From assembly GCF_014764505.1 (NCBI RefSeq), contig NZ_JACXWX010000001.1, forward strand, positions 372,001-436,000: 64,000 nt of DNA, in the 5' to 3' direction. Below the pieces are notes generated by a model. That model was not told the origin of the DNA. It saw only the letters and a list, made by a program, of their open reading frames with translations, and made no database searches. Below, one piece after another: positions 1 through 64,000 of this stretch (positions within the stretch are counted from its first letter, which is position 1; every line of letters begins with the position of its first letter). Position numbers and translations under genes: made by a program. This stretch comes from Phormidium tenue FACHB-886. GTDB taxonomy: Bacteria; Cyanobacteriota; Cyanobacteriia; Elainellales; Elainellaceae.

Positions 1-1117
1 TTGAGGTAGAAGTATCTGTGCCATTCAGCTGGAGCGTCCGAGCCGTGATCAGAATATTGCCCCCCTGACCTTGACCTAGCGTTGACGTTGAGATACTACT
101 GTTGTGAAGATCGATCGCGTCTGCAGCGATCACAATCTGTCCGGCATTGCCCGAGCCATAGGTTTGGGTCGTGATAGAAGCCTCAGTTAGCGATAGCTGG
201 TCGCTCAGGTCAAGGGCAATCGTGCCGCTAGTACTGCCGTTGATCCCAAGTGCCTCAAGACGGCTGTTAACTAAAGACAGCGATCGCGCTGTCACAACCA
301 GCTCACCCCTTTCTACCGAAATTAATCCCCCGTTTTCCAGAGACACTGCTGCCCGTCCTGTTTCTGGAAAGTTCAGCTGCCAGTTTTGCAACTTCACAGC
401 ACCTGCTCCCGTTAGCCCACCCACTTCCACACGGCTACCTGCCGAGTTGACTTTACCGCCATTTATCGTTACATCACCACCTACCAACAGCAAACTGCGA
501 TTGGCTGGCACTCGCAGCCCAGCCGATCGCCTGTCCTCCTGAAACATAGAACGATTTTCAATCTGCCCATGTGCCCCTCGGTTAAACAAAAATGCAGACG
601 GCTCAACCGTCAGCAGCGCCGGAGCAGTCGGATCGACTGCACTAAATTCACCCTGCTGCCCAAATTGAATAGCATCAGCAGTAGAGGCTGCAAATGAGCC
701 ATTGACATCTAAGCTGGCGTTGTTGCCAAACAGGATGCCGTTCGGGTTAAGCAGAAACAAATTTGCTGCACCATCAACAGCAAGCTGCCCATCGATCTGC
801 GAGGCAGATTGACCCGTAACCCGTATTAAGACATTCCGAACGCCAGAGTCAATAAACTGAACAGTTGATTCAGCAGGAACATTAAATGAGCGAAAGCTGT
901 GAAACAAATTGCGATTGTTTGGCGATCGCGTTCCGCCTTCGATCGTACAGCCTCTGGCACAAGTTTCACTTCCACCTTGAATACGGGTATCTGTGGTGCG
1001 ATCTGGAACAATTTGAGCAAGTCCTTGAGAGCTACCAAGCACCAGGAAACATCCGATGAGACTGCTAAAGAGATAGAGGCGATCGCTAAAGCGCTGGATT
1101 TCAGATTGAATTTTCAT
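1..1117 (-). CDS. Filamentous hemagglutinin-type secreted protein (TpsA family), N-terminal part
   Basis: This is the first 372 codons of a gene that runs off the left edge of the window. The ATG at 1117 opens a protein with a signal peptide (hydrophobic stretch at residues 14-30, likely cut after LAQ at residue 35). A two-partner-secretion domain follows, with the family's NPNGI motif at residues 124-128 in LFLLNPNGILFG. After it come repetitive Ser/Asn/Gly-rich beta-helix-like segments. Such proteins are exported across the outer membrane by a TpsB/Omp85-type partner, which is not in the window, and act as surface adhesins or scaffolds; in cyanobacteria they are often annotated as S-layer-like or CHAT-associated. 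The domain call is from the motif; the adhesin role is family knowledge. The true length cannot be seen. Confidence 0.85.
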   Translation of the reverse strand, partial: MKIQSEIQRFSDRLYLFSSLIGCFLVLGSSQGLAQIVPDRTTDTRIQGGSETCARGCTIEGGTRSPNNRNLFHSFRSFNVPAESTVQFIDSGVRNVLIRVTGQSASQIDGQLAVDGAANLFLLNPNGILFGNNASLDVNGSFAASTADAIQFGQQGEFSAVDPTAPALLTVEPSAFLFNRGAHGQIENRSMFQEDRRSAGLRVPANRSLLLVGGDVTINGGKVNSAGSRVEVGGLTGAGAVKLQNWQLNFPETGRAAVSLENGGLISVERGELVVTARSLSLVNSRLEALGINGSTSGTIALDLSDQLSLTEASITTQTYGSGNAGQIVIAADAIDLHNSSISTSTLGQGQGGNILITARTLQLNGTDTSTS

Positions 1118-1152
1118 CTGAATTTTAGAACGTCCTTAAACAGTTTCAAGAA

Positions 1153-1188
1153 GGGTGAGTTTTTTGGGGCTTTGCACTAAACTCACCC
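1153..1188. other. Inverted repeat upstream of the TpsA-like gene
   Basis: GGGTGAGTTT at 1153-1162 pairs perfectly with AAACTCACCC at 1179-1188 around a 16-nt loop. It lies between the stop of the upstream minus-strand gene (1199) and the ATG at 1117. It could be a weak terminator (no T-run follows on the minus strand), an operator, or a leader hairpin. Confidence 0.45.
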
Positions 1189-1198
1189 AAAGTAAGCT

Positions 1199-1843
1199 CT
1201 AGTCCAGCGAGTTAGTTGAGTCATCCGAAGGTTTTAATGGTTCTGCTTCTGAAGCATTGCTCTTCAACTCTTTTGGGGAATCATTTTGTGAACTATTTTC
1301 TGATTCAGATTCAACGCCCGAGTTAAACAATTCTCGAATCGTTAACACAAAGAAAGTTAGTACGTCCTGCAAATAACTTCTTGTCAGCCTGAAGAACTGC
1401 CCAATCACCGCTAAGACCAATGCGGCAACTGCTTTCAAGTAATTAACCGTTAAAGGTAATAGCCTGAGCTGCCTAACCTCCACCGAATAGAACGCCTTTA
1501 TGGTGCAAAGCGGGTTACCTTGCCCCGTAGCCGAGAGATAGTAGGGCTCGTCCTCCGTTGCTCTTTGGCGAATCGATTGCCCTTCATACAGGGGGGAGGC
1601 TGGGGTTCCACTCCGAGCATATAGCCCCAATCGCCCTGTGTTGTTCTCTAGCATTGTGCGGGGAGGTCTTGAGTCTGCACCCATTGGCGATTCTTTATCA
1701 GGGCAGCCTAGCTGGATCGGTCTACCAACTTTTTTGTTGCGTATCTTAGGTTGCAATGCTCCTAGCGTTGAGCAACTCGCCCGATTACTTGGAGAACAAT
1801 CACAACTCAAATGATTTAAGTAGAACGTGTATTGAGATGCCAT
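1199..1843 (-). CDS. Hypothetical protein with a C-terminal membrane-type segment
   Basis: A 214-residue reading frame that I do not recognise. The N-terminal two thirds is polar, rich in Arg, Ser and Pro, and has five Cys in the first 50 residues. A hydrophobic segment follows at about residues 134-170 (VAALVLAVIGQFF, then VLTFFVLTI). The C-terminus is an acidic Ser/Asn/Glu tail. There is no clear ribosome binding site before the ATG at 1843. It lies on the same strand as the adhesin gene, 81 nt upstream of it, so the two could be cotranscribed. The unusual composition of the first half raises the possibility that only the C-terminal half is ancestral coding sequence, or that this is a decaying gene. 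Confidence 0.45.
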   Translation of the reverse strand: MASQYTFYLNHLSCDCSPSNRASCSTLGALQPKIRNKKVGRPIQLGCPDKESPMGADSRPPRTMLENNTGRLGLYARSGTPASPLYEGQSIRQRATEDEPYYLSATGQGNPLCTIKAFYSVEVRQLRLLPLTVNYLKAVAALVLAVIGQFFRLTRSYLQDVLTFFVLTIRELFNSGVESESENSSQNDSPKELKSNASEAEPLKPSDDSTNSLD

Positions 1844-1931
1844 TGCGTTTTTTCCTGCAGCTGAAAAACCAGTTTGGCTCCCTCTTTCCTAAGCAAGAAA
1901 GGGTAGGAATATTCGATGTATCAGGCGAAAG

Positions 1932-2264
1932 TTAGCCTGCATTTAAGATGGAGTAATGAATTGCAACTTTGACATTGATTGGCGCTTGACCTGTGCCGTT
2001 CAATTTGCATTTCTCATCCTTTGTCTCTTTATCCAACCGGATATTACTATTGCTGACATAGTGGGGAGTTTCACCCTTGTACAATCCGATGCTGCCCGTT
2101 TTGTGAACCTCCGGATCAAAGCGAAATTTCAAATCTTTGTCTGGCTTGTCTAAATCCACCGTACCGAGCGGTACATTTCCCAATTTCAGGACTAATTTCT
2201 GAGGAGTATCAACCGTTCCATTGCACTCAACTTTTTTTACCACTAGCACTAAATTATTTGACAT
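1932..2264 (-). CDS. Small hypothetical protein
   Basis: A 110-residue protein with alternating hydrophobic and charged residues that suggest a small beta-sandwich (NLVLVVKKVECNG, TVDLDKPDKDLKFRFDP, INVKVAIHYSIL). It has no signal peptide or membrane segment. An AGGAA sequence lies about 6 nt before the ATG at 2264, which supports the start and the gene. I do not recognise the family. It is 88 nt upstream of the next minus-strand gene and may share a transcript with it and the adhesin. Confidence 0.6.
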   Translation of the reverse strand: MSNNLVLVVKKVECNGTVDTPQKLVLKLGNVPLGTVDLDKPDKDLKFRFDPEVHKTGSIGLYKGETPHYVSNSNIRLDKETKDEKCKLNGTGQAPINVKVAIHYSILNAG

Positions 2265-2796
2265 GTGACGTTCCTTAAGAAGAGCTGGCTATTTGTCTAA
2301 CTGAGTATGTATCGGTCGATCGCTCCTCTTTTATGCAGCGTTACCAGATTTAGTAGAGCGATCGAGAAGTATTAGCACTATCGATCAAATCTTTTCTGGC
2401 TCCTATGCCCCGCTAGGGTACTTCTTGAGATATCCAACTTGAGATATCCAAATTAATTGCAGCTCTTCACGCTGCTGCAAAACCAAATTATTTCTTAAGA
2501 GCCATGTGGAGCGCGACTTTTAAGAGACTTTGTAGTTTATTTTCAGCCCAGTTCTCAAGGCGCTTCGCACGGTGCAAACCTTTAGGCTGCAATCGATTAA
2601 ACAAGTGGGATAGCAGCTTTAGATTCTAAGAAAAGACAAAAAGTTAACCGATTTTTGAGTTGCTTTATGGTCTAGTAGAGGCTATGTCCACTAATTCTCT
2701 GCGGTTTTGCGAAGTATTCTCAACAGTGCCAGGTAAAACCTCAGCAGGATTGCTATATATGAAGATGCTGACTCTTTTCTAGCGGTGCTTACGGCT
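2265..2796. other. Intergenic region between divergent genes
   Basis: About 530 nt separate the minus-strand small gene from the plus-strand transporter operon, so it should hold both promoters. It contains a tandem 14-bp repeat (2424-2451), AT-rich patches and GATCGATC-type sites. I see no RNA gene and no convincing open frame in it. Confidence 0.5.
2424..2451. repeat. Tandem 14-bp direct repeat
   Basis: CTTGAGATATCCAA occurs twice head to tail (2424-2437 and 2438-2451). Each copy contains the palindrome GATATC. It sits about 350 nt before the BMP-family gene and could be a pair of binding sites. Confidence 0.7.
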
Positions 2797-3852
2797 ATGC
2801 GTAGACGATTGATTTTGTTTGTAGCGCTCTTCGTGCTGACGATTACGACGATCGCTGCCTGTAATAGTTCTTCTTCCAGTTCCAGCAGTCCGGCTGCTTC
2901 TGGTGCTGCCGCCAAGCCCAAAGTAGGCGTGGTGCTAGATACGGGCGGCGAAAACGACAAGTCGTTCAACGAGTACACGTTGAAAGGGGCAAGAGAAGGA
3001 GCCACTGCTGCTGGCGCAGACTTTTCTTATATCGCTTCGACTGGCAGCAGCGACTACGAGAAAAATATTGAAACGCAGATCACCGAAGGGGCAAACTTAA
3101 TCGTCACAGTTGGTTTTCTGATGGGAGATGCGACGGCTGCAGTTGCTAAGCGCTACCCAGATACCAAATTTGCCATTATTGACTACGCCTATACCCCTGG
3201 TAGCGATGGCGTGGATCCTTATCAAGGCGATCTGAAAAACGTTACCAGCCTCATGTTTGCCGAAGACCAAGTGGGCTATCTGGCAGGTACGCTAGCCGCC
3301 TGCATGAGCGAATCCGGCACGATCGCCACAGTTTCTGGCATGGAGATTCCGCCTGTAGAGCGCTACGTCAAAGGGTTTCAGGCGGGTGCAAAATCGGTTA
3401 ATCCTCAAATTAAAACGCTGAATCAATACGTCCCCGATTTCAATGACCCGGCAACCGGCAAATCAGTGGGGCAGAGCTTTATCAGTCAAGGCGCAGATGT
3501 CATCTTTGCGGTGGGCGGCAACACCGGCAATGGCGGCTTGCTGGCAGCCAAAGAAGCCAATGTGAAAGGGATTGGCGTGGATGTCGATCAATACTTCACC
3601 TACCCCGAAGTCAAAGATGCGCTGATAACTAGCGCCATGAAGAATATTGATGTTGCCACTGCTCAAGCCATCAAAGACTTCACAACTGGCAATCTTAAAC
3701 CGGGCATTGCCGTCTCCACGATCGAATCCGGCGGTGTCGGTCTCGCTCCGTACCACGACTGGGACAGCAAAATCTCGGCAGACTGCAAAGCTAAAGTCGA
3801 AGCCGCTGAAGCCGCCGTCAAAGCCGATCCAAAGATCACCGGGGCAGCGTAA
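2797..3852 (+). CDS. BMP-family ABC transporter substrate-binding lipoprotein
   Basis: This is the periplasmic binding component of a nucleoside/purine-type importer (BmpA/Med/TmpC family). The N-terminus is a lipoprotein signal: RRR, a hydrophobic core, then TIAAC with the lipidated Cys, followed by a Ser-rich linker. The mature part has the family hallmarks KVGVVLDTGGENDKSFNE and DYEKNIETQI near the start and VGGNTGNGGLLAAKE later. I place the start at the ATG at 2797; an in-frame GTG at 2785 would add four residues. It is followed by the ATPase and two permeases on the same strand, so it is the first gene of the import operon. The exact ligand cannot be told from sequence; nucleosides are the family default. 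Confidence 0.9.
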   Translation: MRRRLILFVALFVLTITTIAACNSSSSSSSSPAASGAAAKPKVGVVLDTGGENDKSFNEYTLKGAREGATAAGADFSYIASTGSSDYEKNIETQITEGANLIVTVGFLMGDATAAVAKRYPDTKFAIIDYAYTPGSDGVDPYQGDLKNVTSLMFAEDQVGYLAGTLAACMSESGTIATVSGMEIPPVERYVKGFQAGAKSVNPQIKTLNQYVPDFNDPATGKSVGQSFISQGADVIFAVGGNTGNGGLLAAKEANVKGIGVDVDQYFTYPEVKDALITSAMKNIDVATAQAIKDFTTGNLKPGIAVSTIESGGVGLAPYHDWDSKISADCKAKVEAAEAAVKADPKITGAA

Positions 3853-3974
3853 AAGATGAGCATGCTTCTATCTAAGTGCCTTGTCGGCTTTGAAGACCTC
3901 AACAGCGAAAGCAGGCTCACCACGCTCATCCCAAACGGAGAGAGCAAGCGCCTTCAGAGATCGAAAGTAAAGAC

Positions 3975-5615
3975 ATGCTTCCACGGTTTGGAACTGCAGG
4001 CAGGAATAGAGCCGTGAATCCAAGAACAATCGTTCCAGCTCTGGAAGCAAAACATATCACCAAACAATTTCCGGGCGTTCTAGCGAATGATGCGGTAACG
4101 CTAGGGATACAGCCCGGAGAGATTCATGTACTGCTGGGTGAGAACGGTGCAGGCAAATCAACGCTAATGAATATTCTCTACGGTCTAGAGCAGCCCGATC
4201 AGGGAGAAATTCGTGTCAACGGTCGCTTAGTGCAGTTCTCTAGCCCCAAAGATGCCATTGCTCAGGGCATTGGCATGGTGCATCAACACTTTATGCTGGT
4301 GCCCGTGTTCTCGGTCATCGAGAACATTGTGCTGGGCGTAGAGCGATCGCAGCATTCCTGGCGCTGGCTCGGCAAGCTAGGGCTGGGGCAGTTGGGCAAG
4401 CTCGATCGCCGTAGCCCTGCCCGCAAAATTCAGGCGCTCGCCGACCAGCTCAGCCTCAACGTTGACCTACAAGCGCGGGTTGCCGACCTGCCGATCGGCG
4501 TTCAGCAGAAAGTGGAAATTATTAAATCTCTCTACCGGGATGCCACGGTGCTGATTTTGGATGAGCCAACTGCCGTGCTGACTCCGCCGGAAGTCGTCGA
4601 ACTGTTTGGGCTACTGCGATCGCTTGCCCAACAAGGACTCGCCATCATTCTGATCACCCATAAGCTGAAAGAAACCTTAGCGATTGCCGATCGCATTTCT
4701 GTGATGCGGCAAGGAAAAATGATCGGCACGGTCGATCCGCAGACCACCAGCGAGAGCCAGCTTGCCGAGATGATGGTCGGGCGGGCGGTTTTGCTCGAAG
4801 TCGAGAAGCCACCCGCTATGCCGGGAGCAGTGGTGCTACAAGTGCAAGACCTGTATGTCCAGGACGATCGCCACCATACTGCCGTTGATGGTATTAACCT
4901 GACGCTGTACGAAGGCGAAATCCTGGGGATTGCGGGCGTTCAAGGCAATGGGCAAACCGAGCTAGCCGAGGCAGTGGCGGGGCTGCGATCGCCCAACGCT
5001 GGTTACATCACCATCCTGGGGCAAGACTGCACCCACAGCACTCCCCGTCAGCTCGTTGAATTAGGGGTTGCCCACGTCCCAGAAGACCGGGGCAAAAACG
5101 GCATTGTCAAACGCTACTCGCTGGCAGACAACGCCGCCCTCTGCACCTACTACAAGCCCCCCCTCGCTAAAGGGTTGGTGCTGCGACCCAGCACAATTGC
5201 CCGCCAAGCCAGTCAGCTTATTCAAGAATTCGATATCCGCCCCCCCAACCCGCAAGCTCCCGCAGGCTCTCTCTCTGGCGGCAACCAGCAAAAGCTGATC
5301 CTGGCTCGCGAACTGTCGCGTGGAGCCAAACTGCTGCTGGCGAACCAGCCCACGCGCGGAGTTGATGTCGGCGCGATCGAGTTAATCCATCGCCGCATTA
5401 TCGCCGCCCGCAGCCAAGGGGTCGCTGTTCTGCTAATTTCTTCTGAGCTTGATGAAATTTTGTCGCTGTCCGATCGCGTTGCCGTTATGTGTCGGGGCAA
5501 AGTGCTGGACACGCTGCCGATTGCTGAAGCCAGCCGGGAGAGAGTCGGTGCCCTGATGGCAGGGATGAGGACAAGCGGCAGAGATGAGGGCAAGCAATCC
5601 GGGATGACACTTTAG
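3975..5615 (+). CDS. BMP-type ABC transporter ATP-binding protein, two nucleotide-binding domains
   Basis: A tandem ATPase of about 540 residues, like YufO/NupO and the sugar/nucleoside CUT2-type double ATPases. Domain 1 has Walker A GENGAGKST and Walker B VLILDEPTA. Domain 2 carries a degenerate Walker A (GVQGNGQTE) and the signature LSGGNQQK. One intact and one altered site is usual for this class. It lies 122 nt after the binding-protein gene and 13 nt before the first permease, so it energises that importer. The start is uncertain: the ATG at 3975 gives a 13-residue extension over a GTG at 4014, which has an AGGAA sequence about 8 nt before it. Confidence 0.9.
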   Translation: MLPRFGTAGRNRAVNPRTIVPALEAKHITKQFPGVLANDAVTLGIQPGEIHVLLGENGAGKSTLMNILYGLEQPDQGEIRVNGRLVQFSSPKDAIAQGIGMVHQHFMLVPVFSVIENIVLGVERSQHSWRWLGKLGLGQLGKLDRRSPARKIQALADQLSLNVDLQARVADLPIGVQQKVEIIKSLYRDATVLILDEPTAVLTPPEVVELFGLLRSLAQQGLAIILITHKLKETLAIADRISVMRQGKMIGTVDPQTTSESQLAEMMVGRAVLLEVEKPPAMPGAVVLQVQDLYVQDDRHHTAVDGINLTLYEGEILGIAGVQGNGQTELAEAVAGLRSPNAGYITILGQDCTHSTPRQLVELGVAHVPEDRGKNGIVKRYSLADNAALCTYYKPPLAKGLVLRPSTIARQASQLIQEFDIRPPNPQAPAGSLSGGNQQKLILARELSRGAKLLLANQPTRGVDVGAIELIHRRIIAARSQGVAVLLISSELDEILSLSDRVAVMCRGKVLDTLPIAEASRERVGALMAGMRTSGRDEGKQSGMTL

Positions 5616-5628
5616 ACAAACCATACTC

Positions 5629-6699
5629 ATGAAAAAACAATGGCTCATCCCCACCCTGGCGATCGCCACTGCCCTCCTAACCACCTTGCCTATCATTGGC
5701 TTTGCCACTAATTGGGACTGGGCAAAGATCAGCGCTACTTACACCGGGTTGCTCGACGGCGCTCTCTTGAGACCCGCTTCGATCGCCAATACCCTGGTCG
5801 CCACTACTCCCTTGATCTTTACGGGCTTAGCCTTAGCCTTAGGCTTCCGTAGCGGCGTTTTCAATATCGGCGCATCTGGACAGTTCTTAATCGGAGCAAC
5901 TTGCGCCGTATTTGTGGGCTACGCCATTCCGCTGCCGCCTGTGATTCATCCGCTGGCAGCTCTGATTGCCGGAGCAATTGGCGGTGGGCTCTGGGGAGGC
6001 ATCCCAGGCTGGCTGAAAGCCCAATTTGGCTCTCATGAAGTGATCAATACGATCATGTTCAATTACCTCGCCTTCTTTCTGCAGGATTGGCTGGTCAAAA
6101 ACCCGATGAAAGACCCCTCGCCCTCCACGGTGCGAACACCCGAAATTTTAGACACTGCGATCTTGCCCTCGTTTTACTACCGCCTGCATTGGGGAATTGT
6201 CCTGGCGCTGCTTACGGCTGTCGCAATTGGCTGGCTGCTCAGCCGCACCACGCTCGGCTTTGAGCTGCGAACCGTGGGCAGCAATCCCGATGCCGCCCGG
6301 TATGCTGGCATGAAGCCAGGAACCTTGACAATCACGGCCATGGCGCTATCCGGCGCGCTAGCAGGCTTGGGCGGAGCCGTGCAGATTTTGGGAGTCGATC
6401 GCGCCCTCCCTGTCCTTTACTCCACCGACTATGGCTTTGATGCCATCCCCGTCGCCCTCCTCGGACAAAACCAGCCCCTTGGTGTTGTCCTCTCTGCCCT
6501 CCTGTTTGGTGCGCTCCGCAACGGCAGCGATCTAATGCAGCTCCGCTCGGGTGGCGCAGTCTCTAAGGAAGTAATTTTCATCGTTCAGGCGGTCATCCTT
6601 CTCTTTGTCGCTGCACCGGGACTGGTAAGAGCGCTCTACCGCCTGCGAGTTCCCAAAACTGCGATCGAAGAAACCTCGCTCACTAGAGGCTGGGGGTAA
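5629..6699 (+). CDS. BMP-type ABC transporter permease (first)
   Basis: A 356-residue polytopic inner-membrane protein of the BPD_transp_2 family (YufP/NupP-like). About eight to ten hydrophobic segments are visible. The conserved FRSGVFNIGASGQFLIGA motif near residue 80 is the family hallmark. The stretch GSHEVINTIMFNYLAF matches the cytoplasmic coupling region seen in these permeases. It begins 13 nt after the ATPase gene and is followed by the second permease, with which it should form the heterodimeric channel. Confidence 0.9.
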   Translation: MKKQWLIPTLAIATALLTTLPIIGFATNWDWAKISATYTGLLDGALLRPASIANTLVATTPLIFTGLALALGFRSGVFNIGASGQFLIGATCAVFVGYAIPLPPVIHPLAALIAGAIGGGLWGGIPGWLKAQFGSHEVINTIMFNYLAFFLQDWLVKNPMKDPSPSTVRTPEILDTAILPSFYYRLHWGIVLALLTAVAIGWLLSRTTLGFELRTVGSNPDAARYAGMKPGTLTITAMALSGALAGLGGAVQILGVDRALPVLYSTDYGFDAIPVALLGQNQPLGVVLSALLFGALRNGSDLMQLRSGGAVSKEVIFIVQAVILLFVAAPGLVRALYRLRVPKTAIEETSLTRGWG

Positions 6700-6800
6700 G
6701 GATAAGAGGAGATTTGCAACACGCTAGATTTCTCATCCTTCTTCTCTCCTCTCTTACCAAATACAAAAAGCCGCACCGCTCATCCTTCTCCATTTCTGCT

Positions 6801-7775
6801 ATGAACGACCTCATCGGACTCCTCCGCCTTGCTCTAATCACTGCCACGCCGATCGCTTTGGGTGCTTACGCTGGCATCCTCTCGGAGCGAGCAGGCATCG
6901 TCAATATTGCCATCGAAGGGATGATGTTGACGGGCGCAATGATGGCGCAGCTCGTGGCAATGTATCTGCATGGCTGGGCAGGCGTTCCGGTTGGCATCAG
7001 CTTGTTGGCTGGAGCGCTTGCTGGAATCCTAACTGGCTGGCTGCTGGGCGGGCTGCATGCGATCGTTTCGATCCGCTTTAAGGCCGATCAAATTCTTAGC
7101 GGCACGGTCATTAACCTGTTGGCGTGGGGGGTAACGGGCTGGGTCTTCCAGCGCTGGATGACGGCAGCAGGCGGAGCGCCCACGGCTCCCGGCACCTTTC
7201 CACGGCTGCCCATCCCCGGACTCAGCCAGCTTCCGGTGCTGGGCGAGCTGCTGTTTAACCACCAGCCGATCGTCTACCTGATGCTGCTGCTGACGGGCTT
7301 GATCCACTATGTGCTGTTTTTCACGCCTTGGGGTCTGCGGCTGCGGGCAGTGGGCGAACATCCGCGAGCGGCAGATACCGTTGGCATTGATGTGTTGAAG
7401 TTGCGATATGTCGCCACGATGATCGGCGGGGCGATCGCTGGTCTAGCGGGGGTCTGGCTGACGCTGGAGCAGGTGGGCACATTTACCCTGCGAATGAGTG
7501 CAGGTCGGGGATTTATTGCGCTCGCTGCCATGATCTTCGGACGCTGGACGCCGCTGGGGGCACTCGGTGCATCGCTGCTGTTTGGCTTGGGAATTGCGCT
7601 GCAAATCCGCACGGCTAGCCTAACCTCGACTGATAGCGCTTTGGCGCTGATTCCGTCGCAGCTCTATCAAGCGATCCCTTACCTGCTGACAGTAATTGTG
7701 CTGGCAGGCTTTGGCGGCAAAGCAACTCCGCCTGCTGCTAGCGGACAGCCTTATGAAGCGGGCAAGGCAAAGTAG
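6801..7775 (+). CDS. BMP-type ABC transporter permease (second)
   Basis: A 324-residue permease of the same family (YufQ/NupQ-like), with SERAGIVNIAIEGMMLTGAMM near the N-terminus matching the hallmark of this half-channel. I start it at the ATG at 6801 (MNDLIGLLRLALI). The frame extends upstream to a TTG at 6714, but that segment is polar and unlike the family. The gap to the first permease is about 100 nt. It ends 3 nt before the rhomboid-like gene. Together with the preceding three genes it completes a binding protein, ATPase and two-permease importer. Confidence 0.9.
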   Translation: MNDLIGLLRLALITATPIALGAYAGILSERAGIVNIAIEGMMLTGAMMAQLVAMYLHGWAGVPVGISLLAGALAGILTGWLLGGLHAIVSIRFKADQILSGTVINLLAWGVTGWVFQRWMTAAGGAPTAPGTFPRLPIPGLSQLPVLGELLFNHQPIVYLMLLLTGLIHYVLFFTPWGLRLRAVGEHPRAADTVGIDVLKLRYVATMIGGAIAGLAGVWLTLEQVGTFTLRMSAGRGFIALAAMIFGRWTPLGALGASLLFGLGIALQIRTASLTSTDSALALIPSQLYQAIPYLLTVIVLAGFGGKATPPAASGQPYEAGKAK

Positions 7776-7778
7776 CGC

Positions 7779-8411
7779 ATGGCTCCGTCAGCGGAGGATT
7801 TGATCCTAATTCGGGCGCAAGCTCGCTTGATTCTGGGCTTAGTGGCAATCGCTTGGCTCGTTCACCTGCTGAATTGGGTGGTGGGCTATCGGTTAAATTG
7901 GCTGTTTAGTCTTCGTCCACGAACGCTTTGGGGATTTGTGTGTATCCCTTTGGTTTCGTTTTTGCATGTGAACTGGCGGCATTTAATCAGCAACACAAAG
8001 GCTTTCCTGCTGCTGGGTTGGTTTATCGCGGCTCAAGGCATTCACCTGTTCTATGCAACGACGATCGCCATCGCTTTACTAGGCGGCTTGCTAACCTGGC
8101 TAATTGCTGACGGACGCGGAGTGGGTGCAAGCATCTTGATCTATGGCTACATTAGCTTTCTAATAATCTATGGCATCGCTGCAGGCGAGGGAATAGCGCT
8201 GCTGTTGGCAATTGTGACTGCCTTAGAGTATCAGTACAATATCTTGGGGCGAATGCGGTTTGGACAGCGAATGTGGGTGGTGGGCTGGCTGTCTACTGGC
8301 GATCGGCGGCTCGATCGCTTGATTGGTAATAGCGGCTGCTACGGGCACTTTGCAGGTCTTCTTGCAGGAATTGTGGTTGCTTATGGGCTGGGCTTGCTCA
8401 AGCTGTCTTGA
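7779..8411 (+). CDS. Rhomboid-family membrane protein (putative intramembrane serine protease)
   Basis: A 210-residue protein with about six hydrophobic segments. LHVNWRHLISNT matches the H-x-x-x-x-H-x-x-x-N region of rhomboid TM2. RGVGASILIYG resembles the catalytic G-x-S-x loop, and GHFAGLLAG carries the catalytic-type His in the last helix. The residue after the presumed nucleophile Ser is Ile rather than the usual Gly, so activity is uncertain. It starts 3 nt after the importer's last permease, which implies cotranscription. Two strong hairpins close the operon just after its TGA. Confidence 0.75.
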   Translation: MAPSAEDLILIRAQARLILGLVAIAWLVHLLNWVVGYRLNWLFSLRPRTLWGFVCIPLVSFLHVNWRHLISNTKAFLLLGWFIAAQGIHLFYATTIAIALLGGLLTWLIADGRGVGASILIYGYISFLIIYGIAAGEGIALLLAIVTALEYQYNILGRMRFGQRMWVVGWLSTGDRRLDRLIGNSGCYGHFAGLLAGIVVAYGLGLLKLS

Positions 8412-8413
8412 TG

Positions 8414-8448
8414 CATAAATGAAGAGCTAAGACAGCTCTTCATTTATG
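8414..8448. terminator. Perfect 15-bp hairpin after the transporter operon
   Basis: CATAAATGAAGAGCT at 8414-8428 pairs with its exact complement at 8434-8448 around a 5-nt loop. It begins 3 nt after the stop codon of the rhomboid-like gene. It is followed directly by a second, stronger hairpin. There is no long T-run. Confidence 0.7.
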
Positions 8449-8452
8449 AAAA

Positions 8453-8488
8453 AGCGTGGGCTTCGACAGTGCTGTCGAAGCCCACGCT
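8453..8488. terminator. Perfect 17-bp hairpin, probable bidirectional terminator
   Basis: AGCGTGGGCTTCGACAG at 8453-8469 pairs with its exact complement at 8472-8488, leaving only TG at the apex. It separates the plus-strand transporter operon from the converging dps gene and is symmetric, so it can serve both strands. Confidence 0.7.
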
Positions 8489-8618
8489 ATATTACTCACA
8501 CTACACACAGGTACAAGGCGCTAACAAGATCTTTAACAACCTGTAGCCGTGCAGCAAAGGTCTGTGCGGTAAAGGCTAGGAGACTCGTTTAAAGTCTTGC
8601 AAGACACTTAACAAACGC

Positions 8619-9167
8619 TTATGCGTTTACGGGTGTCTTCATTTGGCTTTGACCAACACCGGGCTTGGCTCCATCTGCCTGGAGGGACTCGCCTTCGATG
8701 AAAGAGCGCAGCATCCAAGCCATTTCTTCGTGCTGCTCCATCAAACCTGTCAAAAAGTCTGCTGTTCCTTCATCATGGAACTCTTCGCTGCACTGATCCA
8801 CATGCTGGCGCAGGTTGCGGATGATTTGCTCGTGGTCTGCAACCAAGTTAGCAACCATCTCTGTAGCTAGGGGCACATTACCCGAATGCTCTTGGATAGA
8901 AGCCGACTCCAGGAAGCCTTTAGCCGTGCCTACAGGGAAACCGCCTAAAGCACGAGTTCTTTCTGCGATCGCATCAATATTTTGGGTTAGTGCTTCATAG
9001 TGCTCTTCCCACATTTGATGAAGCGAGCGGAATTGAGGGCCTGTAACGTCCCAATGATATTTCTTAGTTTTGATCAACAGCAGGTAAGAGTCAGACAGGT
9101 CGCGATTCAGTAGATCGACAACGCCTTGGCGCTGCTCTTCCGTTAAACCAATGTTGAGATTACGCAT
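8619..9167 (-). CDS. dps: Dps family ferritin-like DNA-protection protein
   Basis: A 182-residue Dps-type mini-ferritin. These proteins form a 12-subunit shell that oxidises Fe(II) with hydrogen peroxide and protects DNA. The ferroxidase-region residues are visible in KKYHWDVTGPQFRSLHQMWEEHYE (the His, Asp and Glu positions), followed by IDAIAERTRALGG, typical of the second helix. The C-terminal extension past residue 165 is short and polar. It is monocistronic on the minus strand, and its transcript would end in the hairpins at 8414-8488. Cyanobacteria usually carry several Dps paralogues; which one this is cannot be said. Confidence 0.92.
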   Translation of the reverse strand: MRNLNIGLTEEQRQGVVDLLNRDLSDSYLLLIKTKKYHWDVTGPQFRSLHQMWEEHYEALTQNIDAIAERTRALGGFPVGTAKGFLESASIQEHSGNVPLATEMVANLVADHEQIIRNLRQHVDQCSEEFHDEGTADFLTGLMEQHEEMAWMLRSFIEGESLQADGAKPGVGQSQMKTPVNA

Positions 9168-9424
9168 TCGCTTTATTCCTTGGTAGCTCCATCTCTCAGT
9201 TCACCAAATTTAGCCAGGAGTGACATCGTTCGGGAGGTGGATCAGCCGCCTTCGTAACTTCCATATCTAAGTGGGCATAGACACAAAATTCTGCCACTTG
9301 CTCAGGCAATTTATGCCTTAAGACGGTTACCAGATCGAATGCTGTCTCCAGCTATTTATCAGCTTGAAGAACGAAAGGAAAAACTAAAAAAACTCTATGT
9401 CACGGACAAAACATAGGATTACAA

Positions 9425-9728
9425 CGGGACTGGTGCGGCTCGAACGCACGACCTAGCGCTTCAGATTTGTGTGAGTTTCCTCACTCTCTGGACTATACCT
9501 TTGCCTTAGGCAAAAAGCCCTTAGGCAGTGACCATCTAGTCTCTACACCTTCCGATGCAGCTTCAGCATCGGCTTGGCTCGGTATTCCCATGAAGGGTAG
9601 GCATTATCTAAGATGTCCTACTCCCTTTTTAGGGTTCACCGACTTTGATCACATTCACTCACCGCGTTTCCGCTGTGGTGCCCGATATTTCAGGAGGCGC
9701 TCGCTCTATCCAACTGAGCTACAGCCCC
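9425..9728 (-). tRNA. tRNA-Arg(CCU) interrupted by a group I intron
   Basis: The 5' exon (9728-9692, 37 nt) gives acceptor strand GGGGCTG, D arm GCTC/GAGC, anticodon 5' stem AGCGC and loop CT-CCT. The 3' exon (9461-9425, 37 nt) gives AA, GCGCT, variable AGGTC, T arm GTGCG-TTCGAGC-CGCAC, acceptor CAGTCCC and discriminator G. Joined, they make a standard 74-nt cloverleaf with anticodon CCU (Arg). The CCA end is not encoded. The interruption falls exactly between positions 36 and 37, after a U and ending in G, as expected for group I splicing. It decodes AGG codons and is probably the only tRNA for them here (inference). Confidence 0.93.
9462..9691 (-). ncRNA. Group I self-splicing intron in tRNA-Arg(CCU)
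   Basis: A 230-nt insertion in the anticodon loop. On the minus strand the core signature AAGGTATAGTCC is visible. Its TAGTC (complement of 9491-9495) can pair with GACTA (complement of 9537-9541) as the P7 helix. The intron follows U36 of the exon and ends with the required G (complement of 9462). A GTGAG-GAAA-CTCAC hairpin lies close to the 3' end. It has no open frame of useful size, so it has no homing endonuclease. Confidence 0.88.
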
Positions 9729-9818
9729 AGATTTACAGTCATGATAGCAGAGAGGGAAGGACATGCTAATCCTAGAAATGTTTCTATGAGTAGAGCGGAC
9801 TTTTTCTAATCCCTTCTA

Positions 9819-10148
9819 TTACGCATCAGGTTTGGGAGCATACAAAGAAGAGTGATACAAAATCTGCTCCTGATGTGTTAGCACCACACAGTCAGATTGA
9901 GCATACGCGACGCAGGTCACAACATACCCAGCCACGATTTCGGCGGGACGCAAGAATTTTTGCTCAGATTGATCTACTTCGCCCTCCAGCAGCTTACCCA
10001 CACAAACAGAACAATTGCCCTGTCTGCAGCCAAACGGCAGCCGCACTCCTTCCTCTTCTGCAATGTCCAAAATGTATTGGTCATCAGGAACGGCGATCGT
10101 TCGATCGAGTCCTTCTGGATTCACTAAACGAACTTGATAGACTGCCAT
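9819..10148 (-). CDS. 2Fe-2S plant-type ferredoxin
   Basis: A 109-residue soluble electron carrier. The cluster ligands are in [15 protein letters not shown] (C-x4-C-x2-C) with the fourth Cys about 35 residues later in VVTCVAY. The C-terminus is slightly longer than in PetF (about 97 residues). The N-terminal [23 protein letters not shown] is typical of the cyanobacterial FdxH/PetF fold. It is transcribed on the minus strand and ends 90 nt before the split tRNA gene. Its physiological partner cannot be told. Confidence 0.9.
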
Positions 10149-10303
10149 CTGTATTCAAGCTGCCGACTAGATCCTCTTTAGGGTAGCGGAAAATGGCTCT
10201 CGAACAGAGCTTGTATCCTTTACTACAAAATTAACCTGTGAAAGATTGTTCACTGGTTCCAGCCTCTATTCGTTCTTCGTAGATATAGCTGTCGCCATTA
10301 CAA

Positions 10304-10348
10304 CTAGATATTTTTGTAGGCGCTTTGCGCGTCTACAAAAATATCTAG
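10304..10348. repeat. Perfect 16-bp inverted repeat
   Basis: CTAGATATTTTTGTAG at 10304-10319 pairs with its exact complement at 10333-10348 around a 13-nt loop that itself contains GCGC-TTT-GCGC. It lies in the spacer between the divergent ferredoxin and acetamidase genes, so it is not an obvious terminator for either. It may be a regulatory hairpin or a small repeat element. The related string AGATATAGCT lies nearby at 10281. Confidence 0.6.
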
Positions 10349-10416
10349 CTTCTAACCATGTGGTGCCTGCAGAAAACGAGTAGAGGGGTGTGAGTGGAGC
10401 CGTACGGTAATTTGAT

Positions 10417-11634
10417 ATGCATAGATTCTGGTTGAGGGTTTTACGGGCTGGCTCTCGTTCAGGGCCGAGCTTGAAATCGAGGAGATTGAATTCGCTGAAT
10501 CGGTATGCCTCATCGAGAGACTATCAATGGCGGTTGGGGCTAGCGTTAGGGGCAGCCGGACTGGTGACTGTTTTAGGTATTGTGTTTACCTGGTCATCGC
10601 CTGCCACTGCAACAGGGCAGCTATATGAGGTGAAATCTACTCCTGATCACGTCATTTGGGGAGAATTGTTTAAGCCTGACAGCCCATCCATTTTGCAGGT
10701 GAAGTCGGGCGATCGCATCAAGATGGAAACTGTCTCCCATGAAGGAATTCTGCCCGATCAAGGAGATACGATCGAGTTTCTGACGAGCGGTGGCGTTGCC
10801 CGTGAAGATGTTTTGCCAGATCAGCTTCAGATTAAGGCAGAAGTTGAGAAAACAGGTCCAGGTCCGCATGTGATCACGGGTCCAGTTTATGTGGAAGGCG
10901 CTGAACCGGGAGATGTGTTGGAGATCAAAACCATCAGCATTGACTACCGAGTTCCCTACGGAGTGATTTCCAATCGCCATGGCAAGGGGTCTTTACCAGA
11001 AGAGTATCCCGAAAACGGTGCGCCCATCTACACCAAAGTAATTCCGATCGAACAAGACCGCGATATCGGCATCTTCCGCCCAACGAATGGCTTAACTGAC
11101 CTAGAAATTCCGCTGAAGCCATTCATCGGGCTTATGGGGGTCGTTCCTGCTAACACTGAGGACGCGGCAAACTCAGTGCCGCCAGGACTTTATGGCGGCA
11201 ACCTGGATATCAAACATCTGGGAACTGGCAGCAGCCTCTATCTACCCGTTCAGGTTCCTGGTGCTTTGTTCTATGCTGGCGATCCTCACTGTGCCCAAGC
11301 CAATGGTGAAGTGGCACTGACGGCGATCGAGTGTTCGCTCACTCCCACCTTTGAGCTAATCGTCCATAAGGATATGGAGCTAACTACTCCTATGGGTGAA
11401 ACAGAGGATGCCTGGTATGCAGTGGGACTCGACCAAGACCTAGACGAGGCAATGAAAAAGTCTGTTCGGGAGTATCTCCGAATTGCCAACGAGAAATACG
11501 GACTAACTAAGCCAGATGCTTTGCTGTTTGGCAGTGCAGCGATCGATTTTGAGGTGTCTCAAGTCGTAGATATTGTCAAAGGTATTCATGGCGTTATTCC
11601 CAAACAGCTGTTTGAACCTCTGAAACCTCAGTAG
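10417..11634 (+). CDS. Acetamidase/formamidase family protein with membrane anchor
   Basis: A 405-residue member of the FmdA/AmdA family, which hydrolyses short amides to ammonia and the acid. Family features include VIWGELFKPDSPSILQVKSGD near the start, GPGPHVITGPVYVEGAEPGD in the middle, and GLYGGNLDIKHLGTGSSLYLPV followed by FYAGDPHCAQANGEV, the metal/active-site region of the family. Unlike the cytosolic enzymes, it has an N-terminal Arg-rich leader and a hydrophobic segment at about residues 42-60 ending in TATG. This suggests export or anchoring at the membrane with the catalytic domain outside. The start at 10417 is the first ATG; a shorter start is possible. Confidence 0.85.
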   Translation: MHRFWLRVLRAGSRSGPSLKSRRLNSLNRYASSRDYQWRLGLALGAAGLVTVLGIVFTWSSPATATGQLYEVKSTPDHVIWGELFKPDSPSILQVKSGDRIKMETVSHEGILPDQGDTIEFLTSGGVAREDVLPDQLQIKAEVEKTGPGPHVITGPVYVEGAEPGDVLEIKTISIDYRVPYGVISNRHGKGSLPEEYPENGAPIYTKVIPIEQDRDIGIFRPTNGLTDLEIPLKPFIGLMGVVPANTEDAANSVPPGLYGGNLDIKHLGTGSSLYLPVQVPGALFYAGDPHCAQANGEVALTAIECSLTPTFELIVHKDMELTTPMGETEDAWYAVGLDQDLDEAMKKSVREYLRIANEKYGLTKPDALLFGSAAIDFEVSQVVDIVKGIHGVIPKQLFEPLKPQ

Positions 11635-11651
11635 ATCTTGCAGCTCTGGGC

Positions 11652-11699
11652 AGGCAGAAGGCAAAAGGGCTGCACTAGTCTCCTCTCTGCCTTCTGCCT
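11652..11699 (+). terminator. Hairpin after the acetamidase gene
   Basis: AGGCAGAAGGCA at 11652-11663 pairs perfectly with TGCCTTCTGCCT at 11688-11699, with a 24-nt loop. It starts 17 nt after the stop codon. No T-run follows. Confidence 0.55.
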
Positions 11700-11819
11700 C
11701 AGACGGAGCAGTTCGCTAAACTAACATTGAGTTCGGAGTAACATTTACAGATATAGAAGTGGGAACTTCAGTTCCTGAAATAGCTTCCATTGGTCTGTTC
11801 AGGTCACAAGTGCGACTGC

Positions 11820-12824
11820 ATGTATCACCATCATCATCTTGGCTGTCCGCCTAGCTGCAAAAGCTCTATTGACAGCCAATCTCCTAGCAAAGCCCGTCTG
11901 CTGTGGATTGCGCTAATCCTGATCGGCTGTTTTTCCGCTGTAGAGCTATGGGTTGGGCTGCTGAGCAGCAGTTTGGCATTGCTGGCAGAGTCGGGGCATA
12001 TGCTATCAGATGCGCTGGCGCTGGGTTTGGCGCTGTTCGCCACCTGGGTTGCGCGGCTGCCAGCCTCCAATCAAGCCACTTTTGGCTATCGACGAGTGGA
12101 AATTTTGGCGGCGTTAGCCAACGGCGTTGGGCTGGTGATCGTGGCAGCCTGGATTGGCTGGGAAGCGATCGCCCATCTGCAGGCTCCACAGGCAGAGATC
12201 CTCAGCTTACCGATGCTTATGACGGCGATCGTCGGCTTCGGGGTCAATAGTCTCAATGCGTTTTTGCTGCACGACGATAGCCACCACGATCTGAATCTGC
12301 GGGGCGCTTTCTTACATATGGTGGCAGATGCAGTTAGCTCAGTTGGCGTCATTTTAGCGGCGCTCGCCGTCTGGCGATTTCATTGGAACTGGGCAGATGG
12401 AGCCATCAGTTTAGGAGTGGCAGTTCTGATCGGGCTGGGCGCAATTCCGCTGATTCGCCAAAGCCTGCGGATTCTGCTGGAGCAAACGCCAAGCCATCTT
12501 AGCCTGACGCAAATTCAAGCACATCTTTTGAGTTTTGAAGGCGTGGAAACCGTTGAAAGACTGCGGGTGTGGACGATCGCGCTAGGACAAGAAACACTGT
12601 CGGCTCACCTCGCCGTTAGCCCGAGGGAGGGGGCAGAGCGCGATCGGCTGCTGCGGCAGATTCAAATCTCGCTAGAGCAGGAGTTTGGCATCCAGGAAAC
12701 TTTTCTACAGCTCGCTGCGGCGCTGCCTGTGTCTGTCGTTAATTTGTCTAGCCCACCCCGGCTCGATCTGATTGGGCTACCAACCTCAGAACTGTCGTTG
12801 GAGGGGCGATCGGAGCTGGAGTGA
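11820..12824 (+). CDS. CDF-family cation efflux transporter (zinc-type)
   Basis: An inner-membrane metal/proton antiporter of about 334 residues with six hydrophobic segments. The intramembrane metal site is visible as two H-x3-D pairs: SGHMLSDAL in helix 2 and LHMVADAVSS in helix 5. This pattern is usually selective for zinc. A cytoplasmic C-terminal domain follows from about residue 210. The ATG at 11820 begins MYHHHH, a His cluster. An in-frame TTG at 11790 would add a Cys/His-rich stretch (CSGHKCDC) that could also bind metal, so the start is unsure. It stands alone after a terminator. Confidence 0.9.
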   Translation: MYHHHHLGCPPSCKSSIDSQSPSKARLLWIALILIGCFSAVELWVGLLSSSLALLAESGHMLSDALALGLALFATWVARLPASNQATFGYRRVEILAALANGVGLVIVAAWIGWEAIAHLQAPQAEILSLPMLMTAIVGFGVNSLNAFLLHDDSHHDLNLRGAFLHMVADAVSSVGVILAALAVWRFHWNWADGAISLGVAVLIGLGAIPLIRQSLRILLEQTPSHLSLTQIQAHLLSFEGVETVERLRVWTIALGQETLSAHLAVSPREGAERDRLLRQIQISLEQEFGIQETFLQLAAALPVSVVNLSSPPRLDLIGLPTSELSLEGRSELE

Positions 12825-12909
12825 GAATTCGGTTCATAGCCGCCGCAACTGCGGTAGACTGTGAAACCTGCTACTCTCTTTCAACCTATTCGCCTCAACC
12901 CGTTCATCC

Positions 12910-13701
12910 ATGAAAATTGCTACCTGGAACGTCAACTCTATCCGCACTCGCCTGGAGCATATCCTCACCTGGCTGAAAGCTAACCCGGTTGATGTGCTGT
13001 GCGTCCAAGAGACCAAAGTCGTCGATCCAGATTTTCCACAGGCTGCCTTTCAGGTTCTGGGCTATCACTCCCACTTTGCGGGGCAAAAATCCTACAACGG
13101 CGTGGCCATCTTTAGCCGTACTCCGCTTGAGTGCGTCACTAGTGGCTTCAGCCCAGTATTAGGTGAGTCCATCGGCGATCTAGATGAGCAGAAGCGGGTA
13201 ATTACAGGCATGGTTGGCAGCACTCGCATTCTCAATTTGTACGTCCCAAATGGATCAGAAGTGGGCAGCGAGAAATATCACTACAAGCTGCGCTGGCTGT
13301 CGGTGTTGCGCGATTATCTTAAAGCGCTGCTAGTTGAAACCCCTAATCTTCTAGTTTGCGGTGATTTCAATGTTGCCCCAGAGGATCGCGATATTCACAA
13401 CCCTGTAGGTAAAGCCAATCACATCATGGCGTCTGAAGTAGAGCGGCAGGCGTTACGGAAAGCGGTACTCGATTTAGGACTCATTGATATCTTCCGTAAG
13501 TTCAACTCAGAGGGCGGACAGTTCACCTGGTGGGACTACCGATCGGCTGCTTTCAGCCGCAATTCGGGCTGGCGCATCGATCACCACTATCTGTCTCCTG
13601 CACTGGCAGAACGATCGATCGCCTGCACAATCGACCGTACTCCTCGGGGCTGGGAGAAGCCTAGTGACCATGTTCCAGTGATTGTGGAACTTCAAAACTG
13701 A
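12910..13701 (+). CDS. xth: Exodeoxyribonuclease III
   Basis: A 263-residue AP endonuclease/3'-5' exonuclease for base-excision repair. The fold's catalytic and metal residues are visible: TWNVNSIR (Asn), VQETK (Glu), GDFNVAPED (Asp, Asn) and the terminal SDHVP (Asp-His). Length matches the family. Its last 10 nt overlap the end of the converging gloB gene, so the two genes share 3' ends and have no room for a hairpin terminator between them. Confidence 0.95.
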
Positions 13702-14465
13702 TCTTTCATCCCCCGCAGGCGAGCAAAGGTCTGAATCGGATCTTGGCTCTTGACCCGCGCCTGTAGGCTGGGCTGATCCCAACGCAGAAAAGGATTTGTA
13801 CGTTTTTCTTCGCCCAACAGCGCCGGAATGGTTGCTTCTGAGTGCGATCGCATCGCTTCTACCGTTTGGTAGCGTCTTTGCAGTTCAGCGTTTTGCTCAT
13901 CCACCGTGAGGGCAAACCGCAAATTATTTAACGTATACTCGTGGGCACACCAAACGCGGGTTTCGTCGGGCAGCGATCGAATCTTGCTGAGCGATTTCAC
14001 CATCTGAGTCGGGGTGCCCTCAAACAGCCTGCCACAGCCGCCTGCAAACAGTGTGTCACCACAAAACAGCTCTCCGGTTTCTCCGGGCTGCGTGGGCGGG
14101 AAATAGTAGGCGATATGCGCCTTGGTATGCCCCGGCACAAACAGCACTTCGGCTGCGCGGCTGCCAAAGCTGACGCGATCGCCCTCATTAAGAAACACCT
14201 GCTGTCCTGGAATTCGCCCCCGATCAACCGCACCCCCATAAACAATTGCCTCAGGAAACCTTTGCAGCAGCCTAGAATTGCCGCCTACGTGATCGCCATG
14301 ATGATGCGTGTTGAAGATCGCCACAAGTTGAGCTTGGCGGTCGTGTAAGTACGCAAGCACGGGATCGGCTTCTGCGGGATCAACAACCGCCGCAATATTA
14401 AAGCCAGGTTCATATAGCAAAAAAATGTAGTTATCTGAAAGTGCAGCAAGCCGATCAATTCTCAT
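13692..14465 (-). CDS. gloB: Hydroxyacylglutathione hydrolase (glyoxalase II)
   Basis: A 257-residue metallo-beta-lactamase-fold enzyme that hydrolyses S-lactoylglutathione to lactate in methylglyoxal detoxification. The metal motif [10 protein letters not shown] is near residue 55, with further ligands in [12 protein letters not shown] and [13 protein letters not shown]. The ATG at 14465 ([17 protein letters not shown]) matches the usual GloB N-terminus. An in-frame start at 14546 would add 27 residues that do not look conserved. It converges on and overlaps xth by 10 bp. Confidence 0.93.
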
Positions 14466-14720
14466 GGGAACTCCTGCTGGAATGGGCTGTCTTAAATCAA
14501 TGAAAGTTGGATGAAGGGGGAAGAATGCTATATCTAATATCCGCAATTTCTCGCTGTTCTGCTGCGTTACAAACCTCTAAAGTTTAATCAGGTCTTTATT
14601 AGTTTCTCATTACAGCTTTGCCTAAGCGCCATCGTCGGGAAAGAGAATTAAATTAATGCACCGTTTGCACTACAAATCGAACAGTCGATTGCAATTTTTT
14701 AAGAAGTAAGACTGAAATCT

Positions 14721-14927
14721 ATGGCGTGGCTTACCCAAAGCAAACCTAATTTAATAATTCAACCGTTAGTAGCTCGAATCATCGAGTCAGGTCAAATGAG
14801 CCGCAAAGAACATGTGCAGCTCACATCAGCAATCTTGTCTGACCAACACATGACCAACGAAGATCGCCAGCAAATCAATCGAGTCTTTGACTACATTCAA
14901 ATTGGTCGCCTCAAACTAACCGATTAG
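14721..14927 (+). CDS. Small conserved cyanobacterial-type protein
   Basis: A 68-residue soluble protein, probably all-helical (QPLVARIIESGQMSRKEHVQLTSAILSD, then NEDRQQINRVFDYIQIGRLKL). It resembles short cyanobacterial proteins of unknown function with the pattern of a helical pair separated by a hinge. It has no signal peptide. The start at 14721 follows an AT-rich leader. No function is assigned. Confidence 0.7.
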   Translation: MAWLTQSKPNLIIQPLVARIIESGQMSRKEHVQLTSAILSDQHMTNEDRQQINRVFDYIQIGRLKLTD

Positions 14928-15017
14928 AAATCATTTGTCTAGAACGTGTTTAAAAACGTCACGACATAGCATATGAAAACATCGTCTCCTGAAAACGTCG
15001 TCTCCCCAGTGCTAACT

Positions 15018-15046
15018 TTGAAACCTGTCCCTTAACCTTCTATACT
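15018..15046 (+). promoter_or_regulatory. Strong sigma-70-type promoter
   Basis: TTGAAA at 15018-15023, a 17-nt spacer, then TATACT at 15041-15046. Both hexamers are close to consensus. The predicted start is near 15053. No plus-strand gene follows before the hairpin terminator at 15086, so the product should be a short RNA. Confidence 0.6.
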
Positions 15047-15052
15047 GTTAAC

Positions 15053-15117
15053 TTGTTATATCAAATTGAATGATTCACCCATCTTGGAGGCGCATAGACC
15101 TGCGCCTCCTTTTATTT
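15053..15117 (+). ncRNA. Candidate stand-alone small RNA
   Basis: About 65 nt lie between the predicted start of the promoter at 15018-15046 and the end of a strong intrinsic terminator. The interior (about 15053-15085) is A/T-rich, has no open frame of more than a few codons and is likely single-stranded, a typical seed region for a trans-acting RNA. The next gene is on the opposite strand and converges on it. I do not recognise the family. Confidence 0.5.
15086..15117 (+). terminator. Intrinsic terminator
   Basis: GGAGGCGCA at 15086-15094 pairs with TGCGCCTCC at 15101-15109 around a 6-nt loop and is followed by TTTTATTT. It can also act, less well, for the converging prolyl oligopeptidase gene. 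Confidence 0.8.
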
Positions 15118-15143
15118 GACCTTGCCTACTTGTCTGACTTTGC

Positions 15144-17219
15144 CTACTCCATGCGCAATACACGCACTAGAAACGCCCAGCGATCGCTAATTTCCTCAAT
15201 CACTTTAGCAGTTGGCTTTCCGGCTCCGTGTCCCGCTTTGGTTTCGATACGAATCAAGACCGGGGCATCGCCTGCCTGTGCTGCCTGCAGTGCCGCCGCA
15301 AACTTAAAGCTGTGGGCAGGCACAACCCGATCGTCGTGGTCAGCCGTAGTAATTAGCGTTGCCGGGTAGGCAGTTCCCGGCTTGAGGTTGTGCAGCGGCG
15401 AGTAGGCATAGAGCGCCAGAAACTCATCCGGGTCTTCTGGAGAGCCATATTCTGCAACCCATGCCCAGCCGATTGTGAACTTGTGGAACCGCAGCATATC
15501 CATCACACCCACTGCAGGCAGGGCTGCCGCAAATAGATCAGGGCGTTGGCACATGCAAGCTCCGACCAGCAAGCCGCCATTACTACCGCCTGCGATCGCC
15601 AATTTTTGGGAAGAGGTATAACCGTTGCCAATCAGCCATTCTGCTGCCGCAATGAAGTCATCAAACACAGTCTGCTTGCGCTGCTTCATGCCTGCCAGAT
15701 GCCACTCTTCCCCATACTCGCCGCCGCCCCGCAGGTTCGCCATGACATAAACGCCGCCCTGCTCCATCCAAACCAGGTTACTAGTTGAGAAGGAGGGCGT
15801 CAGGGAGACATTAAAGCCGCCATAGCCATAGAGATAGGTGGGATTGTTGCCATCCAGCGCTAGCCCTTTTTTATGGGTGATGAACATGGGGATGGCTGTA
15901 CCATCTTTGCTGGGATAGAACACCTGATGAGTTTCGTAGTCGTCAGGATTGAAATCTACGGTGGGCTGGCGAAATAGCCTGCTTTCCCCAGTCACCATGT
16001 CGTAGTGATAGATCGTGGTGGGCACGGTGAAGCTGGTGAAGCTGTAGAAAGTTTCCGTGTCGTAGCGCTTGCCGCCAAAGCCACCTGCCGAGCCCAAGCC
16101 AGGCAGCGTCACTTCGCGCACAAACGTGCCCTCGAGGTCAAAGATTTTAACCTGGGTATGGGCATCTTTCAAATACGACGCGACAAACTGATCGTTTAGC
16201 AAACCAACTCCCTCCAGCGTTTCTTTGGCTTCGGGAATCACTTCGCGCCAGTTGGCTTTGTCGGGCTGTGAGAGATCGATCGCCATCACTCGCTGCCGGG
16301 GTGCATCGAGATTGGTTTGGAACCAGAAAGTATCCCCATCGTTATCAATAAAGCCATAGCTCGCTTCAAAGGTGTTGATCAGCTCAACTACCGGGGCATC
16401 CGCCTCAGCTAAATCTTTATAGAAGACTAAGTTTTTGGAATCTGTTCCTTTCCAAATTGAGATAATTAAATACTGTCCATCTTCGCTGACAAAGCCGTTA
16501 AAGCCCCACTCCTTCTCGTCAGAACGCTCATAGATCAAAATATCCTCAGTCTGTGCTGTGCCGAGCCGATGGTAGTAAAGCTTTTGGTAATAATTCGTAT
16601 CCTCTAGCTTGGTTGTATCGTTCGGTGCATCATAGCGGGAATAGAAAAAGCCTTGATGATCGGGTGTCCAAGACACACCAGAAAACTTGACCCATTGGAT
16701 TCGATCGGGCAGATCTTCTCCGGTTTCAATGTCGCGCACTTTCCACTCGTTCCAATCCGACCCTGCTGTAGCAAGTCCGTATGCCATCAGCTTGGCATCT
16801 TCGCTGATCGCCAACCCCGACAGAGCGATCGTCCCATCTTCTGAAAGCTTGTTGGGATCGAGCAGCACTCGTGGCTCTGCGTCTAGGCTAGGCAGCGTAT
16901 AGAGAACGCTCTGGTTTTGCAGCCCGTCGTTTTTAAAATAGAAATAACGCTCAATAGAGTTATCCTGTGCGGATTTGCGGAATGGTGTTCCAAACTTTTC
17001 ATAGTTCCAGAGTTGTGTCAGGCGTTGCTTTAGGGCATCCCGTGCTGGAATGTCGTTCAGGTAAGCAAACGTGACTTGATTTTGTGCTTCAACCCAGGCT
17101 TTGGTGGCATCTGCATGGGGATCTTCTAGCCAACGATACGGATCGGCGATCGATTTACCGTGATAGTCATCGATTTGATCCACGGCAGCAGTAAGAGGAT
17201 AGGAGCGATCGGAAGACAT
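15144..17219 (-). CDS. Prolyl oligopeptidase (S9A serine peptidase)
   Basis: A cytosolic endopeptidase that cleaves after proline in short peptides. An N-terminal seven-bladed propeller gates an alpha/beta-hydrolase domain. The N-terminus has DPYRWLEDP, typical of S9A. The catalytic Ser is in GGSNGGLLVG and the His in KAGHGAGKP near the C-terminus; the Asp lies in the DHDDRVVPAHS segment. Total length of about 691 residues fits the family. I use the ATG at 17219 (MSSDRSYPLT); a GTG at 17231 is also in frame. It follows the sigma factor gene on the same strand but is separated from it by a strong terminator. Confidence 0.95.
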   Translation of the reverse strand: MSSDRSYPLTAAVDQIDDYHGKSIADPYRWLEDPHADATKAWVEAQNQVTFAYLNDIPARDALKQRLTQLWNYEKFGTPFRKSAQDNSIERYFYFKNDGLQNQSVLYTLPSLDAEPRVLLDPNKLSEDGTIALSGLAISEDAKLMAYGLATAGSDWNEWKVRDIETGEDLPDRIQWVKFSGVSWTPDHQGFFYSRYDAPNDTTKLEDTNYYQKLYYHRLGTAQTEDILIYERSDEKEWGFNGFVSEDGQYLIISIWKGTDSKNLVFYKDLAEADAPVVELINTFEASYGFIDNDGDTFWFQTNLDAPRQRVMAIDLSQPDKANWREVIPEAKETLEGVGLLNDQFVASYLKDAHTQVKIFDLEGTFVREVTLPGLGSAGGFGGKRYDTETFYSFTSFTVPTTIYHYDMVTGESRLFRQPTVDFNPDDYETHQVFYPSKDGTAIPMFITHKKGLALDGNNPTYLYGYGGFNVSLTPSFSTSNLVWMEQGGVYVMANLRGGGEYGEEWHLAGMKQRKQTVFDDFIAAAEWLIGNGYTSSQKLAIAGGSNGGLLVGACMCQRPDLFAAALPAVGVMDMLRFHKFTIGWAWVAEYGSPEDPDEFLALYAYSPLHNLKPGTAYPATLITTADHDDRVVPAHSFKFAAALQAAQAGDAPVLIRIETKAGHGAGKPTAKVIEEISDRWAFLVRVLRME

Positions 17220-17317
17220 AGCCAAAGCCACAATGCGACATGTTCCACTGTATCTAGAAAACGCTGAGATGTTGAGGATGTAACTTTCTCAGCGCTCCAC
17301 CCACCAATAATTACTCA

Positions 17318-17358
17318 AAATTTCCAAAAGCCGCGCACTGCGCGGCTTTTGGAAATTT
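17318..17358 (-). terminator. Perfect 19-bp hairpin after the sigma factor gene
   Basis: AAATTTCCAAAAGCCGCGC at 17318-17336 pairs with its exact complement at 17340-17358 around ACT. On the minus strand it lies 35 nt after the sigma factor stop, and a short TTTT follows the stem. Confidence 0.8.
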
Positions 17359-17392
17359 ATTTAGGCTAGCGTAAAACGGCGTAGAGCGCCTG

Positions 17393-18349
17393 CTAGCTTG
17401 CCAAATACTCGCGAATATCTGCCCTACGCTTGCGGAGCTTAGTCAACGCCTCTCGCTCGATCTGGCGGACTCGCTCGCGGCTGATGCTGAGCCGATCGCC
17501 AATTTTTGCCAACGTCAACGCCTGCCCATCCTCCAAGCCAAACCGTAGTGACAGAACTTGGCGCTGTTGGGGAGTTAGATCTGCCATAATCTGCTCTAGC
17601 TCAGAGCGTAGCGCCGATTGAGCTGCAAAATCCTCTGGGGAAGGACCCGTATCCTCCAGGAGCTCGCCCAGTTCAGTGTCTTGGTTGTCACCTACACGTA
17701 GATCTAGCGATAGCGGCAGTCTCGCCCGCTCCAAATATTCACGCACTTGTTTTGGCGTTAGCTCCAGCTCTGCCGCCAGTTCTGCCGCTGTTGCGGCTCG
17801 CCCTAGCTGCTGAGAGAGCTGACGCTGCACTTTCTTAATCTTGTTTAGCTTCTCAGTAATGTGGATCGGTAGCCGGATCGTGCGTCCTTTCTCGGCAATC
17901 GCCCGGGTAATGGCTTGCCGGATCCACCAGTAGGCATAGGTGCTAAAGCGGTAGCCCTTAGTAGGATCAAATTTTTCGACTCCGCGCTGCATGCCGATCG
18001 TGCCTTCCTGGATCAAATCCAGCAGGTCTACATTACGCTTAATGTACTTTTTGGCAACCGAGACAACTAACCGCAAGTTAGCCTCTACCATTTTTCGTTT
18101 GGCATGTTCGCCATCAGCAGTAATCTGCTTCAGATCATCGGTTGACAAGTTTGTTTGGGCCGCCCACTCTTCTAAGCTTGCGACTCTTCCTAACTTATCT
18201 TCTAAAGCTTCCTTCGCTTCATGAAGCAGCGCAGAGCGGCGCACTTGTTTTCCATAAAGAATCTCTTGCTCATGAGTTAACAATGGTACGCGACCAATTT
18301 CCCGGAGGTAGGAGCGAACCATGTCAGCAGAGGTGGTAGCGGTCTTCAT
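17393..18349 (-). CDS. RNA polymerase sigma factor, RpoD/SigA family group 2
   Basis: A 318-residue non-essential-type (group 2) sigma factor. It lacks region 1.1 and starts directly with [23 protein letters not shown] (region 1.2). Region 2 includes [55 protein letters not shown] split over the core-binding and -10 recognition helices. Region 3 has [14 protein letters not shown], and region 4 ends with a helix-turn-helix containing [15 protein letters not shown]. Cyanobacteria have several such factors (SigB-SigE) for nitrogen, light, dark and stress responses; which one this is cannot be decided by eye. It has an 800-nt upstream gap. Confidence 0.93.
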
Positions 18350-19158
18350 ACTGCTTCTCTAGGGAGTAAAGGGACTTGAGTTGATAAACGACAACGACTA
18401 GGACAAATGTACTACAACAGCGGCTAAAGTCAACCTGGTCGCTTGTTGAGTCAATGAGGTTGGTGAAAGCAGACTGAGAGAAAAGTTTACAAATTGTAAG
18501 GAGACTGGCAAAAGTTTGTATAACGCAAAAGCTTTGGTAGAAGCGCCAGTGAACTCATGAAGGTGAAGAAAACCTGTAGGGCAACCTAAGCGGCAGACCT
18601 TCCGAGTTTTGGAGCCAAGCGCTGACGGCAAGTGCAATCCTTTAAAGTCGCCCGAATCACTACCTCATCAGGGATGGGTTTAACCAAGCAGTCTATAGAG
18701 GGCAGTTTAACTAAAGGATGAACTTAGCTCGGTCTGAGCCTAGCTGATATCCAAGGGCAGCAAACGAGTGAGCAGATCGCTTAATCTAAATGCCTGACCT
18801 AGATACCTGATACCTAACTGCGACTTGAATCATTCAAGTCTCATAATCGTAACATTTGTTAATCAAGTTGTCACACTTTTTATTGCGACCTGACTGCTGA
18901 ACTTTTTTAAGAGATCCCTCAGCCGTAGTCCCACAATAGCGGGTCAGCCTGATTTGAGAATGCATCTATAGGAACAAAATAGGTAGATCTTTCTCTTCAG
19001 ATTCCTTGAGGAAGAACACAGATAATCATTAATCTGTTTTAAGGATTCGTCACTCGATTTGGCAAACGAGCACAGCTAACAAACCGGAAACTGCCCATCA
19101 GCTCTAAGCAATCTGCAAGATTAGTAATCCATTGAGTAAAACGTGTTATCTTAAAGAA
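18350..19158. other. Long intergenic region upstream of the sigma factor and ffs genes
   Basis: About 800 nt without a credible gene. It must hold the promoter(s) of the divergent sigma factor gene and of the SRP RNA. A GC-richer stretch at about 18540-18760 has local self-complementarity but matches no RNA family I know. TATCTT at 19147-19152 is a plausible -10 box for the SRP RNA starting near 19159. Confidence 0.4.
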
Positions 19159-19252
19159 GACTCGGACTCATGCGATTTCAACGCCCAAATCTTGTCAGGA
19201 CCGGAAGGTAGCAGCAACACGGGATGCTTGGGATAGGCGTGATCTCCGGGTC
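19159..19252 (+). ncRNA. ffs: Signal recognition particle RNA, 4.5S type
   Basis: The invariant apical domain is present: TTGTCAGGACC, the GGAA tetraloop, then GGTAGCAGCAACA, which binds Ffh. The flanks pair as in 4.5S RNA: CCCAA with TTGGG, and the terminal GACTCGGA at 19159-19166 with TCTCCGGGTC ending at 19252. Size (about 94 nt) fits the small bacterial form. Ends are set by the terminal helix and may be off by a few nucleotides. It works with Ffh and FtsY to target membrane proteins. Confidence 0.92.
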
Positions 19253-19345
19253 ACTTTATTTTGTGGACTTTCTGTTCCTGGCAGGCTTTGTGTTTCTGGC
19301 TTTGTCTTTAGCAGTCCACATCTTCTAAAATTTTTCTAAAAAAGG

Positions 19346-19385
19346 CAAAGGAGGGGGAGTGCTGTCATCCCCCTCCTTTGTGTTT
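19346..19385 (+). terminator. Strong intrinsic terminator downstream of ffs
   Basis: CAAAGGAGGGGG at 19346-19357 pairs perfectly with CCCCCTCCTTTG at 19369-19380 around an 11-nt loop, followed by TGTTT. It is about 95 nt beyond the end of mature SRP RNA, so the primary transcript is probably longer and is trimmed, or a second small RNA lies between. Confidence 0.8.
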
Positions 19386-19585
19386 GATCGGGGATGACTT
19401 GATTTAGAAAAGAGTCCTTCGGGCAGCCCAAAAATCTTTCAAAGATCTTCTAAAGATTACAGAACTCTAAAAAACTAAGCCGATCGCATTAAGGTGTATC
19501 ATGCTAGGTCTGTGTGTCAAGGTTTGAGAAAGCAGAAAAAACAGGCACGAGAGACGTTAGCGACAGACGAAAGGCAGGACATGTA

Positions 19586-20731
19586 ATGGACGACAAGTTG
19601 ATGCTGATGATTCCCGGTCCGACTCCTGTACCGGAAAAGGTTTTGTTGGCGATGGCAAAGCATCCGATCGGGCATCGGAGCGGCGACTTTGCCAAGATTA
19701 TTGCAGAAGTCACTGAAGGCTTGAAGTGGCTGCACCAAACGCAAAATGATGTATTGATTTTGGCAGCTAGCGGCACAGGGGCAATGGAAGCCGGAATCAT
19801 CAACGTCCTGAGTCCGGGCGAGCGGGTGTTGGTTTGCACAAACGGTAAGTTTGGCGATCGATGGGCGCAGATCTGTACAGCCTATGGGCTGAACGTTGAG
19901 AAAGTGACTGCTGAGTGGGGCAAGCCCATCGACCCTGAAGCAGTTCGTACCCAGCTAGAGGCAGACAGCGACAAGCAAATTAAAGCGGTGATTGTCACTC
20001 ATAGCGAAACTTCTACAGGGGTGCTCAACGATCTAGAAACCATTAATAGTCATGTCAAAGCGCATGGGGCATTGATCTTGGTAGACGCAGTCACAAGCCT
20101 GGGCGCAACCAACCTACCGATCGATGAGTGGGGTTTAGACGTAGTAGCCTCTGGTTCTCAAAAAGGCTTTATGCTGCCGCCTGGATTAGGCTTTGTGGCA
20201 GTTAGCCCTAAGGCGTGGGAGGCTTATGCTCAAGCAAAGATGCCTCGTTTTTATTTTGATTTGGGCAAATACCGTAAGGAAGCTGCTAAAAACAGCCATC
20301 CGTTTACGCCACCTGTGAACATGTATTTTGGGCTGCAAGTGGCGCTGAAGATGATGCAGGCAGAAGGCTTAGAAAACATTTTTGCTCGCCATCAGCGCCA
20401 CATGACTGCCACTCGCGCCGCTATGAAAGCGCTGAATCTGCCGCTGTTTGCACCAGACAACGCCGGTAGCCCTGCAATTACTGCTGTGGCTCCAATTGGC
20501 GTGGATGCCGAGAAAATTCGATCGGTGGTTCGCAAGCGGTTCGATATTGTTATGGCGGGTGGGCAAGACCACCTCAGCGGCAAAATCTTCCGCGTTGGGC
20601 ACTTGGGCTACGTCAGCGATCGAGACATCTTAACGGCGGTTGGAGCGCTGGAGGCTGCCCTGCAGGAGCTAAACTACGACTTCACACCTGGAGCAGGGGT
20701 TGCTGCCGCAGCTCAAGCGCTGGTGCAGTGA
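19586..20731 (+). CDS. PLP-dependent aminotransferase, alanine-glyoxylate/serine-glyoxylate type
   Basis: A 381-residue class V aminotransferase. Such enzymes convert glyoxylate to glycine with alanine or serine as donor, which fits photorespiration in a cyanobacterium. Visible features: IPGPTPVPEKVLLAM at the start, AASGTGAMEAG in the cofactor phosphate site, LVDAVTSLGA with the Asp that contacts PLP, and SGSQKGFMLPPG with the Schiff-base Lys. The same family was historically annotated in cyanobacteria as the soluble hydrogenase 42-kDa subunit. The ATG at 19586 is chosen (MDDKLMLMIPGP); an upstream in-frame start at 19514 gives an unlikely polar extension. Confidence 0.92.
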   Translation: MDDKLMLMIPGPTPVPEKVLLAMAKHPIGHRSGDFAKIIAEVTEGLKWLHQTQNDVLILAASGTGAMEAGIINVLSPGERVLVCTNGKFGDRWAQICTAYGLNVEKVTAEWGKPIDPEAVRTQLEADSDKQIKAVIVTHSETSTGVLNDLETINSHVKAHGALILVDAVTSLGATNLPIDEWGLDVVASGSQKGFMLPPGLGFVAVSPKAWEAYAQAKMPRFYFDLGKYRKEAAKNSHPFTPPVNMYFGLQVALKMMQAEGLENIFARHQRHMTATRAAMKALNLPLFAPDNAGSPAITAVAPIGVDAEKIRSVVRKRFDIVMAGGQDHLSGKIFRVGHLGYVSDRDILTAVGALEAALQELNYDFTPGAGVAAAAQALVQ

Positions 20732-20749
20732 TTGAAAGAATTTTTTGTG

Positions 20750-20778
20750 TGAAAGTCTCCTTTATATATAGACTTTCA
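20750..20778 (+). terminator. Hairpin after the aminotransferase gene
   Basis: TGAAAGTCT at 20750-20758 pairs with AGACTTTCA at 20770-20778 around an 11-nt AT-rich loop. A second, longer hairpin follows at 20835. Confidence 0.5.
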
Positions 20779-20834
20779 AATAAAGAATCTCAATCTAGGC
20801 GCATAGCAGCGTAAAAGCGCTAGATAAAGCTAAG

Positions 20835-20872
20835 AAGAAAAAGAGCGAGTCATCTGACTCGCTCTTTTTCTT
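20835..20872. terminator. Perfect 18-bp hairpin, terminator
   Basis: AAGAAAAAGAGCGAGTCA at 20835-20852 pairs with its exact complement at 20855-20872, leaving TC at the apex. The descending arm contains TTTTTCTT, so it is a good terminator on the plus strand. It can also serve the converging minus-strand DUF2949 gene. Confidence 0.8.
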
Positions 20873-21016
20873 AAAGTATTCAGTTGTCTACAATCCGCAG
20901 GCTCTAGCTCTACCTCTGCAGAGGCGCAGCAATTTCGAGAACTGGTCATGTTTCAACTCCTTAGATAACTCCTCAGATCGCTTCCAAAGGCTTTACAAAG
21001 ACTTCAAAGCGGTAGC

Positions 21017-21214
21017 CTATGGCTGAGCAGTTTCTAGCCAATCAAAGATGCGGTCGAGCTGTTCTAGCGTGACCAAGCCATACTGCCAAAGAATCATCGG
21101 CAGTGGACCCGGGTCTTGTTCCCGCTGGCGCAACGCCATGGCGATCGAAGGAGCCGACAAGGCTAAATCTTCTTGAAGAAATCGAATAAATCGGGCGTAT
21201 GTTGTGGGCGTCAT
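21017..21214 (-). CDS. DUF2949 family protein
   Basis: A 65-residue cyanobacterial protein of unknown function. FIRFLQEDLALSAPSIAMALR, then EQDPGPLPMILWQYGLVTLEQLD and IFDWLE are the conserved blocks I associate with DUF2949. The ATG at 21214 is preceded by a near-perfect Shine-Dalgarno sequence, so I prefer it over an in-frame start at 21298 that would add 28 residues. The protein is probably helical and cytosolic. Nothing nearby suggests its role. Confidence 0.8.
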   Translation of the reverse strand: MTPTTYARFIRFLQEDLALSAPSIAMALRQREQDPGPLPMILWQYGLVTLEQLDRIFDWLETAQP

Positions 21215-21221
21215 ATTCACG

Positions 21222-21230
21222 TTCACCTCC
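21222..21230 (-). promoter_or_regulatory. Strong ribosome binding site for the DUF2949 gene
   Basis: The minus strand reads GGAGGTGAA here, 7 nt before the ATG at 21214. Few other starts in the window have such a strong site, and it decides the start of this small gene. Confidence 0.8.
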
Positions 21231-22065
21231 TGACAAGGCTCTATAAGCCAATTACGTACTAAATTGTCACCAACGATACTGTTAACGGCAGACTTCATAC
21301 CGCCTAGAGAGCCACTCTTTGATCTGTCCTATAGGTCGCTTATGCGCCTGTTTGGACCTACCAGCAGCTTTGCCTACAGGAGCTTCACTGCTTCTTAGAG
21401 CTAAGAACTAGCTGTGAATCTGATACAGTAAATATCCTTCGACCGCATAGTGCCGCTAGTTGGCAGGCTAGACGACGATTGCTCCGTCAAAGTTCGAGGT
21501 TGACCAAAACTAGATTTCAGCGTCGAATGACTTTCGGTGGCACTGATGACCTGCTTCCATGCCAAACTGCTTGGCATTTTCTTGTTACAGCTAACTGCAG
21601 AGCAATTTTAGCTTTAGTCTTCTATTTTTGGCTCTATCAAAACTCCTCACACTGCACCCGTCTGATTCCTGATCCCAAACCAACAATTCCACACAGCAAA
21701 AGATGGATTTGGAGGCGATCCCCGGATGTCAGTATCAAGGATAAATTAAATCTGCGAAGCTGACTTGTGTCTTACGAAAGAGTACTTTATTTCTTTAGTC
21801 AACTCTATATTCACCTCCTACATTTACCGCTGTACAAGCCACGACAGGTAAAGATCTACCCAAGCAATGTGCCATCAGCTTAAAGCAGGGAACCCCAGAT
21901 ACTGGAATTCACACAGGCTAAAACTCGCTCAGCACACATGCCCATTAAAAATCCCTACTAGGAATGCAAGGTTAGCAAAATTTCTCCCAGAATGAACTAG
22001 TTTATTGTGAATAAGTTCAAACGAACTATGCAAAGTTTTTTAAAGCTAGCCAGGCTCTTCTAAGT

Positions 22066-22101
22066 CCTAAGCTAAGCCCTGAGCTAAATCCCGAGCTAAA
22101 T
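22066..22101. repeat. Three 12-bp tandem repeats
   Basis: CCTAAGCTAAGC, CCTGAGCTAAAT and CCCGAGCTAAAT follow each other without spacing. They lie about 100 nt beyond the 3' end of the glycosyltransferase gene. Confidence 0.65.
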
Positions 22102-22201
22102 TTTGTGCTGCTTCAGGTCTCACTTTAGGAAATGAAGGAAGTAAAGATTGTTTAAGAGGAGAGAATTAGTGAACTTGTCCCAACCTGGAGGATTGGCGCA
22201 A

Positions 22202-23962
22202 TCAGCTACGGTTTGCTGGATCGACTGCAGTACAGCGAAAAAGTTGATAGGGGAACCCTACTCGATGGTAACGATCGGGATCAATTGGGCAGCGCGTCCG
22301 GGCAGCCTTCCCAGCAGGCGTAGAGTAAGAGAGCCTGAGTTGACGTGGGTAGTCTGCCGATCGCATGCCTGGCGAGGCGATCACCCAAAGATTGAGCGGC
22401 AGGGGCAGGGGTTGAGGCAACTGGGCAAGCGTTTTCCAGACTTGGCGATAGCCTGCTGATTTATCTAGAAAAGCCGCCTGCACAGGGGCATTTGCCACAG
22501 ACGGATAATTTTGCCGCAGCGCCAACACAAAGCTTAGCCCTAGTGCCACCTCCTGCGGAGATTCATAGCTAACTGCCAGCGCGATCGGTATTGGCTCAAA
22601 CCGCAGGTTTTTTGCCACCCGATCGGGATTGTATGACTTAAGAAATACAAAACCATTTACCACTAAGACACTGCTGACGATGCCCATTAGCAGCGCGACC
22701 AACGGCACAAAGGAGCGGAAGGGCACAAAAGAAAGTGGCTTCCTGCTGACTGATCCGGCTGCTAAACTTGCCCCCACGATCGCACAAACGGCTGGGTAGT
22801 AAACAAAGTTGTAGCGCGGCACAACCGTCAAATCCTTGTTGAGCCCGTAGGCAATCAGTAGAAATTCGGCAATTACACAAACAATAAAGCCAAGCAGCAG
22901 AACAAATGGGGGGCGATTAGCTACCTGCTGCCACAGAAAGGGCAAGCTTTTGTGGAACTGCCACGCTAACCACAGCATGAAGCCGAGCATGACCCCACCC
23001 GAAACAATGGCAATCGGCAAAGGCTGCTTTTCCACAGGCAAAGCCACAAACATCAGTGTCCAGCCCACTAGGGTTTGATAGAGTGGCGCGAGACGATCGA
23101 GCCAGTCGGGGTTGTAGGGAATCAGCCAATCGGTTTCGGGACGCTGAATATGGCTGAGAAAAGTGGGCAACCAGGGCAAAAAGCCGATCGCCACTCCACC
23201 CACTGCAAAAGCAGCTGCCCCAAGCTGCCGAGCGGAAAGCCGCTGCCGCTGCCAAATTAACCAGCCTGCCAAAGCGCCGATCTGCGCAACTACTGCCAGC
23301 CCACAGAAGTAGTGAACATAAAGACTGAGCAAATTTAACCCCGTCCAGCCGATCCAGACAACCGGGCGCAGCCGATCGGGTTTCAGCAAATCGCGCTGAA
23401 TTTGCAGCAGCGCGATCAGCTCCAGCGTAATCAGCAGCATGGGCAGCGTATAGTGGCGCGCTTCCTGCGACAGATAAACCGCAAAAGGAGAAACTGCCAT
23501 TAGCGCTGCGCTCAGCAGTGCGGCTCTGGCTGAGAAGGCAAGTCGATTGAGGCTATAGACCGCAGCGATCGCTCCCACACCCATTAGTGCAGGTAAACTT
23601 CGCAGTGCCCAAATCCAGTGGTCAGCATCTGGATTGAGCCAGCTTAGCCACTGATACATTAGGCAAAAGAATAGCGGCGGATGTACTGACTCAGTCGCAA
23701 CGGTGTGGGCTATCTGGGCACAGCTCCGTCCGGGCTGAAGGGTGAAGAGCTGGTCGATCGCCGCTAGCGAAAAAAACTGGTTGAGCGGCACATCGCTGAA
23801 GCGACGACCCATTGTAAAAAGGGCAGTCAGTACTTCATCTAGCCAGAGGGGTTTGGTATCTAGATGCCAGAAGCGGAGCGCTAGCCCTAGCAGCAGGATG
23901 GCGATCAGGGGAAGCGGATGATGGACGATCGCCTTTTGGCGGGGACTGGGGTTGGATTGCAT
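22202..23962 (-). CDS. GT39/ArnT-like membrane glycosyltransferase
   Basis: A 586-residue polytopic GT-C fold enzyme that uses lipid-linked sugar donors. The N-terminal segment LRFWHLDTKPLWLDEVLTA has the catalytic-loop acidic pair (LDE) expected after the first membrane helix. ESVHPPLFFCLMYQWL matches the HPP-type motif of the family, and YLSQEARHYTLPML is typical of cyanobacterial members. About ten to twelve membrane helices are followed by a C-terminal domain of about 150 residues outside the membrane. The substrate is unknown. The start is the ATG at 23962. It is preceded closely (61 nt) by the gamma-glutamyltransferase gene on the same strand. Confidence 0.87.
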   Translation of the reverse strand: MQSNPSPRQKAIVHHPLPLIAILLLGLALRFWHLDTKPLWLDEVLTALFTMGRRFSDVPLNQFFSLAAIDQLFTLQPGRSCAQIAHTVATESVHPPLFFCLMYQWLSWLNPDADHWIWALRSLPALMGVGAIAAVYSLNRLAFSARAALLSAALMAVSPFAVYLSQEARHYTLPMLLITLELIALLQIQRDLLKPDRLRPVVWIGWTGLNLLSLYVHYFCGLAVVAQIGALAGWLIWQRQRLSARQLGAAAFAVGGVAIGFLPWLPTFLSHIQRPETDWLIPYNPDWLDRLAPLYQTLVGWTLMFVALPVEKQPLPIAIVSGGVMLGFMLWLAWQFHKSLPFLWQQVANRPPFVLLLGFIVCVIAEFLLIAYGLNKDLTVVPRYNFVYYPAVCAIVGASLAAGSVSRKPLSFVPFRSFVPLVALLMGIVSSVLVVNGFVFLKSYNPDRVAKNLRFEPIPIALAVSYESPQEVALGLSFVLALRQNYPSVANAPVQAAFLDKSAGYRQVWKTLAQLPQPLPLPLNLWVIASPGMRSADYPRQLRLSYSTPAGKAARTRCPIDPDRYHRVGFPYQLFRCTAVDPANRS

Positions 23963-24023
23963 TCGGAATTGGTTTTGCAGAGGGGGAGCCTCTTGCCCCT
24001 ATCTACCCTTCCATTTAACCAGG

Positions 24024-25622
24024 TTAGCCAGCGATCGCTTGTCCATCGGCTCTCGGTTCTGAGGCAGCCACCAGCACATCGCCGTGGCGGAGAATCATTT
24101 GACCTTTGCCGAAGGCGCGCCCTTCCGCCATCACCTGCACTGCATGACCGCGATCGGCAAGGGCGAGGACAACTGAGCGAGGGACGGTTTGCTCAATCAG
24201 CACGGTGCGACCCGTGAGATATTGCCAGCGGGGCGCATCCAGGGCAGCCTGCGGATTCATGCCATAATCCATCAGGTTGACTGCCACTTGTAGATGTCCT
24301 TGAGGTTGCATGTGTCCGCCCATTACGCCGAAAGGACCCAATGGCCGATCGCCCTGCGTCAGAAAACCGGGGATGATTGTGTGATAGGGGCGTTTGTTGG
24401 GTGCGATCAGGTTAGGGTGGTTGTGCAAGCCTAAGATGAAGCCCCTGCCGCGATTTTGCAAAGCAATGCCCGTTTCAGGAGCTAGAACCCCACTGCCAAA
24501 GCCTTCAAAGTTGGACTGGATGAACGACACCATCAGGTCTTGATCCGCCGCTGCCATGTAAACGGTGCCTCCCTTGATTACACCTGGATGGGCAGTCAAG
24601 GCAATATCACTAATACTTTTTCGACGCTGAGCCGCATATTGCTTATCCAGCAGCTGCTCGATCGTCACCTGCATCCAGTCAGGGTCAGTCACCTGCTGAT
24701 GGGCATCAGCAAAGGCAAGCTTCATGGCTTCAATTTGCCAATGCAGACTCTCAACCGAATCACGAGGATAGCGCGATAAATCGAAGCCTTCCAAGATATT
24801 TAGCGCCATCAAGGCAGCAATACCCTGTCCGTTTGGTGGGATTTCCCAAACCGTGAGATCGCGGTAGGTCGTGGAAATCGGCGGCACCCATTGCGGCTGG
24901 TGCGCTTTTAGATCGTCGAGCGACAATTTGCCGCCCGTATCTGCCGCAAATGCAGCCATTCGTTCGGCTAGCTCACCCTGATAAAAGCTCTCGCCGCCTG
25001 TCTTGGCAATTTCTTGGAGCGTCGCTGCATGAGCAAGGCTCCCCCAAATTTCGCCTGCTGCAGGGGCACGATCGCCCTTAAAGAAGACCTGCTTAAACGG
25101 CTGAAATTCTTTACCTGTTTGCGGTACATAGAGCGCTGCCGCTGCCTGCCAGGCTCGTGCCGTCTCCGGCGACACCGGGAACCCCTCGCTGGCGTAGCGA
25201 ATGGCAGGCGCAAACAGTTGCTCAAACGGCAGCTTGCCCCACCGCTCCCAAGTGGCACGCCATGCTGAAACTGCGCCCGGAACAGTTACGGGTAGCCAGC
25301 CTAAATCGGGAACGTGAGACAGCCCAGCATAGTCTTCTAGCCTGAGCTGCTGCGGACTTTTGCCAGAGGCATTTAGCCCATGCAGCTGCCCATCCCAAAC
25401 TAAGGCAAATGCATCTGAGCCAATGCCGTTCGAGGTTGGCTCAACCACTGTCAAGGCGATCGCCATCGCTAGTGCTGCATCAACTGCATTCCCTCCCGCC
25501 CAAAACATCTCCATTCCGGCTAGAGTTGCCAACGGCTGGCTAGTTGCTGCCGCAAACCGCCGACCCATAATCACTCGCCGACCAGACGGATAGGGATAGG
25601 TAGTGAGGTTGGAAGAAAACAT
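24024..25622 (-). CDS. Gamma-glutamyltransferase family protein
   Basis: A 532-residue Ntn-hydrolase of the YwrD-like subfamily. Family features: GMEMFWAGGNAVDAALAMAIALTVVEPTSNGIGSD is split over the conserved N-terminal half. The autoprocessing Thr is in IKGGTVYMAAAD, and FGSGV and GGHMQPQGHLQ come later. These proteins cleave glutathione or gamma-glutamyl compounds; this subfamily often lacks a signal peptide, as here. I use the ATG at 25622 (MFSSNLTTYPYPSGRR). A start at 25757 would overlap the preceding peptidase gene and adds a low-quality stretch. It is the third gene in a minus-strand series with the BlaI/M56 pair. Confidence 0.9.
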   Translation of the reverse strand: MFSSNLTTYPYPSGRRVIMGRRFAAATSQPLATLAGMEMFWAGGNAVDAALAMAIALTVVEPTSNGIGSDAFALVWDGQLHGLNASGKSPQQLRLEDYAGLSHVPDLGWLPVTVPGAVSAWRATWERWGKLPFEQLFAPAIRYASEGFPVSPETARAWQAAAALYVPQTGKEFQPFKQVFFKGDRAPAAGEIWGSLAHAATLQEIAKTGGESFYQGELAERMAAFAADTGGKLSLDDLKAHQPQWVPPISTTYRDLTVWEIPPNGQGIAALMALNILEGFDLSRYPRDSVESLHWQIEAMKLAFADAHQQVTDPDWMQVTIEQLLDKQYAAQRRKSISDIALTAHPGVIKGGTVYMAAADQDLMVSFIQSNFEGFGSGVLAPETGIALQNRGRGFILGLHNHPNLIAPNKRPYHTIIPGFLTQGDRPLGPFGVMGGHMQPQGHLQVAVNLMDYGMNPQAALDAPRWQYLTGRTVLIEQTVPRSVVLALADRGHAVQVMAEGRAFGKGQMILRHGDVLVAASEPRADGQAIAG

Positions 25623-25711
25623 GGAAGGGGGAGAAGGTAGGACAGACAATAGAAAACTAACAACAGAAATAAGCGAGCAGGAGACGGCTGCCTTATGCAA
25701 GACGCTAGATC

Positions 25712-26548
25712 CTATCGATGAACCAGCAGCGTTAGCAGCGGCACGATCGCCACCCACAGCTCAGCTAAGGAGAATTCCTCTACCGGGTCAGGGGAACTCG
25801 TTGCCAGTAGTGCCTCAATGCGGGTTTCTAACCGTGTCAAGGGAGCGGTGGCACTCAATGCAGCGCAATAGTCTGGGGCAGTTTCTCCTTCCTGCACTGC
25901 CAGCAGCAGCGACTCTGCCAGCAGCAGCGGATCGATGTGTTGTGCTGCCCATTGGTCAGCTCTTAACTCGCGCAGCAGCAGCAAATCTTCCCAAAGGGCA
26001 TGGGTGTTAGGCAACCAAGTAGTCAGATGACGCAACCAGCCCAGCCAGAAAAACCAAAAAGTGTCGCGGTAGTGGGCGTGAGCTTGCTCGTGGGTAAGGA
26101 CAGCAGCGAGTTGAGCGGGTGTAAGGTGGGTAAGCATGCCCTGGCTAACGACCAGTTTCGGCTGCCAAAAGCCTACCTGTGCTGCAAACAGACGGGGAGT
26201 GTCAAGGATATGGGCCCTTACCCCACTCAGGGGTTGAACGGGATAGGTTTGTAATTGCTGCAGCGATCGCCCAGCCTGCCAGGCCAGCCGCAGCAGCACT
26301 CCTGCCGCCATTGTAAGGCAGCCGATCGCCAGCAGGTAGCCGATCCAGCCCACGGGCAAACCCAGCATTTCGCCTTCGGTTCCCATGCATAACACCGCGA
26401 TCGCTGTCATCATGAGCAGCAGCGGCGGCAGCAGAAATGCGCTGAGGGTGTGCCGCCAGCGAACTGACCAAGCGGCATCAGTGGGATGCCATAGACAACG
26501 GCTTAGCCCTGCGATCGCCGTTGCAAGCAACATTAAGCTGATATGCAT
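25712..26548 (-). CDS. M56-family (BlaR1-like) membrane metallopeptidase
   Basis: A 278-residue membrane protein with three to four hydrophobic segments. A zinc peptidase motif is present, LTHEQAHAHYRDTFWF (HExxH as HEQAH), with a downstream Glu in LLLLRELRADQWAA as third ligand. It lacks the extracellular penicillin-binding sensor domain of true BlaR1. Its ATG overlaps the stop of the BlaI-like gene by one base (TAATG), so the two are translationally coupled. The likely role is signal-dependent proteolysis of the repressor. The signal is unknown. Confidence 0.88.
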   Translation of the reverse strand: MHISLMLLATAIAGLSRCLWHPTDAAWSVRWRHTLSAFLLPPLLLMMTAIAVLCMGTEGEMLGLPVGWIGYLLAIGCLTMAAGVLLRLAWQAGRSLQQLQTYPVQPLSGVRAHILDTPRLFAAQVGFWQPKLVVSQGMLTHLTPAQLAAVLTHEQAHAHYRDTFWFFWLGWLRHLTTWLPNTHALWEDLLLLRELRADQWAAQHIDPLLLAESLLLAVQEGETAPDYCAALSATAPLTRLETRIEALLATSSPDPVEEFSLAELWVAIVPLLTLLVHR

Positions 26549-27003
26549 TACTGCTCCTCCTCTGCTTGCCGAGCTGCCCTAGCCTGTTGAGCTGCTTTGA
26601 GCCGCCGAGTAATTTCTTCTAATTTTTCCACGCTGGCACGATCGAGGTCATCGGCAAAAGCAGCGACTACATCTGGATTGCCTACTGCCAAAAACCGCTG
26701 GAGCTGATCGTGCGCCTGCAGCGCCTGCGCTTCTTCACGGGAGACCAGCGGCTGCCACTGGAAGGCACGTTCTCGTCCTTCAGCGGGATCGCGTTTGGTG
26801 CGAGTTACCCAGCCTTTCTGCGCCAGTCGCTGCAGCACCGTAGTGACTGAAGCATAGGCAAGCTCACGATCGGGGTCGGCCAAAATGCAATCGTGAATCT
26901 CTTTGACCGTGGCAGAACCGTGTGTCCAGAGAATCTGCAAAATTTCTGTTTCTAAAGATCCTAGTGAGAGCCGATTAGGGGAACGATCGGGCAGGGGAGC
27001 CAT
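26548..27003 (-). CDS. BlaI/MecI/CopY-family transcriptional repressor
   Basis: A 151-residue winged-helix repressor. LGSLETEILQILWTHGSATVKEIHD and YASVTTVLQRLAQKGWVTRTK are the recognition helix and wing of the BlaI family. A long helical C-terminus (about residues 85-150) would dimerise. The ATG at 27003 is used; a TTG at 27009 is in frame. It is the promoter-proximal gene of the pair with the M56 peptidase and probably represses its own operon, possibly including the gamma-glutamyltransferase and glycosyltransferase downstream (inference from spacing). Confidence 0.9.
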   Translation of the reverse strand: MAPLPDRSPNRLSLGSLETEILQILWTHGSATVKEIHDCILADPDRELAYASVTTVLQRLAQKGWVTRTKRDPAEGRERAFQWQPLVSREEAQALQAHDQLQRFLAVGNPDVVAAFADDLDRASVEKLEEITRRLKAAQQARAARQAEEEQ

Positions 27004-27167
27004 GGGCAATAGGCGTAAAGGCTATAGGGCTTAGTTTATATCGAGTTGAGCAACAGTGGGATGCAGCAGTGAAATGGTGCGGCTTAAGGTGAAAGCTGAA
27101 GCAACAACCTCACAGCTTTACCACTTGTTTAATAGCCCTATCGCTTCTTTAGATAGCCCTATCAGCT

Positions 27168-30100
27168 CTACCGCTTCTTCGGCAGCAGCCGAGAGATTTC
27201 TGCTAGCAGCTCTGGCATCGATAGGCACGCAGGCAGCACCTGTGTGGCGATCGCCTCTCCCCAGAGCGACTCAAATTCTGCAACCTCTACGGCAGTCGGC
27301 TCATCAGCAGAATAAGCATGACAGTGCCATACCAGAACGGGCGGCTTCACAGGCAGCTGCTCCAATGCTTGCGTCATTTCGGCAAACAGCGAATGGGATC
27401 TAGAAGTATGTACATAAAACAGCAGCAGATCGACACTTTGGTGCTGGAGCTGCCGCAGCACTTCCCGCCACGTGGAACCAACTGAGCTACGGAAGCCAGC
27501 CGTGTGGAGATATTGCACGAGCGCCTGCAAGCCGCTTGTGGCGCTGGCGGTTTTGCCAGCATTCGTATGGGCGATCGCCGTCCAATCGGCTTCAAGCGTC
27601 GTAAAGTCTGCAATGAGAATGTGGGGTGTCCAGTCAATGCCAACAGCAAGCTGAATCACTTGCTGCAGCGTAATCGCTTCCGGATAGGATGCTTCGTTCG
27701 GTATCCAAGGAAACACCTTGAGGCTGGGCACTTCTAGGGCTGCTTCGGTGAGAGCGGGCGTGAGCGTCACCAGCGGCAGCTCTGCTAAGAAAGGAAGCTG
27801 GCTTAGCTGGGTTATCACCGCTTGCAAATCCGGAAAGCTGCCATCCAGCAGCACCACATCTGGCTTCCAGACCCGCGCCAGCAGATCAGCTTGCTCTAAG
27901 TCGTCTACTTCTAAAATGCGGCAATGGTGCGGGTAGAGCTGTTGATTGAGGTCGATCGTGGGCACAATCGCCTCTGGGCTGGACTGAAGCAGTTGACCGC
28001 GCAGATGCAGCACCGTTAGATTTGCCAGCGGATCGGGCGTTTCACTCTCAGGCGATTTCACCAGCTGCTCTAGGCTTTGCTCCAGAACAGCAGACTGGAT
28101 CGGCAAACTCAGGAAGCCATCTGCTCCGTTTTGATAGGCTTGCCCCTTTTCTACGCGCATCGCCATCACCACCACGGGGATTTGGCGGGTTGTTGCATCT
28201 GCCTTAAGCAGCGTCAACACGTCCCATCCCGACAGCAGCGGCAGCAGTGGGTTAAGGAAAATAGCACAAGGCTGGAGGCGCCGAATTTTTTCTAGCGCTT
28301 CTGTGCCTGTGCGAGCAATTGCGACCCGGTAGCCTAAACCTGTAAGCTGGCGCGATAAAGATTCGATCGCCTTGGGCGCTGCCTCAACCACCATCACCAA
28401 CCGATTGTCTGCCGTGATCCGGACTGGCGCACTCTCTAACGGCAGCGCAGCCGACGGCAGCAGGGCATTGGCAGTTCCAGCAACGGATTGTGGGGCAATT
28501 GGGTCAGTGGCGATCGCTTGTGGCGGGCGCGGCGGCAGCAGCAGCGTAAACTCGCTGCCTTGCCCTTCCACCGAAGTAAAGGTGACATCGCCCCCATGCA
28601 GTCGAGCTAACCGCTGCGTCAGCACTAGCCCTAAGCCAGTACCGTCAAAGCGGCGAGTCAACGGATTTTCTAGCTGCTGAAACTTCTGGAAGATCAAATG
28701 CTGCTTGTCGGCTGGGATACCAATGCCCGTATCCCAAACGGTAAAAGCAATCCAGCCTTCCCAATCCTCCACCCGCAGCCCAATGCTACCGCCCACCTCG
28801 GTAAACTTAATTGCATTACAGAGCAAATTGCTCAACATCTGCCGGAGCCGCAGTTCGTCGGCGATCAGATGACTTAATGGCGGTTCAATATCCAAGCTGA
28901 ACTGTAGATCAGTAGCTGTCGCGTTCCCTTCGGCTTTAGCGCTAGCTTCCATTGCTTGGAGCTGACCTGCCTGCTCATAAGCGCGACGACACACCGTTTC
29001 AATATTGATTGGATCAAGATTGAGCGTCAGTTGCCCAGTCTCAATTCGCGTCAGATCTAAAATGTCGTTGACGATCAGAATCAAATGCCGCCCGCTTTGA
29101 TGGATCAGGTTGGCATAGCGGGATTGGCGATCGTTCAGCGTTCCTAGCGCTTGATCTTTTAATAAGCTAGACAGCCCTAGCACCGCTGTCAGCGGCGTTT
29201 TCAGCTCATGGCTGATGCAGGCTAAGAATTCATCTTTAAGCCGATTGAGCTGCACCAGGTCAGCATTTTTTGCCGCCAGCTCTTTGGCAACCTGCTGCTG
29301 CTCGGTAATGTCCTGCGCCAACACCAGCCAAAGTGACTCAGTTTGGATCAAGGACTGCCACGCTGGATCAGGCTGAAAGGCAAGGGTTGCCAACCGAAAG
29401 GGTACGATCGAGAACGCTGGGGCTAATGAACTGTCACGGTCCATCGCAAGCTCCTCGCGCAGCCCATAGCCAATCGCGATCTTGGTGAACTGCCACACTC
29501 GGCTTTGCCCATTTTTAAGCAAACAGGTACAAATGCAGGTATTCGGTTCACTGCTGAGCTGACAAGATTCCAGCAGAGGCATCCCACTATTCTGTACCGC
29601 TAAATGCGGGTGCGCTACCGAAACGCTAGACGGCTCATACTCTCTAGCTTTAGCATTACTCAGCCCTGATCGCTCCTGCGACAACGGCGCAGCTACTCTT
29701 CCCGCTGGCTCTGCCGCCTCTAGGACAAGCGCGGCTGCCTGCCGCACCTGGATCGGATTTTGCAGTTCGCCCACTTGCTGCCCCCAAACCAGGTTTTGGG
29801 TAATCACCTGCCCTATAGCAGTTTGTAGCATTAAAGGCAGCGGCAGGCGATCGAGCAGATCGACCAGCGGATGCGGCAGGGAATGAGTGAGCGGAACAGA
29901 AGACGGCAGGAGGGATTGAAGAAAGCGGTGGCGATCGACTAAGCCCAAAAATTCACCCTGTGCGTCTACTAGTCCCCAAAGGGAGTCAATCGGTGGAATT
30001 TGCTCCAGTGGGATGTGGGCAGGCAGTAGCGTCAGCGGTAACAGCAGCGTGGGGTCGCGCTGAAGTAGGGTTTGCAAGCTAGGCTCAGAGTCAAAGTCTG

Positions 30101-30296
30101 AGCTGAGAGATGGGCTAAGTCCGGCAATCGGCAGCTTCGACAGCAGCAAGACACCACTTGGCAGCCGTTGGGCATTAACAACCACAACTTGCTCACTGCC
30201 CGATTGCTGAAAGACTCGCCAGACGCAGATCAGTGAGTCCGTCTCGACACAAGTCGGAACGGAAACTAAAAATGCGCTGAGCGATCGTGTATCCAT
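27168..30296 (-). CDS. Hybrid sensor histidine kinase with degenerate receivers
   Basis: A cytosolic protein of about 1042 residues. Residues 1-140 look like a pair of CBS-type modules (VPTCVETDSLICVWRVF, then LWGLVDAQGEFLGLVDRHRF). A linker and PAS-like region lead to HisKA with SHELKTPL (His near residue 360) and HATPase_c with NAIKF, DTGIGIP and GTGLGL. After that come three receiver-like domains. The first has LNPLLP where LDxxMP is expected, so the phospho-acceptor Asp is Asn. The second has LLDGSFPD, and the third has no obvious site. It is transcribed divergently from kaiA across a 666-nt gap. The ATG at 30296 is used. Confidence 0.88.
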   Translation of the reverse strand: MDTRSLSAFLVSVPTCVETDSLICVWRVFQQSGSEQVVVVNAQRLPSGVLLLSKLPIAGLSPSLSSDFDSEPSLQTLLQRDPTLLLPLTLLPAHIPLEQIPPIDSLWGLVDAQGEFLGLVDRHRFLQSLLPSSVPLTHSLPHPLVDLLDRLPLPLMLQTAIGQVITQNLVWGQQVGELQNPIQVRQAAALVLEAAEPAGRVAAPLSQERSGLSNAKAREYEPSSVSVAHPHLAVQNSGMPLLESCQLSSEPNTCICTCLLKNGQSRVWQFTKIAIGYGLREELAMDRDSSLAPAFSIVPFRLATLAFQPDPAWQSLIQTESLWLVLAQDITEQQQVAKELAAKNADLVQLNRLKDEFLACISHELKTPLTAVLGLSSLLKDQALGTLNDRQSRYANLIHQSGRHLILIVNDILDLTRIETGQLTLNLDPINIETVCRRAYEQAGQLQAMEASAKAEGNATATDLQFSLDIEPPLSHLIADELRLRQMLSNLLCNAIKFTEVGGSIGLRVEDWEGWIAFTVWDTGIGIPADKQHLIFQKFQQLENPLTRRFDGTGLGLVLTQRLARLHGGDVTFTSVEGQGSEFTLLLPPRPPQAIATDPIAPQSVAGTANALLPSAALPLESAPVRITADNRLVMVVEAAPKAIESLSRQLTGLGYRVAIARTGTEALEKIRRLQPCAIFLNPLLPLLSGWDVLTLLKADATTRQIPVVVMAMRVEKGQAYQNGADGFLSLPIQSAVLEQSLEQLVKSPESETPDPLANLTVLHLRGQLLQSSPEAIVPTIDLNQQLYPHHCRILEVDDLEQADLLARVWKPDVVLLDGSFPDLQAVITQLSQLPFLAELPLVTLTPALTEAALEVPSLKVFPWIPNEASYPEAITLQQVIQLAVGIDWTPHILIADFTTLEADWTAIAHTNAGKTASATSGLQALVQYLHTAGFRSSVGSTWREVLRQLQHQSVDLLLFYVHTSRSHSLFAEMTQALEQLPVKPPVLVWHCHAYSADEPTAVEVAEFESLWGEAIATQVLPACLSMPELLAEISRLLPKKR

Positions 30297-30962
30297 TCGC
30301 AAAGAATCAGACGATAGGGGGTCAAAAAATACGGCTCAATCGATCTGGATTGCGTTCCGCAGAATAACGCTGCGCTATAACAAACCTAATTTTGCTGAAT
30401 TTCAAGCTTCTAACCAATTTGAGCGTTTACTAGCTAACTCAGTTCACTAAATTTTGTTGACTAAAGGAAATGGGACTCAAGCAGGCGATGTAGTTGCTCA
30501 AAATAGCAGTGCTTATATGCAGTGCTGATAGCAGCGCCTAATAGCTACAGTAGACAGCAGCTAGTGATGTTTAACAGTGTGCAGTGATGCTAGTCCAGCG
30601 TATACCGTTTAGTTTACAGACGTGCAATGCTTAGCGCTGTCGTGCATCCAGCTGTAATCTGGATAAGTGTAATCTGAAATAAGGTGTTCAGGAGCCTCAG
30701 CGCTGCCAGATGCGCCAAGAGAGCGTAGCAACCTAGTATTACCCCGATGGATGGGAGAGTTATAAGCAAAACTCTTCACAGATGTGAGGAGCCTGCCAGC
30801 GATTCCAAAGCAACCTACTCTAATTATGACGGCAGAACTGTAGATGCAAAGGCAATTTCAATTACAATAAATGTTAATTATTTTATTAACTATTAATAAC
30901 TTTAGGAAGATTAAATTTTTAGGTTATTTCATTGTGTCCCTCTGAATGAAGACGTTAAGATT
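30297..30962. promoter_or_regulatory. Divergent regulatory region between the kinase gene and kaiA
   Basis: About 670 nt that must carry promoters for the kinase (minus) and kaiA (plus). The part nearest kaiA is very AT-rich and holds the palindrome GTTAAT-TATTTT-ATTAAC at 30873-30890. No open frame is convincing. No sigma-70 box is certain. Confidence 0.5.
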
Positions 30963-31892
30963 TTGGGTTCTCCGCTGGCGATTGGTATTCTCTATGCTGC
31001 TGACGCGCTCAGTTCTGAGGCGTTAAGTCAATCTCTCAACCAATACTTGAGGGAAGAGCCTGCTGAAAGTTTTCAGGCAGGTGAAGCTCGGCAATATATA
31101 TTGAGCCAGTTCAGTTCTGAAGATGACTTTCTGCAGTTTATTAAGCAAAGTAAGTTGCCTATAGATTGCTTAATTTTCCAAGAAGGTGAGACGTTACAAT
31201 CTTTCTTTAATCAACTGCAAGAGCAGGCAATTTTCTTTCCTGCTATCATCCTCAGCTCTACTCTTCAACCCGTGGCAGGGCTATTACAAACTACCCCGTC
31301 CTCAAAAGCTGTTCCTGCAAAATTTAGCTACCACTCAGCAGCACTAGAGCTTTCAATCACGCAGCTTAGCCAGATTCGCCTGGCGATCGAGCAAGCCATC
31401 AGCCGGTTCATTGAACTGCCGCCTCTGAATGACGCTAATGCATCCGTGGTGCCGGAAGTTCCCGTGCAAACTCACCAAAATTTAGTCGCACAACAGCAGC
31501 GCTTGGCTGAAAAGCTCAAGGAGCGTCTTGGCTATCTCGGTATTTACTACAAGCGCAATCCTCAAAACTTTTTGCGCCACATGGGTTCTACCCAAAAAGA
31601 GAATTTACTTAACCAGCTTAAGGCAGATTATCGTGAAATTATTTTGACTTACTTCTCCCAAACAGCAGCCCTTAACCAAAGAATTGATAGCTTTGTTAAC
31701 ATCGTTTTTCTTGCCGATATTCCAGTCTCACTAATTGTCGAAATTCACATGAATTTGATGGATGAGTTCTCGACACAGCTCAAGCTCGAAGGGCGCAGCG
31801 ATGAGGTTCTGCAAGACTATCGATTAACGCTAATTGATACGATCGCCCATCTTTGCGAAATGTATCGTCGCTCTATTCCCAGAGAAACTTGA
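30963..31892 (+). CDS. kaiA: Circadian clock protein KaiA
   Basis: A 309-residue activator of KaiC autophosphorylation. The N-terminal pseudo-receiver begins LAIGILYAADALSSEALSQSL and extends to about residue 170. The C-terminal KaiC-binding, dimerising helical domain starts near LKERLGYLGIYYKRNPQNFL and ends TLIDTIAHLCEMYRRSIPRE, both strongly KaiA-like. The frame has no ATG before the conserved start; TTG at 30963 gives the expected N-terminus. A nearby ATG at 30946 is out of frame. It is first in the order kaiA, kaiB, kaiC, with its own promoter expected upstream. Full length argues for the Synechococcus/Nostocales long form rather than a truncated KaiA. Confidence 0.95.
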   Translation: MGSPLAIGILYAADALSSEALSQSLNQYLREEPAESFQAGEARQYILSQFSSEDDFLQFIKQSKLPIDCLIFQEGETLQSFFNQLQEQAIFFPAIILSSTLQPVAGLLQTTPSSKAVPAKFSYHSAALELSITQLSQIRLAIEQAISRFIELPPLNDANASVVPEVPVQTHQNLVAQQQRLAEKLKERLGYLGIYYKRNPQNFLRHMGSTQKENLLNQLKADYREIILTYFSQTAALNQRIDSFVNIVFLADIPVSLIVEIHMNLMDEFSTQLKLEGRSDEVLQDYRLTLIDTIAHLCEMYRRSIPRET

Positions 31893-32062
31893 AAAAGAAC
31901 ATGGCAGGATCTGGGGAAAAGCTTACTTGTCAATATCTACAGTATTTAACCTTATGGCTCGTGAAGCTTGAATAAGGGTCGAGCGAGTGCTGAACCGAAT
32001 CTGCTAGACGGGCAAAACCCGAACAAATCCCGGACAAATTCTGATACATCTACTGAGTTTCT

Positions 32063-32410
32063 ATGAGCCCCCTAAAAAAAATTTACATTCTTAAACTTTA
32101 TGTCGCAGGCAACACACCTAACTCTGTCCGTGCGCTCAAGATGCTAAACAACATTTTGGAGACGGAGTTTAAAGGCGTTTATGCGCTCAAGGTGATCGAC
32201 GTGCTTAAAAATCCGCAGCTAGCAGAAGAAGACAAGATTTTGGCAACTCCAACCCTCGCAAAAATTTTGCCGCCACCAGTTCGTAAAATTATTGGAGATT
32301 TGAGCGACCGCGAACGAGTTTTGATTGGACTCGATCTTCTTTACGATGAGCTACAAGAAGAAGAGGCACAGCAAGAAGAAGTACAGGACGGTGAACCACC
32401 GGAGACCTAA
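32063..32410 (+). CDS. kaiB: Circadian clock protein KaiB
   Basis: A 115-residue thioredoxin-like, fold-switching clock protein that binds phosphorylated KaiC and sequesters Kai[22 protein letters not shown] and [22 protein letters not shown] are the diagnostic blocks, followed by [23 protein letters not shown]. An acidic, Gln-rich tail of about 20 residues follows, as in S. elongatus KaiB. It lies 170 nt after kaiA and 352 nt before kaiC. That kaiB-kaiC gap is much longer than in the classical kaiBC operon. Confidence 0.97.
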
Positions 32411-32762
32411 AATAGGCTTAGCTCAAGAGAGCTGATTCACCGACTGGATTTTTGATAGATTGTGAACCGAAATTTAGAGGTTGAAGATTGGCTTGCTTGA
32501 GTCTATTTAACGATATGTTTGCATTGCAGGTTCTGGATTCTATTGCTGCCTGACCGAGTCACGTGACCGAGTGACATCACGATCGACGCTATCTATCCTT
32601 ATAGCGCTCCTTTAGCGCTAAGCCTCTGCCGATGAACGGTAGAATCTGTGGAAGTCCTCTCAATTTACACCTTCAGCCGGACGAGCTTATCCCTTCTTAG
32701 GCTTCAGTTTGAAACTGAACTCCCAAATTTCTCTTAGATCTTAGACAAGGCTACGACATTGT
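32411..32762. promoter_or_regulatory. Spacer between kaiB and kaiC with repeats and palindromes
   Basis: This 352-nt gap contains TGACCGAGT twice in 13-bp register (32551-32559 and 32564-32572). Together they build the perfect palindrome GTCACGTGAC at 32558-32567. The palindrome TTAGCGCTAA, with a second TAGCGCT just upstream, lies near 32600-32620. These look like protein-binding sites and suggest a separate kaiC promoter. Confidence 0.5.
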
Positions 32763-34319
32763 ATGACCCCACCGAATCAGGACGGACAATCACGCACCCC
32801 TGGAGTTCAAAAAATTCGTACCCTAATTGAGGGTTTTGATGACATTACGCACGGCGGATTTCCGGTTGGCAGAACCACCCTAGTCAGCGGCACTTCTGGC
32901 ACCGGCAAAACTCTCTTTGCCGTGCAGTTTCTCTACAACGGCATCACTCAATTTGACGAGGCAGGCATTTTTGTCACCTTTGAAGAATCGCCGCACGACA
33001 TCATCAAAAACGCTCATAGCTTTGGCTGGGATCTGCAAAAGCTGATCGATGGAGGCAAGCTGTTTATCCTGGATGCTTCTCCTGATCCCGAAGGGCAAGA
33101 TGTAATCGGCAACTTCGATCTATCGGCGCTGATCGAGCGGATTCAGTATGCAATTCACAAGTACAAAGCCAAACGAGTCTCAATTGACTCTGTCACCGCA
33201 GTCTTTCAGCAATACGATGCGGTCTCAGTCGTACGCCGCGAAATCTTTCGACTCGTTGCCCGCCTGAAAATGGTTGGCGCAACTACCATCATGACCACAG
33301 AGCGCGTCGAAGAATACGGACCTGTTGCCCGCTTTGGTGTAGAAGAGTTTGTCTCGGACAACGTAGTGATCGTCCGTAATGTTTTGGAAGGCGAACGGCG
33401 GCGGCGTACCATGGAGGTCTTAAAGCTGCGCGGAACCACCCATATGAAGGGCGAGTATCCTTTCACCATCACCAACCAGGGGGTCAACATTTTTCCGCTG
33501 GGCGCAATGCGCCTGACGCAGCGATCGTCCAATGTTCGCGTTTCGTCAGGTGTCAAAACCCTTGATGAAATGTGTGGCGGCGGCTTCTTTAAAGACTCGA
33601 TCATCCTGGTAACTGGGGCTACGGGCACAGGCAAAACGCTGCTCGTCAGCAAGTTTCTCCAAGACGCCTGCAACCAAGGCGAACGGGCAATTCTGTTTGC
33701 TTACGAAGAGTCCCGCGCCCAGCTCTCGCGCAACGCCTATTCTTGGGGCATCGATTTTGAAGACCTAGAGCAGCGCGGCTTACTCAAAATCCTGTGCGCC
33801 TACCCAGAGTCAGCCGGCTTGGAAGACCACCTCCAGATCATCAAGTCAGAAATTTCCGAATTTAAGCCCTCCCGCATTGCCATCGACTCGCTTTCAGCTT
33901 TGGCGCGCGGTGTCAGCAACAATGCCTTCCGGCAGTTTGTGATCGGCGTGACCGGCTTTGCCAAACAAGAAGAAATCACAGGCTTCTTCACCAACACCAC
34001 TGATCAATTCATGGGATCACATTCGATCACGGACTCCCACATTTCCACCATTACAGACACGATCTTGATGCTGCAATACGTCGAGATTCGTGGCGAAATG
34101 GCACGCGCCATCAACGTTTTCAAAATGCGCGGCTCTTGGCACGATAAAGGCATCCGAGAGTACACCATTAGCGAGCGCGGTCCCGAAATTAAAGACTCCT
34201 TCCGCAATTTCGAGGGCATTATCAGCGGTTCTCCCAGCCGCGTTGCCATTGACGAGAAAAACGAACTCTCCCGCATTGTTCGCGGTTTTCAAGACAAACC
34301 CGAAGAAACTACGCTCTAA
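32763..34319 (+). CDS. kaiC: Circadian clock ATPase/autokinase KaiC
   Basis: A 518-residue double RecA-fold protein that forms the hexameric oscillator. CI has Walker A GTSGTGKT at residues 43-50 and the catalytic FEESPHD pair. CII has GATGTGKT and YEESRAQL. The autophosphorylation sites are present as Ser428-Thr429 in HISTITDT, corresponding to S431/T432 of S. elongatus. The C-terminal A-loop/tail that KaiA grips is present (ISGSPSRVAIDEKNELSRIV). Its last 4 nt overlap the end of a converging gene, leaving no room for a terminator between them. Confidence 0.98.
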   Translation: MTPPNQDGQSRTPGVQKIRTLIEGFDDITHGGFPVGRTTLVSGTSGTGKTLFAVQFLYNGITQFDEAGIFVTFEESPHDIIKNAHSFGWDLQKLIDGGKLFILDASPDPEGQDVIGNFDLSALIERIQYAIHKYKAKRVSIDSVTAVFQQYDAVSVVRREIFRLVARLKMVGATTIMTTERVEEYGPVARFGVEEFVSDNVVIVRNVLEGERRRRTMEVLKLRGTTHMKGEYPFTITNQGVNIFPLGAMRLTQRSSNVRVSSGVKTLDEMCGGGFFKDSIILVTGATGTGKTLLVSKFLQDACNQGERAILFAYEESRAQLSRNAYSWGIDFEDLEQRGLLKILCAYPESAGLEDHLQIIKSEISEFKPSRIAIDSLSALARGVSNNAFRQFVIGVTGFAKQEEITGFFTNTTDQFMGSHSITDSHISTITDTILMLQYVEIRGEMARAINVFKMRGSWHDKGIREYTISERGPEIKDSFRNFEGIISGSPSRVAIDEKNELSRIVRGFQDKPEETTL

Positions 34320-35098
34320 AATAGCACCCGATCGCCGACTCGCGGTCTGCCAAACCTTGTCCAAGCGCTGCCGCCACGCAGGAAGAGTTCCATCCAACGA
34401 ATTGGTGTTCCATCAGGTGCTGCCCAGCCAGAGCTACCGGGGGCAAAGGCAAGCGTTCCTTCCGGAACCTTGAAGCTGCCATCCGAATAGATGGCATCGC
34501 TAACGACATCCCCAATCCGGACCACAGTCTTTGCTTCGGGCTGTAGGTCGATCGCTGCTGCAGGAATTGTCGTTTTAATATTGCCGTAGCCATCGATCCA
34601 GGCAACCCGGTCGAGAGGCACATCGGGGAGTTGGCTGGGGTCAATCACCCCTCCCAAAATGCTGTAATCTGCCTGGGCAATTGCCCCTGCCGCAGGCGGA
34701 AACACATCCCGCGACCGGAATTGGGAGCCACCTCTGGATACATTTACAGTGCGCAATTCGTTGGCGTGATTTTTAATGAACGACAGCGTGTAGCCCGCGT
34801 TCACACCTACAACTTTTACCCCATTCGGCAGCAGTGCGTAGGTCAAGCCTTCGCCTTCGTTATCTCGTCGCGCTTCTGGATCGTCTTGGCGGGGGGCGCA
34901 GTTATGGTAGATCAGGCGATCGGTTGTGCCTGGATTGAGTCCTAGCTGGGCAATCCAAAACCCTGTAGCAAGAGTGCTAAATGGCGGCACAGATAACTCA
35001 TGAATTTGAGCATCTGGAATCGCCATTAGCAGGCGCTGCTTCACTTCTGCGAATGCCGGATCGCCAGTGCCGTAATCTGCGATAAGGGAGAGGAACAT
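34316..35098 (-). CDS. SAM hydrolase / SAM hydroxide adenosyltransferase family protein
   Basis: A 260-residue member of the DUF62/SAM_HAT family, related to fluorinase and chlorinase. Family members split S-adenosylmethionine with hydroxide to adenosine and methionine. LSLIADYGTGDPAFAEVK carries the N-terminal D-Y-G motif that contacts SAM, SQFRSRDVFPPAAGAIA matches the conserved R-D-x-F-x-P block, and DGYGNIKTTI is the start of the C-terminal domain. The family's usual length is 250-300. It converges on kaiC with a 4-bp overlap of coding ends. A physiological link with the clock is speculation. Confidence 0.85.
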   Translation of the reverse strand: MFLSLIADYGTGDPAFAEVKQRLLMAIPDAQIHELSVPPFSTLATGFWIAQLGLNPGTTDRLIYHNCAPRQDDPEARRDNEGEGLTYALLPNGVKVVGVNAGYTLSFIKNHANELRTVNVSRGGSQFRSRDVFPPAAGAIAQADYSILGGVIDPSQLPDVPLDRVAWIDGYGNIKTTIPAAAIDLQPEAKTVVRIGDVVSDAIYSDGSFKVPEGTLAFAPGSSGWAAPDGTPIRWMELFLRGGSAWTRFGRPRVGDRVLF

Positions 35099-35289
35099 GA
35101 AATTGGAGTGGTAGGGACAATTGCGAGTTCGATCTTAAAGCTTCAACAAGAGGAGTGCAATTAGTGCATATTTCAAAATATCTTTATATTCTCTCACTCC
35201 TGCAACCTTCCATACCAACTCGGCGTCCCAATTCATGTAGATTGTGTGAAGCGCTGATCCAGTAGCGCTAGTGAGGGGAGGCGAGCGAC

Positions 35290-35472
35290 ATGGTGCAGAA
35301 ATTTGTTTATCCGCCGGAGCAGCAGGCACAGTTTGAGCAGCTGCAAGCTGAGATTGATGAGCTACTGTGTAACCTGCTGGCGCTCAAACAGCAGAGCAGC
35401 CTCAAGCAAGAGGCAGCGCTCAAATCGTCAGCACTGCCGCCAGAAACGCTAGTTCTCTCAGAAAGCTATTAA
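35290..35472 (+). CDS. Small helical protein of unknown function
   Basis: A 60-residue protein, MVQKFVYPPEQQAQFEQLQ then a Leu/Gln-rich helix that could form a coiled coil (residues 9-40) and a short tail. A strong Shine-Dalgarno sequence (GGGGAGG) ends 8 nt before the ATG, which supports expression. I do not recognise a family. It is monocistronic by position. Confidence 0.65.
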   Translation: MVQKFVYPPEQQAQFEQLQAEIDELLCNLLALKQQSSLKQEAALKSSALPPETLVLSESY

Positions 35473-36157
35473 CCAGACCTCTAACCTGCTCTTCAGGCTA
35501 TTCACCAAATACTGGGTGTTGGCACAGGTTGCGCTGGAAATAACTGTTAAGTTGCTCAAACCTTACGCGTTTCTTGGGAGATCCGCGAACAGGTTTTACA
35601 CAACGTTGAAGTTTTGATGAATGGGGCAATTCCCTATGCAAACACTGCCCCGCAACTCTCTAGAATGAGGGAACTCAAGCGTACGAAACACTTAATCAAC
35701 TAAATGTTTACGAGGTTTCACTCCTTACCAAATTCACTGAAGAGTCCGATTGTTAGTAGCTCCATTTTTCAAAGACAGTATCTCAGCTTCGGTAATTCTG
35801 ATTCGGATGTTCTTATCTGAATTGCTTTAGAGGAGATCAACCGATCGTAAACTTTTCTGTGTCAGTTGGGTGTGTCTCTCGCTTCAAGCAGCCTACTTCT
35901 CATTGTTATTACGTCTGAGAATTTGTTTTAGCTGCACCCTGGTTTAACTGCGTCTACTTCAGCTGCATCTGCCACCAGAAATCTATGCTCCATGCCTTTG
36001 TTGTGGATAGATGAAGTTGGCGAATGCGTCTGTTTTGGTGAATGAGGCAATTTCTCAGGAATACCAAGTAGTGACATTACGCAATCAATTCAAACAGGCA
36101 TGTTTACTGGTTGCCCTAAATTTTGTTTAAACTCCCCCCACGCTTGCAGAGGTAATT
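35473..36157. other. Intergenic region
   Basis: About 685 nt upstream of the glycosyltransferase gene. I find no credible open frame, no RNA family and no strong hairpin. Confidence 0.4.
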
Positions 36158-37276
36158 ATGAATCTATTTGTACTATCAGAACTGCATCCTGGTAACAATC
36201 ATGTGGGTTGGTCAGTCAGCTACAGCCTTGAAGAAACGATTGCAGCAACCTGTGATGCTACATTTATTTACCCGTTGATTAACGATAAGATTAAGCTTTC
36301 GAAAGGATTGGAAATTGCAGACTCAGCGTTCCTAAGACGCTATCGTCATCGCTTATTCAAATCGTGGTTCTCTATCGATGAGCTACCGAAACTCGGCAAA
36401 GGAAAGAATGTTCTGCTGGTCGTAGGTCTCCAGCCGCACTTCCTACTTTCAATGCACGCATTAGGAGAACAGCTCAATCAATTCGATGTGAAGATTGGCT
36501 ATATCTTAGACGGCTTTGATCCGCGTCATCTCGATCGCTCGGTCACGGGTCATCTGGATCATCTTTTTGTTATAAGCTCAGAAATTGCCGACGAGGTGAA
36601 CCGTACAGGTGCAGTACCTACTAGCTTCTTACCGCTGGCAACAAATGCGCTTAAAAACGGCTCCAGAAATTCTAATCGATGGATTGATATCATCGCTTAC
36701 GGCAGAGGCAATGTGGATCTGCATAGAACATTGCAGACACACTTTAACCAGCAAGAAGGTAGCCCACAGGAAAACGGTCGAGTATATTTTCACTCCACAT
36801 TCTCTAAGGCAGAAGTGGAAAATCAAAGTGAACATATTACGCTACTCTCAAAGATGCTCAGTCGCTCTAAAATAAGCCTCTGCTTTGAAGCTAGCAGTAC
36901 TCCACGATTTATGGGCTATTCGCCAATTCTGTATCGCTGGTTTGAGGCTTGGGCAGCAGGTTGCACGGTTGTTGGCAAAAAGCCCTTTGGCAAAGGTACA
37001 GCTGAGCTGATGGACTGGCAAAACAGCGCGATCGACATTCCTGATTCGCCTGCTGAGTGGATTCCCTTCTTTGAAGACCTGCTCAATGACAGTGAATCAC
37101 TAGCGCTCAATGCGCAGCGCAATTATCGAGAATGCCTGCTGCGTCACGATTGGCGCTATCGCCTTCAAGACATGTTCAACATGCTGGATCTGCCTCTCCC
37201 CGACAAGCTCGGCGAAGAGATCATTCAGCTCCGCAAGAAAGCTTACGAGTCGTCTGTTCCCCTGGTTCACGCTTAA
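36158..37276 (+). CDS. Glycosyltransferase family 1-like protein
   Basis: A 372-residue GT-B-like protein. The C-terminal half has RWFEAWAAGCTVVGKKPFGKG followed by FFEDLLNDSESLALNAQRNYRECLLRHDWRYRLQDM split into the sugar-nucleotide-binding region and terminal helix seen in CgeB/family-1 enzymes. The N-terminal half is less typical (LVVGLQPHFLLSMHALGEQL, IGYILDGFDPRHLD). It has no membrane segment. A GAGGTAATT site precedes the ATG. Substrate and pathway are unknown; no polysaccharide cluster surrounds it. Confidence 0.75.
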   Translation: MNLFVLSELHPGNNHVGWSVSYSLEETIAATCDATFIYPLINDKIKLSKGLEIADSAFLRRYRHRLFKSWFSIDELPKLGKGKNVLLVVGLQPHFLLSMHALGEQLNQFDVKIGYILDGFDPRHLDRSVTGHLDHLFVISSEIADEVNRTGAVPTSFLPLATNALKNGSRNSNRWIDIIAYGRGNVDLHRTLQTHFNQQEGSPQENGRVYFHSTFSKAEVENQSEHITLLSKMLSRSKISLCFEASSTPRFMGYSPILYRWFEAWAAGCTVVGKKPFGKGTAELMDWQNSAIDIPDSPAEWIPFFEDLLNDSESLALNAQRNYRECLLRHDWRYRLQDMFNMLDLPLPDKLGEEIIQLRKKAYESSVPLVHA

Positions 37277-37293
37277 ACGGTTCACGCTTAAAC

Positions 37294-37351
37294 ACAGCCT
37301 GATGTTTTTGCTGTAGAAGGCATGTCTTCTACAGCAAAAACATCAGGCTGT
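37294..37351 (+). terminator. Perfect 26-bp hairpin
   Basis: ACAGCCTGATGTTTTTGCTG plus TAGAAG (37294-37319) pairs exactly with 37326-37351 around GCATGT. It is the longest perfect stem found in the window and starts 18 nt after the glycosyltransferase stop codon. Confidence 0.75.
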
Positions 37352-37364
37352 CACCTGTGATGGT

Positions 37365-37402
37365 TAGGAAATCTTGGCGAGCGTGCTCACCAAGATTTCT
37401 TA
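37365..37402 (+). terminator. Second hairpin in tandem
   Basis: TAGGAAATCTTGGCGAGC at 37365-37382 pairs with 37385-37402 (one mismatch, one G-U), with a 2-nt apex. It follows the 26-bp hairpin after 13 nt. The stem is repeated in the same layout as the pair at 8414-8488. Confidence 0.6.
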
Positions 37403-37759
37403 GTAAAGCTGTGGCGGTTGCCTTATATTTGTTCTCAATCAGATGCGATCTGGCTACAGAGACGAACGGTTGTTCGTTCCTGCAATGGCTAAATCTTTAC
37501 AAGGTTGAGAACTGCTGGAGAAAATAGCCAGTGACTTGCGGAATGATCTATATGCCAGCCCTACACAACAGCTTATGAATATGATGGGGAGGGGCAAAAC
37601 ATACTCTTCATATCCTGTTTATACGCTGCTGCACGTTGCTGTTAGCACAAATTCCCACAGTGTAAAAAAATTTCTTTGAGAAAAGTCTTAAGGTAAATCA
37701 GCATGATACACTCTGCTGCATATTCTGCGTTAGCAAATATTTAGAGGAGTGTTTTTAGC

Positions 37760-38590
37760 ATGAAGTTTGATACAACAGCTTTAAATAGAGCTGGATGTGC
37801 GCTGCTTTCAGCAGTTTTTGGCTCTATGTTGATCGGTCTACAAGCCACTGCATTAGAGTTGGCACAATCGCCTACACCTACGCCTGCCGCTACGCCTACG
37901 CCTGCCGCTACGCCTACGCCTGCCGCTACGCCTACGCCTGCCGCTACGCCTACACCTGCCGCTACACCTACGCCTGCTGCTACGCCTACACCTGCTGCCC
38001 CTGCTCAGGCAGCTCCGGTTGCCCCCCAAGCCGCAGATACTCCCCTTTTTGAGCGCAGCAGCTACATTAACGGCTGCCGTAGAGCAAACGCCACAACCGA
38101 GATTTTTCTCAATACGGCGTTAGGTCCGGTAAATCAGCGGGTCGGTACAGTGACGGCTGGTGCGCAGGTGACACTGACGGGGGTTCTGGGCAATATTCCT
38201 GGCGTGGGGGGTGTAGCGCAGATCAAAACGCCCGTCGTGGGGTGGGTAAATGCTGCTAATCTGGCAACCTGCGACGACGGCGGACTGCCAACCAAAGCTA
38301 CTTGCTACTTCATCAAAACTAGCACAGCGCCCAATGGGCTGCTTGCTTATGAAGATCCTGTTACAAAACAGAGACAAACCTATCGGGGGCAATCAGACGG
38401 ACCTGCAGGCGGGAGCCGCATCTATTTTACTAACCCAGCGATCTCGCCACAGACGGTGGGAGGAATTATCTACGTCAAGGTGTTTTACACCAGCTTAAGC
38501 GGGGGCGATCGCTTGGGCTGGATTTCTCAAGGTCCAACGGGTAGCACACCTGGATCTAGAGGCAGCAACTTTGCACCCTGCGTAAATTAA
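37760..38590 (+). CDS. Secreted SH3-like protein with a TPTPAA repeat linker
   Basis: A 276-residue exported protein. An N-terminal signal peptide (hydrophobic at residues 13-32) is followed by seven copies of TPTPAA (residues 39-80) that form an extended linker. From residue 98 on there is a bacterial SH3-type region with paired cysteines (NGCRRANATTEIFL, VGWVNAANLATC, KATCYFIKTS). The C-terminus LGWISQGPTG is also SH3-like. It may bind cell-wall or surface polymers (inference). A GAGGAG Shine-Dalgarno sequence lies about 9 nt before the ATG. Confidence 0.8.
   Translation: MKFDTTALNRAGCALLSAVFGSMLIGLQATALELAQSPTPTPAATPTPAATPTPAATPTPAATPTPAATPTPAATPTPAAPAQAAPVAPQAADTPLFERSSYINGCRRANATTEIFLNTALGPVNQRVGTVTAGAQVTLTGVLGNIPGVGGVAQIKTPVVGWVNAANLATCDDGGLPTKATCYFIKTSTAPNGLLAYEDPVTKQRQTYRGQSDGPAGGSRIYFTNPAISPQTVGGIIYVKVFYTSLSGGDRLGWISQGPTGSTPGSRGSNFAPCVN
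37874..37999 (+). repeat. Seven 18-bp tandem repeats coding for TPTPAA
   Basis: The unit ACGCCTACGCCTGCCGCT repeats seven times with only synonymous third-position changes (ACG/ACA, GCC/GCT). It lies in the linker of the secreted protein and keeps frame because the unit is a multiple of three. Confidence 0.95.
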
Positions 38591-38597
38591 CTGCAAA

Positions 38598-38631
38598 TCA
38601 ATCTAGCTAGTAAGTCAATCTAGCCAGTAAG
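38598..38631. repeat. Tandem 17-bp direct repeat
   Basis: TCAATCTAGCTAGTAAG and TCAATCTAGCCAGTAAG follow directly on each other, one base different, just after the stop codon of the secreted protein gene. Confidence 0.75.
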
Positions 38632-38636
38632 TTTAG

Positions 38637-38677
38637 TGAGGGCGTTGTCTTTCCAGAGGGAAGGACAACGCCCCTCA
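38637..38677 (+). terminator. Hairpin terminator after the secreted protein gene
   Basis: TGAGGGCGTTGTCTTTCC pairs with GGAAGGACAACGCCCCTCA with one bulged base and one G-U pair. It lies 46 nt past the stop codon. Confidence 0.7.
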
Positions 38678-38754
38678 GAATCTTTACAGCAGATCCTTGT
38701 CGATCGCCTCTGTCGCCGCTACCCTACTAGATCAGAACTAGCAGGAACCGACTG

Positions 38755-39126
38755 ATGACCAAGGCAAGGAATGTATTAGGTAGCGAACTGCAGTGCTGTT
38801 GCACAGATCCCCTAACGGGCTACTATCGCGATGGCTTTTGCAGCACAGGAGCAGGCGATGTAGGCATTCATGTGGTCTGCGCCCAAGTAACTCAAGAGTT
38901 CCTAGAATTTAGCCGATCGCAGGGCAATGATTTGATCACACCTATACCGATATACCGGTTTCCAGGCTTGAAAGCAGGCGATCGCTGGTGTCTTTGTGCT
39001 TCTCGCTGGAAAGAGGCATTAGATGCAGGCGTTGCCCCACCCGTGGTGCTAGAGGCAACCCATGCTGCCGCGTTGGAGTATGTGTCGATGGACGAACTCA
39101 AACAACATGCTCTAGAAGTAAGCTAG
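38755..39126 (+). CDS. DUF2237 family protein
   Basis: A 123-residue Cys-rich cytosolic protein. ARNVLGSELQCCCTDPLTGYYRDGFC, GDVGIHVVCAQVT and the C-terminal DRWCLCASRWKEAL match the conserved core of DUF2237. Its five clustered cysteines suggest metal binding or redox chemistry (inference). It stands alone between two genes on the same strand. No function is known to me. Confidence 0.85.
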   Translation: MTKARNVLGSELQCCCTDPLTGYYRDGFCSTGAGDVGIHVVCAQVTQEFLEFSRSQGNDLITPIPIYRFPGLKAGDRWCLCASRWKEALDAGVAPPVVLEATHAAALEYVSMDELKQHALEVS

Positions 39127-39210
39127 GCTACGAGCGGGGTTCGCATGACAGACCAAAATTCGGGCGGCTAAACTAAGGCCATCTTGCTGCTCGTCTCAGT
39201 GAATCTAGTC

Positions 39211-40194
39211 ATGAACCACCGCGTTACAGCATTTTTTCTCCTGCTTACCCTCAGTACCCTACCTGAAGCAGCCATTGCTCAAACGATCGATCAGTGGATC
39301 GATCGAGGAAATGCTGCACTCAATTCAGGAAAATCTCAATCGGCAGAGCAAATTTTTCGACAGGGAATTGCGCGAAACCCTGATGCTGCCGATCTTTACC
39401 TGGGGTTGGGGATTGCCCTCGAAAGCCAAAACCGCTGGGAAGAAGCCGCTACTGCTTACCGCCAAGCTACTCAGCTAGACTCAAGCTTGCCCACTGCCTA
39501 CTTCAGGCTGGGCAACAGCCTCAACTCCTTGGAGCAATGGCAAGCCGCTGTCACCGCATTTCGCCAAGCCCTCCGTCTTGACTCAAAAGACGGCAATGCC
39601 TACCTTGGTTTGGCTTACGCCTTGAGTTTACTGGGGCAGTGGGATGAAGCGATCGACACCTATCGGCAAGCGACCCGCCTTTCGCCTGATTTTTATGAGG
39701 CATATTATGGGCTGGGCATTGTGCTGGGGCAGCAGGGCGATCTGGATGGCGCAGTTGAGAACCTCCAACGCACGGTGCAAATCCGCCCTGATTTTGTGGA
39801 TGCTTACACCTGGCTCGGCATTTGGGAGGGCGATCGGGGCAACTACGACACTGCCATCCGAAGTTTGCGGTAAGCCATTGAGCTAGATGGCACTTCGACT
39901 TGGGCGTACACCAGTCTAGGAGATGTTTTGCGGAAACAAGGGCGACTAGACGAGGCAGTGATCATTCTCCGCCAAGCCTTGAACCTTGACAATACGGTAG
40001 GCATTGGGGCTAATGCTCATGCCTACACGCACAACGTTTTAGGCTTAGCGCTACAGCAGCAGGGCAATGTGGCAGATGCAATTGCCCAATTCCAGCAGGC
40101 GATCGACCTTGATCCAAGCTTTGCAGAGGCTTATAACAATCTGCAAGCTGCTCAGCGTCAGTCGTCCACCCAAAATCGCGGTGGAAAGCTGTGA
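39211..40194 (+). pseudogene. Secreted TPR-repeat protein interrupted by one in-frame stop
   Basis: The frame from ATG 39211 (signal peptide ending in AIAQ) encodes tandem TPRs such as ADLYLGLGIALESQNRWEEA and NAYLGLAYALSLLGQWDEA. It stops at a TAA at 39871-39873. The same frame continues without any shift: AIELDGTSTWAYTSLGDVLRKQG, then two more TPRs to 40194. The stop sits at a TPR position where Gln is expected (SLR-Q-AIEL), so a single CAA to TAA change explains it. The full product would be about 327 residues, with the break after residue 220. The upstream fragment could still fold as a shorter TPR protein. Readthrough or a sequencing error are alternatives. Confidence 0.8.
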
Positions 40195-40232
40195 TCGAAA
40201 GCAGCAGATTTTTTGCTAAGCATTGCTGTTCG

Positions 40233-41945
40233 CTAGCCGAGTTGAGTTCGCTGCCGCATATCCCCTTTGCGATCGGTGCGAATCTCCAGCAAGCGAATGC
40301 CTCGATTGGGTAACGGGTTGAGTCGCTGCACAAATTGCTCCCAAGATTGAATCAATTCGTAGTTCACTCCGTAAGTTGCACAAAGCAACGCAAAGTTAAT
40401 TGATTGCGGCGTAGCAAAGAATTCCTCAAAGGGCGGATCGAACTGGGCAATCGGCAGCGACTCAAAAATGCCGCCACCATTATTGTTAATTAGCACGATC
40501 GTCAAATGTCCGGAGAACTTTTTGCCAATCAAAAAGCCGTTCGTATCGTGCAGCAGCGCTAGATCGCCTGTAAGTAAGACGCCGCGCTGATGATAGGCAA
40601 CACCCAGCGCTGTGGATAAAGTGCCGTCAATCCCATTTGCTCCTCGATTGAAAAACGGCTGAATATGTAAGTCATTTGGCTGCCAAAACGCCTCAACGTC
40701 CCGCACGGGCATACTGTTGGCTATGAATAATGGCGTTCCGGCTGGAAGGTGCTGCGATAGGAGCCACGCGGCTTTTCCCTCAAACTGCTCCTCCATTTCA
40801 TTCAACGATCGATCAATCGATCCTCTAATGCGCTGCTCTGCCTCGTGCCACTGTTTCAGATAGCCACTGGAGGCTAGCAACTCTTCTGGTAATGCTGCTG
40901 CTAGTTGTTCTACCGAGAGCCGTAAGTGGGTTGTTCGCAGATGCAGCGGATCGAGATTGCGATCGCCCGGATCAATAATCCACTGCTGCGGTTGTTTTTG
41001 TGTCAACCACTGCCGCAAACGTTTACTGGTCGGCATTTCTCCAACCCTAATGACCCAATCAGGCGCTAGCTGGTCTGCCAGATCCTGGTCAAGCAATATT
41101 CGGGAATAGGTGGAGATCAGATTAGGATTACACTCGGCATAATTGCGGACGGGCGAAAGTCCTTCTGCTAGAACTGGGATCGAGAATCGCTGAGAGAGAT
41201 GAGCGATCGCCTCGCAATAGGTCTTGGGAAACTTTGGCTGAGCCACACCTGCGATCAAAATCCCCCGATCGGAAGAATGAAGCAGTGGCGAATGCAGGAT
41301 AGGAGAAGCAGGAGCAACCGGGGGTGTGCCAATGCCCGCAAAGAAATCAGCAGGAAACTGCTCGCTCAGTGCTTGAGCTGTAGCTTGCGAAACTGGAGCC
41401 AGCGGATCGCGGAAGGGCAAATTGAGATGAACCGCTCCAGCAACCGGATAAAGGGCACGCTCCCAAGCCTGAACGATCGTCTGCCGCAGGTATGCTAGCA
41501 GCGCTAGCTCCAGTGACGGCACAGCTAATTCGCTATACCAGTTTGGATAAGTGCCAAACAGCTTTTGCTGATCGACTGTTTGTCCAGCGTTACAGTCGCG
41601 CAGCTCTGGGGGGCGATCGCCTGTCAGCACGAGCAGCGGCACTCGACTCTCCCGTGCCTCGACTACTGCCGGATAAAAGTTGGCTCCTGCTGTTCCAGAG
41701 GTGCAAACAAGCACCACCGGACGATGACTGCAACGGGCAATTCCCAAGGCAAAGAACGAGGCCGATCGCTCGTCCAACATAGGAATTGCTTCGATCTGCG
41801 GATGCTGAGCAAACGCCACTGCCAGCGGGGTTGACCGTGACCCAGGGCAGACGATGGCAGTCATCAACCCTAAGCGATGCAGCGTTTCAGCCAGGACTGA
41901 TGCCCAAATTGTATTCGTATTGCGAAAGTCGATCGGCATTAGCAT
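40233..41945 (-). CDS. menD: 2-succinyl-5-enolpyruvyl-6-hydroxy-3-cyclohexene-1-carboxylate synthase
   Basis: A 570-residue ThDP-dependent enzyme that joins isochorismate and 2-oxoglutarate. In cyanobacteria it leads to phylloquinone for photosystem I. The N-terminal IVCPGSRSTPLAVAF and LDERSASFFALGIA are MenD hallmarks, and TGDRPPELRD follows. The ThDP/Mg site is near TGDLALLHDTNGF with NNNGGGIF. Either ATG (41945 or 41939) is possible. It follows pyrR on the same strand with a 17-nt gap, suggesting cotranscription. Other men genes are not in the window. Confidence 0.95.
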   Translation of the reverse strand: MLMPIDFRNTNTIWASVLAETLHRLGLMTAIVCPGSRSTPLAVAFAQHPQIEAIPMLDERSASFFALGIARCSHRPVVLVCTSGTAGANFYPAVVEARESRVPLLVLTGDRPPELRDCNAGQTVDQQKLFGTYPNWYSELAVPSLELALLAYLRQTIVQAWERALYPVAGAVHLNLPFRDPLAPVSQATAQALSEQFPADFFAGIGTPPVAPASPILHSPLLHSSDRGILIAGVAQPKFPKTYCEAIAHLSQRFSIPVLAEGLSPVRNYAECNPNLISTYSRILLDQDLADQLAPDWVIRVGEMPTSKRLRQWLTQKQPQQWIIDPGDRNLDPLHLRTTHLRLSVEQLAAALPEELLASSGYLKQWHEAEQRIRGSIDRSLNEMEEQFEGKAAWLLSQHLPAGTPLFIANSMPVRDVEAFWQPNDLHIQPFFNRGANGIDGTLSTALGVAYHQRGVLLTGDLALLHDTNGFLIGKKFSGHLTIVLINNNGGGIFESLPIAQFDPPFEEFFATPQSINFALLCATYGVNYELIQSWEQFVQRLNPLPNRGIRLLEIRTDRKGDMRQRTQLG

Positions 41946-41962
41946 CTTATCCGTTATATCCG

Positions 41963-42514
41963 CTATGCATCTACTGCCACCGCCCGCACTAGCTCCACGC
42001 CATCTCGCCCATCGGTTTCTTGTAGATACACTTTGATTTGCTCTTCTTTAGCAGTCGGCAATTCTTTCCCAATAAAATCCGGATGAATTGGCACTTCCCG
42101 ATGCCCTCGATCGACCAGCACCGCCAGCCGAATCAGCTCTGGTCTACCGTAGTCATTCACGGCATTCAGTGCTGCCCGCACTGTCCGGCCTTTGAAGATT
42201 ACATCATCGACTAAAACGATCGTTTTGCCCGACACATCAAACGGAATTGCAGTCTTGCGGGGTGTTCGCAGATTGATTTGATCCAAATCATCTCGATAAA
42301 AGGTAATATCCAGCGCTCCCACCGGCACTTTCACCTGCTCCAGCACTTCAATCTGCCGCGCTAGCATTTCTGCCAGCGGCACTCCCCTGGTATAAAGCCC
42401 CAGTAACGCCAGCCTGGACAAATCTTCCGCACGTTCTACAATTTGCGATGCCAATCGATTCAGTGTGCGGCGAACTTCATCGGCTGAGAGAATTTCGATT
42501 ACAGGAGAAGGCAT
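41963..42514 (-). CDS. pyrR: Bifunctional pyr operon regulator / uracil phosphoribosyltransferase
   Basis: A 183-residue type I phosphoribosyltransferase-fold protein. The PRPP loop is [49 protein letters not shown] and the C-terminal [11 protein letters not shown] are PyrR signatures. It is known to bind pyr mRNA in Bacillus; in cyanobacteria the RNA-binding role is less certain. I start at ATG 42514 (MPSPVIEIL), five codons inside the longest frame. It lies just upstream of menD. Confidence 0.93.
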
Positions 42515-42793
42515 AAACCACAGAAACAATAGGGTGCCATCGCTAATCCATTATCCCGCAGGCAAGCTGAAAGTAAGTGAAATTTGCTTGCCAATCGCTT
42601 ATTCGATTGGCAAGCAAAATATCTTTCGATCCTTCTTGGAACCAAAGGTTATGCTGGAGAGCGACAGCGATGCTCTCACCTTTATGCTAAGCACGGCTAC
42701 AAACGCGATTTCCCAAGCGCGGACTTGTCACGCCCCTTTATTTCACTGCCCCGCAGAAACAAGCTACACCTCTCATCCCTTTTCCCCTCTCGC

Positions 42794-45256
42794 ATGACTC
42801 AGCCACAGATCGATTCAGCTCTTGAGCTGCAGGGGCTATCAGAATCCGAGGTAGAGCAGCGGCGATCGGCAGGCATGGGCAACAATGTCACACTGCAAAC
42901 GGGTCGCTCCTACCAGCAGATTTTTAATGAAAATCTGTTTACCTTCATTAACGGAATTTTCTTCGCCATTAGTCTCGTCATGTTTAAGCTAGGGCGAGTC
43001 GGTGATGCCGTGTTGGTGGTGATCGTGATTTTCGGTGGTGTCCTAATTAATATCTACCAAGAAATTTGGGCAAAGCAAAAGCTCGATCGAATTGCTTTGC
43101 TAAACCGCCCCAAAGCTGCTGTTATCCGGGAGGGCAGAACCCGCTATGTTGACCCCAACGAAATTGTCTTGGGTGATATTTTGCTGGCGCAGCCTGGAGA
43201 CCAAATTCTAGTTGATGGACAGGTGGTGGGCAGTGGACGAATGGAGGTAGATGAGTCGCTGCTGACAGGTGAATCCGATCTGATTTTGAAACAGGCAGCA
43301 GTACCCGTTTACTCCGGCAGCTTTTGCGTCAGCGGCACGGCTTGCTACGAAGCCGAAAAAGTGGGAGCGGACACCGTTGCTTACAAGCTTGTTGCTGGGG
43401 CAAGAGCTTACCGACGATCGCTAACGCCCCTGCAGGTGGAGATCAATGTAGTGATCCGCGTCTTCATGCTGATCGCCTGTTTTCTGTGGGTGCTAGTCGG
43501 TATCAGCTTTCTCAGTAGCACCTATTCCCCTAATGAGATCGCTCAACGCGCTGCTGTGGTTGCCGGACTTGTCCCCGCCGGATTGCTGATCGCCATCACC
43601 CTCTCTTATGGGCTGGGAGCTGTCAGAATGCTGGGGCAAGATGTGCTGATTCAGCAGGCAAACGCGGTAGAGTCGCTCAGCAACGTCGATACGCTCTGCC
43701 TCGATAAAACTGGCACACTCACGACCAACCAGATTTTGCTGGAAGAAGTTTATCCAATCGCCACCACCGCCGCCGAGCTGAATGCGGCGTTGGGAGACTA
43801 TGCTGCCAGCACCACTGCAGGCAACCGCACTAGTGAGGCGATCGCGGCTGCTTGTCCGGGTCGAGTGCTGCCGCCCAAAGCCGAAGTTCCATTTTCCTCC
43901 GCACGGAAGTGGAGTGCTATTGCCTTTGATGAGGACGATCGGCGGGGGGTGTACCTTCTAGGTGCGCCAGAAGTGCTGTCGGCTTCAATGCAGCTCGATC
44001 AGGCCGCAATCGATTACATTAACTCAGGCACTATCCAAGGCTTGCGCGTCGTTTTGTTTGCCTATAGCCCTAACCCGACCGTCCTACAAGACACGGACTC
44101 GCCGCAGCTGCCGTCGGACTTAAAACCTCTCGGCATTTTGCGCTTCAGCGATGAGCTGCGCCCTGAAGCCTACGATACGATCCAAGGCTTTGCCCAGGCA
44201 GGTATTGAAGTCAAAATTATTTCCGGCGACAATCCACAAACTGTAGCAGCTTTAGCGCAACAGGCAGGCTTAGGTAAAGAAGCTCGCTTAATCTCTGGAA
44301 GCCAGCTGGCACAGCTAGACGATACCCAGTTTGCCCAAGCTGCTCTCAACCACACTATCTTTGGGCGCATTACACCCGAGCAAAAGGCGCTGCTGGTTGC
44401 TAACCTCCGCAAGTCAGGCCGCTATGTAGCGATGATCGGCGATGGTGTAAATGATGTGCTCTCGCTGAAGCAGGCAAATTTAGCGATCGCCATGGAAAGC
44501 GGCAGCAAAGCCGCTCGTGGCGTGGCAGACATCGTGCTGCTAAAAGACTCATTTGGCGCATTGCCCCATGCTTTCCTAGAAGGTCAACGCATTCGCAATG
44601 GCATTCAAGATGTTCTGAAGCTATTCTTAGTACGGACGTTTTGTGTAACGCTGCTGATCTTTGCTGCTGCCCTTGTCACCGATAATTTTCCCCTGCAGAA
44701 TAAGCAAAGCGCCATCGTTGCTCTAATTGGCGTTGGCTTCCCCACCATGTGTATTCCCATCTGGGCAAAGCCGGGAGTGCTGCCGCGCCGGAGCTTGGTG
44801 CGATCGATGCTACATTTTGTAATTCCGTCCACGCTAACGCTAACGCTGGTTTCGCTGCTGGTGTATCTTTTTTACCTGGTGGTGGCGGTGCTGGATCTGC
44901 CGCCCGGTTTAGATCCCAGTGAGATTAACCATGCCCTTCCTCGCAGTGCACTCGTCACAATTCTAGTGATGGGAGAGCTGCTGCTGATTCCTTTTCTAAA
45001 ACCGCCCAGCACTGCATGGGTAGGCGGTGAACCCCTTAGTGGCGATTGGCGCTATTCGATCGTGGCGCTGATCTTGCTGGGTGTTTATCTGCTGATTGTG
45101 GCAATTCCCCCTCTGCGTCGGTTCTTTGAGCTATACCCGCTTGACCCAATCAATTATCTTTTCATTGGGCTAGTCGCGATTGAGTGGTGCTTGATTCTGC
45201 GCTTTACTTGGCGATCGCGTTTCCTCGATCGGTTCCTGGGAATTGACTTGAGCTAA
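42794..45256 (+). CDS. P-type cation-translocating ATPase, CtpE-like
   Basis: An 820-residue P-type ATPase with about ten membrane segments. The phosphorylated Asp is in LCLDKTGTLTTNQ, the actuator motif is LTGESD, and the hinge is IGDGVNDVLSLKQA. The membrane motif is VPAGLL rather than the VPEGL of the Ca/Na class. The short N-terminus starts GLSESEVEQRRSAGMGNNV. These traits recall mycobacterial CtpE, a calcium importer, so divalent-cation transport is a reasonable guess but unproven. I use ATG 42794; the open frame extends further upstream without conserved sequence. It converges on the kinase gene with a 22-nt gap. Confidence 0.9.
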   Translation: MTQPQIDSALELQGLSESEVEQRRSAGMGNNVTLQTGRSYQQIFNENLFTFINGIFFAISLVMFKLGRVGDAVLVVIVIFGGVLINIYQEIWAKQKLDRIALLNRPKAAVIREGRTRYVDPNEIVLGDILLAQPGDQILVDGQVVGSGRMEVDESLLTGESDLILKQAAVPVYSGSFCVSGTACYEAEKVGADTVAYKLVAGARAYRRSLTPLQVEINVVIRVFMLIACFLWVLVGISFLSSTYSPNEIAQRAAVVAGLVPAGLLIAITLSYGLGAVRMLGQDVLIQQANAVESLSNVDTLCLDKTGTLTTNQILLEEVYPIATTAAELNAALGDYAASTTAGNRTSEAIAAACPGRVLPPKAEVPFSSARKWSAIAFDEDDRRGVYLLGAPEVLSASMQLDQAAIDYINSGTIQGLRVVLFAYSPNPTVLQDTDSPQLPSDLKPLGILRFSDELRPEAYDTIQGFAQAGIEVKIISGDNPQTVAALAQQAGLGKEARLISGSQLAQLDDTQFAQAALNHTIFGRITPEQKALLVANLRKSGRYVAMIGDGVNDVLSLKQANLAIAMESGSKAARGVADIVLLKDSFGALPHAFLEGQRIRNGIQDVLKLFLVRTFCVTLLIFAAALVTDNFPLQNKQSAIVALIGVGFPTMCIPIWAKPGVLPRRSLVRSMLHFVIPSTLTLTLVSLLVYLFYLVVAVLDLPPGLDPSEINHALPRSALVTILVMGELLLIPFLKPPSTAWVGGEPLSGDWRYSIVALILLGVYLLIVAIPPLRRFFELYPLDPINYLFIGLVAIEWCLILRFTWRSRFLDRFLGIDLS

Positions 45257-45278
45257 CTAGCGCTTGATTTAACTTCAC

Positions 45279-47084
45279 TTAAAACAGCAGATCCGCACCA
45301 ATCTCTCGTAAGTCGATTGCATACTGGCTGCCTTGCCCTGCTGCCCAAGTTGCTACCAACAAGCCGTGCTGCTCAAATGGAGTAATTGCCGTCACTCCAA
45401 CAGGCATTTGCATCAAACCCACTTGCCGTCCTTCCAAATCTAAGAGGGCAACTTCTCCCTGTTGGTTCGCCACGATGTAGCCCCAATCGACAATTGCTAG
45501 AAAATCAGGCAGGATTCCTGCTACCAATCGGGTAATGCGGTAAGGCTTCAGATTAATTAGCGTTAGCAGTTCGGGATGGTTGCGATCAATTGCCAACAGT
45601 TGATAGGGCGTTGCGGTAAACGTCAAACCTTTGAGCGGTAGCGGCAGCAGCAGCGACCCAATTTCATCTCCTCGCCGCGTTAGCACTTTAATTAACGTTC
45701 CACCCTGAGTTGTGAAGCGAGTTCTTGGTAGATCGAGCACAACCGCCACATGCCGCTCGTCTAGTGCTAATAGCCTGGGAGCCTCTGAGAATGCCTCCTT
45801 AAAAACAAGCTCTAGGGCTGTTCCTGCTAGGGCAATTGGGCGATCGTTCAGGCGTTTAAAATCAAGCTGATAAGATCTAGATTGCTCAGTTGGCGTTAAA
45901 ACTGCGACCCAACTACCTCCAGGAGCAATCGCTATGATGCTATCTTGCTCTAGCTCTAGAAGCGTTTGATAAGTAGCCCCTGATGCAGAGATGAGATGGA
46001 GCGATCGTCGCGTTGCCGCAAAGCAGCCCTGAGGTCGTAGCCACAGCGCTTCCAATGCTGGAACTTCCAAAACAGTAGAGGACAAGGCTTCAGGAGCTAA
46101 GAAGCCAGCCGGATAGTGACTGCAGACAACTCGCTGAGCTTGCGCCTGATAAAGCGTCCTACCAGAAACTACCACATCCGTGACAGGCTGGGCTAAAGGC
46201 TGCTGAGCTTCAAATTTGAACAAGCAATCCGGCGGCTCAGCAGTTGCTAGCAGCAGCGGTCGCTTTCGGGAAGCTTCTGCTGGGGTATTTGGTGGGGCTT
46301 CTTTAAGAGGGATCGCCCGAATTGCCAACAGCATTTCCTCAGCTGATTGAAACCGACGCGCCGATAGCTTTTGCAGAGCCGTAACAATCACCGGTTGCCA
46401 AGCTACTGGAATCGATGCGGGTAGGCTGACCGGATGATTCAAGTGGGCAGACATCAGCTCGGCAGGTGACCCAGCAAATGGTCGATAGCCCGCCAGCATC
46501 TCGTACAACATCACTCCAACAGAATATAAATCTGAAGTTGGAGAATATTCACCATAAAACCGTTCTGGAGCCATATAGGCAGGCGAGCCAGTGTTGCCCA
46601 CCTCCCGCCCTTCAATCGCCTGATTTAGTCGGGCAATCCCAAAATCAGAGATCTGTGCTGTCCAGCCCATAGGCTGGACCTTCAGGAGAATATTCTCCGG
46701 TTTAATATCGCAATGAACAATGCCACGATCATGAGCATGTGCTAGTCCTTCCAGCACATGCACGATTAGCTGAACGCTTTGCGACAGGCTGAGCCGCACT
46801 TCTTCCTTGATCAGGCTCCGCAGCGTTCCTCCCTCGCAGTAGTCCATCACCAGATGTCGCCCGGTTGCAGTATGCTCGATCGCTTGACAGCCGACAATGT
46901 TAGGATGCCGCAAGCTCAACAAAAATCGCAGCTCCCGCAAAAACTTATGGGTCGAGAACCGTTGAGGATCTAAACTCTTGAGCGCCGCTAACCTGCCCGT
47001 TTGGCGGTGCACTGCACAAAAAACGAGACCAAACTGCCCCTGTCCAACCAAACCAAGGAACCGATAGTGGGATCGTTTGGGCAC
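45279..47084 (-). CDS. Serine/threonine protein kinase with C-terminal propeller-like domain
   Basis: A 601-residue Hanks-type kinase. The nucleotide loop is LVGQGQFGLVFCA, the Lys is in AALKSL, the catalytic loop is VHCDIKPEN, and DFG is in ISDFGIARL, followed by GSPAYMAPE. The kinase domain spans about residues 8-270. Residues 310-600 form beta-rich repeats like a propeller. No membrane helix is visible. The start is GTG at 47084. It ends a minus-strand series with V4R and phycobilisome-like genes, in the position of the kinase SpkG (Slr0152) of the Synechocystis slr0144-slr0152 operon. A role in PSII assembly is inferred from that context. Confidence 0.87.
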   Translation of the reverse strand: MPKRSHYRFLGLVGQGQFGLVFCAVHRQTGRLAALKSLDPQRFSTHKFLRELRFLLSLRHPNIVGCQAIEHTATGRHLVMDYCEGGTLRSLIKEEVRLSLSQSVQLIVHVLEGLAHAHDRGIVHCDIKPENILLKVQPMGWTAQISDFGIARLNQAIEGREVGNTGSPAYMAPERFYGEYSPTSDLYSVGVMLYEMLAGYRPFAGSPAELMSAHLNHPVSLPASIPVAWQPVIVTALQKLSARRFQSAEEMLLAIRAIPLKEAPPNTPAEASRKRPLLLATAEPPDCLFKFEAQQPLAQPVTDVVVSGRTLYQAQAQRVVCSHYPAGFLAPEALSSTVLEVPALEALWLRPQGCFAATRRSLHLISASGATYQTLLELEQDSIIAIAPGGSWVAVLTPTEQSRSYQLDFKRLNDRPIALAGTALELVFKEAFSEAPRLLALDERHVAVVLDLPRTRFTTQGGTLIKVLTRRGDEIGSLLLPLPLKGLTFTATPYQLLAIDRNHPELLTLINLKPYRITRLVAGILPDFLAIVDWGYIVANQQGEVALLDLEGRQVGLMQMPVGVTAITPFEQHGLLVATWAAGQGSQYAIDLREIGADLLF

Positions 47085-47187
47085 GAGGGAGATGAGGGTA
47101 AGGAGTAAGGATGAAGAAATGAAATCCCAACTCTATTTTAGGAGACGGATGAAGTTACTCTCCTAAGAGAAGGATTTAACTACAAAA

Positions 47188-47838
47188 CTATTCGCAGAGG
47201 CGCTGCATAAGTTCGTCGTGGCTAGCAGTGGCTATCATCGTTTCGGCAGGTTCTAAACGTTTAGTTAAGCCTAAAACAAAGCGATTGCAGTCTGCACCCA
47301 TTGATTCGCAGGTAGTTTGGAGGCAGTGCAAATCCCGGCCCGTAAGCTGACTGAAGAAAGAGCTGAGGACGCCAGCTTCCAAATAACAAGCGGGCTGGTT
47401 GCGCTGAGCGGATTTGGCGAAAGGAGAATTCCAAATTTTGATTACCAAAAAACCGCGATTTTGATAACTCTGATCCAACTCTAGCTTGCCCCAACCGTGA
47501 GTCACCCAACACTGCTGCAACGCCTGCAAAAACTCCACCATTGCCATATCTGCAGGCGAGGTGTGATAGTAGTCGGTTAGCTGTTCACAGAAGCGGGTGT
47601 AGAAGTTTTTGCCCCACCAGCGCCCGCAGTTAAACAGCACCAGCCGCGCTGCTTGCCCTGTCTCTCGATCCAGCCCTGTATAGATAGCTTGAATTAACGT
47701 TTCCGGCAGAGCAATCAAGCGATCGCTCTGCCGATTTTCAATCAGCCCCATCTCTATGTCACCCCGCACATAAGTATCGGGGGCAAAGTAGTTGCCGGGA
47801 ATCTGAGGCTCGGTAAGCAGGTCTGCAATAGAGATCAT
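47188..47838 (-). CDS. V4R-domain protein (Slr0144-like)
   Basis: A 216-residue protein with a C-terminal 4-vinyl-reductase (V4R) domain, about residues 75-195. CYLEAGVLSSFFSQLTGRDL and CESMGADCNRFVLG (two Cys) are its typical end. V4R domains bind small hydrophobic ligands such as tetrapyrroles or phenols. It resembles Slr0144/Slr0147 of the PSII-assembly operon, and a second V4R protein is encoded at 48704-49387. It lies 103 nt upstream of the kinase gene and 29 nt downstream of a phycobilisome-like gene. Confidence 0.8.
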   Translation of the reverse strand: MISIADLLTEPQIPGNYFAPDTYVRGDIEMGLIENRQSDRLIALPETLIQAIYTGLDRETGQAARLVLFNCGRWWGKNFYTRFCEQLTDYYHTSPADMAMVEFLQALQQCWVTHGWGKLELDQSYQNRGFLVIKIWNSPFAKSAQRNQPACYLEAGVLSSFFSQLTGRDLHCLQTTCESMGADCNRFVLGLTKRLEPAETMIATASHDELMQRLCE

Positions 47839-47867
47839 GAGCGCAAGAATAAGGGGTGAAGAGTTGA

Positions 47868-48359
47868 CTAGCCGATTACTGCACCATTTAACGATTCTGC
47901 TGCCTGGGGCATCAGAGCGCTTTGTGCCTTCAACAATAGTGGACTGAGCAGGTTCATCTGGTTGCCCAGCGTTTGGCGGAGGCGCTGGTTTAAAAGCTGA
48001 TGGAGGCGCATGTCGATCGCCTGCGTTTGGTAAACTTCAACGGTGGGCGCAATCCAGTTAATAAAGCGATCGCGCACAATCGTTTCTTGATCGATTAGCA
48101 TCGCCATTGCGCAATGGCGCAACATCAGTAGAGCATTTTTGAGGCTACGCTCTAAATCTTCTGTTTTTGCCTGCGGCAACTCTATCTGGAGCTGATCGGC
48201 AACCCATTGCATAATTTCTATTTCCCGATCGCGCAAGCTTCGATAGGCTGCCAGCCGTTCAGGAATGGACTTCACATATTGAGACACCAGCTTCAGTTCG
48301 TCAATCTTGAGATAACGATTTTCTGCGTCATCAAAAATTTCTTCAATTTGGGGATGCAT
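47868..48359 (-). CDS. Phycobilisome-like (globin-fold) protein without bilin cysteine
   Basis: A 163-residue helical protein. FDDAENRYLKIDELKLVSQYVKSIPERLAAY follows the start of allophycocyanin-type proteins (DAExRYLxxxEL..YVxS..RL). It has no Cys-x-Arg-Asp at the position where allophycocyanin attaches phycocyanobilin, so it probably carries no chromophore, or binds one non-covalently. It may be a chaperone, a light sensor or a structural part. The cluster position resembles Slr0146. It is 30 nt from the V4R gene downstream and 30 nt from the small gene upstream. Confidence 0.72.
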   Translation of the reverse strand: MHPQIEEIFDDAENRYLKIDELKLVSQYVKSIPERLAAYRSLRDREIEIMQWVADQLQIELPQAKTEDLERSLKNALLMLRHCAMAMLIDQETIVRDRFINWIAPTVEVYQTQAIDMRLHQLLNQRLRQTLGNQMNLLSPLLLKAQSALMPQAAESLNGAVIG

Positions 48360-48389
48360 GGGAAAGAGGAAGAATGAAGGGATGAGGCG

Positions 48390-48707
48390 TTAAAACAGGT
48401 CAGAGAAGTTATCGAGAGTCAGGAAGTCTGTGGCTGAGTTGTCAATTATGATGCCCTTGCTAGAATCGGAAACAGTGGCGATCGCACCTCCATCCCAATT
48501 CACAGCACCCAAGAATTCTCGCACCTTCAGCGTCAGGCTGAGGGACTGCTCGCTGCCCGACTGAAGAGCCGTGCGTTTGAGTTCTTGAACAACTGGAGGA
48601 TAATTGTCCCAATTAAAAGCAGTGAAAAACTGTTGAACTGTTTGCCGCTTCCAAACAGGCGAAGAGTGAGGCTTGGAGCCATTGCCATTTCGCAGAGCCA
48701 TATTCAT
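48390..48707 (-). CDS. Small protein with two NWD-type repeats (Slr0145-like)
   Basis: A 105-residue protein. Two related segments, VQQFFTAFNWDNYPP and VREFLGAVNWDG, are followed by TLDNFSDLF. No membrane segment is present. Its ATGA start overlaps the stop of the upstream V4R gene by 4 nt (48704-48707), so translation is coupled. Function is unknown. The position between a V4R and a phycobilisome-like gene matches Slr0145 in Synechocystis (inference). Confidence 0.7.
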   Translation of the reverse strand: MNMALRNGNGSKPHSSPVWKRQTVQQFFTAFNWDNYPPVVQELKRTALQSGSEQSLSLTLKVREFLGAVNWDGGAIATVSDSSKGIIIDNSATDFLTLDNFSDLF

Positions 48708-49387
48708 CGCAGCAGTTCCCCAGATCTCAAACGTTTTTCAATATCGCGGGCAGTCGCCCCTTCATTCATCCAAAAGGCAGCCGCATCAATCCGGTCCTGC
48801 CCACCCAGCAGGAACTTGCAGTATGTTTCGCCCATTGAGTAGCACTGAATCTCGATGCAACTGAGCTGCTTTCTCACCAGCTCTGTGAAGAAACCTGCAA
48901 ACAAACCGGCATATAGAAAACAGACTGGTTTACCCACATCGCCCAGCGTACGCGCTACTGCTGAGTCAAAGATGTTGATAAACATGAATCCCTGCTTGCG
49001 ATCGCCCATGTCCACCTCCCAGCGCCCCCATCCTTGTGAAGTAAAGGGCCACCACCATGTTTCTAGCAAAAACAGCAGGTTGGTTTGGCGGATATTGCGG
49101 TCAAATTCCTCTTGAAACCATTTTTCAAAGAAGAAAGCATCTTTCTGCCCCCATTCACAGCCGATCGTATACATGGTGGCAGCAGCGGCATCCCCCACTT
49201 CTTCCTGCAATCCTTCAACCAAGCCAATGATGAAGTCTTCAGTAGTCAGCAGGTTTTGGCTACCGTTCCAGTCAACGATAGTGCCTTTGTCAGGGTCGAA
49301 CTGGAAGAACTCCCGAAAGCCGTAATGGTTGTGCTTTTTGGGATACTTCCGCTTTACTGGATGTTGGGTATCGATCAGGCTGATCAT
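48704..49387 (-). CDS. V4R-domain protein (Slr0147-like)
   Basis: A 227-residue protein with a V4R domain in the C-terminal two thirds. LLFLLETWWWPFTSQGWGRWEVD and FLYAGLFAGFFTELVRKQLSCIEIQC (split over two strands) are typical. YSMGETYCKFLLGG is the terminal Cys motif. It is the larger of the two V4R proteins in the cluster. It sits downstream of one phycobilisome-like gene and overlaps the small gene by 4 nt. Tetrapyrrole binding is plausible from the family but not shown. Confidence 0.8.
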   Translation of the reverse strand: MISLIDTQHPVKRKYPKKHNHYGFREFFQFDPDKGTIVDWNGSQNLLTTEDFIIGLVEGLQEEVGDAAAATMYTIGCEWGQKDAFFFEKWFQEEFDRNIRQTNLLFLLETWWWPFTSQGWGRWEVDMGDRKQGFMFINIFDSAVARTLGDVGKPVCFLYAGLFAGFFTELVRKQLSCIEIQCYSMGETYCKFLLGGQDRIDAAAFWMNEGATARDIEKRLRSGELLR

Positions 49388-49619
49388 AAGCAGGAATGAG
49401 GGATGAATGGAGCGCTAATTAGTTTTGATTGGAAATGGAGGAAAACTAGCTTTTAACCTGAGGGGAGGTGAAAATTGAGCATTCTAGAGTTTGAGCACAT
49501 CTACGCAGGCAATGTGGAGCAAAAACGGCATCTAGACTTAGGCTCAAGGTTCCCGCTCGTCTGTGAAATCTAACATCATCATACGGCGAGGAGGCAGGTA
49601 GGAAATTTCTAGTCTTTCC

Positions 49620-50096
49620 TCAAGCAACTGCTCCTAGCGATCGACGAGTCAGTTCAAGGATTGGACAAACGAGATTAGCTTGAGGAGGCGTGAGGTGGTG
49701 CTTCATAAGGTCTTGCAGGACTTGATAGGTTATGTTACAAGCCCGCTCTGCTTTAAACGCTCGTATGATGGTCTGAAACCACAGCAAAAACAGATCCTGC
49801 AGTGTATCGGGGTCATTTATCAACATAGCAACAGCCGTGTAGCGAAGAGTGCGAAGCGTGTCACGTTTCCACTTAGCGCTAACATCTTCTTGCCCACTCC
49901 TAAAGATTGTGGGGTCGAGCGATTGCAGCTTGACATAGGCTTGCTGTATTAGTGTCGCTTCTAGTTCTTGCAGCTTTTGATAGGTTTGCAGCCGCAGATT
50001 GAACGATTGGACATAATCAGTCATGAATTGCAGTTCGGCGTCAGTAGCATAGCGCCCGTCCGCTTCAAGGCTGAGGGATTTTAGTTGGCTGAGCAT
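49620..50096 (-). CDS. Phycobilisome-like protein without bilin cysteine (Slr0146/Slr0149-like)
   Basis: A 158-residue helical protein that reads like an allophycocyanin subunit: EADGRYATDAELQFMTDYV, SFNLRLQTYQKLQ, then WKRDTLRTLRYTAVAML. The Cys of the usual C-x-R-D bilin site is Trp here, so covalent bilin attachment at that site is not expected. Together with the gene at 47868 it forms a pair of diverged paralogues in one cluster. Gaps to neighbours are 124 nt (ferredoxin) and 232 nt (V4R). Confidence 0.78.
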   Translation of the reverse strand: MLSQLKSLSLEADGRYATDAELQFMTDYVQSFNLRLQTYQKLQELEATLIQQAYVKLQSLDPTIFRSGQEDVSAKWKRDTLRTLRYTAVAMLINDPDTLQDLFLLWFQTIIRAFKAERACNITYQVLQDLMKHHLTPPQANLVCPILELTRRSLGAVA

Positions 50097-50219
50097 AGGA
50101 AATGAGGAGATGAAGGAATAAATTCAGTCTTCCCGATTGGGGAAAGCAGCGAGCAATTATTAACTTTCTTCAATCAGATCCAGGTTCTGCTGCGATTGAA
50201 GGCGGTCACTCCTTATACG

Positions 50220-50705
50220 TCATACGTCGGTGCTGCGCGAGAAGAATTCTCCGTAATTGAAGCTGGTAGAGCTCTCGATCTGCTTTAGCATCGATCGCGT
50301 GATCAGTTTGCCTTCTTCAACTAGCACTTGACCTGTTACGGGATGTAGCAAGTTTTGCTCTGCCCGCCGTCCAATTAGCGCTTCAATATCTTTAATGGAG
50401 TTGATGTACATCCCTGGCGGCAGTTCCACAACTACACCATTTGCCAATACACGTGCCTGACAGGCAAGGCGCGAATTGGGCTTGCAGGACGTAATGACTT
50501 CTAGGGTGCGCTGTTCACGGCGGCTGATGGCAGAGAGCGCACCCATGCCGTTTTTCACATAGACATGGCAGGTCGCACACATACCCCGCCCTCCACATTC
50601 TCTTAAAACGTCAAGATCTTTGTCGATTAGAACCGACAGCAGGTTGCCGTTGGTCTCAATACCAGTCTCTTGAGCGATCGGCTCTAAGCGAACAATTTTC
50701 ACCAT
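50220..50705 (-). CDS. 2Fe-2S ferredoxin-like protein with C-terminal extension (Slr0148-like)
   Basis: A 161-residue protein. The cluster motif is ECGGRGMCATCHVY (C-x5-C-x2-C) with a fourth Cys in RLACQARVL. This spacing fits adrenodoxin-type or diverged plant-type domains rather than PetF. About 55 residues follow the domain, ending in SSTSFNYGEFFSRST. It is 39 nt downstream of the Roadblock-like gene. In Synechocystis a similar ferredoxin (Slr0148) belongs to the PSII-assembly operon. Confidence 0.85.
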   Translation of the reverse strand: MVKIVRLEPIAQETGIETNGNLLSVLIDKDLDVLRECGGRGMCATCHVYVKNGMGALSAISRREQRTLEVITSCKPNSRLACQARVLANGVVVELPPGMYINSIKDIEALIGRRAEQNLLHPVTGQVLVEEGKLITRSMLKQIESSTSFNYGEFFSRSTDV

Positions 50706-50744
50706 AAGAACTTTCTGCTTCTATCAAAGATAAGTAAGTCTGGA

Positions 50745-51584
50745 TTACGGATTAGGCAGCAGAAGCGCCTGCTGAGAGGCATTCAGGGCTTTTTGTCGAA
50801 CGGTCTTGGGAAAAGTGCGAATCACTTTTCCACAGCGATCGATAAAGGCTGCTACCCATTGTTGAAGCTGCTGCTGCTGCTCTGGAGAAGCGAGCATCGT
50901 TTCGTCGGCTTGCCCTGCAAAGCTGATTTGCGCCTTGCGATCGACCTGAAATTGACTCAACCATTCACTATCTGGGCAGGTCACCTTCCAGCTATTTGCC
51001 ACCACGCTTGCCCCTAAGTATTGCGTACTAAAGTGGCTGAGCTGATTGAGGGCAGCCAGCAGATCGTGGAGGAAGACAGCAGACGAAGCGGCGAGAGACT
51101 CTTCTTCTAGCGGAGCTGGAAGGTCTTTAGAGAGGGAATGGCTTGGGGATACAGCAGGAACAGCAGGAGCAACGACTGCCTCTTGATGTTCACGGGGTGC
51201 TGGCTTGAGAAAGGGAGTTGTTCCAGCAAGATGACGGAAGGTGGCGATCGCATCAGTGATATTGCCTTGCAGTTCAGCTTTAAGGCGGCTGATAGTCTCT
51301 GTATAGGGATCGTCTAGAGTGTTCGACATCAAGACGAGGAGAATAATACCGTGGTCTAATTTGTACAGATGGATCAGACACCCGTTGAACTGTAGCTCTA
51401 AGCATTCAAAACCGGGGGGTGTCGTTTCAATCACCTGCTGGATCCCTTGGGCAAGCGCTTCTCTTTGCTGAAAATTCAGCAGACGATCGAAGCCACAGAA
51501 ATAGGGGCGTGATCGTCCATAAATCATGGCTACGCCCATAATTCCTGGTAAATTCAGAAAGTCTTGCACAACCTCCTGTTTCAT
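50745..51584 (-). CDS. Roadblock/LC7-like protein, first gene of the V4R cluster
   Basis: A 279-residue protein. Residues 1-95 look like a Roadblock/LC7 (MglB-like) domain (VVQDFLNLPGIMGVAMIYG, then CLIHLYKLDHGIILLVLMS). A Pro/Ala-rich linker follows (about 120-165) and then a second alpha/beta region (LLAALNQLSHFSTQYLG). Roadblock proteins usually bind small GTPases or scaffold complexes; no GTPase gene is seen nearby. It starts the minus-strand series that leads through the ferredoxin to the kinase. Its assignment is by pattern only. Confidence 0.65.
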   Translation of the reverse strand: MKQEVVQDFLNLPGIMGVAMIYGRSRPYFCGFDRLLNFQQREALAQGIQQVIETTPPGFECLELQFNGCLIHLYKLDHGIILLVLMSNTLDDPYTETISRLKAELQGNITDAIATFRHLAGTTPFLKPAPREHQEAVVAPAVPAVSPSHSLSKDLPAPLEEESLAASSAVFLHDLLAALNQLSHFSTQYLGASVVANSWKVTCPDSEWLSQFQVDRKAQISFAGQADETMLASPEQQQQLQQWVAAFIDRCGKVIRTFPKTVRQKALNASQQALLLPNP

Positions 51585-51977
51585 AAACGTGCCCGAAGTG
51601 CTACATGATGGATCTCAGAAGTGATCGCAATTCCGATTTTGATTTTTCTATTCCAATGCCTAGATATCCAATGCCTAGACAGCAGTACTAGCCTCAGCAA
51701 CTTGAACTGTCAGTTGTATACTCTCTATCGACCCAGAAATCCCTATTCATTATGATTCTTCATAGCTGGGCTTACTCACCTCCCCGTTGGATTTTGCTAA
51801 ACAGCGCAGTTTGTTGGGCTATAGTTTGTCTGGCTGAGTATGGGGAGCTAGGTGCACGGGTCTGTCTTTCGCTTCACTCATCCAAACTGCACTTCTGGAG
51901 CTACACTCTAGAGGCGCTTTACCTACTCATCGCTTCGTTCGGTCCGTTGGCTTTTTCCCCGTTTAGATTTAGCAGCC

Positions 51978-52994
51978 ATGTCTGATCTTCCTTTTACTTT
52001 GGATCAGTTACGCATTCTTAAAGCGATCGCCGCCGAGGGCAGCTTCAAGCGTGCGGCTGATAGCCTGTATGTGTCCCAGCCTGCTGTCAGTCTTCAGGTG
52101 CAAAACCTGGAGCGTCAGCTAGATGTTCCCTTGTTCGATCGCGGTGGCAGGCGAGCGCAGCTGACCGAAGCCGGTCACCTATTGCTGAGCTATGGCGATC
52201 GAATTCTTAGCCTCTGCCAAGAAACCTGTCGGGCGATCGAAGACTTGCAAAACCTACAGGGCGGGACGTTGATTGTGGGAGCCAGCCAAACGACGGGTAC
52301 CTACCTGCTACCCCGAATGCTCGGGCTATTTCGCCAGAAGTATCCTGATGTTGCGGTTCAGCTGCATGTTCACTCTACGCGCCGCACGGCTTGGAGCGTT
52401 GCAAATGGGCAAATCGATCTGGCAATTATTGGGGGTGAAATTCCTCCTGAGCTACAAGATTCTTTAGAAATAATTCCCTATGCAGAAGATGAACTCGCAC
52501 TGATTCTGCCTATTTTTCATCCTTTTGCTCGGCTAAACCAGATTGAGCGGGACGATTTGTACCGCCTGCAATTTATTGCGCTCGATTCTCAATCCACCAT
52601 TCGTAAGGTAATTGACCAAGTACTGACGCGCTGCGGCATTGAAACGCGACGGCTAAAAATTGAGATGGAGCTGAACACAATTGAAGGCATCAAAAACGCA
52701 GTGCAGGCGGGACTAGGCGCCGCTTTTGTGTCGATCTCGGCAATTGAAAAAGAGCTTCAGATGGGCGTGTTGCACCGAGTCCGGATTGAAGGGGTGGTCG
52801 TGAACCGGACACTTTCAGTGATCATCAACCCTAACCGCTATCGCTCCAAAGCAGCTGAAGCCTTTACGAAGGAGATTCTGCCACAGTTTGCTACCCATAA
52901 GTCGCCTGCACCGGGGGAAACGATTGATACCAAACCAGCCTTGGAGCATGGGTTACCGCTAGAAGCACCGATCGGCAGCAATTCGATCGTCTAA
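51978..52994 (+). CDS. rbcR: LysR-type regulator of RubisCO genes (RbcR/Ycf30)
   Basis: A 338-residue LysR regulator. The helix-turn-helix is in [19 protein letters not shown] and [17 protein letters not shown]. The strongly conserved [21 protein letters not shown] and [20 protein letters not shown] identify the RbcR/Ycf30 group, also found in red-algal plastids, which activates rbcLS and senses carbon or redox metabolites. It lies alone on the plus strand, about 390 nt from the divergent Roadblock-like gene. The C-terminal tail after residue 300 is variable. Confidence 0.92.
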
Positions 52995-53083
52995 TTTTCG
53001 AGCAGACGATCGGGATTGGGGAGTTTTGCATCTGTATTTTGTAAGGGCACTTCCCTCGCAAAAACACAAGCCCCCTATGATCT

Positions 53084-53881
53084 ATGTTTGATTCCCCGCT
53101 CTGCAAACGCCCTTTCACTCCATTTCCCTTATTTCTCAACAATTGGGGAGCCTTAGAAGGAATCAGGCATCTTGTTCTGGCTGGCTTGGTACTGTTGGGC
53201 AGTTTGATGCTGTACTGGGTAGTGCGCCGCATGCGCCGCAAAAGGTTTAGCGCCCGACAACAGCTGATAGTAGCAATAATGCTGTTGGGGCTGTTAGGGC
53301 TAAATGTGGCGGAGCGAGGATTGACACTATTTCTGCCTGCTGATTCTGGGGAACCTATGGAGGCGATCGTCCTGCTAGGTCGAGGTCCGGATTTTGGTGT
53401 TCCGCGCATTGAGCTAGCTACAGAACTATGGCGAGCGAGCCGTGCCCCGATCGTGTTTGTCAGCGGTACGTGGGATGCGCCTAAAATGCTGACTGAGTTG
53501 CAAGTGAAAGGCATTCCGCCGCAAGCTTTGGATGGTGAAAACTGTTCGCAAACTACTCCCGAAAATGCCATTTTCTCAGCCGCGATTCTGCAGACACAAG
53601 GCATTCACCGAATTTTACTAATTACCGATCCACTGCATCTGTGGCGATCGCTGCTCGACTTTGAAGATGAAGGTTTCTCAGTTGTGCCACATGCTAGCCC
53701 CTTGCCGATGGGTCTAAGCTTCTGGGATAAAAGCTTTCTTGTATTCAGAGAATACTTGTTTATGTTTACTGCTAGTTTGGATAGGCTAGTGCATGGACGG
53801 CACTCCTACCAGTTGGATGAACCAAAGCTAACAGAGCTAGTTGCAGCAGCCCGAGAATACGGACGATCGAACCCTCGTTAG
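53084..53881 (+). CDS. DUF218/YdcF-family membrane protein
   Basis: A 265-residue protein with two N-terminal membrane helices (about residues 27-45 and 62-82) and a DUF218 domain. MEAIVLLGRGPD, APIVFVSGTWDAPKM and ENCSQTTPENAIFSA are the family's conserved blocks, and LLITDPLHLWRS completes the active-site-like cleft. Members are linked to cell-envelope or antibiotic-tolerance roles (SanA, ElyC), but the reaction is unknown. It ends 127 nt before the cyclase-like gene. Confidence 0.88.
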   Translation: MFDSPLCKRPFTPFPLFLNNWGALEGIRHLVLAGLVLLGSLMLYWVVRRMRRKRFSARQQLIVAIMLLGLLGLNVAERGLTLFLPADSGEPMEAIVLLGRGPDFGVPRIELATELWRASRAPIVFVSGTWDAPKMLTELQVKGIPPQALDGENCSQTTPENAIFSAAILQTQGIHRILLITDPLHLWRSLLDFEDEGFSVVPHASPLPMGLSFWDKSFLVFREYLFMFTASLDRLVHGRHSYQLDEPKLTELVAAAREYGRSNPR

Positions 53882-54008
53882 CTCCTAAAGCAATCGCCAC
53901 ATCAGTTAGGACAGAGACATTTTTGTGGGCGTGCGGAGCATAACAATGTCTTAGCATGGTGATGGCAGCTATAGGATCGAAAGATAGCCGTTTCTCGATC
54001 GATTTGCC

Positions 54009-55565
54009 ATGAGCCTGACCGAACAAATCCTCTCGCAGCTACCGGGCACGTTAGACAATTTGCGACGTGCCGATACACTTTGGCAAGCCTATCGAGAAAA
54101 CACCTTACCCGTTGCTACTGTTGTTTCTGAAGCCACTGAACCGCTGTTGGAGGTGATGTGGGATGCAGTGATCTGCGGCGGTACACTTGGCATTTTGATT
54201 GGTGCGGCACTAGCGCAGCGCGGTTGGAAGGTTGCCGTTTTAGAACGAGGCAGGCTGCGGGGACGGGCGCAAGAATGGAACATTTCTCGGCACGAACTGC
54301 AAGTCTTGATCGAGCTAGGGCTGTTGACAGGGGCGGAATTGGAACAAGCGATCGTCACACAATACAACCCTGCTCGTCTGAGCTTTCATGAAGGCATTGC
54401 ACTTGAGGTGGAAGACGTTCTCAACATCGGCGTTGATCCGGTCTTTTTACTTGATACCCTCAAAGCCAAATTTCTTGGCGCAGGCGGGGCTTTGTTTGAA
54501 CAGGTTGAGTTTGTAGGGGCGACCGTCTATCCCAACGGTGTAGAAGTGCAGGTTAACGATCGAAACCCTGCGTTTCAGTCCCGGCTGCTGCTGGATGCCA
54601 TGGGGCATTTCTCCCCGATCTCCCGGCAGGCGCGGCATGGCAAAAGACCAGATGCCGTTTGCCTAGTGGTGGGAACTTGCGCTCAGGGATTTGCAGACAA
54701 TCAAACGGGCGATCTGTTTGCCTCGTTCACGCCAATCCAGAATCAGTGTCAATATTTTTGGGAGGCATTTCCGGCACGAGATGGACGAACAACTTATTTG
54801 TTCACGTACCTAGATGCCCACCCTGCTCGTCCCTCGCTAGAAAGGCTCTTTGAGGACTACCTGACGTTGTTGCCACAGTATCAGGGAATAGAACTTGATC
54901 GCCTGCAATTTCAGCGAGCGCTGTTCGGCTTTTTCCCTTGCTATCGCGAAAGTCCGCTCCAGACTAGGTGGAATCGGATTGTACCGATTGGCGATAGCAG
55001 CGGTAGCCAGTCGCCGTTAAGCTTTGGCGGCTTTGGGGCAATGATTCGGCATTTAGAACGGCTGACAAATGGCATCCATACCGCTTTAGAAGCAGATCTG
55101 CTTGATCGAGCTGCACTGAGTTTACTGCAGCCCTATCAGCCTAGTTTGGCGGTGACTTGGCTGTTTCAGCGATCGATGAGCGTTGGTATGGATCAAACGT
55201 TACCGCCTAATCAAATTAATGCGCTGCTGTCGGGTGTTTTTGCCGAAATGCAGCAGTTGGGCGATGGCGTACTGAAACCTTTTCTGCAAGATGTGGTGCA
55301 GTTTGGTGGACTGTCTCAAACGCTGGGACGGGTGGCGATCGCTCAACCTCTCCTGATCGCTAAGGTTATTCCGCAAGTAGGGCTATGGGCTCTACTCACC
55401 TGGATGCTGCACTACTTCAACCTGGCTCTATACACTGGATTGCACTGGCTAGGACAACACATTAAGCCCTGGAGCAAAGTGCTACCGCCCCGACAGCGGT
55501 ATTTTGTCGATCGCTGGCTGGAAGCGTGGCAGTATGGCTCTGGCAAGGATTGGAAGGAAGGCTAA
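54009..55565 (+). CDS. CruA/CruP-type lycopene cyclase homologue (FAD-dependent)
   Basis: A 518-residue flavoprotein. The dinucleotide-binding motif is DAVICGGTLGILIGAALAQRG, followed by VLERGRLRGRAQEWNISRHEL, typical of CruA/CruP. GDSSGSQSPLSFGGFGAMIRHL matches the FAD-closing motif of the family. The C-terminus has a hydrophobic stretch (ALLTWMLHYFNLAL). Length favours CruP, the paralogue of uncertain cyclase activity, over CruA. A glycosyltransferase like CruG follows 36 nt downstream, which suggests a carotenoid-related pair. Confidence 0.83.
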   Translation: MSLTEQILSQLPGTLDNLRRADTLWQAYRENTLPVATVVSEATEPLLEVMWDAVICGGTLGILIGAALAQRGWKVAVLERGRLRGRAQEWNISRHELQVLIELGLLTGAELEQAIVTQYNPARLSFHEGIALEVEDVLNIGVDPVFLLDTLKAKFLGAGGALFEQVEFVGATVYPNGVEVQVNDRNPAFQSRLLLDAMGHFSPISRQARHGKRPDAVCLVVGTCAQGFADNQTGDLFASFTPIQNQCQYFWEAFPARDGRTTYLFTYLDAHPARPSLERLFEDYLTLLPQYQGIELDRLQFQRALFGFFPCYRESPLQTRWNRIVPIGDSSGSQSPLSFGGFGAMIRHLERLTNGIHTALEADLLDRAALSLLQPYQPSLAVTWLFQRSMSVGMDQTLPPNQINALLSGVFAEMQQLGDGVLKPFLQDVVQFGGLSQTLGRVAIAQPLLIAKVIPQVGLWALLTWMLHYFNLALYTGLHWLGQHIKPWSKVLPPRQRYFVDRWLEAWQYGSGKDWKEG

Positions 55566-55601
55566 AGAGAGATGCAAGGCTAGAGAGATGACAGCTTTGG
55601 G

Positions 55602-56852
55602 TTGGTCTTAGGGCGGACAGTAAAGGTAGACAACGCAGGTAAGCTATTAAGCTATGTAGCGTCCTGTTTGTCTGTGAAAAGCTTACTAATTATCATCGGT
55701 CTGTCATTTTTGGCGGCTCTCCTCTTTGATCTGAGTCTGCGTCGGACAGTTACCCGCAATCCCCAATTTGCCGTTCGATCGACTCCTGGGGAAATTCCCC
55801 CGGTTGCCGTAATTATTCCTGCCTACAACGAAGCCGAAAATATAGAAACCTGTGTCACTTCTGTGTTGCAGAGTACTCCGCTATCTAAAGAAACGCTACA
55901 GGTTTGGGTGATTGACGATCAATCCAGTGATGCAACTTGGACGATCGTTCAATCGCTGCAAGACCCGCGACTCAAGTTGCTACCAGGCAAACCCAAACCT
56001 ACAGGCGAAACTTGGGTCGGCAAAAGCTGGGCATGTACCCAAGCTGCCGAGCAAGCCACTGGAGATTACTTGCTATTTATTGATGCCGATGTGCGGCTGC
56101 AGGCAGGAGCGATCGAAACGGTAGTGCAGCAGGCACAGACAGATGCAGCAGACTTGCTGAGCTGCGGACCGGCGCTGGAGTGTGGCTGCTTCTCGGAGTG
56201 GCTGGTGCAGCCATTAATCCTGAGCATTATCATGGTTGCCTATGATTTTGAATCGGTTAATGATCCGAAATCTGAAAATGCTTTTGCCGCTGGACCTTTC
56301 ATGCTGTTTCGGCGATCGGCATATGAGCAGATCGGCGGGCACCGGGCTGTGGCAGCTCAAGTGGTCGAAGATTTAGCGCTTGCCCAACTGATTAAACGGA
56401 GCGGGCTAAAGCTGAAGATGTTAGGTGGATCAAACCTTGCTAGCCTGCGAATGTATCGCTCTGGCGCAGCTCTTTGGGAGGGCTGGACAAAAAATATGTA
56501 TTTGGGCGTGCAGCGCAACTTCTTTGCTTTGATGCAGCTAGTCTTAGTGATGCTATTGATTTATGTCATCCCTTGGGTCGGTTTAGCTGCACTTCTGATT
56601 AAAGTCAACTTCAGTGGTTTCAGCAGCTGGGACGGTGTAGCGATCGCCTTCTGCTGCCTTGCAATTGCCTTGCACTACGACATGCGGCGAACAGCCGAAA
56701 CAATTTCTAAAGTACCCACACGCTATTGGTGGCTGGCTGGTCTGGGTGGACTGGCAGTCATAGTGCTGGCAGTCGCCTCATTAATTAAAACTGAGACGGG
56801 TTGGGGGTGGACATGGCGGGGGCGACCATTGAAAGCAGCTCTAAAAGACTAG
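55602..56852 (+). CDS. Glycosyltransferase family 2, carotenoid-type (CruG-like)
   Basis: A 416-residue membrane-anchored GT2. A helix at about residues 25-45 precedes the GT-A core: VAVIIPAYNEAENIETCV, VIDDQSSDATW and FIDADVRL (the DxD). GPFMLFRRSAYEQIGGH and EDLALAQLIKRSG follow, typical of processive-like GT2 enzymes. Three C-terminal membrane helices end the protein. CruG in Synechococcus 7002 glycosylates the 2'-hydroxyl of myxol, and its similarity and adjacency to the cyclase homologue support a carotenoid role. No ATG is available near the start; TTG 55602 is tentative and GTG 55674 is possible. Confidence 0.8.
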   Translation: MVLGRTVKVDNAGKLLSYVASCLSVKSLLIIIGLSFLAALLFDLSLRRTVTRNPQFAVRSTPGEIPPVAVIIPAYNEAENIETCVTSVLQSTPLSKETLQVWVIDDQSSDATWTIVQSLQDPRLKLLPGKPKPTGETWVGKSWACTQAAEQATGDYLLFIDADVRLQAGAIETVVQQAQTDAADLLSCGPALECGCFSEWLVQPLILSIIMVAYDFESVNDPKSENAFAAGPFMLFRRSAYEQIGGHRAVAAQVVEDLALAQLIKRSGLKLKMLGGSNLASLRMYRSGAALWEGWTKNMYLGVQRNFFALMQLVLVMLLIYVIPWVGLAALLIKVNFSGFSSWDGVAIAFCCLAIALHYDMRRTAETISKVPTRYWWLAGLGGLAVIVLAVASLIKTETGWGWTWRGRPLKAALKD

Positions 56853-56857
56853 AAGCT

Positions 56858-56882
56858 ATACCCGACCTTTTTTGTCGGGTAT
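56858..56882 (+). terminator. Intrinsic hairpin after the glycosyltransferase
   Basis: ATACCCGAC at 56858-56866 pairs with GTCGGGTAT at 56874-56882; the loop is CTTTTTT. It begins 5 nt after the stop codon and closes the cyclase-glycosyltransferase unit. Confidence 0.7.
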
Positions 56883-57011
56883 GTTTGACCCTGGCTTTTC
56901 CATCGTGTTACTATCCATCAACATCTGGTGAGAAATTATCCGCCTTGCTGGATGCCATACCCAATTTCAAAGCTGTGTTAGCGCTGTCGAGTGCAAAGAT
57001 AAGGACAAACC

Positions 57012-58316
57012 ATGACCCAGGCGATCGAAAAATCTACTTCCGCTAGAGCTGCCACCTTCACAGGCTTGAAGTGTAAAGAGTGCGGCACAGAATATGAAGC
57101 CAAAGCTATCCATGTGTGCGAAGAGTGCTTTGGCCCCCTAGAGGTTGCTTATGACTACAGCCAGCTCAGCCGCACTGTAACCCGTGAAAGCATCCAAGCT
57201 GGACCTAATTCGATCTGGCGCTACCGTCCTTTCTTACCCGTTGAAACTAACACCCCGATCGATGTGGGAACCGGGATGACACCGCTCTTGCAAGCCAACC
57301 GCCTCGCTCGTCGCCTGGGTCTGAAGCGGCTATTTATCAAGAACGATGCTGTCAACATGCCCACCCTCAGCTTCAAAGATCGGGTGGTCTCTGTAGCGCT
57401 GACTCGCGCTCGTGAGCTGGGCTTCTCGACTGTTTCTTGTGCTAGCACTGGCAATCTGGCAAACTCAACCGCCGCGATCGCTGCTCATGCCGGACTCGAC
57501 TGCTGCGTGTTCATCCCTGCCGATTTAGAGGCTGGCAAAGTTTTAGGAACGTTGATCTACAGCCCAACTGTAATGGCAGTTCAAGGCAACTACGACCAAG
57601 TGAACCGCCTCTGTTCAGAAGTTGCTAACACCCACGGCTGGGGCTTCGTCAACATCAACCTGCGCCCCTACTACTCGGAAGGCTCCAAAACTTTGGGCTA
57701 TGAAGTGATTGAGCAATTGGGCTGGCAGCTTCCCGATCACGTAGTTGCGCCTCTGGCATCTGGCTCTCTGTTCACCAAAATTTACAAGGGCTTTCAGGAG
57801 TTCGCTAAAGTCGGGCTGGTTGATGAAAAGCCGGTGCGCTTTAGCGGTGCCCAAGCCGAGGGTTGCTCGCCGATCGCCCAGGCTTACCGGGAAGGACGAG
57901 ATTTCATTACTCCTGTCAAGCCCAACACAATTGCTAAATCGATCGCCATTGGCAATCCTGCAGACGGTGTTTATGCCGTTGACATTGCTCGTAAAACCAA
58001 CGGCAACATTGAGTCAGTCAACGATCAGGAAATCATTGACGGTATCAAACTGTTAGCAGAAACCGAGGGTATCTTCACTGAAACTGCTGGTGGCACGACG
58101 ATCGCCGTTTTGAAGAAGCTGGTTGAAGCAGGTAAAATTAATCCTGACGAAACTACAGTGGTCTACATCACGGGTAATGGTCTTAAGACCCAAGAAGCCG
58201 TCCAAGGCTACATTGGTGAACCGCTGACGATCGAACCTAAACTCGAAGCGTTTGAACGGGCGCTAGAGCGATCGCGGACGCTAGAGCGGCTAGAGTGGCA
58301 GCAAGTGATTGTCTAA
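57012..58316 (+). CDS. thrC: Threonine synthase
   Basis: A 434-residue PLP enzyme converting O-phosphohomoserine to threonine. The cofactor Lys is in [13 protein letters not shown], the phosphate loop is [12 protein letters not shown], and ITGNGLK is near the C-terminus. The N-terminus carries a zinc-ribbon-like CKECGTEY...[10 protein letters not shown], usual in this class. AAGGA lies about 10 nt before the ATG. A MoaD/ThiS-type sulfur-carrier gene follows 74 nt downstream. Confidence 0.95.
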
Positions 58317-58336
58317 TTTATGTGTCTGATCTCTCC

Positions 58337-58361
58337 GAGAGCTGTGTGCTACACGGCTCTC
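58337..58361 (+). other. Hairpin between thrC and the sulfur-carrier gene
   Basis: GAGAGC-T-GTG at 58337-58346 pairs with CAC-G-GCTCTC at 58352-58361. The stem lies 30 nt before the downstream ATG. It may attenuate, or stabilise a processed mRNA end. Confidence 0.4.
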
Positions 58362-58390
58362 AACCCGTTTCATCTTCATCTTTTCTACCT

Positions 58391-58666
58391 ATGTCTGTTA
58401 AAGTTCTGATTCCAACTCCTCTGCAGAAATTTACCCGTGATCAAGCAGCGATCAACTGTGAAGGCGGTAACATTGCCGAACTACTTGACTCTCTAGAGCA
58501 AAGCTTTCCAGGCATTAAGGCTCGCCTGTGCGATGACCAGGGTGAGCTACGCCGCTTCATTAACTTCTATGTAAACAGCGAAGATATTCGCTTTTTGGAC
58601 GGTAAGAATACAGCTTTGAGTTCAGGCGACGAGGTCAGTATCGTCCCAGCGGTGGCAGGCGGCTAA
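58391..58666 (+). CDS. MoaD/ThiS-family sulfur-carrier protein
   Basis: A 91-residue ubiquitin-fold protein ending in AVAGG, the di-Gly tail that is adenylated and thiocarboxylated. [16 protein letters not shown] and [14 protein letters not shown] are the family's edges. It is not next to any thi or moa gene but follows thrC, an arrangement that suggests a CysO-like or tRNA/cofactor sulfur donor rather than MoaD itself (inference). I use ATG 58391; the open frame extends into thrC but those residues are not conserved. Confidence 0.9.
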
Positions 58667-58741
58667 TCTTTCTGCAGAAACTTCTTCTCCAAGCTGTAAC
58701 CTTTTAACATAAAGGAAACAAACTCTAGAGTGAGTGAAGCC

Positions 58742-59407
58742 ATGCCGGACGAAACAACTCCTGAAGTGCCCAAGGTAACAGAGTCGATCGCGCCTGACGC
58801 CCCAGATGCCAACCATCCTGAGGATGCATCAGACGTAGACGCTCAGGCGACAGAAGCCGCAACTGCGAAAGCAAAGCCTCCTAGAGCCGTGAAGGCAAAA
58901 ACTCCTGACGCTGATACTCCAGAATCTAGCTCTGATAATGCAGATGCCGAGGCACAGTCTGCTAGAGCACCCAAAGCCGCTAAAGGGGAAGATGGCGAAA
59001 AACCCGCCAGACCACCCAAAAAAGAAAAAGCGCCTGCTCTGGAAGACAAACCTTTCACCGAGTTTATCAACCAGCATTATTTGCCAGCGCTGACTGAAAC
59101 GCTTGCCAAAGTGGGAATTACCGATTTGGAATTGAAGTTTGAGAAGCGGAAGCTGCCTATTCCCCAGATGGATGATGCTGAATGCTGGCAGGTGTTAGGT
59201 TCTTGGCAGGGTGGCAATCGGCAATTTATCATTGTCTTCTCAAAAGAAGACATTCAGGCTCCCAAGTTTTTTGCCTGTGCCGACTATGGAACGCAGCCTA
59301 GCCTGCTGGAATCTTTTATGATCGACGAGCGCAAAATCAACCTGGACTTGCTGCTGCTCTATACGGTACAGCGGCTCAATGGTCAGAAGTGGTTGGTGAG
59401 AAACTAG
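58742..59407 (+). CDS. DUF2996 family protein
   Basis: A 221-residue protein. The first 100 residues are disordered, rich in Ala, Asp, Glu, Lys and Pro, like a charged linker. The remaining domain (KPFTEFINQHYLPALTETL, QVLGSWQGGNRQFIIVF, SLLESFMIDERKINLDLLL) is the cyanobacterial DUF2996 core. It has no signal peptide or membrane segment. ATG 58742 is used; GTG 58730 is in frame. A terminator follows 21 nt after the stop. The family's function is unknown to me, though it is common in photosynthetic lineages. Confidence 0.87.
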   Translation: MPDETTPEVPKVTESIAPDAPDANHPEDASDVDAQATEAATAKAKPPRAVKAKTPDADTPESSSDNADAEAQSARAPKAAKGEDGEKPARPPKKEKAPALEDKPFTEFINQHYLPALTETLAKVGITDLELKFEKRKLPIPQMDDAECWQVLGSWQGGNRQFIIVFSKEDIQAPKFFACADYGTQPSLLESFMIDERKINLDLLLLYTVQRLNGQKWLVRN

Positions 59408-59428
59408 CTAAATTGCTGAGAAACTAAG

Positions 59429-59458
59429 AAAAGAGGGCGGCACGTACCGCCCTCTTTT
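59429..59458. terminator. Perfect 12-bp hairpin, bidirectional terminator
   Basis: AAAAGAGGGCGG at 59429-59440 pairs with CCGCCCTCTTTT at 59447-59458 around CACGTA. A-run before and T-run after the stem suit both strands, and it separates the converging DUF2996 and TM2 genes. Confidence 0.9.
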
Positions 59459-59485
59459 CGCTGCATAATCTCCTTTATGCCAGCT

Positions 59486-60052
59486 CTAAAGCTCTACAAA
59501 GTCATAAATAATTACGCCTGTTTCCGGATGATTTTCGATCGCAACATAGCCCGTTCTCACCATCTCTTTTAGCGCTGTCTCGACCTGTTCAAAGCTTAGC
59601 TCCGTGTCCAAAACTGCCTGAGTTACAGACAGCTTACCTGCTCTGGCTTGGGCAGCTTTAAGCAGCTTTAGCATAATATCGTGCTGAGTTACCGGTTTTG
59701 CCTCTGGCGATAGTGACTGAATCTGGGCAGCAGCGAGCGCTTCTGGTGACATCACAAGCTGGATTGTTGGCTGACTGAGAGCAGCTCCGGTCGGCAATAG
59801 CCCTAGCTTGGCTTTCATCTTCAGATTATGTTCATCCACCATGTTGGGAATCAGAAAAAGGTCGATGAATTGACCAAAGCCGAAGAAACCCCAGGTTACA
59901 AGCCATAAGATACCCGTGATCGGTCTTTTATTGTAGAAACGATGGATTCCTGAGAATCCAAACAGGCAGGTCAACCACAGCAGATAACTTGTGCTGGTGC
60001 TATTTAAGCTGATGTCATTTGTGCCAGTGCTGTTCGTGCCAGTGCTAGTCAT
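59486..60052 (-). CDS. TM2-domain membrane protein
   Basis: A 188-residue protein. The TM2 domain (residues 22-72) has the pattern LLWLTCLFGFSGIHRFYNKRP, then GILWLVTWGFFGFGQFIDL, with two helices and the family's loop. The C-terminal half, soluble, has a winged-helix-like region (DIMLKLLKAAQARAGKLSVTQAV, EQVETALKEMVRTGYVAIEN). A short Ser/Thr-rich leader precedes the first helix. The combination suggests a membrane-tethered regulatory module. Function is unknown. Confidence 0.85.
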   Translation of the reverse strand: MTSTGTNSTGTNDISLNSTSTSYLLWLTCLFGFSGIHRFYNKRPITGILWLVTWGFFGFGQFIDLFLIPNMVDEHNLKMKAKLGLLPTGAALSQPTIQLVMSPEALAAAQIQSLSPEAKPVTQHDIMLKLLKAAQARAGKLSVTQAVLDTELSFEQVETALKEMVRTGYVAIENHPETGVIIYDFVEL

Positions 60053-60779
60053 GGGGGGTCGCCGTAAGATTACGCTGTTTTGGGAATACCTGACTGCTCC
60101 ATTATCTGCCTCTAAAATTCCGCAGATTAAAGGGGAATTTGTATCCTTGAAAAGCCGCTGTACATCCCTTCTAAATTATATTCGGTTGATTTGGCAATCG
60201 TTTGACAATTCCATGACAGATCGACCCGAAGCCGATCTTAACGCTTCGCAATTTACTTTAAGCAGTGTTTAAGTAGCTGTAAGATACCTCAAAGATTGAG
60301 CTAGATAGTTCTGAGTTAAGCTGAAGACAATCATAGCGAATACAAAGGTTTCAAACTAGCGAAGAGAGAAGTTAAACCGTTTGTGTTTGCAAGTTACTTG
60401 TTTTGTCACTCGCGGCGATTTCAATAGATATAGAACTGATGCATCTTGTAGATAAGTAGCGGGTTGCACTTCAGTACCTGCCGAAGTCTATATACAAATT
60501 TCTTGAGTGCAGCTTATTGGCAATTTGCAGCAAATTTTTCGTAGCGAATGCATCAAAAAAATTAATCGAGTTATATACTGCTCTGTCTATTGCAGTAAAT
60601 CTGAGGCGAATCACTCGTAGAATCGATTGGTTCATTTTTTGTAGCTCTAGATACATCTTTAGATCTAATCCATTGGTAATTCTTTAAAGTGTCGAATTAA
60701 ATTCCCCAGTTTTCCAATCCAGATTCTCTGCGCCTTTCAATAACTCCGCCTGTCCAAATCCATCTGCTTAGCTCAGAGA
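60053..60779. other. Intergenic region upstream of the ABC transporter leader
   Basis: About 730 nt, AT-rich, without a credible gene. It must contain the promoter of the transporter operon and that of the TM2 gene. No RNA family is recognised before about 60780. Confidence 0.4.
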
Positions 60780-60913
60780 GGGAGGCTAGTGCCCGTCTTC
60801 GTCTTGACCCTTTCTTGACTCTTTGAAACGTTTACGAGACCACGGCGAGAGAAAAGCCCGCAAGAGACTTTAGTTGATCCATTGCAACTGTAAGTTTCTT
60901 TCGGGCTTTTCTC
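60780..60913 (+). promoter_or_regulatory. Structured leader, candidate guanidine-I (ykkC-type) riboswitch
   Basis: The 3' part of the candidate aptamer, CACGGCGAGAGAAAAGCCCG (60841-60860) followed by CAAGAGA, strongly resembles my recollection of the conserved ykkC 3' block, CACGGCGGGA-AAAAGCCCG-GGAGA. CTAG at 60786-60789 lies at the distance where the 5' CTAGGG block would be, but that half matches poorly. A second structure overlaps it: GAGAAAAGCCCGCAAGAGAC plus TT (60849-60870) pairs with AAGTTTCTTTCGGGCTTTTC plus TC (60892-60913). The two folds are mutually exclusive, as in an expression platform. It precedes an ABC importer, a known ykkC target type. Confidence 0.45.
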
Positions 60914-60961
60914 CATGAGTTGAGCACCTGTTATCCGTTCCATGATCCCTGTAAAAATGCC

Positions 60962-62011
60962 ATGAAAGCGCGATCTCTCCTTTCCACTTGCGCCCTTTTT
61001 CTCGTTACATTAGCCTTCATCGTAGGCTGCACGAACCCTGCCGTTTATATTAAGACCACAACCGAAGAGGCGGCTTCTGCAGCGGCGGCAGCAGGTGCAG
61101 TACGGCTAGGTTTTAGTGCTTGGCCCGGTTGGTTTCCTTGGCAGGTTACCCAGGAGCAAGGCATTTTCGAAAAAAACAATGTCCCAGCCGATCTGAAATG
61201 GTTTGATGGCTATTTAGAGTCCATCAGTACCCTGACGGCAGGACAGATTGATGCCAATAGCCAGACCCTGGGGGATACAGTCAGTTCGATATCGGGCGGT
61301 GCAGACCAAGTGATTGTATTGGTGAACGACAACTCAACCGGCAATGACAAAGTAATTGTGGCAGAAGGCATCAACTCCGTTGCCGATCTCAGAGGCAAAA
61401 AAGTAGCGGCAGAAGAAGGTACAGTCGATCACTTTTTGCTGCTGCAAGGCTTAAAAAAAGCAGGCATGTCGCCCCAAGATATTCAGTTTGTACCGCTAGA
61501 GACGGGCAAAGCTGCTGCCGCTTTTGTCGCAGGGCAGGTGGATGGAGTAGCTGTGTTTGCGCCCTTCACCACGCAAGCCTTGAAGCGATCGGGCAGTAAA
61601 GAGCTATTTAGCTCTAAAGAGTTTCCGGGGGCAATTTCTGATCACCTGGTTTTCTCACGCAAATTCATTGAGCAAAGTCCAGATAAGGTGCAGGCGATGG
61701 TTGATTCTTGGTTCGACACGCTGAACTACATTGAAGCAAACCGCGATCAGTCTTTTAGCATCATGGCAAAACGCGCCGGAGTCAGCGTTGAGGAGTACAA
61801 GCAATATGCAGATGGCACTAAGATTTTCACAATTGATGAAAATTTGAAAGCTTTTCAACCCGCCAACAGCATGTCTTCCTTGATCTATGCAGCAGATGAG
61901 ATGAGCCAATTTTTGATAGAAGTAGGTCTCGCTGCCCAAAAGCCAGATCTTACGCGGCTGTTTGACGATCGTTTTGTGAAGGCACACGCTGAGAAAGCTA
62001 AGCAGTCTTAA
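60962..62011 (+). CDS. NitT/TauT-type ABC transporter substrate-binding lipoprotein
   Basis: A 349-residue binding protein with a lipoprotein signal (LAFIVGC, Cys lipidated) and an Ala-rich linker. RLGFSAWPGWFPWQVTQEQG and LTAGQIDANSQTL match the SsuA/ThiY-like fold with tandem alpha/beta lobes; AAEEGTVDHFLLLQGL and VDGVAVFAPFTTQA complete the second half. I use ATG 60962, giving a standard signal peptide. It is the first gene of a three-gene importer and lies 48 nt after the structured leader. The ligand may be guanidine if the leader is what it seems; nitrate, taurine and others are alternatives. Confidence 0.88.
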   Translation: MKARSLLSTCALFLVTLAFIVGCTNPAVYIKTTTEEAASAAAAAGAVRLGFSAWPGWFPWQVTQEQGIFEKNNVPADLKWFDGYLESISTLTAGQIDANSQTLGDTVSSISGGADQVIVLVNDNSTGNDKVIVAEGINSVADLRGKKVAAEEGTVDHFLLLQGLKKAGMSPQDIQFVPLETGKAAAAFVAGQVDGVAVFAPFTTQALKRSGSKELFSSKEFPGAISDHLVFSRKFIEQSPDKVQAMVDSWFDTLNYIEANRDQSFSIMAKRAGVSVEEYKQYADGTKIFTIDENLKAFQPANSMSSLIYAADEMSQFLIEVGLAAQKPDLTRLFDDRFVKAHAEKAKQS

Positions 62012-62100
62012 CACCAAAAAGTCTTAACACTAAGAAGTCTTAAGCAACAAACTTAGGTATATACACTTTGCCCTATAAGATGCCCATCTAATTCAAAATT

Positions 62101-62955
62101 ATGAGTCAAAGCGCCACACCGCCTCGATCAATTCAATCTTATATCAAGTCCAAAACGGTTCGCCCTACCGTATTTTGGCGGCTAGCAGAAGATATTCCTA
62201 GACCGCTTTATATGGCGTTAACCGTCAGTTCGATCGCCATTCCACTAGCACTGTGGTGGTTAGTCACAGCTTTTGGTAACGTCGATCCCAAGTTTTTACC
62301 CTCGCCGGGTCGAGTGCTAGAGGCATTTGGGCGGCTGTGGAGTACCCGCGAGCTGCTAAAAGACACAGTTGCTAGCCTATGGCGAGTGGGGGTGGGTTTT
62401 CTATTTGCCTCGCTGCTCTCCATTCCAGTGGGGGTCCTGATGGGCAGCTTTTCCAGCATTCGGGCACTGCTGGAGCCTCTGTTCGGCTTGATCCGGTATA
62501 TGCCTGCGCCGGCATTCATTCCGCTGCTAATTCTATATCTGGGCATTGGAGAAGAACCCAAAATTACGCTGATTTTTGTAGGCGTATTTTTCTTCAACTC
62601 GCTGATGGTAATGGACACGGTTAAGTTTGTACCCAAAGACTTGATCGAAGCGACCTACATTCTGGGCGGCAACCGCTGGGAAACACTAACGCAAGTAATT
62701 CTGCCGCATGTGCTCCCCGGAATTATCGATGCTTGCCGCATCAACCTCGCAGCCGCGTGGCAGCTTGTGATTGTGTCAGAGCTGATTGCAGCAACTGAGG
62801 GCTTGGGGCGTCGAATTAGCGTAGCGGGACGATTCCTCAGAACCGATGAGATCTTTGTGGGCTTGATTGTGATTGGGGTGATTGGGCTCCTATTTGATTT
62901 GTTGTTTCAGTATCTTTTGAGAGCTAGCTGCAAGTGGGCAAGCCAAAAGCGCTAG
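62101..62955 (+). CDS. NitT/TauT-type ABC transporter permease
   Basis: A 284-residue permease with about six membrane helices of the BPD_transp_1 family. The cytoplasmic EAA loop is DLIEATYILGGNRWETLTQV followed by ILPHVLPGI. The N-terminal 35 residues are polar. It lies 89 nt after the binding-protein gene, and the ATPase follows 62 nt later. It should form a homodimer channel in the importer. Confidence 0.92.
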   Translation: MSQSATPPRSIQSYIKSKTVRPTVFWRLAEDIPRPLYMALTVSSIAIPLALWWLVTAFGNVDPKFLPSPGRVLEAFGRLWSTRELLKDTVASLWRVGVGFLFASLLSIPVGVLMGSFSSIRALLEPLFGLIRYMPAPAFIPLLILYLGIGEEPKITLIFVGVFFFNSLMVMDTVKFVPKDLIEATYILGGNRWETLTQVILPHVLPGIIDACRINLAAAWQLVIVSELIAATEGLGRRISVAGRFLRTDEIFVGLIVIGVIGLLFDLLFQYLLRASCKWASQKR

Positions 62956-63017
62956 GACGAAAGACCATGCTTGCGTGGATTAGAGCTATCAATACTTTAC
63001 TGCAATGGAGATTTCTG

Positions 63018-63797
63018 ATGTTTTTGGAAGTTGATGGGTTGAATAAGAACTTTGAGACACAGAAAGGAACGCTAGTGGTTCTAAAAGATATCAATATGGA
63101 TGTCGAACAGGGAGAGTTCATCTGTGCAGTAGGCGCATCAGGATCAGGCAAATCGACCCTGCTACGGCAGATTGCCGGATTGGACAGACCAACCGCTGGC
63201 GAAGTTAGGATAGATGGCAAACAGGTGACGGGTCCCGGTCCCGATCGCGGCATGGTCTTCCAACACTATACGCTCTACCCCTGGATGAACGTTCAGAAGA
63301 ACACAGAATTTGGGTTGAAGCTACAGGGCGTTCCTAAATCTCTGCGGCGGGAGCAAGCCAGTTACTACCTCAACGTGGTCGGGCTGACCAAGTTCGCTCA
63401 GGCACTACCCAAGGAGCTATCGGGCGGCATGAAGCAACGGGCGGCAATCGCCCGTGCCCTCACCTCGGAACCAAAAGTGCTATTGATGGATGAACCATTT
63501 GGTGCATTAGATATTCACACAAAGGAATCGATGCACGAATTCATGCTGGATTTGTGGCAGCGCACAGGCATCACGATCTTCATGATTACCCATGACGTAG
63601 AGGAAGCTGTGTTTCTCTCTAATCGTATTTTTGCCTTGGGCACGCGTCCAGGCACAGTGCGGAAGGTAATGTCGATTAATCTGCCCGATCGCAGCCACAC
63701 GGTTAAACGTCATTCCATCTTCCATGACTACCGAGATGAACTGATGGAGCTGATGCGAAAGCATGGGCAAGAGGCAACGATGGTAGCGGCTGTTTAG
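63018..63797 (+). CDS. NitT/TauT-type ABC transporter ATP-binding protein
   Basis: A 259-residue ATPase. Walker A is GASGSGKST, the signature is LSGGMKQR, Walker B is VLLMDEPFGALD, and the switch His is in MITHDVEEA. The closest families are SsuB/TauB/NrtD. I choose ATG 63018 because TGGAGA lies 8 nt before it; earlier in-frame starts at 62934 and 62967 overlap or crowd the permease gene. It completes the importer with the two preceding genes. Confidence 0.93.
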   Translation: MFLEVDGLNKNFETQKGTLVVLKDINMDVEQGEFICAVGASGSGKSTLLRQIAGLDRPTAGEVRIDGKQVTGPGPDRGMVFQHYTLYPWMNVQKNTEFGLKLQGVPKSLRREQASYYLNVVGLTKFAQALPKELSGGMKQRAAIARALTSEPKVLLMDEPFGALDIHTKESMHEFMLDLWQRTGITIFMITHDVEEAVFLSNRIFALGTRPGTVRKVMSINLPDRSHTVKRHSIFHDYRDELMELMRKHGQEATMVAAV

Positions 63798-63830
63798 CAG
63801 CAATATATGGCGGCGTCACTCTAGAGATTA

Positions 63831-64000
63831 TTATAGAGACTTAAAAGCGGGCGATGATTCCGTGGCGATCGTCGCTTCTGCTGGCTCTTCAGATCGATTC
63901 TCTTCAGGCATGTCACCTTCCAAAAAACTGTTGATAAAGCTGGCGATAGGAACCGCCGTCAGCAGACCCGGAAAGCCAAACAGCTTGGTTCCCAACAGCA
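63831..64000 (-). CDS. AI-2E (PerM) family transporter, C-terminal end
   Basis: Only the last 56 codons are in the window, ending in TAA at 63831-63833. LLGTKLFGFPGLLTAVPIASFINSF is the typical end of an AI-2E/PerM transporter, with the final membrane helix. A polar, acidic tail of about 30 residues follows. The gene enters from beyond the right edge and converges on the ABC importer with a 33-nt gap. Substrate is unknown; the family is often misnamed AI-2 exporter. Confidence 0.75.
   Translation of the reverse strand, partial: LLGTKLFGFPGLLTAVPIASFINSFLEGDMPEENRSEEPAEATIATESSPAFKSL

Follow-up and report, generated by a model that had tools for sequence, protein, structure and literature searches.

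An eight-gene cluster of Phormidium tenue FACHB-886 is a Leptolyngbya-type form of the slr0144–slr0152 (Pap) operon, with a predicted Roadblock-fold protein beside an rbcR-like gene

The genes slr0144 to slr0152 of Synechocystis have been known since about 2004–2008, work on them has centred on that organism, and a mechanism is still lacking. A block of eight ORFs on the minus strand of Phormidium tenue FACHB-886 (positions 45279–51584 of the window, i.e., of the whole 64,000-nucleotide stretch analysed) raises the question of whether it represents the same operon, which of its parts form a conserved core, and what its products could do together.

The order and coordinates given for these eight genes by the initial annotation agreed exactly with the ORF list, and all of its fold assignments held, through Pfam for six proteins, AlphaFold2 and Foldseek for the Roadblock-like one, and repeats for the small one. 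The first gene, RBX (50745–51584), would encode a Roadblock/LC7-fold N-terminal domain, a disordered linker, and a helical C-terminal domain. It is followed by FES (50220–50705), a 2Fe-2S ferredoxin counterpart of Slr0148/Fd5 (Fer2, E 1e-07); GLB1 (49620–50096), a phycobilisome-like globin of the BBAG type at the slr0149 position; V4RA (48704–49387), a V4R-domain protein of the Slr0144 type (V4R, 2e-21); NWD (48390–48707), a small protein assigned to the slr0145 position by motif and location; GLB2 (47868–48359), a second phycobilisome-like globin at the slr0146 position; V4RB (47188–47838), of the Slr0147 type (V4R, 2.2e-16); and STK (45279–47084), a Hanks-type Ser/Thr kinase of the SpkG type (Pkinase, 3.2e-49) with a predicted propeller-like C-terminal domain. 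These six Pfam assignments, including Phycobilisome for both globins (8.4e-20 for GLB1 and 5.7e-07 for GLB2), lay above the gathering score; no family was retrieved for RBX from Pfam or NCBIfam, nor for NWD from Pfam. Intergenic gaps ranged from −4 to 232 nt, the last of these separating GLB1 from V4RA (49388–49619). V4R domains were found in this cluster and nowhere else across the 8.9-Mb genome, in which RBX and NWD are each single copy. No Rfam element was found at 41000–56000, and promoter counts matched those of shuffled sequences.

The spread of these genes was analysed in a class-level sample of 145 cyanobacterial genomes. V4RA was present in 93 of them (a count that leaves out two genomes having V4R-B only) and the ferredoxin in 94, with 92 genomes common to both. 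The initial annotation had also proposed a survey of synteny, and the order proved to be conserved in named cyanobacterial genomes: the scan yielded 325 confirmed loci, and the best 80 of these 325, which were retained, included Elainella, Drouetiella, Leptolyngbya, Nodosilinea, and others. The full order, rbcR (divergent)-RBX-FES-GLB1-V4RA-NWD-GLB2-V4RB-STK, recurred in 21 of the best 80 of 325 loci, so the arrangement is a lineage standard and no rarity. The cluster is thus a real, widely conserved cyanobacterial cluster, the Leptolyngbya-type form of the slr0144–slr0152 (Pap) operon. The resemblance to that operon noticed at first sight is borne out by the genes present, by a homologous cluster of all nine genes in another genome (L041), and by the conserved synteny. 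As for the "altered content" then ascribed to it, content does vary among cyanobacteria, but it is no oddity of this genome, since this arrangement is the usual one in its lineage. An earlier study described the cyanobacterial cluster as variable: duplications and losses are frequent, and the genes adjoining it in Synechocystis are often missing (PMC10151467).

Comparison of the loci showed that the cluster is made of two modules, RBX-FES-GLB1 and V4RA-NWD-GLB2-V4RB-STK. Both were fused in one locus with an rbcR-like gene in 27 genomes, and an rbcR-linked first module lay apart from V4RA in 28. The Roadblock-like gene does stand at the front, as first reported, but it is not a simple prefix, being part of a separable module. 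Two independent units that have become neighbours, the first working with rbcR and carbon fixation and the second with photosystem II (PSII), would account for the 28 genomes in which they are apart, as well as for the 232-nt gap between them. However, the presence of the modules is almost perfectly shared, and the second module of the Synechocystis-like L041 encloses FES and GLB1, after which come genes for a ferredoxin of 103 aa, a TPR protein of 317 aa, and the kinase. In addition, four genes of genome G095 are broken, RBX and FES together on one contig and V4RA with STK on a second, and its rbcR-like gene is intact; the breaks are all near contig ends, which makes assembly error a real caveat. 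Because the four genes are broken together in G095, functional unity of the modules is indicated, and separate units appear quite improbable. The earlier idea of one device fits with this joint decay, with the near-perfect co-occurrence of V4RA and FES, and with the published interactions among Slr0144–Slr0149 of Synechocystis (PMC9880817).

The first gene of the cluster was analysed through its predicted structure. In the AlphaFold2 model (mean pLDDT 80.5), residues 3–107 of RBX follow the alpha-beta-beta-alpha-beta-beta-beta-alpha topology of Roadblock proteins, within a Roadblock/LC7 domain spanning about residues 1–122; a disordered linker (about 125–168) leads to a confidently modelled helical domain (about 170–279). 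Its best PDB matches by Foldseek were Roadblock/LC7 proteins and Ragulator subunits, at probability 1.00 and modest E values (9e-4 to 1e-2), whereas PDB sequence and profile searches detected no match to Roadblock/LC7 proteins at the sequence level. We conclude that RBX is an undescribed family with a predicted Roadblock/LC7 fold; the open-licence literature searched yielded no description of a Roadblock protein from cyanobacteria in such a setting.

A conserved neighbour of RBX that had been missed by the initial annotation is a LysR-type regulator gene on the plus strand (51978–52994), separated from RBX by a divergent intergenic region (51585–51977). Its identity as RbcR (Ycf30/CbbR type) is inferred from family, through an NCBIfam CbbR-like match below cut-off, and from the near-universal presence of the gene, which was detected in 123 of the 145 genomes, many of them without RBX. 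RbcR activates RubisCO genes, CO2-concentrating genes, and its own gene (PMC13249358). The published RbcR consensus, ATTA(G/A)-N5-(C/T)TAAT, was tried as a candidate site between the two genes and did not exceed shuffles; the intergenic region holds an element, GCTATRAAGAATCATAATGAATAGGG, that the alignment showed to be conserved in close relatives and that differs from this consensus.

The constancy of this neighbourhood could mean that RBX is unrelated to the Pap complex, serves the rbcR-like LysR protein as partner or regulator, and lies beside FES by chance. RBX was divergent beside the rbcR-like gene in 64/64 genomes in which both passed the threshold, an adjacency more constant than that with FES (56/72); RBX is also present in family f5, in two genomes of which its surroundings contained no rbcR-like gene. 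Against such a partnership, V4RA was missing from only 2 of 73 RBX-bearing genomes, rbcR occurs in many genomes that have no RBX, and RBX is lost or broken together with V4RA and FES where the rbcR-like gene is intact, both in G095 and in G034, in which the retained rbcR-like gene adjoins a short RBX remnant and V4RA and FES are both absent. On balance we regard it as unlikely.

RBX was also compared in its distribution with the Slr0151-type TPR protein, which, together with a second ferredoxin, had been noted as missing here; indeed, no ORF of either sort lies in the cluster, including the slr0150-type ferredoxin, sought among the cluster ORFs. In the whole genome no full-length Slr0151 homologue was found, and only generic TPR repeats matched (profile positions 149–238). 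None of the 145 genomes carried both RBX and the TPR protein. In a larger sample both were present in 3 of 390 genomes, including G254 and G181, versus 17.9 expected (one-sided Fisher P 8e-8, in a test that assumes independence of the genomes, an assumption that does not hold, and leaves phylogeny uncorrected). These three co-carriers weaken the absolute exclusion suggested by the smaller sample, and the two proteins are largely mutually exclusive, a pattern that may be plain phylogeny. The genes for the Slr0151 TPR protein and the slr0150 ferredoxin are lineage-specific (40/390 genomes), and for this reason they are not taken as essential to the Pap operon. Synechocystis has in its version a TPR protein and a second ferredoxin that most cyanobacteria lack; the survey separates a conserved core from lineage additions.

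The globins had been described as diverged antenna proteins. Their phycobilisome-like fold stands, but antenna descent does not, as the cluster globins fall in the BBAG lineage, which is the sister group of the light-harvesting phycobiliproteins (PMC10151467), and in the window both lack the chromophore cysteine. At the bilin-cysteine position, GLB1 showed Trp in 48, Cys in 13, and another residue in 2 of 63 distinct sequences; GLB1 of the window has KWKRD in place of the CxRD motif, its lineage having WKRD or WQRD, whereas L041-like clusters keep CRRD in the GLB1 counterpart. Sequence comparison also showed GLB2 to be without CxRD, and PDB sequence searches with GLB1 and GLB2 returned no informative relative. 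With the cysteine replaced in GLB1 and the motif missing from GLB2, covalent bilin attachment through the usual cysteine is, judged from these residues, excluded in the window, and the cluster can be retained without such attachment.

These residues bear on a rival reading, in which bilin or chlorophyll-precursor chemistry is still the task of the cluster, as in the pre-PcyA clusters of heterotrophs, and its effects on PSII are indirect. The ferredoxin would then feed a reductase, with tetrapyrrole carried by the globins and V4R proteins. Descent speaks for it, as the cyanobacterial Fe-S, V4R, and BBAG genes derive from pre-PcyA clusters and heterotroph BBAGs bind bilins (PMC10151467), and so does the binding of small hydrophobic ligands by V4R domains (PMC13174344, PMC7264223). 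The loss of the GLB1 cysteine and of the GLB2 motif argues against it, as does the ORF list of the window's cluster, in which neither the ORFs nor Pfam revealed a heme oxygenase or bilin reductase gene. We judge this chemistry to be somewhat unlikely as the present role.

The two V4R genes have been traced to the base of the thylakoid-bearing cyanobacteria (PMC13174344). V4RA aligned with the sensor domains of PoxR and MopR, and its residues C156, E179, C182, and C190 were present in 115/115 sequences, with cysteine spacings of 26 and 8 that equal those of the DmpR zinc site (DmpR ligands: PMC7264223). By these residues, V4RA keeps the predicted zinc site of phenol-sensing V4R domains; in V4RB the zinc residue set is not fully conserved. 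The small protein between V4RA and GLB2 had been recognised as an NWD-repeat protein, and it does contain two FFxxxNW-type motifs and a conserved C-terminus (LTLDNFSDLF), its relatives having one to three such motifs and the tail FTLDDFSDLF. It is not an added gene, since, in the comparison made with L041, a slr0145-type gene with FFxxxNW motifs has the same position there. The motif was also considered as a wider domain and rejected, as a search of this genome with a cut-off as loose as E 10 gave no further match. A C-terminus of the form [LIVMF]F, one further residue allowed, was found in 89/94 NWD and 63/82 kinase sequences and in 24/629 background ORFs. The -LF end shared by NWD and STK may serve in docking, although in the kinase it could simply be where the last strand finishes.

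Conserved residues were also counted in the ferredoxin and the kinase. FES cysteines C37, C43, C46, and C82, of the iron-sulphur cluster, were present in 55/55 sequences, T18 in 50/55, and T72 in 52/55. The catalytic residues K36, D126, N131, and D147 of STK (Lys, Asp, Asn, and the DFG Asp) were invariant in 20 sequences, HCD replaces HRD, and C125, adjoining the catalytic Asp, was present in 79/82. Four cysteines, C23, C66, C83, and C125, conserved in 75–81 of 82 sequences, are a possible redox handle. The propeller-like tail proposed beside the kinase match was predicted by AlphaFold2 as an all-beta domain (pTM 0.86); as Foldseek with the whole STK matched kinases only, the support for the propeller comes from the predicted secondary structure and the confidence of the model. 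Phosphorylation of Fd5 in Synechocystis requires SpkG, a kinase with unverified activity of its own (PMC11863333), and Slr0151 has a part in modulating this phosphorylation (PMC9958174); recombinant Fd5 showed no reaction with HoxEFU (PMC7363133).

Taken together, we favour, at slightly better than even chances, a variant Pap operon for a signalling or assembly complex of PSII biogenesis and repair, and not an antenna. This draws on the homology, synteny, co-occurrence, fold predictions, and residue loss computed here and on the Slr0144–0149 interactions, SpkG-dependent Fd5 phosphorylation, and PSII phenotype published for Synechocystis; the V4R ligand, the tethering by NWD, the replacement of Slr0151 by RBX as adaptor, and co-control with rbcR are steps that we infer. 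In such a complex, V4RA and V4RB would pair to bind a small molecule, and V4RA would contain a structural zinc. GLB1 and GLB2 would form a phycobiliprotein-like pair which, given that its lineage has no bilin attachment through the usual cysteine, may act as a scaffold or a non-covalent tetrapyrrole sensor. With the FFxxxNW repeats and the -LF tail, NWD could tie the subunits together, and FES would carry a redox signal and be the substrate of the propeller-bearing STK. RBX, with its predicted Roadblock fold and helical tail, might take the adaptor role of Slr0151, a step that is tentative and by itself less than probable. As RBX and the rbcR-like gene have a divergent promoter region in common, the supply of RBX may follow CO2-fixation status. 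The full proposal, that RBX is a Roadblock adaptor linking RbcR with the PSII assembly complex and with the ferredoxin that the kinase of this complex controls, Slr0151 substituting for RBX in other lineages, is speculative and in our view unlikely; if true, RBX would be a direct signalling link from photosystem biogenesis to carbon fixation. We have not found described elsewhere the pairing of RBX with an rbcR-like gene, its alternation with the TPR protein, the replacement of Cys by Trp in GLB1, the NWD peptide and the recurrence of its -LF end on the kinase, or the zinc site kept by V4RA, and these findings bear on how PSII biogenesis, redox state, and carbon fixation are coordinated in cyanobacteria.

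The closest known system is the Synechocystis Pap operon, compared here through the L041 proxy and the literature and not through the PCC 6803 sequence itself. Both have a V4R pair, two BBAG-type globins, an Slr0148-type 2Fe-2S ferredoxin, a small protein at the slr0145 position, and an SpkG-type kinase as the last gene. They differ in that the window's cluster is without the slr0150-type ferredoxin and the Slr0151 TPR protein, has FES-GLB1 upstream with RBX, and has a divergent rbcR-like neighbour; its GLB1 also lacks the CxRD cysteine, which the L041 counterpart, used for this comparison, has as CRRD. A role in PSII assembly and repair has been published for Synechocystis only (PMC9145668, PMC4853703) and may rest mainly on slr0150–slr0152 (PMC10151467). 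Two of these three genes have no counterpart in the window's cluster. The pre-PcyA clusters of heterotrophs, the published ancestor of the cyanobacterial ones (Rockwell et al. 2023, PMC10151467), share the core of an Fe-S protein, two V4R proteins, and BBAG globins, whereas the window's cluster is without their bilin reductase and heme oxygenase, has lost the globin motif, and has the kinase, NWD, and RBX added. Unlike the Roadblock/LC7 proteins that residues 1–122 of RBX resemble in predicted fold and topology (Thorarchaeota 7f8m, Streptomyces 3kye, and Ragulator subunits), RBX has an extra helical domain, and its cluster contains no small GTPase gene (ORF list). Finally, V4RA is without the ATPase or DNA-binding domain of PoxR, MopR, and DmpR, but resembles their sensor domains in fold, by sequence profile, and in the residues and spacing of the zinc site.

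Double TCAT pyrimidine tracts were found five times in the whole window, four of them inside the cluster and all four on the minus strand, each closely upstream of a gene: the phycobilisome-like globin genes GLB1 (50098-50117) and GLB2 (48370-48387), the V4R-domain gene V4RA (49392-49407) and the SpkG-type kinase gene STK (47107-47124). Among the relatives, a single tract was detected upstream of GLB2 at 21 of 77 loci and upstream of GLB1 at 13 of 72, compared with 21 of 522 background ORFs. These tracts could represent a candidate translation leader. Slr0147 has been reported as an RNA-dependent protein (PMC12475003).

Upstream of RBX, the Roadblock-like gene, the region 51585-51977 carries an element, GCTATRAAGAATCATAATGAATAGGG, conserved among close relatives, and comparison of this element with the RbcR consensus gave no significant match. 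The helical domain of RBX also appears in other proteins: several in the f26 genomes match this domain only, and in family f24, where a second, diverged copy of the cluster is present (L052 and L072; genomes G130 and G108), it is joined to a different, receiver-like N-terminus.

On the kinase side, a P-type ATPase gene (42584-45256) lies convergent with STK. It also adjoins the cluster at L077 and L098 (83% identity), and is not a general neighbour across the compared loci.

Residues 24-45 of V4RA (48704-49387), FREFFQFDPDKGTIVDWNG, in its N-terminal part, are similar to the FFxxxNWDG motif of the small protein NWD, which may be coincidence or mimicry. V4RA is missing at locus L051 (G037 C37:70000-78454); a 158-aa ORF resembling IS200-type transposases lies there upstream of GLB2, at the place expected for V4RA. 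In addition, large conjugative plasmids of Acaryochloris marina MBIC10699 (H1 and H2) carry V4RA relatives with 62-64% identity.
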